Below, piece by piece: positions 1 through 23,558 of a stretch of 23,558 nt of DNA (within the stretch, counting starts at the first letter, position 1; each line of letters begins with the position of its first letter). The stretch covers positions 1 through 23,558 of IMG/VR virus record IMGVR_UViG_3300049846_000165. The stretch is one strand, 5' to 3'. The notes below the pieces were generated by a model. It was not told the DNA's origin, did no database searches, and was given only the letters and a program-made list of their open reading frames with translations. The position numbers and the translations under genes were made by a program. Origin of the DNA: a virus.

Positions 1-517
1 CGGCAGCAGGCGCTGGCAGGGCGCTGATTCCAGGCTGCTGCAGGGTGCTGCGGAAGAGTGAACCGGCGGCAATCCACTGCTTGATCGTGTCCTCGCTCAG
101 GCTCTCAACCCAGGCCGCACCGTTCCAGAACTTCACCTCCTTGTGGAGGTTCTCTGCGGTGAACTGGATGTCGCCAGGCCGCAGCTGGGCAGGGCCCACC
201 CCATTGGCCTGGTCGGTGTCGGCCTGCTGCGCCTTGACGAAGCTCTTGGTGGTGCCGCTCACTGCCGCAGCAGGGGCCTTCGCCACCCACTGCCTGGCCA
301 CCTGGTCCCACGTGATCACCTGCCCATCAGCCGTGGCCGTCACCACCACAGGGGACGGTGGGGCACCGCTGCTGATCGCGCTGCCAGGGGCTGGCGTACG
401 GGTCAGCTCCCACTCGTTCTTGGCTGCCCGGTAGGTGGCCGTCAGGATCGACCCGTCAGGGGCGGTGGAAGACACCACCTGACCATCAGTCGGATTCTTG
501 GGGAAGGGAAAGGACAT
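1..517 (-). CDS. Phage structural (tail fibre-associated) protein, N-terminal part, runs off window
   Basis: This open frame starts with ATG at 517-515 and continues past base 1 without a stop, giving at least 172 residues. I translated it by hand. It begins MSFPFPKNPTDGQVV, followed by a segment ending LTATYRAAKNEWELTRTP. A second, similar block (DGQVITWDQVARQWVAKAP) follows, then DIQFTAENLHKEVKFWNGAAWVES. These repeated short 'text prompt' blocks (T.Y..A.NEW, W....WV) are typical of small beta-structured phage fibre or tail-accessory proteins that sit beside tailspike genes in cyanophages; this is from memory of such families, not a search. It is the last gene of the adhesin cassette seen here, 31 bp after the 66-aa gene. 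No promoter or strong Shine-Dalgarno is visible, so it is probably co-transcribed. Its C-terminus and exact role cannot be judged. Confidence 0.75.
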   Translation of the reverse strand, partial: MSFPFPKNPTDGQVVSSTAPDGSILTATYRAAKNEWELTRTPAPGSAISSGAPPSPVVVTATADGQVITWDQVARQWVAKAPAAAVSGTTKSFVKAQQADTDQANGVGPAQLRPGDIQFTAENLHKEVKFWNGAAWVESLSEDTIKQWIAAGSLFRSTLQQPGISALPAPAA

Positions 518-548
518 CGTTCTGATGGGTCAGGTCGTCAGTTGAAAC

Positions 549-749
549 TCAGGCCCAGGCCGCCGTGGCAATCGCCACCACCCGTGGGTGTTCACCACTC
601 AGGTCATCGCCCTTCCGCAGGACATGACGGTGATACTCCTGTGACAGCACAACGCCGTCCTCCAGGACGCGAATGGCAGTCCGCACCTGAATGGCGCCGT
701 CCTCCAGCACCTCGATCTTGTCAGCAGTGGTCTCTTTGGTGAGCGTCAT
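549..749 (-). CDS. Conserved 66-aa phage protein of unknown function
   Basis: A 66-residue protein begins MTLTKETTADKIEVLEDG and ends with the segment GEHPRVVAIATAAWA. It has no membrane segment, signal peptide or cysteine. The internal phrases DKIEVLEDGAIQVRTAI and VLEDGVVLSQEYHRHVL look like two copies of a short beta-hairpin (V.EDG.(I/V)...). Similar small proteins recur beside tail-fibre genes in cyanophages, as I remember them, and always lack an assigned function. The gene lies 42 bp downstream of the tailspike stop and 31 bp upstream of the partial structural gene, so it is in the late operon. The spacer before it has no clear Shine-Dalgarno or hairpin. The protein-like composition and conserved position argue that it is real. 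Confidence 0.75.
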   Translation of the reverse strand: MTLTKETTADKIEVLEDGAIQVRTAIRVLEDGVVLSQEYHRHVLRKGDDLSGEHPRVVAIATAAWA

Positions 750-791
750 CGGTGGTCAGGCAGGTTGGATGGTTGCTGGCTGCGCAGTGGC

Positions 792-2375
792 TCAGACCAC
801 GTAGGTGAAGTCCAGGAAGATGTCTCCCTTGGTGCTGGTGATCTGAGACACCGTGGCATTGGCGGAGCCGGTTGGCGTCTGGTTCAGCAGCATCAACATG
901 GACGTGCTGTTGCGGATCTGACCGACAATCACGCCCGAGGGTGACGTCACGTCAGACACGAACACCGGGACATGCTGCCAAGTGTTGGCAGTCGTAGATG
1001 TGACATAGGGCAAGCCGGCAATCCTGATCTGCGCCGTTGGCGTCAGTCCCGTGGTGTCGATGTTCAGGATGGCCGAGCGGATCCTGACGATGTTGCCAAC
1101 CTTGGTGTAGCTGGAAATCGCAGCGCCGTGGGTGGCGTTACGCGTTCCGTCCGTCACGACCGGCGTCCAGCTTCCCTGCTCGTAATCCTTCAGTAGAGAT
1201 GAGTTGGCTCCACTGCCGGCCACGCCCGAGAAATCGACGCCCTGGCCATCAGCAAACGCCAGGTTGCCTGCGCCGTTAAGCGTGGAGATTGGGGTGCCCT
1301 TTCGGTATAGCGCCACGCCATCGCTGGCCACGTGGACAGAGACACCTGTCGTCAGGTTGTTCCCTGTCCAGGCTGTGCCACGACCACCCACGACCATGAC
1401 GGGTCCTTCGCTGATCGGGGCGTTGCCGTTGGCCTCGTACCACGGGTTGATCAGGACGTGAGGCGTTCCAGCTCCGTTCCGGTAGTAGGGATAGACGCAA
1501 TACTCGAAGACCGGGTTGATCAGCGTCAGGTTCCACCCGCCCTCTGAGTAGTACCCATAGGAGCAACCGCTGAAGTAGCAGTTGCTGATGATCATGCCGC
1601 TGGTGGACCACCCCAGGATGGTGTTCGCCTTGAAGACAATGCCACCAGTCAGCGCGGCGACCGGGGTGGCCCGATCCCCGGAATCCAGGAACCGGCAGTT
1701 GTCGATCGTGAAGTTCCACTGCCCCGAGAAGAACAATGCCGCCTTGTTCCAGTAGCGGAACATGCAGTCCCGGAAGATGGTGTGTCGCTGCGTGCCGGTG
1801 CTGCCGAAGTCGAAGCACACCTCACCGGTCTTGGTGCCTACCCCAGGCCCGATGAAGTAAATGCCCTCGTAGGTGCCGGTGTGCTCATGCTGGAACAGCG
1901 GTGTACCGGCCACCGCTGGAGCAAACTTGATCGTCGTTGAAGACGTATTGCCCCCTGCCCCCAGCAGCATGGGGCGATTGGCGATCCCGGCAGTCGCTGA
2001 AACAGGAATGGTCTCCTTGACCAGGTAGGTGCCTGGTGGGAGGTAGACACGACCCGAGGCGGCCAGGGCGTCCTTGATTGCCTGCGTGTCATTGGCAACG
2101 CCATCGCCAACGGCACCGAAGTCCTTGACGTTGACGAAGTCCCTCAGCTTGTCGTTGATGGTCCGGGGCTTGGCGCCAGTGCCGGCCTGCAGGAAGGGCT
2201 GCTCTGGCTTGAACTCCAGCAGGGTGTCGTCATCGGCCCTGGCGAAAAGCCCAGGGGTCTCATGGTTGATGTTCAACCACAGTTCCCCCTGGGCAAGCTC
2301 TCCCGCCGCCGCAGGCTTGGTGACCGTGGGCTTCTGATCCTTGGCTGAGGTGCGACGGAGAAAGAGCTTCAGCAT
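792..2375 (-). CDS. Tailspike with pectate-lyase-type beta-helix
   Basis: This 527-aa protein has three visible parts. Residues 1-75 are a short adaptor with the phrase GELAQGELWLNIN, used in phage fibres that mount on an upstream fibre. From about residue 81 it carries the pectate lyase superfamily entry motif (VNVKDFGAVGDG, residues 81-92, then NDTQAI), followed by aromatic- and Asn-rich coils typical of a right-handed parallel beta-helix up to about residue 375. The C-terminal module begins GVDFSGVAGSGANSSLLKDY at 379 and contains the common tail-fibre phrase DYEQGSWTP near 398-406. The family binds, and often hydrolyses or eliminates, capsular or lipopolysaccharide; catalytic residues cannot be assigned by eye. 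The start overlaps the upstream stop by one base (TGATG). It is probably the receptor-contacting spike of this phage. Confidence 0.88.
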   Translation of the reverse strand: MLKLFLRRTSAKDQKPTVTKPAAAGELAQGELWLNINHETPGLFARADDDTLLEFKPEQPFLQAGTGAKPRTINDKLRDFVNVKDFGAVGDGVANDTQAIKDALAASGRVYLPPGTYLVKETIPVSATAGIANRPMLLGAGGNTSSTTIKFAPAVAGTPLFQHEHTGTYEGIYFIGPGVGTKTGEVCFDFGSTGTQRHTIFRDCMFRYWNKAALFFSGQWNFTIDNCRFLDSGDRATPVAALTGGIVFKANTILGWSTSGMIISNCYFSGCSYGYYSEGGWNLTLINPVFEYCVYPYYRNGAGTPHVLINPWYEANGNAPISEGPVMVVGGRGTAWTGNNLTTGVSVHVASDGVALYRKGTPISTLNGAGNLAFADGQGVDFSGVAGSGANSSLLKDYEQGSWTPVVTDGTRNATHGAAISSYTKVGNIVRIRSAILNIDTTGLTPTAQIRIAGLPYVTSTTANTWQHVPVFVSDVTSPSGVIVGQIRNSTSMLMLLNQTPTGSANATVSQITSTKGDIFLDFTYVV

Positions 2376-3490
2376 CAGAAGGACCCCAGGTCGAGGATGT
2401 TGGTCAGCTTGTATGCAGCCGGCAGTCCGTCAGTGACGGAGGCATCCCGCACCAAGACACCCTTCTGGTTGGCCGATGTCACGGTGGCAACCGCGGCATC
2501 CGTCACGTCGGAGGCGGCGTGAATGGCGAACGGAGTCGCGGCCACCACGCCAGAGGAGACGATGTGCCAGGTCGCGCCGTCAAAGACGATGTGATCGTTG
2601 GCGTTCAGCGTGGTGTTCAGCGTGGCCGGGGCCTCGCCAGTGACGGCGCCGCCCTTGGTCACCAGGAAGAAGTCACCCTCCTTCATGCCGCTGCCGGCCT
2701 GGATCTTGGCATTGGCTGCAAAGCCAGCACGGCCACCCGCTGAGGCCGCAGCGGTGACCGCGGCGATCTTGCCGCCGGTCGAGGCGTCGTAGGTGCCCAG
2801 GTTGGTCGAACCGGTAGCCAGGCCAGCGACCAGTTCCGCCAGGGACTTCACCTGCGCTGCCGTGGCGACGGCCAGGGCGTCGGGGGCGGTGGCACCGCTC
2901 TGCGCGGCGGGCTTCACGTCGGTGTCGCGGGCCAGGTAGACGACACCCTTGGTGCCGGCGCTACCGGACACGCCGCGGTCAGTGGCGTCAGGCAGGGCCC
3001 CGCCGGTCAGCAGCCAGCTGGACCCATCCCACACGTAGGAACCACCGGGGGAGCCAGCGGTGCCGGCGCTGACCACGATGGTGTCGCCAGAGCGCAGGTC
3101 GGTCTGGGCCTTGATCTGATCGGCGGGAGGCGTGACGGCAGTGACCAGGTACGCCGTGGTCCGCACCGTCATGGTGCCGGTGCCGCCGTTGGCAGCGTCG
3201 AGCTGGGCGCCGGTTGCAGAGAAGATCCGCACCGAGGCCGGTGGGTTCTTCAGCTCATAGATCTCGTACCCCTTGCCCGCAGGAGGAGTGGCAGGGACCA
3301 CCACGCCAGCCACGCCGAAGATGGTGTTGGCGCCAGCGGTCAGGCCAACCCCAGCGGCTGATACACCGTTGGAGCCATCGCCCATCAGGATCCAGCCATT
3401 GGCCAGGTTGACGGCCAACTGGCCAGGCTCAAGCGAAGCGGGCAGGGCAGTGGCGCTGGTAGTGCGCAGCTGCTGAACAACGACAGTCAT
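2375..3490 (-). CDS. Tail fibre-like structural protein
   Basis: This 371-residue protein is rich in Ala, Gly, Thr and Val. It opens with the typical fibre N-terminus (ALPASLEPGQLAVNLANG), a module that presents a fibre on a virion. The middle has YVWDGSSWLLTGG. The C-terminal third has GTYDASTGGKIAAV, then EGDFFLVTKGGAV and HIVFDGATWHIVSSG, a pattern seen repeatedly in marine phage fibre and neck proteins. No catalytic domain is visible. It overlaps both neighbours by one base (TGATG at each end) and is therefore translationally coupled between the gp17-type adaptor fibre and the tailspike. The likely role is a connecting or second fibre subunit in the adhesin complex. The fold and partner are inferred from context. 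Confidence 0.8.
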   Translation of the reverse strand: MTVVVQQLRTTSATALPASLEPGQLAVNLANGWILMGDGSNGVSAAGVGLTAGANTIFGVAGVVVPATPPAGKGYEIYELKNPPASVRIFSATGAQLDAANGGTGTMTVRTTAYLVTAVTPPADQIKAQTDLRSGDTIVVSAGTAGSPGGSYVWDGSSWLLTGGALPDATDRGVSGSAGTKGVVYLARDTDVKPAAQSGATAPDALAVATAAQVKSLAELVAGLATGSTNLGTYDASTGGKIAAVTAAASAGGRAGFAANAKIQAGSGMKEGDFFLVTKGGAVTGEAPATLNTTLNANDHIVFDGATWHIVSSGVVAATPFAIHAASDVTDAAVATVTSANQKGVLVRDASVTDGLPAAYKLTNILDLGSF

Positions 3491-4461
3491 CAGATCACTC
3501 CTTGGTCGATGGTTTGGATTTCGTGGACAGAGTTGGCAGCAACGCCATTACCGGCAACCAGTTGGCCGGTTGGCGGGGCGACCCCACCAGTCAGCACCCA
3601 CTGAATACTTGTCCCGTCGTCGTATCTCAGTCGCATCTCCTTCCGGTTGGTGTCGTACCAAAGCCCGTAGGGGGTGGGTTCAGGCGGGAAGGCCGTGCCG
3701 AAGTACACGTTCGGACCAGGCGGGCCCTGGGGGCCGGTGTTGGCGAGCGTCACCCAGGCGCCGGCATCGGCATCCCAGAACCTCTGCACCAGGTCGTCGG
3801 TGTCGAACCACTGCTTCCCGGGCTGCTCCCTCTCGGGCATCCCATACGGGGGTGGAGTGGCGTCCTGGACGTAGGGATCCAACCGTGCGCTGATGGCGTC
3901 GGTGGTGGCGACGAACTTGTCCTTGCCGTCCTTGGGCCAATCACCCAGCGTCTGGTCGAGCTTGGCGATGGTTTGCGCCAGTTCAGACGGTGTGTCCTTG
4001 TTGGGGTCCTTGCCGCGAGGCAGGTTGTTCCAGAAGGCCAGGCTGACCGCAGGGTTCCCGCCACCCGGGATTGAACCCAGGCCATTGATCAGCAGCGCCA
4101 GGGCGTCGTGGTGTTCCTGGATCAGGTACAGCCACTGCCTGTCCGACTCGTTCAGGTCGTCCTGGATGATGTAGCTGCCGTCCTTCCACTGGACGATCTG
4201 ATCGTCTTCTGGGGTGATCCTTCTGACGGTGAGCACTTCCGCCGGCTTGGCGTTGGTGCCAGTCACGGCGGCCTGCGGGGCCACCGTCAGCTTGACCTGA
4301 GTGCCGCTGGTCCAGACGAAGTCAGTGCCGTCCTTCAGCTCCTTGTTGTCCAGGAAGACATGGACGTGCGCCTTCTCCAGGTAGGGGAAAGGGACGCTGA
4401 AATCCTTGGCGACACCGTCCCCCGTGTACTGCCGGTAGCTGTATGGGACGGGGATAAACAT
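3490..4461 (-). CDS. T7 gp17-like tail fibre, N-terminal virion-anchoring type
   Basis: This 323-residue protein carries the T7 tail-fibre N-terminal domain in residues 1-125: YSYRQYTGDGVAKDFSVPFP at the start, then LTVRRITPEDDQIVQWKDGS and the helix NESDRQWLYLIQEHHDAL. In T7 this domain docks the fibre on the gp11/gp12 tail. After a helical linker it has two short modules of the W(F/Y)DT type (about 214-240 and 265-290) separated by a mini collagen-like stretch GPQGPPGP at 243-250. It lacks the long shaft and C-terminal tip of T7 gp17 (553 aa), so it probably works as an adaptor for the two following proteins. The ATG at 4461 is the only sensible start. A 65-bp gap with a promoter-like element precedes it. 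The stop overlaps the next gene by one base. Confidence 0.93.
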   Translation of the reverse strand: MFIPVPYSYRQYTGDGVAKDFSVPFPYLEKAHVHVFLDNKELKDGTDFVWTSGTQVKLTVAPQAAVTGTNAKPAEVLTVRRITPEDDQIVQWKDGSYIIQDDLNESDRQWLYLIQEHHDALALLINGLGSIPGGGNPAVSLAFWNNLPRGKDPNKDTPSELAQTIAKLDQTLGDWPKDGKDKFVATTDAISARLDPYVQDATPPPYGMPEREQPGKQWFDTDDLVQRFWDADAGAWVTLANTGPQGPPGPNVYFGTAFPPEPTPYGLWYDTNRKEMRLRYDDGTSIQWVLTGGVAPPTGQLVAGNGVAANSVHEIQTIDQGVI

Positions 4462-4494
4462 GGATCACTACGGGGCCGTTGACCTTCATTGTGG
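4462..4494 (-). promoter_or_regulatory. Candidate phage RNA polymerase promoter or RNA element before the gp17-like gene
   Basis: Reading on the minus strand, CCACAATG (4494-4487) is followed by a small inverted repeat GGTC-AAC-GGCC (4484-4474) and then CCCCGTAGTGATC, ending two bases before the ATG at 4461. The flanking blocks CCACAATG and CC(T/C)GTAGTG(A/G)TC occur again directly before the gp11-like gene (18466-18496), with a different hairpin between them. T7 has a class III promoter in front of gene 17, so the place fits. No Shine-Dalgarno of the GGAGG type is present here. Promoter versus RNA-processing or translation element cannot be decided from sequence alone. Confidence 0.45.
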
Positions 4495-4526
4495 CCAACC
4501 GCCCTCCCATGGGCTAGCGAATGGCC

Positions 4527-7500
4527 TCAGCGGCCCAGCTGCAGCAGTGGCGACAGGGCGTCGTATCGCTCTTGCATCCGCTGGGTCTGGCCCCGCACCA
4601 GCCCCTTGTATCGCTGCATGAAGCCGCGGGACACCTCGTCCTCGCCAGTCGCCAGCGCGATCTGGGCCCGCTTGTCGTAGTAGTCGATGATGTCCTGCAC
4701 CGGCCGGTACAGCTCGCTGCCAGCCCGCCCCCTGGCGGTCATCCCTGGGTTCTTCCGCCGGTCAGGGCTTTCGGGGTCGGCGGCCAGCAGCTGCTGGTAT
4801 CGCTGGTCGTTCTTCAGTGCCCGCAGCGCCCCCATCAGGTTGCTGCCGTTCACGTAGCTGGTGATGTCCCAGCTGGGGGCCCGGCCCAGCACGGCCTCGA
4901 CATCGGCCCCGCCGGTCAGCTCACGCATGGAGGCCCGGTACTTCCGCTCCTCCTCGGGAAGCATGGTCATCTCCAGTGACTTGCCACCCTCGTTGGCGCT
5001 GGGCACCCGCAGCTTGCCGTCCGCGTTGGGCTTGGCCGTGAAGCCGGTCTCCTCCAACCACTTCGCCAGCGGATCGTTCGGCAGCACCACTGGCATGTAG
5101 GGGATCAGCGCCTCGGCCGGCACCCCGAACGGACGGGTCACCTTCCACCCGATCCAGTCGTAGTCCTCGGGCTGCCGCACGATCTGGTTCAGGCCCGGGT
5201 ACTGGCGGGCCATGCGCTCGCTGGCGTCCTGGATCAAGGTGAGGATCGGATGCACCGCGGCGTACAGCGGGTCGGCCTCGATTGCCTTCAGCTCAGCGGG
5301 ACTCAGTGGGCGCCGCTTGGCTCGCTGCATGGATGGGTCCCGCCCCATCTCGGCAAGGTTCCCAGCCAAGCCAGACAGTGGGCCCAGGCCGCCGCCCTGC
5401 GCTGCCAGCACATCAGCAATGTCGACACGATCAGGCTCAGTGAAGGCCGTCAGCATCGTGGTGACAGACCGCAGGCTCGACTTGTTCTCCAGCATCCGGG
5501 AGAACGCAACGACCAGACCCTGCAGTGCTTGGTCGTACTGCCCCCGGCTGATGCCATCCACGGCGACCAGCTGCCACAGGTCGGCGTACAGGCCCAGCAT
5601 GTCCATCGGGTCGATGCCACCCGTGCGGAACCGCGCAGCGTCGATCTTCATGAACCCCAGGTTCCAGCTGTAGGGCGTGTGGTTCCGGCGCCACAGGGCC
5701 CACTCGCTCCTGTCGCGGGGACCGCCGGACTCGAAGGTGCCGTTGGCGATGGCGACACCGGCCAGGGTGAAGAAGGCCGTCGAGACCACAATCTCAGCCT
5801 TGGTCTGGGCCAGCTTCGCGGGCGTGACAGCAGACGGTTCCAGCTTCTGCAGCTTCAGCGCAGCGCCCACCAGGCTGCGGTCCATCGTCCACAGCAGGCT
5901 GTTCATCGGGGTCTTGAAGAACGGCAGCTCCCACGCCACCAGGGCGTTCTGCCGGGCCAGGCCAAGACCCTGAATCACCGGGTCCTTGATGGTCTGGGTG
6001 AAGGTGATGTCAGCCGAACGCTGGACACCCATCGTCCCCAGGTCTTCGACATCGTTGGTGACACGGGGCATCCCGTGCAGCTCGTTGAAGGCGATCAGCC
6101 GCAGCGTCTCGTCGTCGATATTTGGGTCGGCGGTGAGACCCTTGGCGAAGCGGAACTGCTTCAGCTCCTCGTCGCTCATGAAGCCCGAGTACAGCGCCTT
6201 GCTGGCGGCCTCATCGGCACGGCGGGCGATCACCTCCCCAGGGGTCCCCTTGGCGGCACCCTCGACCTCGCGGATGAACGCCTCATGGTTGGTCTTCCAG
6301 GCGAAGGCCATCGTCCGCACTGCCTCGTCACCAGCGCCAAGCAGACGGAAGGCAGGCATGTACCCACCGTTGTCGAAGAAGTCCTTCAACTGCGGGTTGA
6401 TTTCCTGGCCGAACACCTTCATCGCCTGCTCAAGGCCGTTGCCGGCAGCCGGGAACAGGAACTTCCCCAGCACCTTGCTGAAGCTGGCGTTCAGCACGTT
6501 CATCAACGCCACGCCATGGGTGGCGATGTTCGGGTGCTGCAGCGGATTGGTCAGCACCTCCAGCCCCCTCAGCAGGGCGTCGTCGACGAACTGGGCCTCC
6601 TTCTCCAGCAGCTCAGAGGCGGTGTCGAAGGTGTTCTCGATCGAGTTGCCGATGGTCGCCTTGCCGCTGCCCAGGAAGGTCAGGGCATTGCGGGTCGCTA
6701 TCGCCGTGGCATCCACTGCGGCCCGGCTGGCGAACGCTGCGGCCTTCATCCCCTCGTAGGCGCCGACGCGGAAGCTGCCAGACACGATGTCCTCGGCCCC
6801 GTGCCAGATGCCCACCAGGACACCACTGGCTGGGTTGCGGCCAGCCCAGCTCTTGACCGACGTGAGCATGTTCGCCCGCCGGAAGTTGTTGAGCAGCGAC
6901 AGCTGGGCCATGAACCCATTGGCGTTGATGCTCAGCTCTGACATCGGGGCAGTCCGGGCTGCCGCGGCCAGGCGCTTCAGCCTCAGCGGATCGCCCTTCT
7001 CCACGTCCTCCAGCACCTGCTTCAGCAGGGTGTCACCCTTGATGTCAGCCAGGGTCAGTTGACTCCACTCATCGTTGAAGTCGATGAGCATCTCGCCCTT
7101 GTTCGCAATGTCGAAGCGCATGGCCCGCAACGACTGGCCGATTTTCCTGCGAACGACCGCATCCAGGTTCTCGAAGTAGCTGGCCCACGTGGCAGCCGCA
7201 CCGATCCGAGCACGGGTCTCCGGTGACACGGCCTTGAGCATCTCCAGCTCGTTGGCCGCGACCTCCAGCACATTGGCAAACTGGCTGGCCGAATCCCAGC
7301 GGGCTTGGGCCAGACGCACCACGCTCTTGGGCAGGTCCTTGATGGCCTTGAACTTCCTGGCGAACTCACCCGCAAGCCCAGACACCGGCACAGGGCCCAG
7401 CCGGGAGACGGCCTGCAGCGCCTGGATGGCCTTCTCCTCGGTGAACTTCACCATCAGCTTCTGGCCTTCCGGCGTGGCCCGCCGCTGGATGCCCAGCAGT

Positions 7501-7874
7501 TCCAGCACCTGGCCAGCGTTCTGATCGCTGGGTGCCAGCCGGTCGTAGTCGAGCGTGTAGGTCTGCCGGTAGTTGATCATCTGCCCGGAGTCACCCCTGG
7601 GCCCTTCCTGGCCCTCGATGCCGGAACGCACCAGCTGCTCGTAGATGCCGTCACCCTTGTTGATCAGCATCTGGTCGGCGGTCTTCTCGAAGTATTCCTT
7701 CGATGCCTGCAGCGTCTCGCCGTTCAGTGTGCGCAGGGCAGCCTGAGCCTTGCCCGTCCCAGGCATGGCGCGATTCGCCAGCCGGGCATCAATGGTCGCC
7801 TCCATGCGATCCAGTTCAGCCAGCTGTGCGTCGATCTCCGCAAGCCGTGAGTTGATGTCATCGCAGTTGGCCAT
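4527..7874 (-). CDS. Large internal virion protein (gp16-like ejection protein)
   Basis: This 1115-residue protein starts MANCDDINSRLAEIDAQLAE, a coiled-coil opening, and is mostly helical with many Ala, Leu, Arg and Glu residues. About residues 648-661 read WELPFFKTPMNSLL, resembling the phrase found in very large phage structural/ejection proteins (from memory: P(F/V)..TP.N). A hydrophobic helix follows at about 694-715 (AEIVVSTAFFTLAGVAIANG), a possible membrane-inserting segment. The C-terminal 250 residues are charged and helical. Size, order after the gp15-like gene and position just before gp17 fit the T7 gp16 slot, although T7 gp16 carries a lytic transglycosylase at its N-terminus and this protein shows none. 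The start overlaps the upstream stop (TGATG). A role in forming the DNA ejection channel is inferred. Confidence 0.78.
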   Translation of the reverse strand: MANCDDINSRLAEIDAQLAELDRMEATIDARLANRAMPGTGKAQAALRTLNGETLQASKEYFEKTADQMLINKGDGIYEQLVRSGIEGQEGPRGDSGQMINYRQTYTLDYDRLAPSDQNAGQVLELLGIQRRATPEGQKLMVKFTEEKAIQALQAVSRLGPVPVSGLAGEFARKFKAIKDLPKSVVRLAQARWDSASQFANVLEVAANELEMLKAVSPETRARIGAAATWASYFENLDAVVRRKIGQSLRAMRFDIANKGEMLIDFNDEWSQLTLADIKGDTLLKQVLEDVEKGDPLRLKRLAAAARTAPMSELSINANGFMAQLSLLNNFRRANMLTSVKSWAGRNPASGVLVGIWHGAEDIVSGSFRVGAYEGMKAAAFASRAAVDATAIATRNALTFLGSGKATIGNSIENTFDTASELLEKEAQFVDDALLRGLEVLTNPLQHPNIATHGVALMNVLNASFSKVLGKFLFPAAGNGLEQAMKVFGQEINPQLKDFFDNGGYMPAFRLLGAGDEAVRTMAFAWKTNHEAFIREVEGAAKGTPGEVIARRADEAASKALYSGFMSDEELKQFRFAKGLTADPNIDDETLRLIAFNELHGMPRVTNDVEDLGTMGVQRSADITFTQTIKDPVIQGLGLARQNALVAWELPFFKTPMNSLLWTMDRSLVGAALKLQKLEPSAVTPAKLAQTKAEIVVSTAFFTLAGVAIANGTFESGGPRDRSEWALWRRNHTPYSWNLGFMKIDAARFRTGGIDPMDMLGLYADLWQLVAVDGISRGQYDQALQGLVVAFSRMLENKSSLRSVTTMLTAFTEPDRVDIADVLAAQGGGLGPLSGLAGNLAEMGRDPSMQRAKRRPLSPAELKAIEADPLYAAVHPILTLIQDASERMARQYPGLNQIVRQPEDYDWIGWKVTRPFGVPAEALIPYMPVVLPNDPLAKWLEETGFTAKPNADGKLRVPSANEGGKSLEMTMLPEEERKYRASMRELTGGADVEAVLGRAPSWDITSYVNGSNLMGALRALKNDQRYQQLLAADPESPDRRKNPGMTARGRAGSELYRPVQDIIDYYDKRAQIALATGEDEVSRGFMQRYKGLVRGQTQRMQERYDALSPLLQLGR

Positions 7875-10855
7875 CAGCAGGAAGCTCCTTGTGCTTGCTT
7901 GGTGAGTTGATCCTTGAGTTTCAGCTTCTCCCTACGGGATTCCTCGATCTTGGCTTTCGTCTCCCGGTCGGCGGCATTGGCAGCTTGGGCTGCTTTCTTG
8001 CTGGCCGCCGCCTGGGCGTTGGCCTCCACGGCACTGGCCTTGCCTTTCGGCTTGGCCGCAGCCGGCTCCGCGGTGGGCACCCCGTCGCGGTTCACCAGCG
8101 TCAGACCATCGCTCTGCGCGGGGCCAGGTGCCTTCGGTGGCCGCGGACCGTCCGTCACCGGCAGCTCGGGGTTGAACTGCGGGGTCGGGGGCCGCACCAC
8201 ATCGGTGCCGTACTTGATCAGGTCGTTGCGGTCATAGGCGAACATCCCCTCCCCGAGGATGCCCAGCTTCTTCTTGTCCTCCCAGCTGAGGTTGTCCCAG
8301 CCGTGGGCCGCCATGAACGCCTCACGCTGCGCCTGGGCTGCCTCGTTGTCCAGGCGGACGTACTGGAAGCGCAGCCGCATCTCGTCAATCAACGCTGCGG
8401 CGTTCTTCCCGCCAGCCTCATAGATCGGCAGCGCATCAACGCTGTAGAGCAATGGCAGCTGGCCAGTGGGGTCAGACAGCAGGTCGTCAATGAAGCTGCC
8501 CTGATCCAGGAACTCAGGAGCGCTGGGTCGCTTCGGGATTGGCGTGATCGGGGCCTGGACTTCACCGTTCTGGATGGCCTTGCTCAGAATCTCCATCCGC
8601 ATCCGCTCGCGGGTCTCGGGATCCATTCCCCGCGGGATGTAGTCATCCATCGGGACCGGCACCTCGTTGCCGTCCGCATCCACGACCTTGCCCATCCCAG
8701 GGGCAGACAGATCGGCCGGGCCGTCCAGCAGCGGCGCATCACCACCCACGGGGTTGGTCGTCAGACGCAGGGCGCCCTGCTCAACCACTGGCGGCTCAGG
8801 TGGCAGGAACCGACCCTTCCGCTCAGCGGCCTCCACCAGGGCGTCGATGATGTCCGCCTTCTTGGCCGACCACACCCGCCGGCCGGTCCGTGCCTTCACC
8901 AGGGCCGCAATCTCAGGGCTGGAGTCGGGCATCGACATCCGGCGCAGCTGGTCACGGGTCCACCCCTCCAGCGCACTGCGGTAGTCCGCGGGCGTCCGGT
9001 AGCCGTACTCACTGGCCGTCTTCTGGATGTCTCGGATCGGCGGCAGCTCAGGCGACTGCGACAGGTTCAGGCCCAACTGGCTGGGCCCCAGCGCGGCCTC
9101 CAGCTGCTCGCCCACCAGGGGCTCAGGCGACCGCATCCGAAGCTCGACGGCCTGCACCTGCTGCTGCGCCAGCGCCAGCTCCTTCTCCACCTTGGTGATC
9201 AGCCGCTTGGCGCCGACCGGCGTGATTTCACCGGCCTCCTGCCTGGTCGAGATGTCAGCCAGTCGGGCCTCAACGGCCTGCACCTGCTGCTGGGCAGCAA
9301 CCAGCTCCTCCGCGTTGCGCTGTTCGCTGGCGGCCCGCCACACCCGGCTGTGGATGTCCCGCAGCTGGGCATCGTCCAGCTCGTCCAGGTTGGCCAGGGA
9401 GGTGTCAATCTCGGGCCTGGTGTCGACCTGGTCGGGTGGCGTCAGGTCAAGCTCGCCCTGCCGGCTGGGCAGCGCCAGGAACTGATCACTGCTGCCGCTG
9501 AGCACCAGGTCAGCAATCTCCTTGTCGATCTGGTCCAGCTCACCGGCCAAGGCCTGGGCGCCGGCCTCGTCCCCGGAGGCCATCAGGTCGTTGGCCTGGC
9601 GGATCGCCTGCCCGCGTTGCGTCTGCAGCTGTCTGATCTGCAGCTTGATTTCGGGGTTGACCGCAGCGCCAACGCTCAGCTCCAGCTGACGGTTGGGCCC
9701 GAGTTCAAGCAGCCCCGCATCCTGCAGCCGCTGGCGCTGCTGCTGCACCTGCTTGACCTGCGTGGCCTCGGCCAGGTTCCGCTCGATCGCACTGCCGTAG
9801 GGGGTCTCTGGAAGCGGCAGGGCGAGGGCCCCGCCAGGCTCCCTAGTGCCCCCAGGCGGCAGCTGCGGAGTGCCCGCTGGGGCCGCGCCAGACGGCAGCA
9901 GCGGGGTTGGCCTGGGCTGAGGGCCGACAGCGATGTTGGGGTTGTAGCGGTACTGATCCAGCAGTCCCTTGTCCCCCATCGTTTCCCAGAACGTGGTGTT
10001 CCAGAACTGCTGGGAGCCTTCCGTCACTGTCCGCCGGAAGGGCTTGATCAGGCTCAACGCACCAATCGCCGCCAGCGGGGCAGCCAGGCCCTCCACGGCG
10101 AAGGTCTTGCCCAGCGCCTCGCCATAGGTGTCGGTCGGCAGCACCCGGCCCGGCAGCTGGAGCCCCAGGGCGTCACCGACGTTGGCCAGGTTCCCCTGCT
10201 GGGGGTCCATGAACGGCAGCGCCGCTGCGTTGATCGCCAGCTCGCCGCCTACGGCTGAGCCAATGTTCAGCACCCGAGCCAGGGCAGGCGAGGACTTGGC
10301 TGCCACCGCCAGGCTGCGCACCGCACCCAGCGCACGGAGGCCCTGCACCGCATCAGCGCCAAAGCCGTAACCGGCGACATGGCTCACCACCATCGGCAAC
10401 ACGCTGCCGGCCAGCCCGCGGGCCGCCTTGTCTGCCTCGGTGACCTCCTTACCGAAGTACGGCAGCGCCCGCAGCGGCGCAAAGCCGCCCACCTTGTCGG
10501 GAATCAGCCAGGCGTCAGACGTATCCCCCTGCCGGCCCTGCACCTTGTCGCCAAGCCAGTTGCCGAACTTGCTGACCGCATTGATCGGATCGGCAACCAG
10601 TCGGCCGCTGTACAGATCAGGGCTGCCGAGGACGTTCTTGAACTGCTGGTACGGGCCACGGATGAAGCCAAGCGGCCCTTTGTAGGCCTCCTGCACCATG
10701 AACCGCTCGATCCCGGGTCGGCCCTGCCGCGCAGCCTGCTTGGCCGTCGTGTCCTTGCTGCCGGCCGCCGGTTCCCTGGGCACCTGGAACTCAGGCATCT
10801 GCGGCTGCAGATCACCGTCGCTCAGCTGGTCGAGCCGTGAGAAGTCATACGGCAT
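7874..10855 (-). CDS. Large internal virion protein with hydrophobic N-terminal third and coiled coil
   Basis: This 993-residue protein begins MPYDFSRLDQLSDGDLQPQM. The N-terminal third holds several hydrophobic, Gly/Ala-rich stretches (about 146-166, 174-185, 200-214 and 253-270) that could insert in a membrane. Residues about 508-580 are a Gln-rich coiled coil with a duplicated AQQQVQAVE core. Residues about 620-682 are a compact helical region (WTRDQLRRMSMPDSSPEIAA, then KKADIIDALVEAAERKG) that looks SAP- or HeH-like. Long Pro-rich linkers follow, and the C-terminus is Lys/Ala-rich and ends in Cys. No enzyme motif is visible. It starts three bases after the gp15-like stop and its TGA overlaps the next ATG by one base. 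It sits among the ejection proteins and is probably one of them, perhaps one half of a divided gp16 function. Confidence 0.72.
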   Translation of the reverse strand: MPYDFSRLDQLSDGDLQPQMPEFQVPREPAAGSKDTTAKQAARQGRPGIERFMVQEAYKGPLGFIRGPYQQFKNVLGSPDLYSGRLVADPINAVSKFGNWLGDKVQGRQGDTSDAWLIPDKVGGFAPLRALPYFGKEVTEADKAARGLAGSVLPMVVSHVAGYGFGADAVQGLRALGAVRSLAVAAKSSPALARVLNIGSAVGGELAINAAALPFMDPQQGNLANVGDALGLQLPGRVLPTDTYGEALGKTFAVEGLAAPLAAIGALSLIKPFRRTVTEGSQQFWNTTFWETMGDKGLLDQYRYNPNIAVGPQPRPTPLLPSGAAPAGTPQLPPGGTREPGGALALPLPETPYGSAIERNLAEATQVKQVQQQRQRLQDAGLLELGPNRQLELSVGAAVNPEIKLQIRQLQTQRGQAIRQANDLMASGDEAGAQALAGELDQIDKEIADLVLSGSSDQFLALPSRQGELDLTPPDQVDTRPEIDTSLANLDELDDAQLRDIHSRVWRAASEQRNAEELVAAQQQVQAVEARLADISTRQEAGEITPVGAKRLITKVEKELALAQQQVQAVELRMRSPEPLVGEQLEAALGPSQLGLNLSQSPELPPIRDIQKTASEYGYRTPADYRSALEGWTRDQLRRMSMPDSSPEIAALVKARTGRRVWSAKKADIIDALVEAAERKGRFLPPEPPVVEQGALRLTTNPVGGDAPLLDGPADLSAPGMGKVVDADGNEVPVPMDDYIPRGMDPETRERMRMEILSKAIQNGEVQAPITPIPKRPSAPEFLDQGSFIDDLLSDPTGQLPLLYSVDALPIYEAGGKNAAALIDEMRLRFQYVRLDNEAAQAQREAFMAAHGWDNLSWEDKKKLGILGEGMFAYDRNDLIKYGTDVVRPPTPQFNPELPVTDGPRPPKAPGPAQSDGLTLVNRDGVPTAEPAAAKPKGKASAVEANAQAAASKKAAQAANAADRETKAKIEESRREKLKLKDQLTKQAQGASC
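9147..9292. repeat. 20-bp exact direct repeat inside the 993-aa protein gene
   Basis: The plus-strand string acggcctgcacctgctgctg occurs at 9147-9166 and again at 9273-9292. On the coding strand both copies encode the core QQQVQAV in the same frame, within two coiled-coil segments (VAAQQQVQAVEARLAD and LALAQQQVQAVELRM) spaced 42 residues apart. The spacing is 126 bp, a multiple of three, so a short in-frame duplication of a coiled-coil unit is the simplest reading. Confidence 0.8.
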
Positions 10856-10858
10856 TGG

Positions 10859-13800
10859 TCAACCTCCGAGATAGCGGCGGGCTTCACGTTGAACTTGATC
10901 GGACTGGGCCTGACTGCCACCTGGCAGCGACGGCCACGTGCCTCGCAGCAGCTGGTCGGCCTCGTCGTACCGACCCGCCTTGATCGCTGCGGCAGCCCGC
11001 TTGTTGTGCCTCTGGATCCAGGCCCAGGACGCCTGGGCAGCCCGCCCGTAGTCGCTGTCCCGAGGATCGATGCCGCCCGACGCGGCGATGGCCTCAGAGC
11101 TGAACGCAGGGAAGGCCTGGAAGTACCCGCGGCCCGGTGAACCCTCTGCGTTCGGGATGTTCCGGATCCGTGTCTCCAGGTACGCCAGACGCTTCATGTA
11201 TCCCTGCCAGTTGCCGCCGCCGCCAGAGCCACCACGGCGACCCGAATAGAAGGCGTTGATGTCGTCGATCACCCGCTGGTGGTCCTTGGTGGCCACCGGC
11301 ACGTCAAAGGTTCGACCGTCGTAGTGGCCGGGGTCCTGGTGCCGGCCGACGCTTCCCCACGGCTTGAACTCAGTGATCGGCCAGCCCTTGCCCTTCAGGT
11401 ACTTGGCCAGCGCCATTGCCGTCTGGGCATCGTCGGCGCCGTGGTGGACGTGATCGTTGCCGACACCGTGGTTGGCGTCGTAGCCAGGCCGTCCCTTGAT
11501 GCCGTGCAGCGTCTGGGTCTTGCGGTCAGCCGAATAGCCGAACCCCGTGGTCGCCACGTAGTTGCCGCCACCCATGCCACCACCACCGCCCCTCGGGTAG
11601 ATGAACGACTGGATCGCCTGGGCTGGCGGGGCGATCATCGACATCAGCCAGCTGCCTGGCCCCAGCGGGTTGTACCCGGTCGGCAGCATCGCCAGGCCGC
11701 CAGTGCCGCCAGCAGACGGCAAGGCAGACGGCAGCTGGGCCCTGGAGATGGACTGAGCCGTGCGCTGCCGGCCAGCCTTCTCCTGCAGCATCTGCCGCAG
11801 CGAACCGTCCTGGTCATCCAGTGCCGGGTAGAACTTCAGCTGTTCCAGCAGGTAGCGGTAGGGGCTGATGCCAGCACGCTTGGCCAGCTCGTTCATCTGC
11901 TGTGACACCCCATCGCCGCGGCCGACCCGCTTCAACTCGTCGCGCATCGCGGGGCCATCAATCACCGGCCGGATGGCGTAACCCTTCACCGTGCTGTCGG
12001 GCAGGTTCTGGAAGTTCTGGCGGCTGACGCCACGCAGCTGCTGGCTGGGGACCTGCCCGAACGTCTGGCCCTTCTCGGTGGTGGCGTACCGGCCACCCTC
12101 CAACACCGACGCTGACACCGCTGCAGCCGTACCGGCCGGCGCACGACCCAGCAGCGGGGTCATGATCGCCGCGTACTGGTCGCTCTTGCGGACCTCCTGC
12201 TTCGCCTCGGCGATCAGGTTCAACCTCGCCTCAGGGCTCAACACCTGGGTGGGATGGCTGGCCTGCCAGGCGTTGATCTTGTTCTGCATCGCAGCCTGAT
12301 ACAGCCGCTCGAGCTGACCGGCCGCGGCAGTCAGCTTCTTGTCTCCCGTCGCCGCAACGGCCTGAGCGACAGACACCCCGTTGGCAGCGTTCTGGAAGAT
12401 GCTCGCCCCCAGGCCACCACCAGTGCCCTTGTTCTGGGCCTTGCGGATGGCCCGCACCTCAGGGCTGTCCAGATCCTCCAGGGCCGCTGTCTTGGCCCCG
12501 GGAACCACGTCCTTGGCCGCCTGACCGGCTGCCTTGCGGGCCTTCTCAACATCACCCATCAGCTCGGCGTACTTCCGGTTCCGGGCCTCGGGGTTCGACT
12601 CCTTCGATGCGATCTGCCACGCCGCGTCCTGGATGTTCTTCAGTGCGTTCGGGTCATCGGTCCAGACGTTGGCCGGCAACGCCGCAACCGCAGTCGAGAA
12701 GTTCGCGGCCTCCCGCGGGTCAGACGGGAACAGCGTCGCCTGCAGTGCCTCGCGATCCTTGGTGGCGCCAACGATGAAGTCATCGACACCCAAGAAGCCC
12801 TTGCCCAGCTGCTCCTGGCGGAACTTCAGAATCGCCTCAGTGGCCTCAGGTGTGCCTGGCGCAAAGCGGCCGGGGCCTGCGTTCCAGGCGTTCTGCGCAT
12901 CGAGCTTCTTGAAGGACTGGTCATTGTTCGCCTCCTCCAGCCGGCGGTTCGCTGCCTTCTGCCGGTCCTCCAGCAGCTCAGAGGCCTGCGCTGCACCCCA
13001 GGTCGGACGCTTCTCGTAGGGGATGGATGAATCACCGACACGGATGCCGGTGATCAGGTCCCACACGTACGGGGCGCCAGAGAACGCCATGAAGTCCTTG
13101 CGCAGGTTCTCCATTGCCTTCGCCCGGTCGTCCGGCGCCAGCAGCCGAAGCTGACCATCCAGAAGCCCCGTCAGTCGCTTGTGGCCCTCGGCCGCCCACT
13201 CCGGGGTGCCCGGCTTGAGAACCTGCCCGTTGGGCATCGTGAAGCCGTTCTGCACAGCGTCCTGGATGCCGCTGACCCCCAGGGCAGATGTGTCCAGCAC
13301 CGTCTGCTGATACACCGCTGCGCTGTGCAGCTTGTTGTGCTGCGCCGTGTAGGCATCCCACGCCTGGTTCAGCTTGGGCGTCACGTAAAACTGCGTGGAC
13401 GGCTCGTCGCCGGTCAGTCCGTAGCGACTCAGCACCCCCTGGGTCAGCGTCGCCTTGCGCTGCATCAGCTCGGGACTGCCGGGCGCCAACCGCGCCAGAT
13501 AGCCGGCGTTCTGGCTTGCATCGGAGGCAAGCACGTTGTCAATCTCAGCGCCGGCCAGCTGTGCGCGGGCACGCTCCTGGCCGATCCGTTTCCAGGGGTT
13601 GGCCTCCTTCAGCAGCTGGGCGCCGGCAGGGTCAACCTTCTGCAGCGCCCCGATGGTGCCCGCTGCATTGGCTGCCCCCTGCTCCTGCTGCAGCTGGAGG
13701 CTCAGCGTGGCGCGGGCCTGCTGGTTCTTCAGCTCGGTGTAGTACCCCTGCTCGATCTTGCCCTGGGCATATGAGACCATCCCCTGGCCGACCAGGGTCT

Positions 13801-14023
13801 GCAGCCTTTCGCTGAACGGCGCCAAGGAAGCAGTGAACTGCGCAAACTCATTGGGGCTTTCCACATTGCCGGCACTGGCTCGCTGGATCGCATTGATGCC
13901 AGACGGTGCGCCCAGCATCTCGGGCCTGGCCGCACCAGCAACGTTCTGCTGTCCGGGCTGGATGAACGCATCAATCGGCCTGGCCGTTGGGCGAATCTCG
14001 CCAAAGGGAAGACGCTCAGCCAT
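10859..14023 (-). CDS. gp15-like internal virion protein with C-terminal cell-wall-degrading domains
   Basis: This protein has 1054 residues with ATG at 14023, against 747 for T7 gp15. Residues 1 to about 800 are helical and rich in Ala and Gln. Around residues 885-915 lies GHYDGRTFDVP, in which H900 and D907 have the H-x6-D spacing of the M15/VanY D,D-carboxypeptidase metal site (SxHxxGxAxD); a third ligand is not obvious. A glycine linker (931-937) leads to a soluble lytic transglycosylase-like domain: LAYLETRIR with candidate catalytic E950, then GRGYFQ at 964-969, ending AIKAGRYDEADQLLRGTWPS and LPGG, as in phage muramidase-type enzymes. It likely opens peptidoglycan during DNA entry. A GTG three bases upstream is possible, but the TGATG overlap used at many junctions here favours the ATG. 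Confidence 0.85.
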   Translation of the reverse strand: MAERLPFGEIRPTARPIDAFIQPGQQNVAGAARPEMLGAPSGINAIQRASAGNVESPNEFAQFTASLAPFSERLQTLVGQGMVSYAQGKIEQGYYTELKNQQARATLSLQLQQEQGAANAAGTIGALQKVDPAGAQLLKEANPWKRIGQERARAQLAGAEIDNVLASDASQNAGYLARLAPGSPELMQRKATLTQGVLSRYGLTGDEPSTQFYVTPKLNQAWDAYTAQHNKLHSAAVYQQTVLDTSALGVSGIQDAVQNGFTMPNGQVLKPGTPEWAAEGHKRLTGLLDGQLRLLAPDDRAKAMENLRKDFMAFSGAPYVWDLITGIRVGDSSIPYEKRPTWGAAQASELLEDRQKAANRRLEEANNDQSFKKLDAQNAWNAGPGRFAPGTPEATEAILKFRQEQLGKGFLGVDDFIVGATKDREALQATLFPSDPREAANFSTAVAALPANVWTDDPNALKNIQDAAWQIASKESNPEARNRKYAELMGDVEKARKAAGQAAKDVVPGAKTAALEDLDSPEVRAIRKAQNKGTGGGLGASIFQNAANGVSVAQAVAATGDKKLTAAAGQLERLYQAAMQNKINAWQASHPTQVLSPEARLNLIAEAKQEVRKSDQYAAIMTPLLGRAPAGTAAAVSASVLEGGRYATTEKGQTFGQVPSQQLRGVSRQNFQNLPDSTVKGYAIRPVIDGPAMRDELKRVGRGDGVSQQMNELAKRAGISPYRYLLEQLKFYPALDDQDGSLRQMLQEKAGRQRTAQSISRAQLPSALPSAGGTGGLAMLPTGYNPLGPGSWLMSMIAPPAQAIQSFIYPRGGGGGMGGGNYVATTGFGYSADRKTQTLHGIKGRPGYDANHGVGNDHVHHGADDAQTAMALAKYLKGKGWPITEFKPWGSVGRHQDPGHYDGRTFDVPVATKDHQRVIDDINAFYSGRRGGSGGGGNWQGYMKRLAYLETRIRNIPNAEGSPGRGYFQAFPAFSSEAIAASGGIDPRDSDYGRAAQASWAWIQRHNKRAAAAIKAGRYDEADQLLRGTWPSLPGGSQAQSDQVQREARRYLGG

Positions 14024-14859
14024 CACCTACCTCCTGTGCCAGGGCCAACGGAACTGTTGGGAGTCTTGAGTGCATTGAGCTGGCCCTGCATTGAGAAGGC
14101 GGAGCTGACACCCCCAAGAAGTGCAGATCCAACATTCAGCCAAGCGGACCCACCGCCAGGGGCGCCACCCGTCATGGTCGGACCAGCCGGCTGAATCAAG
14201 GTCGGCAGCGGCGCGAACGGGGCAATCGGATCCATGTACGGCTGCTGCTCGTAGAACTGCTGGGACTGCCAACGGCTCAGGTACTGCGCCAGCTGGCCGG
14301 CTTGCTCACGTCCGTACTGCCGAGTCCTCAGGCCCTGGTTGATGGCCTGCAGCGTCTCGTAGTCGCCCTGCTGGCGGGCGTAGTCGTTGACCAGGCGATC
14401 AACGCTGCGACCCTCCATCCCCATCGCCTGGACCGACGCACGGCCCTGCAGCGCCCTCCACTGGTACTGCTGCAAGGCGACAGCCTCCTGCATGGAGGTT
14501 TCTGCGTACGCCTGACTGATCGCTTCGCTGTCCCGCAGGTAGGCAGATCCAGCCGCGGCCCTGGTGTCGCGCACCGTCTCCGCTTGCCGGATCGACTTCA
14601 GCAGCTCGACATTGCGCAGCGAGTTGGTGTAGGCCAACTGCTGGTTGTAGTTGACCGTCTCGGCGTAGTACCTGTACTGACTGTTCAGGTCGGTGGCTTT
14701 GGCGTTGAAGTTGGCCTGCCACTTGGCGAACGTGTTGTTGGCGCTCTGCAGCGCCTTCTGGTTCAGGTAGTCCTGCTGCTGTGCCTTGTTGCCAGCGATG
14801 CCCTGGATCAGCCCAAGTCCAGCACTGAGGCCACCAAAGGCCAGTGAAAGCGGATCCAT
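14023..14859 (-). CDS. gp14-like internal virion (core) protein
   Basis: This 278-residue protein begins with a Gly/Ala-rich hydrophobic segment (LSLAFGGLSAGLGLIQGIAG, residues 5-24), followed by long helices with many Gln, Ala, Tyr and Ser (for example TDLNSQYRYYAETVNYNQQL). It ends in a Pro/Gly-rich, low-complexity tail. T7 gp14 (196 aa) is the core protein that inserts in the outer membrane as the ejection channel; this one is longer. Assignment rests on position (after gp13, before gp15), the N-terminal hydrophobic helix and composition. It overlaps both neighbours by one base (TGATG), consistent with coupled translation of a stoichiometric core set. The function in cyanophage-type particles is inferred. 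Confidence 0.85.
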   Translation of the reverse strand: MDPLSLAFGGLSAGLGLIQGIAGNKAQQQDYLNQKALQSANNTFAKWQANFNAKATDLNSQYRYYAETVNYNQQLAYTNSLRNVELLKSIRQAETVRDTRAAAGSAYLRDSEAISQAYAETSMQEAVALQQYQWRALQGRASVQAMGMEGRSVDRLVNDYARQQGDYETLQAINQGLRTRQYGREQAGQLAQYLSRWQSQQFYEQQPYMDPIAPFAPLPTLIQPAGPTMTGGAPGGGSAWLNVGSALLGGVSSAFSMQGQLNALKTPNSSVGPGTGGR

Positions 14860-15305
14860 CAGGAAGCCCTCCAGAACGGGCAGAACAGTGCGGCGCTGGG
14901 GCCGAATGGTTCGGCATGTTCAACCGTGAACCCAAGATGCCGCAACCAACGGATGGATTGCTGGTTGCGGGCATAGACGTGGTTCCCGATGGGGCCGCCC
15001 ACCACCTTCAGACAGTGCTCAACCCATTCTCTGCCGCAGACGATCAGCTCCCAGCGGTTGCGCTTGGTCTCGGTCAGGCGTTCGGTGCCCAGCAGCCAGA
15101 TCCGGTCACCGCTCACCCCCGTCATCGCCAGGGGCTCACCGTCATCTGACTCGATGCAGCGACACACCTCGCTGTCCGAGATGCTGTTCAGCACCGCCTC
15201 GTAGGGCTTCAGACGGTGGCTCAGCCACACCTCAATCTCGTCATCCCGCCGGAGGTTGCCGGCGATGTAGCAGCCACGGGCATCGGTTGGATCCGCCCAC
15301 CTCAT
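14859..15305 (-). CDS. gp13-like internal virion protein with acetyltransferase-like fold
   Basis: This 148-residue protein starts at ATG 15305, whose ATGA overlaps the gp12 stop. A start further upstream at 15401 would bury 96 bases in gp12 and is unlikely. The N-terminus (MRWADPTDARGCYIAGNLRR) and the block GEPLAMTGVSGDRIWLLGTE match the layout of T7 gp13 (GxPLAIGGxxGDxxWFVTS). The C-terminal HVYARNQQSIRWLRHLGF resembles the GNAT-type helix/strand (N...I.FL...GF) that T7 gp13 also keeps. In T7, gp13 is needed for correct assembly of the internal core. Acetyl-CoA binding is not evident, so an enzymatic role should not be assumed. It is followed directly by the gp14-like gene through a one-base overlap. 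Confidence 0.87.
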   Translation of the reverse strand: MRWADPTDARGCYIAGNLRRDDEIEVWLSHRLKPYEAVLNSISDSEVCRCIESDDGEPLAMTGVSGDRIWLLGTERLTETKRNRWELIVCGREWVEHCLKVVGGPIGNHVYARNQQSIRWLRHLGFTVEHAEPFGPSAALFCPFWRAS

Positions 15306-17803
15306 TGCATGGACCTCGCTTTGCTTGCTGTCATCCCCACCCACTCGCAGGTACTGAACTTGCAGGGGTGGGGCGTGTCGTTGTGGATTTCGACCATGCA
15401 CCGCTCACCGCGGCTCATGACCGGGATGTTGAACACCCCCTCGTGGTACCGAGCGGTGTCTGGGTCGTAGGTGGCGGGACTGCCAATCACCGACCCCCTG
15501 GTGGCGGCCACGGCGCCGTCGTACGTGTAGAGGAACGGCTCGCGGTGCTCAGGCATCACCTTCACCCGGAAGAAGCCCGTCTCGTGGTAGCGGAGCTTGG
15601 CCTGGCGGATCTGCGTGCGGACGGCGTTCGCCGCGGCCTTGCCGCCGCCGATGTCACGCATCACCTTGAACCGGCTGAAGCGGTAGACGAAGTTGAACGC
15701 CTCGCCCGCGAAGACGTCAGCCTGCGACCAGTCACCCCGGGCGGTGATGGTGTTGCCGGTGTCGGTGGCGCCCAGTCGCACCCCGCCGACCTTGGCGCCA
15801 GGGACGTAGCTGTAGGCCGACCACAGCTCAGTCCGTGCCTTGGCCGCATACGGCAGCGTCCAGGTGGTCTTGCGGGTCACCGGGTCATAGACCCCCTTGG
15901 CCATCCGCATCGCCGGCTGAGTGGCCGTGGTGGTGCTCACCCGGCGGTCCAGCAGCAACGGGTACGGGCCGCCGACCACCTCAGCCATCCGGTCCATCAC
16001 CGGGATCACCTCCAGGAACACCTCATCGCCGTACCGCATCAGGCAGTACAGGTTCTCCCGGATGCAGATGACCTGGAGGACCTCATCGGCACCGTTGAAC
16101 TCCCAGTGGCTCCAGCTGGACTGGGCTCGCTCGGCGCCCTGGCCGGTGTTGCGGAAGAAATACTTGTAGACGTAGATCTTGTCCTGGTAGCCGGCCTTCT
16201 TGCTGATGGCGAACATCGAGTTGCCCGCATCGTTGACCGTCATCTTGAAGATGCCGGATGGCACGTAGGCCGAGACATACCCCGTCAAGTCCTGGGCATC
16301 AGCTGTCAGGGCCGTGCCTGAACCGCGGACGCTGAACTCCCGGAACTGCGACCACTGCCCATTGGCCTGGCAGAAGATGATCGCCCCGCCGGCCTGCTGG
16401 GGTCTGACATTCACATCCACGTCGAACTGGGTGAGCACCGTGATCTGCGCCGTAGAGGGCGTCAGGACGGTCTCAGCAGCGTTGAACCTGAACTGGTACT
16501 GGCTGCTGAACAGGATCAGCTCGTCCTGGTACGGCACCGCGTAGCGCAACACCGACACCCGGTTGTTGCTGGCCACCACGTCGATCGGGTCGGTGTCGAG
16601 CACCGTGGTGACCGTCTCGGGGAAGAACTCAAAGAAGTCCCGCACCCGGCTGAGGATCACGTTCTCGTCAGACAGGAACCCCAGTCGGCTCTTGTAGATG
16701 AAGACATCGTTGATCGGGTTGCCCACGAAGCTGGGGTCCGGCGCCGTGTCGTAGTCGCCGGTCGTCCGCTGCCCCCAGGCCGGCACCGTCACCGTCCCGA
16801 CCGTGGTGCCGTTGGCCGGACCGAACCAGAACGTCCCATCCGGCAGCCGGATCAGGACGTGCGGCATCGTCGCCGCGGCCAGCTTGTACTCCACGCCGGG
16901 GCTCACCGTCTCAGCCCAGACGCCTTCCCCGAAGCTGCCGGACTTGGGTCTGAACTCGACGTAGTAGCCGTCGAAGTTGTTGCCCGGATCCCCGACGATC
17001 TCCACCTGGTAGCCCTTGGGGGCGATGGTGGGGAGCTCGGTGAACGCCTGCACCCGCCCCAAGATCGCCGTGATGTCGGCGTTGGCCCTGGCGTCGCTGG
17101 CCGCCACCGTGATCGGGCTGGCGGACTGCAGCCACAGCACTGACCCCGACCTGGTGATGGTCACGCCGGTCAGGGCCGCCAGGCCGGTCTTGATCTGCTC
17201 TGCAATCTCGGCGGAGCTGATCCGGTTCTCAGTCACGGTCGTGCCGGTGCTGACCACCGGGGCCACCGCCGTGGTCACGTCCACCGTGGTGCCGTTGACC
17301 GAGACCGTGTACTTCTGCCCGTAGTTGGCGGCCTTCACCCAGATCAACGCCTCATGCGGCGATGGCCTGGCGGTGACCGGCGCCACCGCCGGGTCCATCG
17401 CCGTGGGCGTGAGCGTGTTGAGGATGAAGGTGTAGTCCGCGATCGTGACGGCCCGGATCTGCTGCCTGGCATCCGTCACCGTCGACAGGTAGCCGTAGCC
17501 CCCAGGGGCCGCCACGGTGCGCTCGACACCCTTCAGGTCGAACACCCGGATGGCCGTCTTGGTGATGACCGCCAGGTACTCCTCAGTGCTGTCCCGCAGG
17601 ATCGTGTGGATGAAGGCATCCCCAAATGGGGTAGGACTCACCCTGGCGAGGGTGTGGCTGCTGTCCCGCTTGCGCAGACCCTCGGCAATGCTCGACATGC
17701 CGTTGATCTGCACCTCGCCCTGGCTGGGATCCCGCTGCGGGTCGGGCTGCTGGCTGATGCCCTGGATCAGATTCGGGATCGTGTAGGAGACGAGCTGGGC
17801 CAT
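15302..17803 (-). CDS. Tail tubular protein B (T7 gp12-like nozzle)
   Basis: This 833-residue protein, close to T7 gp12 (794 aa), begins MAQLVSYTIPNLIQGISQQP, then GEVQINGMSSIAEGLRKRDS. This is the family's diagnostic start (GISQQP...G....N......GL.KR). The long middle is beta-rich with DYTFILNTLTPTAMDP and VFIYKSRLGFLSDENVILSR, both recognisable gp12 landmarks. It ends IHNDTPHPCKFSTCEWVGM followed by a short basic tail, as in relatives. The protein forms the hexameric nozzle at the end of the tail tube and seals DNA in the head. The start overlaps the gp11 stop by one base (TGATG) and the stop overlaps gp13 by four bases (ATGA). No truncation or frameshift is apparent. Confidence 0.96.
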   Translation of the reverse strand: MAQLVSYTIPNLIQGISQQPDPQRDPSQGEVQINGMSSIAEGLRKRDSSHTLARVSPTPFGDAFIHTILRDSTEEYLAVITKTAIRVFDLKGVERTVAAPGGYGYLSTVTDARQQIRAVTIADYTFILNTLTPTAMDPAVAPVTARPSPHEALIWVKAANYGQKYTVSVNGTTVDVTTAVAPVVSTGTTVTENRISSAEIAEQIKTGLAALTGVTITRSGSVLWLQSASPITVAASDARANADITAILGRVQAFTELPTIAPKGYQVEIVGDPGNNFDGYYVEFRPKSGSFGEGVWAETVSPGVEYKLAAATMPHVLIRLPDGTFWFGPANGTTVGTVTVPAWGQRTTGDYDTAPDPSFVGNPINDVFIYKSRLGFLSDENVILSRVRDFFEFFPETVTTVLDTDPIDVVASNNRVSVLRYAVPYQDELILFSSQYQFRFNAAETVLTPSTAQITVLTQFDVDVNVRPQQAGGAIIFCQANGQWSQFREFSVRGSGTALTADAQDLTGYVSAYVPSGIFKMTVNDAGNSMFAISKKAGYQDKIYVYKYFFRNTGQGAERAQSSWSHWEFNGADEVLQVICIRENLYCLMRYGDEVFLEVIPVMDRMAEVVGGPYPLLLDRRVSTTTATQPAMRMAKGVYDPVTRKTTWTLPYAAKARTELWSAYSYVPGAKVGGVRLGATDTGNTITARGDWSQADVFAGEAFNFVYRFSRFKVMRDIGGGKAAANAVRTQIRQAKLRYHETGFFRVKVMPEHREPFLYTYDGAVAATRGSVIGSPATYDPDTARYHEGVFNIPVMSRGERCMVEIHNDTPHPCKFSTCEWVGMTASKARSMQ

Positions 17804-18465
17804 CAGAGACGCAGCCCCGCCCCGAGACGACGGGTGACCAGACCCATGCCAGGGACATAGGTCGGGAATGGACTCAGGCCGGGCCCGTCCGTGAGGATGT
17901 TGTACCCAGCGGTCTGGTGCTCCACCGACTCCAAGCCAGCCCGGGCGTCCCGCTCATCCATCGCCGTGAACTGGACTGTCTCCTTGTCACCCAGGGCGCG
18001 GGCAGCGAAGACCCTCGCTGATTTCACTGTGACCCAGCGGTTGAACACCTCGGGGCACTCATCCCACTGCAGCATCCAGACCACGTCGGCCCGGATCTCC
18101 GTGATGTCGTCCGCGAGCTTGTAGGACCGCTCCCAGGTGTCGTACACCCGCTGACCGCGGAGCATGAAGCGCCTGGCCTGCTGGTACAGGTCAGGGGCGA
18201 ACTGGATCACGTTCGCCGGGACCACCACCTCCTTGGTGGCCTTGTCCCGCTCGAACGGGTACTGGTGCTCGGTGTTCCAGGTCCAACCCTCGGCCTGGCC
18301 CTGCTTGTGGAACTCCAGCAGGATCCGCTCCGCGGTGCGGGCATCACCGACCTGCTCACGGTCCAACGTGTCGACCGGCATCTCTCCGATCGCTTCGAGG
18401 CAGACATTCACCGCCTCCAGCAGGGTCGTCCTGCCTGGCGTCTTGCCTTGATTCGACAGGCCCAT
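17803..18465 (-). CDS. Tail tubular protein A (T7 gp11-like gatekeeper)
   Basis: This 220-residue protein (T7 gp11 is 196 aa) begins MGLSNQGKTPGRTTLLEAVN. The family pattern is clear: LLEAVNVCLEAIGEMPVDTL, then a helix ILLEFHKQGQAEGWTWNTE, and later PEVFNRWVTVKSARVFAARA. It forms the ring between portal and nozzle. An in-frame ATG lies upstream at 18546, but that would read through the terminator hairpin at 18506-18534 and add 27 non-family residues, so ATG 18465 is chosen. No strong Shine-Dalgarno precedes it; instead the conserved GTAGTG(G/A)TC element ends three bases before the ATG. The stop overlaps the gp12 start by one base. Confidence 0.94.
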   Translation of the reverse strand: MGLSNQGKTPGRTTLLEAVNVCLEAIGEMPVDTLDREQVGDARTAERILLEFHKQGQAEGWTWNTEHQYPFERDKATKEVVVPANVIQFAPDLYQQARRFMLRGQRVYDTWERSYKLADDITEIRADVVWMLQWDECPEVFNRWVTVKSARVFAARALGDKETVQFTAMDERDARAGLESVEHQTAGYNILTDGPGLSPFPTYVPGMGLVTRRLGAGLRL

Positions 18466-18496
18466 CCGACCACTACAGGGACGTATCCCATTGTGG
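18466..18496 (-). promoter_or_regulatory. Candidate phage RNA polymerase promoter or RNA element before the gp11-like gene
   Basis: On the minus strand, CCACAATG (18496-18489) runs into the inverted repeat GGGA-TACG-TCCC (18489-18478), a four-base-pair stem with a UACG loop of the very stable UNCG class, then CTGTAGTGGTC and the ATG three bases later. The flanks repeat those before the gp17-like gene at 4462-4494. It lies 9 bp downstream of the terminator's T-run, just where transcription would need to restart. The inverted repeat followed by CCCxGTA recalls the Syn5 RNA polymerase promoter as I remember it, but this was not checked. Confidence 0.5.
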
Positions 18497-18505
18497 ATGG
18501 CCACG

Positions 18506-18534
18506 AAAAAAGGGGCCAGTCGGCAACTGACCCC
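18506..18534 (-). terminator. Intrinsic terminator after the major capsid gene
   Basis: On the minus strand, GGGGTCAGT (18534-18526) pairs with ACTGGCCCC (18520-18512) across the loop TGCCG. This gives a nine-base-pair stem with one G-T wobble, immediately followed by six T residues (18511-18506). It begins 27 bp after the capsid stop. The position corresponds to T7 T-phi, which lies directly after gene 10 and lets capsid mRNA accumulate above downstream tail mRNA. The opposite strand has no T-run, so it acts in one direction only. Confidence 0.92.
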
Positions 18535-18561
18535 TCCGTTCCTCATCCGGAACCTACGCGG

Positions 18562-19638
18562 TCACGCGGTCACGATGGCACAGGCGCACTCAGAACGCAG
18601 CTTGCCCATGCCGATGGCCTGGCGGGCCACCATCAGGTCGGACTGGTACTGCACCCGGAACTCAGGGCCAGTCAACTGCAGGGAAGGGCTGAGCAGAGTC
18701 AGCACACCCACCGCCTCACGGTTGAAGATCAGACCGTGGCACTTCGACAGGTCCTGGGCGTAGTCGGGGTTCACGTCACCAGCCACCAGGGTGTAGGCCG
18801 GCTGCTGGACGTGGTTGCTGGAGTACACAGGGATTCCTGCAACTCGCAGCGTCCGTCCTTCAGCAATGGTGCCATTGCCGCCACCGCCACCGTTGAAGTC
18901 GGTGTTGATGGCCCTCGAACTCATCGTAATGGCATAAAAATCTTCTGGGGTAAAGACTGCATACATGCCGTCGATCGAGACGTCCTTCTTCTCGAACGCG
19001 ATGCGTGCGTCGAAGATGGCGTCCACCAGGGCGTCACCCTTGGCCTGGCGGGTGGCGCCAGCCCCGGTGTAGCTGGTGCCCAGGGTGATGGTCTTACCGA
19101 TCCGGCCAGTGTTGTTGGCAGGGCCCTTGGGCTTGGCGGTGCCGTCCTTGGCCAGGGGCTCGGTGGTGTCGCTGGCCGCGGCGAAGATCAGGCGGGCAAC
19201 CCGCTTGTCGTACTCGTAGGCCAGGGCGCGACCCAGTTCGGTGGTGTAAATCTGCCGAACGTCGAAGTAGGTCATCAGCTCGTCCAGCTGATAGATCGCC
19301 GCATCGGCGATCATCAGCGCGTCGAGGGTGATCACCCGCTCGTTCAGGTCGCTGGGGTCGTTGCCCTCACCCAGGATCGGGGTGCCCGGCTTGTGGTAGC
19401 GGGCAGCCATCTTGCCGGTGATGGGGAAGGCCACCGACTTGCCGCCGCGGATGTTCCGCTCGCGGGTCTTGCCCTTGAACAGGCAGTTGGTCATGAACGC
19501 ATCAAGCACCTCGGCAGAGCCGAGCTTGAGCATCAGGGCACGGTCCGCATCAACACCAGTGGCGCCAGGGCCCCAGGTGGCGGCTGCGCCCTTGATCTGG
19601 CCAAGCCTGTTCAGTGCAACATCAGGAGGAGTTGCCAT
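18562..19638 (-). CDS. Major capsid protein (T7 gp10-like)
   Basis: This 358-residue protein (T7 gp10A is 345 aa) begins MATPPDVALNRLGQIKGAAA. Family landmarks are EVLDAFMTNCLFKGKT, GGKSVAFPITGKMAARYHKP, the helix TLDALMIADAAIYQLDELMT, and the C-terminal DLMVARQAIGMGKLRSE. It forms the HK97-fold icosahedral shell on the scaffold. The ATG at 19638 fits the family start; no GGAGG Shine-Dalgarno is seen, and a 107-bp leader precedes it. A strong terminator follows. Codons for residues 225-241 (18916-18966) use TTT, TAT, GAT, GAA and ATT, unlike the GC-ending codons elsewhere in the gene. No second (10B-like) frameshift product can be recognised, because the region after the stop goes straight into the terminator. 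Confidence 0.96.
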   Translation of the reverse strand: MATPPDVALNRLGQIKGAAATWGPGATGVDADRALMLKLGSAEVLDAFMTNCLFKGKTRERNIRGGKSVAFPITGKMAARYHKPGTPILGEGNDPSDLNERVITLDALMIADAAIYQLDELMTYFDVRQIYTTELGRALAYEYDKRVARLIFAAASDTTEPLAKDGTAKPKGPANNTGRIGKTITLGTSYTGAGATRQAKGDALVDAIFDARIAFEKKDVSIDGMYAVFTPEDFYAITMSSRAINTDFNGGGGGNGTIAEGRTLRVAGIPVYSSNHVQQPAYTLVAGDVNPDYAQDLSKCHGLIFNREAVGVLTLLSPSLQLTGPEFRVQYQSDLMVARQAIGMGKLRSECACAIVTA

Positions 19639-19745
19639 TGCAGTGGAAGTGAAGGAAAGGGGGTTTCAGACCGCTTGACCTTTCGCCGCCGCAAGTTGTC
19701 CCCCTCGGGGGGCCTGCCGTCCAGGTGTGTCTACAGAAAGACTAC
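19639..19745 (-). promoter_or_regulatory. Capsid gene leader with GC hairpin
   Basis: This is the 107-bp gap between scaffold stop and capsid start, the largest non-coding stretch here. It contains CTGTAG at 19736-19731 (a weak match to the GTAG core of the two candidate promoters) and a five-base-pair hairpin CCCCC-CGA-GGGGG (19712-19700) with no T-run, so it is not a terminator. T7 has its strongest late promoter before gene 10, so a promoter is expected, but I cannot place one convincingly. The final 30 bases before the ATG are pyrimidine-rich and lack a Shine-Dalgarno. Confidence 0.35.
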
Positions 19746-20582
19746 CTAGAAGACATCAGATCGCGCCAACAGGTCCTGCACCTTCTGGCGATACGCCTCA
19801 TCGACGTCATAGATGCGCTGCCCCCGCTCATTCCGCTTGTTCATCGCATCGAGGACCTGCTGCTGGCTCTCGAACTTCGCCACGGCTGGCGCGTTTCCGC
19901 CCCCGTAGAGCTTCGGCTCGACCACGGCATCAGGTGCGGCCCGCCGGGCCTGGATGGCCTTCAGAGCCCACTCGATCGCCTGCCGGTTGCCGCTGTCGAC
20001 CACGGCGTTGTAGTCGGCCAGCTCCTTGGCCTGGAGGTTCTGCGCTGCCCACTGGCTCAGCTGCTGGAAGGCGTCATCGCCGCCCACCATGGCCTTCAGT
20101 TCCGCGGCATCGGTGTCAGACAGCCCAGCCGCTGCAGGGGCCTCCTGGGCGCCGCCCTGGGCCTTGCTGACGTAGTTTTCGACCACCTGGCGGGAGACAC
20201 CGAAGGTCTCGGCCAGGGCGTCGTAGTGCTCGCTGATGTCCTGGCCGCTGTCGGCCTTCCACATCACGTCCGCCAGGTCGACGCCCTTCTCGGCCAACGC
20301 CTGCACCGGGGCCTCGCCGTAGAGCTCCACGGCCTGCTCAGGCGTGTAGCCGGTGGTCTCCGGCTGGTCGTTCGCAGGAGGCTCCTGACGCTGGCCCAGC
20401 TTGCGCTCCAGCTCCTGGTACGACTTCGCCAGGTCCTCGACCGTCTTGAACTTGCCGGCCAGCAGTTCAGGCTGCTGCTCGGCCTCCTGCTCACGGGCGA
20501 ACTCCTCGACCAGGGATTCCTGGCCGGGGGCCACCATGCCGTCGATGCCCTCGGGGGTGGTCAGCTGGGGGGTGGAAGTCAT
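19746..20582 (-). CDS. Capsid scaffolding (assembly) protein, T7 gp9-like
   Basis: This 278-residue acidic protein is rich in Glu, Gln and Ala. It starts with a disordered acidic region, then the family phrase AGKFKTVEDLAKSYQELERK (residues 42-61). A middle region holds QVVENYVSKAQGG and several short helices. The C-terminus YDVDEAYRQKVQDLLARSD (about 258-276) is the usual capsid-binding helix. It directs procapsid assembly around the portal and leaves before DNA packaging finishes. Its ATG overlaps the portal stop by four bases (ATGA), so it is translationally coupled to the portal, its assembly partner. The length is near T7 gp9 (307 aa). Confidence 0.94.
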   Translation of the reverse strand: MTSTPQLTTPEGIDGMVAPGQESLVEEFAREQEAEQQPELLAGKFKTVEDLAKSYQELERKLGQRQEPPANDQPETTGYTPEQAVELYGEAPVQALAEKGVDLADVMWKADSGQDISEHYDALAETFGVSRQVVENYVSKAQGGAQEAPAAAGLSDTDAAELKAMVGGDDAFQQLSQWAAQNLQAKELADYNAVVDSGNRQAIEWALKAIQARRAAPDAVVEPKLYGGGNAPAVAKFESQQQVLDAMNKRNERGQRIYDVDEAYRQKVQDLLARSDVF

Positions 20583-22192
20583 TCGGGTTGTTCGGGTTGT
20601 TGTTCAGCTGCCATCTGCATCTGCTGCGTGGTGGCAGCAGCAGTGGCCAGCTTCTGGGGATCAGTCATGGGTGAGGCCATGGCTTGCTGGGCCATGGCCA
20701 TCTGCTGTTGCTGCTGTTGTTCAGCAGCCAGCTCCTCCTGGCTGCGGATCAGACCAAGGACATCAATGCCCATCGAGTAGGCCAGGCGCTTGATCAGCTC
20801 CGATGCGTTCACATACTGCGCCAGGCCCTCGGGGCCGATGGTCTGACCCAGCGTGGTGGTGAACCGCACCAGCTGTTCCAGGTCGTTGCCGCGGCCCACG
20901 GCGGCCAGGCCGACCGTCATCACTGGCTTCACCAGGTCCTTCGGCATCTTGGGCACCTTGCCCTCGCGGGTCAGGATGTCCAGCTTGCGGGAGACATAGG
21001 GCACCTGGAACTCGGTCGTCAGGATCGAGTAGATGGAACCCAGGGAGTTCTCGATCTGCAGGGCCTGCAGCCTCACCTCCTCGGCAGTCGTCCTCTCTGA
21101 ATCGCGGACATCGGCAAGCATGAAGGCTTGGCTGAGACGGGCTTCGATCTGCTGCTTGCCTTGCATCGCAACAGCCAGATCAGTGCTCTTTTGCACCTGA
21201 AGCGCCAGCACATCATTTGGATCACCAGTGACAAACGAGCCATTCGGGGCCTTGGCAAGGTCGGCAGCTTTCGTGACGCCGCTGGGCTTCACCAGGAACA
21301 GCACCTTGCTGCTCGCCAGTGACCCCTCAGCGATGGCCTGGCACAACGCTTCGACGGTCTGCAGGTCCGCGATGGCCGCGGCCTCCACATACCCCACCCC
21401 GTAGGGGGCGCCGTCGACACGGGTCATGCGCAGCGGCAGCCAGGGGCTCACATCCAGCGGGGCCTTGCCCTGGCTGCCGGGGATCACCTTGCCCTTCACC
21501 TCCTGGTGCCACTCGACCCGCTTCCCCTTCCACTGGACGTAGGTGTAAATGCGGACGGTCTTGGCGTCCTCCCGCCTGGGGATCGGGTCCGGGTCATCCA
21601 GGATCCCCTTCAGCTCCTCGTCCTCCTCCTTCAGCAGGTCCTGCACCGCCTGGGGGAGGACATGGATCGCCAGTTCTTCGCACGTGACCACCTCCAGGGG
21701 GTTGCCCATGGGGTCACGGCTGCAGACGTACCGATTCAGGTGGTACACCCGCAGACCATCACTGCCGATGTACAGCAGGGCGTTGCCTGTGACGACCAGG
21801 TGCAGCAGCGCCTCGTGGAACACCACCCGGTCGTTGCTGGCCTCGATCTCCCGCAGCACCAGCCGCTCGATCTTGCTCAGTGCCTCCTCGAAGCTGGACT
21901 TCTCCTCCGGGCCGACACCTTGCTTCGCCAGGGCCGCCTCATCGAGGGAGAAGCGGAAGAACTGCTGCGTGGGTGGCAGCAACGCCAGCAGCATCCGGCT
22001 AGCCAGGTTCAGCACCCCACGGGCGCCGATGCCATTCCACGGCACCGGGTAGGACTCCTGGTGGTTCGGGGTGGGTTCATTGCTGGTCGGCACCAGGTAC
22101 GGGATCGTCAGGCGAGCTGATGCCCGCGCACGATCCAGGGCGTAGTTCCTGGGGCCCTCCAGGTTGCGGTAGCGGGATTCAGCGGTGGCCAT
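20579..22192 (-). CDS. Portal / head-to-tail connector protein (T7 gp8-like)
   Basis: This 537-residue protein is the same size as T7 gp8 (536 aa). The signature PVPWNGIGARGVLNLASRML continues into LALLPP at residues 50-74. Other landmarks are LHLVVTGNALLYIG, the tunnel region with YGVGYVEAAAIADLQTVEAL, and SERTTAEEVRLQALQIENSL. The last ~55 residues are a Gln/Met/Ala-rich low-complexity tail. It forms the dodecameric vertex for DNA packaging and the tail. It begins two bases after the stop of the third MCMGG gene and ends in an ATGA overlap with scaffold. Codons for residues about 317-369 end in A or T far more often than the rest, a local patch described in the findings. Confidence 0.97.
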   Translation of the reverse strand: MATAESRYRNLEGPRNYALDRARASARLTIPYLVPTSNEPTPNHQESYPVPWNGIGARGVLNLASRMLLALLPPTQQFFRFSLDEAALAKQGVGPEEKSSFEEALSKIERLVLREIEASNDRVVFHEALLHLVVTGNALLYIGSDGLRVYHLNRYVCSRDPMGNPLEVVTCEELAIHVLPQAVQDLLKEEDEELKGILDDPDPIPRREDAKTVRIYTYVQWKGKRVEWHQEVKGKVIPGSQGKAPLDVSPWLPLRMTRVDGAPYGVGYVEAAAIADLQTVEALCQAIAEGSLASSKVLFLVKPSGVTKAADLAKAPNGSFVTGDPNDVLALQVQKSTDLAVAMQGKQQIEARLSQAFMLADVRDSERTTAEEVRLQALQIENSLGSIYSILTTEFQVPYVSRKLDILTREGKVPKMPKDLVKPVMTVGLAAVGRGNDLEQLVRFTTTLGQTIGPEGLAQYVNASELIKRLAYSMGIDVLGLIRSQEELAAEQQQQQQMAMAQQAMASPMTDPQKLATAAATTQQMQMAAEQQPEQPE

Positions 22193-22194
22193 CG

Positions 22195-22716
22195 TCAGAT
22201 CGCAAGGTTGGAACCAGCGCCTGCGCCCTGGCTGGTGGAGCCGAATCGAAGGGAGGCAGAGGTCGACCGGGCGCGACCACGGGTCCGCTGGCTGCTCGAG
22301 ATCTGCGCAGTCGGTGCTGCAGTGGCCCCGGCGTCACCCAGGATCCGCAGCGAGGCAGACACAGCAGACCCCGCGGCACGGATGCCCGCCAGACGGGTCT
22401 CCTGCTCGGCCTGGAGGTCAGCCATCTGCTTGGTCTGCTCTGCCTGGGCGGCCTGCTGCTGGGCCGCCAGTGTCTGCTGCTCCTTCTGCTGAGACACCAG
22501 CAGCTGCTGTCGCTGCTGCGCCTGGGCGTCCAGGCCAGCCTGCGCCCTGGCCCGCTCGTCGTACACCGCTTGCACCTGTGCGTCGGCACCGGCCTTCATC
22601 GCAGGGCCAAGGCCGAACGGGGTCTTGCTGTACGCCTCCTTGTTGAACGCCAGCTGGCGTTGCAGGTCAGCGTCAGACCGCTGGTTCAGGGGGATAGACC
22701 CACCACCCATGCACAT
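22195..22716 (-). CDS. MCMGG-family small protein C (173 aa), unknown function
   Basis: This 173-residue protein starts MCMGGGSIPLNQRSDADLQR. Residues about 40-110 form a Gln/Ala-rich coiled coil (QAQQRQQLLVSQQKEQQTLA). The tail is basic (RTRGRARS) and ends SASLRFGSTSQGAGAGSNLA plus Ile. The start and end resemble those of the next two genes upstream; a second SASLRILG motif lies about 36 residues earlier, suggesting an internal duplication of the terminal module. No membrane segment or enzyme motif is seen. Proteins with a short MC(M/F)GGG start near the portal gene are familiar from other podoviruses, as I recall, but have no assigned role. It lies two bases before the portal gene, so a head or connector-linked virion role is a reasonable guess. 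Confidence 0.8.
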   Translation of the reverse strand: MCMGGGSIPLNQRSDADLQRQLAFNKEAYSKTPFGLGPAMKAGADAQVQAVYDERARAQAGLDAQAQQRQQLLVSQQKEQQTLAAQQQAAQAEQTKQMADLQAEQETRLAGIRAAGSAVSASLRILGDAGATAAPTAQISSSQRTRGRARSTSASLRFGSTSQGAGAGSNLAI

Positions 22717-22728
22717 GATCAGACCCCG
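22703..22728 (-). repeat. Start-region repeat, copy 3 (gene C)
   Basis: On the minus strand CGGGGTCTGATC is followed by ATGTGCATGGGTGG. It is about 401 bp from copy 2. The TGA within TCTGATC is the stop codon of gene B. Confidence 0.8.
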
Positions 22729-23117
22729 ATGTTGAGACCAGCCCCAGCAGTGCTGGGAGTGCCGGCCAGGTTGATGCGCAAGTTGCTCGATGGCTTCTCC
22801 TTCGGCTTCACCGCTGCCGTGGTCTCAGCTGCAGCCGGTGGTGCGCTCTGCGATGCGGTGACCGCATAGGCCGAGTTCTGCTGGCTGGCAGAGGCCGCGG
22901 CGGCTGATGCCGTATCGGCTGCCAGTTGAGACCGCAGATCAGTCGTCTGCTGGTTGGCGGCATCAATCTGCTGCTGGATCTGCGCCTGGAACGCAGCGGT
23001 CTGACTGCCGACCTGCGACCGGAAGCTGTCCAGCGCCGCCTGGCTGGCAGCGACATCCGCATCGCTCGGGCCCTGGTACACGACCTTCGGGGCCTTCGGT
23101 GCTCCGCCCATGCACAT
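22719..23117 (-). CDS. MCMGG-family small protein B (132 aa), unknown function
   Basis: This 132-residue protein starts MCMGGAPKAPKVVYQGPSDA, has a central Gln/Ala-rich helix (AFQAQIQQQIDAANQQTTDL), an Ala/Ser-rich stretch, and a basic linker into SSNLRINLAGTPSTAGAGLN plus IGV. The middle differs from genes A and C; the two ends are shared. A good Shine-Dalgarno-like AGGGGG sits eight bases before the first ATG, supporting MCMGG rather than the internal ATG two codons later. Its TGA lies two bases before the ATG of gene C. It is probably a small virion or assembly protein; no function can be assigned from sequence. Confidence 0.78.
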   Translation of the reverse strand: MCMGGAPKAPKVVYQGPSDADVAASQAALDSFRSQVGSQTAAFQAQIQQQIDAANQQTTDLRSQLAADTASAAAASASQQNSAYAVTASQSAPPAAAETTAAVKPKEKPSSNLRINLAGTPSTAGAGLNIGV

Positions 23118-23130
23118 GATCAGATCCCCC
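23104..23130 (-). repeat. Start-region repeat, copy 2 (gene B)
   Basis: On the minus strand GGGGGATCTGATC is followed by ATGTGCATGGGCGG. It is about 405 bp from copy 1 and includes the ribosome-binding region of gene B. Confidence 0.8.
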
Positions 23131-23522
23131 TAGGTGATGTTGAGGCCGGTGCCTGGCGCGGCGCCGACCGTGGCCTTGCCTTCAATCCGCAGGGCGCTCT
23201 TGCCCTTCGCGCCGGCGCCAGTCCGGTTGCGACCAACGACCGGGGCCTCAGCGTTCTTCTCCGGTGGTGGCGTACCGATCAGCTGCGCCATCCGCATCGC
23301 CTGCGCACTGGTCAGTTCCGCCGCCTGACGCTTCGCCTGGTTCGATGCCTCCAGCACTGACTGCTGATCACGCACGGCTGCCGTCAGCTGGCTTTGCAGC
23401 AGCTGCGTGCCGCTATCCATCGACTGCTCGATGGCAGACCGCTGTAGATCGAACTGCCGGTTGAAGGCGTCGTAGTTCGGGACCGTGATCGTCGCCCGAC
23501 CGCCCCCGCCACCCATGCACAT
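23130..23522 (-). CDS. MCMGG-family small protein A (130 aa), unknown function
   Basis: This 130-residue protein starts MCMGGGGGRATITVPNYDAF, has a helical, Gln/Ser-rich middle (QSMDSGTQLLQSQLTAAVRD), a Pro-rich linker, and a basic C-terminal region ending KSALRIEGKATVGAAPGTGL plus NIT. It shares both termini with genes B and C. A GGAGG sequence lies seven bases before the first ATG. It is the first complete gene of the late region in this window and is followed after 12 bp by gene B. The function is unknown. The cysteine at position 2 with a glycine run is the only distinctive residue pattern. Confidence 0.77.
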   Translation of the reverse strand: MCMGGGGGRATITVPNYDAFNRQFDLQRSAIEQSMDSGTQLLQSQLTAAVRDQQSVLEASNQAKRQAAELTSAQAMRMAQLIGTPPPEKNAEAPVVGRNRTGAGAKGKSALRIEGKATVGAAPGTGLNIT

Positions 23523-23534
23523 CAGAGCCCCTCC
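23509..23534 (-). repeat. Start-region repeat, copy 1 (gene A)
   Basis: On the minus strand GGAGGGGCTCTG is followed by ATGTGCATGGGTGG. The same module, GGGG(N)TCTGAT(C) plus ATGTGCATGGG(T/C)GG, occurs at 23104-23130 and 22703-22728. Conservation includes bases before the ATG, so it is a DNA-level repeat and not just a shared protein motif. This copy lacks the ATC between TCTG and ATG. Confidence 0.8.
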
Positions 23535-23558
23535 ACATCAATCGGATGCTGTTGCTGC
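23522..23558 (-). CDS. C-terminal end of an upstream gene, runs off window
   Basis: One frame reads QQQHPIDVEGL and stops with TGA at 23524-23522, overlapping the ATG of gene A by one base (TGATG), the same junction seen at most gene borders here. An alternative frame ends AATASD with TGA at 23540-23538, leaving a 15-bp gap. The first is preferred because of the packing pattern, but only about 11 residues are visible and the product cannot be named. Confidence 0.4.
   Translation of the reverse strand, partial: QQQHPIDVEGL

Follow-up and report, generated by a model that had tools for sequence, protein, structure and literature searches.

The window, the whole 23,558-nucleotide stretch of DNA analysed here, is a 23.6 kb viral fragment of a T7-like phage. 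Its minus strand carries portal, scaffold, capsid, gp11-, gp12-, gp13- and gp14-like genes in the T7 order, and after the gp14-like gene come large genes in the position that internal virion proteins occupy in T7. The presumed nozzle gene sits between the gp11-like and gp13-like genes, where Synechococcus phage S-SRP02 encodes its tail tubular protein B. The closest annotated genome found was uncultured phage MedDCM-OCT-S37-C6 (Autographiviridae), with 78% portal identity. Three small genes, here named A, B and C, lie head to tail between a small upstream gene and the portal gene, and this place directly upstream of portal corresponds to that of the small genes in the T7 order 6.5-6.7-7-7.3-7.7-8. 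The stop of the small upstream gene, which we liken to T7 gp6.5 by position only, overlaps the start codon of A. Position before portal and this 6.5-like neighbour are both as in a T7-like (Autographiviridae) virion module.

Table 1 Features of the window and small pre-portal genes of other phages (aa, amino acids).
Feature	Positions	Strand	Description or basis
Presumed 6.5-like gene, last codons	23522..23557	(-)	...QQQHPIDVEGL; cut at window edge
Gene A, 130 aa	23130..23522	(-)	MCMGGGGGRATIT...KGKSALRIEGKATVGAAPGTGLNIT; MC tag, one long predicted helix, basic Gly-rich tail ending GLNIT
N-tag of A, residues 1-6	23505..23522	(-)	MCMGGG; family alignment, Met1 and Cys2 invariant
Predicted single helix of A, residues 18-82	23277..23471	(-)	block pLDDT 72-90 over most
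C-tag of A, residues 105-130	23133..23210	(-)	aligns to T7 gp7.3 C-terminus
Gene B, 132 aa	22719..23117	(-)	MCMGGAPKAPKVV...KEKPSSNLRINLAGTPSTAGAGLNIGV; MC tag and PKAPKVVYQGPS, one long predicted helix, tail ending GLNIGV
N-tag of B, residues 1-18	23064..23117	(-)	MCMGGAPKAPKVVYQGPS; resembles T7 gp6.7 residues 1-12
Predicted single helix of B, residues 19-89	22851..23063	(-)	block pLDDT 90-95, residues 21-70
C-tag of B, residues 106-132	22722..22802	(-)	profile comparison
Gene C, 173 aa	22195..22716	(-)	MCMGGGSIPLNQR...RARSTSASLRFGSTSQGAGAGSNLAI; MC tag, Q/A-rich middle, tail ending NLAI
N-tag of C, residues 1-6	22699..22716	(-)	MCMGGG; family alignment
C-tag of C, residues 148-173	22198..22275	(-)	profile comparison
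Portal, T7 gp8 family	20579..22192	(-)	PF12236, E=1.7e-67; phrog_449
Presumed nozzle, T7 gp12 position, tail tubular B	15302..17803	(-)	by position
Small pre-portal genes of phiKMV-, Acibel007- and K1E-type phages	L385 2099-2422; L386 2157-2432; L387 2171-2434; L012 3733-3942		loci outside the window

Most relatives carry a whole gene of 60-95 aa before the module, with a motif like AGQ.SVVRWL or IGQQEVI.YL (e.g. loci L029, L135, L150 and L161). Similar genes also precede portal in Syn5, P-SSP7 and phiKMV-like phages, and this gene may be a relative of T7 gp6.5.

All three proteins begin with MC and end in a basic stretch, LR(I/F), a Gly-rich segment and GLNI or NLAI; the coordinates, lengths and shared ends given for them in the first-pass annotation were confirmed. 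Family alignments revealed that Met1 and Cys2 are invariant across families A, B and C, as are an L, a G-x-G and an N near the C-terminus, while families A and B also share an I two places after the invariant L. Comparison of the C-termini with each other (hhalign) gave 96.8-97.8% with scores of 64-75 over 21-29 columns, and 60 column-shuffled controls scored at most 22. The N-terminal 18 columns also matched mutually above all shuffles, with little shared information beyond MC-Gly. Profile alignment between the centres yielded a single aligned column, and a common origin of the centres is not detectable by this comparison.

AlphaFold2 models, run with family alignments built from IMG/VR loci and the window proteins, predicted a common layout for A and B: disordered first 17-18 residues, one helix (65 and 71 residues) and a disordered tail. 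We used these models for layout only because the tails had a pLDDT of 50-65 and pTM was 0.29-0.36. Helical periodicity was significant for A, at 3.7 residues per turn, and gave no significant signal in B or C. All three genes are under purifying selection (dN/dS 0.17-0.34), with A and B at 0.17-0.25.

To follow the module in relatives, we read the genes upstream of each portal in 154 loci from two portal searches of IMG/VR. At least one small MC-starting gene was present in all 80 usable loci (relatives with portal identity of at least 54%); at least one gene with both tags was found in 66 of these 80, and two or more in 56. The loci lacking two-tag genes are probably explained in part by fragments that end within the module. 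An MC start combined with a looser form of the C-tag occurred in 188 of 707 ORFs immediately before portals, versus 0 of 2,481 control ORFs taken from the other strand or downstream. A strict-tag count in an enlarged locus set (4,868 control ORFs) gave 1.9% with an MC start, 0.25% with the C-tag and none with both. Kinship among many of the loci means that these numbers stand for sequences rather than independent events.

The order A-B-C is fixed in the uncultured relatives and in cultured phage S-SRP02. Direct orthologs in this order are present in S-SRP02 (ORF36, ORF37 and an unannotated ORF) and in AP013546.1 (BAQ94376.1-BAQ94378.1), the two genomes that tblastn with B also matched; all are annotated as hypothetical, save gene C of S-SRP02, whose ortholog at L003 4400-4969 is absent from the annotation of the GenBank record. 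Orthologs of A lie at L002 3600-3992 and L003 3594-3998. Identity of orthologs to the window protein is 39-73% for A, 35-66% for B and 20-48% for C, the most variable of the three, whose length ranges from 138 to 250 aa. The first-pass annotation had proposed that the ends might be absent from close relatives if its reading were wrong, and the opposite was found, the ends being kept. No curated family in Pfam, NCBIfam or PHROGs recognised A, B or C; weak matches to helical proteins were disregarded, and no enzymatic or effector domain was found in these databases. A PDB sequence search with A, B, C and Pelagibacter profiles returned chance matches only.

Both tags have counterparts in T7, where they reside on separate proteins; in the clade of the window, by contrast, all three proteins carry both. 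The C-terminal end of T7 gp7.3 is GGKKSLSVARSSGGGINI and T7 gp6.7 starts MCFSPKIKTPK. Profile-profile alignment of the gp7.3 family with A gave 78.7% (E 1.7e-5) over 25 columns, up to the C-terminal GLNI of A and GINI of gp7.3, and none of 60 shuffles scored as high; this alignment covers the gp7.3 C-terminal loop basic-SLSV-RSSGGGINI. For B and C the alignment was weaker and had fewer columns, yet again no shuffle out of 60 reached it. These gp7.3 matches span 11-25 columns and their support comes from the shuffles. Similarly, the gp6.7 profile matched residues 1-13 of B, with 0 of 60 shuffles as high. A, B and C had no match to PF11653 or PHROG 1320 (gp7.3) in Pfam or PHROGs and none at curated cut-off to the gp6.7 family (PF17570, PHROG 1391); the A ortholog of S-SRP02 reached PHROG 1320 with an E of only 0.041.

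Like T7 gp7.3 (VirionAssem_T7; PDB 9jyz), A, B and C are encoded shortly before portal and have a basic segment followed by a hydrophobic stretch, a Gly-rich stretch and G(I/L)N(I/L) at the very C-terminal end. Unlike them, gp7.3 lacks both a cysteine and an MC start, its N-terminal part is lysine-rich where A, B and C have a long Q/A-rich helix, and T7 has one such gene rather than three. With T7 gp6.7 (T7-like_gp67; PDB 9jyy, 9jyz and 9jz0) they share the MC start with a single Cys at residue 2 and the P/K-rich stretch that follows, whereas gp6.7 has no GLNI tail.

Proteins combining the two ends occur in other phages and, as intermediates, link the clades. Pelagibacter phages encode, at the same place, a single 66-73 aa MC...KKKKVKKSGTSSLNTSSGLNIATN protein with both tags, and Syn5 gp36 also carries both (MCSAPKMP...TASLRIPLN...GGGLNIPK). 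Syn5 gp36, P-SSP7 YP_214200.1 and gp16 of Pelagibacter phage Ran are function-unassigned small pre-portal genes whose products, like A, B and C, have an MC start, a Pro-rich character and a basic linker. The Syn5 and Ran proteins end in a GLNI-containing tail, while the P-SSP7 protein has the ADLRI part only, and each of these phages has one short Pro-rich gene against three in the clade of the window. In Vibrio phage ICP3 (L013) we found orthologs of gp6.7 (4131-4382; PHROG 1391, E 1.2e-18) and gp7.3 (4825-5115; PHROG 1320, E 5.5e-12), although a 2026 preprint on the Peru-2 structure describes these orthologs as not readily identifiable in Peru-2 or ICP3, perhaps because they have no motif that can be recognised (PMC13320782). 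The ICP3 gp6.7 ortholog itself has an MC start and a gp7.3-like end (...SSLKVKL...VGANLSL). It is plausible that the two tags are an old pair, found on two separate proteins in T7 and together on three in the clade of the window. Proteins of the A/B/C type are widespread and mostly lack annotation; as a group they are related to T7 gp6.7 and gp7.3, which have a part in building the tail channel of a short-tailed virus and in injecting its DNA.

Phages of the phiKMV, Acibel007 and K1E types also have a small pre-portal gene whose product combines a short Gly-containing end (GLQL, GINY, LGL or SLKV) with a basic stretch and has no MC start. We considered these as homologues and set them aside since the similarity is too short to call; the K1E protein did match PHROG 1320 (gp7.3) with an E of 3.9e-11.

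Cysteine 2 is the sole cysteine in 119 of 119 aligned proteins (families A, B and C, gp6.7 and the Pelagibacter protein), while relatives of T7 gp7.3 have no cysteine. Its codon is TGC in 115 and TGT in 70 of 185 distinct proteins with MC and tag, and the use of both codons indicates that the constraint acts on the protein. A sole Cys at residue 2 was also found in gp14 of 15 T7-clade loci (L334-L348), ICP3 (L353 2193-2777), Pelagibacter phage Ran, eight further pelagiphages (L377-L384) and P-SCSP1g (L350 2949-3602), as well as, in translations read by eye, Syn5 (L333 8829-9533) and P-SSP7 (GTG start). Cys2 was absent from gp14 in all 22 frames of the window's clade, in the window itself (14023-14859) and in S-SRP02, K1E and Lullwater; the window's clade thus has a gp14 without Cys2 but three small MC proteins instead of one. 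At least two Cys2 proteins were present in each tagged phage in which both gene places were read. Tentatively, and with rather low probability, Cys2 could be a functional N-terminal tag common to several T7-like injection-apparatus proteins, as if their thiols paired, for example as disulfides once ejected into the oxidising periplasm, or shared one docking site. The T7 structure paper makes no mention of a cysteine or disulfide (PMC11784390).

Structures of T7 provide precedents for what the tags may do. Residues 2-15 of gp6.7 surround the portal barrel, while gp7.3, present in six copies in the gp12 nozzle, has residues 84-98 anchored to two gp12 subunits and K84/K85 touching the DNA end; both proteins are present in virions and ejected, and after ejection gp6.7 sits joined to gp14 in the nozzle (PMC11784390). 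The first-pass annotation had read the shared ends as docking tags, which is a good reading because the corresponding T7 segments are structurally resolved: the C-tag aligns to the nozzle-anchored part of gp7.3 and the N-tag of B to the portal-barrel part of gp6.7. Of the partners it had listed, portal has a precedent in T7, and the nozzle, the other partner with a precedent there, was missing from its list. By analogy with T7, we propose portal as the partner of the N-tags and the presumed nozzle as that of the C-tags.

We therefore hypothesized that the three genes are paralogs of old origin that have diverged and that their products belong with T7 gp6.7 and gp7.3 as minor virion proteins of the portal-tail channel, and we consider this somewhat better than an even guess, a function assigned from the similarity of short tags and from position. 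If A, B and C behave as their T7 counterparts do, they would reside in the virion, dock at these two partners and be ejected. In the lumen of the tail, the C-tag would bind between subunits of the nozzle, the flexible basic linker would hold the DNA end, and the N-tag (MC with Gly/Pro) would bind portal or core. On adsorption the three proteins would leave early and line or extend a channel together with the gp14-like protein, their long helices perhaps replacing or extending the gp14-gp6.7 channel. The mature particle keeps the exterior of the portal barrel and the nozzle lumen in separate compartments, so a single copy could probably not occupy both sites simultaneously. We would thus expect the N-tag to work in the head and the C-tag to work in the nozzle, either on separate copies or at separate stages. 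Several points count against this hypothesis: A, B and C match no curated family, their alignment to gp7.3 is short, T7 carries the two tags on different proteins with sites in separate compartments, and here three proteins would compete for six nozzle sites.

The first-pass annotation had derived the three genes from tandem duplication followed by replacement of the centre. The homologous C-termini lend partial support to a common origin, and the middles are indeed unrelated at the sequence level between genes; replacement of the centre, however, finds no support, as A and B each keep their own middle across relatives, in a fixed order and with the same predicted layout. For these reasons old duplication and divergence explains A, B and C at least as well. 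The accompanying picture, in which the ends serve as tags for sorting and the centres, exchanged by recombination, as payloads for delivery to the host, draws on the like ends, the unalignable centres and the variable length of C; it is very improbable given the conservation of the A and B centres within ortholog groups, the fixed gene order, the dN/dS of these two genes, their common layout and the lack of a detected enzymatic or effector domain. Alternatively, unrelated small proteins could have independently gained similar end peptides by docking to the same sites, an idea that suits tags so short and an alignment limited to the ends. The strength of the C-tag alignments among A, B and C (97-98%, 21-29 columns) argues against such convergence, and with a common N-tag and genes side by side, duplication in place is simpler; we consider convergence improbable.

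A further explanation concerns function: A, B and C might be assembly factors only, chaperones or scaffolds that join portal, core proteins and nozzle through recognition peptides and are not in the infectious particle. Long single helices with disordered, tagged ends would suit a scaffold. Related cases nevertheless point to the particle, as T7 gp6.7 and gp7.3 are in virions and ejected, Acinetobacter phage Acibel007 has the annotation 'structural protein' for the small protein whose gene immediately precedes portal, and virions of Peru-2 contained, at low abundance, the product of a gene at the 6.7/7.3 place (PMC13320782). By this analogy a role in assembly only is unlikely, and we favor minor virion proteins.

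The module is real and widespread and is probably a new three-gene variant, with both tags on each protein, of a known kind of minor virion protein. The tag pair (MC start, LRI...GLNI end) supplies a motif for gp6.7/gp7.3-type orthologs, with which candidate genes can be picked out in cyanophages, in pelagiphages and in a large clade of uncultured phages. Three function-unassigned genes thereby gain a testable role, for which the invariant Cys2 is a simple mutational target, and the question is raised of how a six-site nozzle accommodates three proteins whose anchor is the same.

The DNA around the starts, which the first-pass annotation had described as repeated, is indeed repeated in the window (TCTGATCATGTGCATGGG at B and C; CTCTGATGTGCATGGG at A), although the repeat consists mostly of Shine-Dalgarno sequence, stop codon and ATG-TGC. 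GGAGG and TGATG precede A, while GGGG and TGATC-ATG precede B and C. Across 23 genomes, likeness of the upstream 12 bases was no greater within than between genomes (permutation p=0.95), and we thus dropped the repeat as a trace of recent duplication. Residue 3 was more alike within genomes (19 matches versus 12.3, p=0.0015; 23 genomes, kinship ignored), and Met3, common to A, B and C in the window, hints at homogenisation. The sequence before C in most relatives is GGAGT(C/T)TGA, in which GGAGTC encodes the Gly-Val end of B. This GGAGTC (e.g. in loci L114, L123 and L146) resembles a ribosome-binding site of C, and B of the window (22719-22735) has GGGGTC there. B may end in GLNIGV rather than GLNI because GV is kept for the ribosome site of C.
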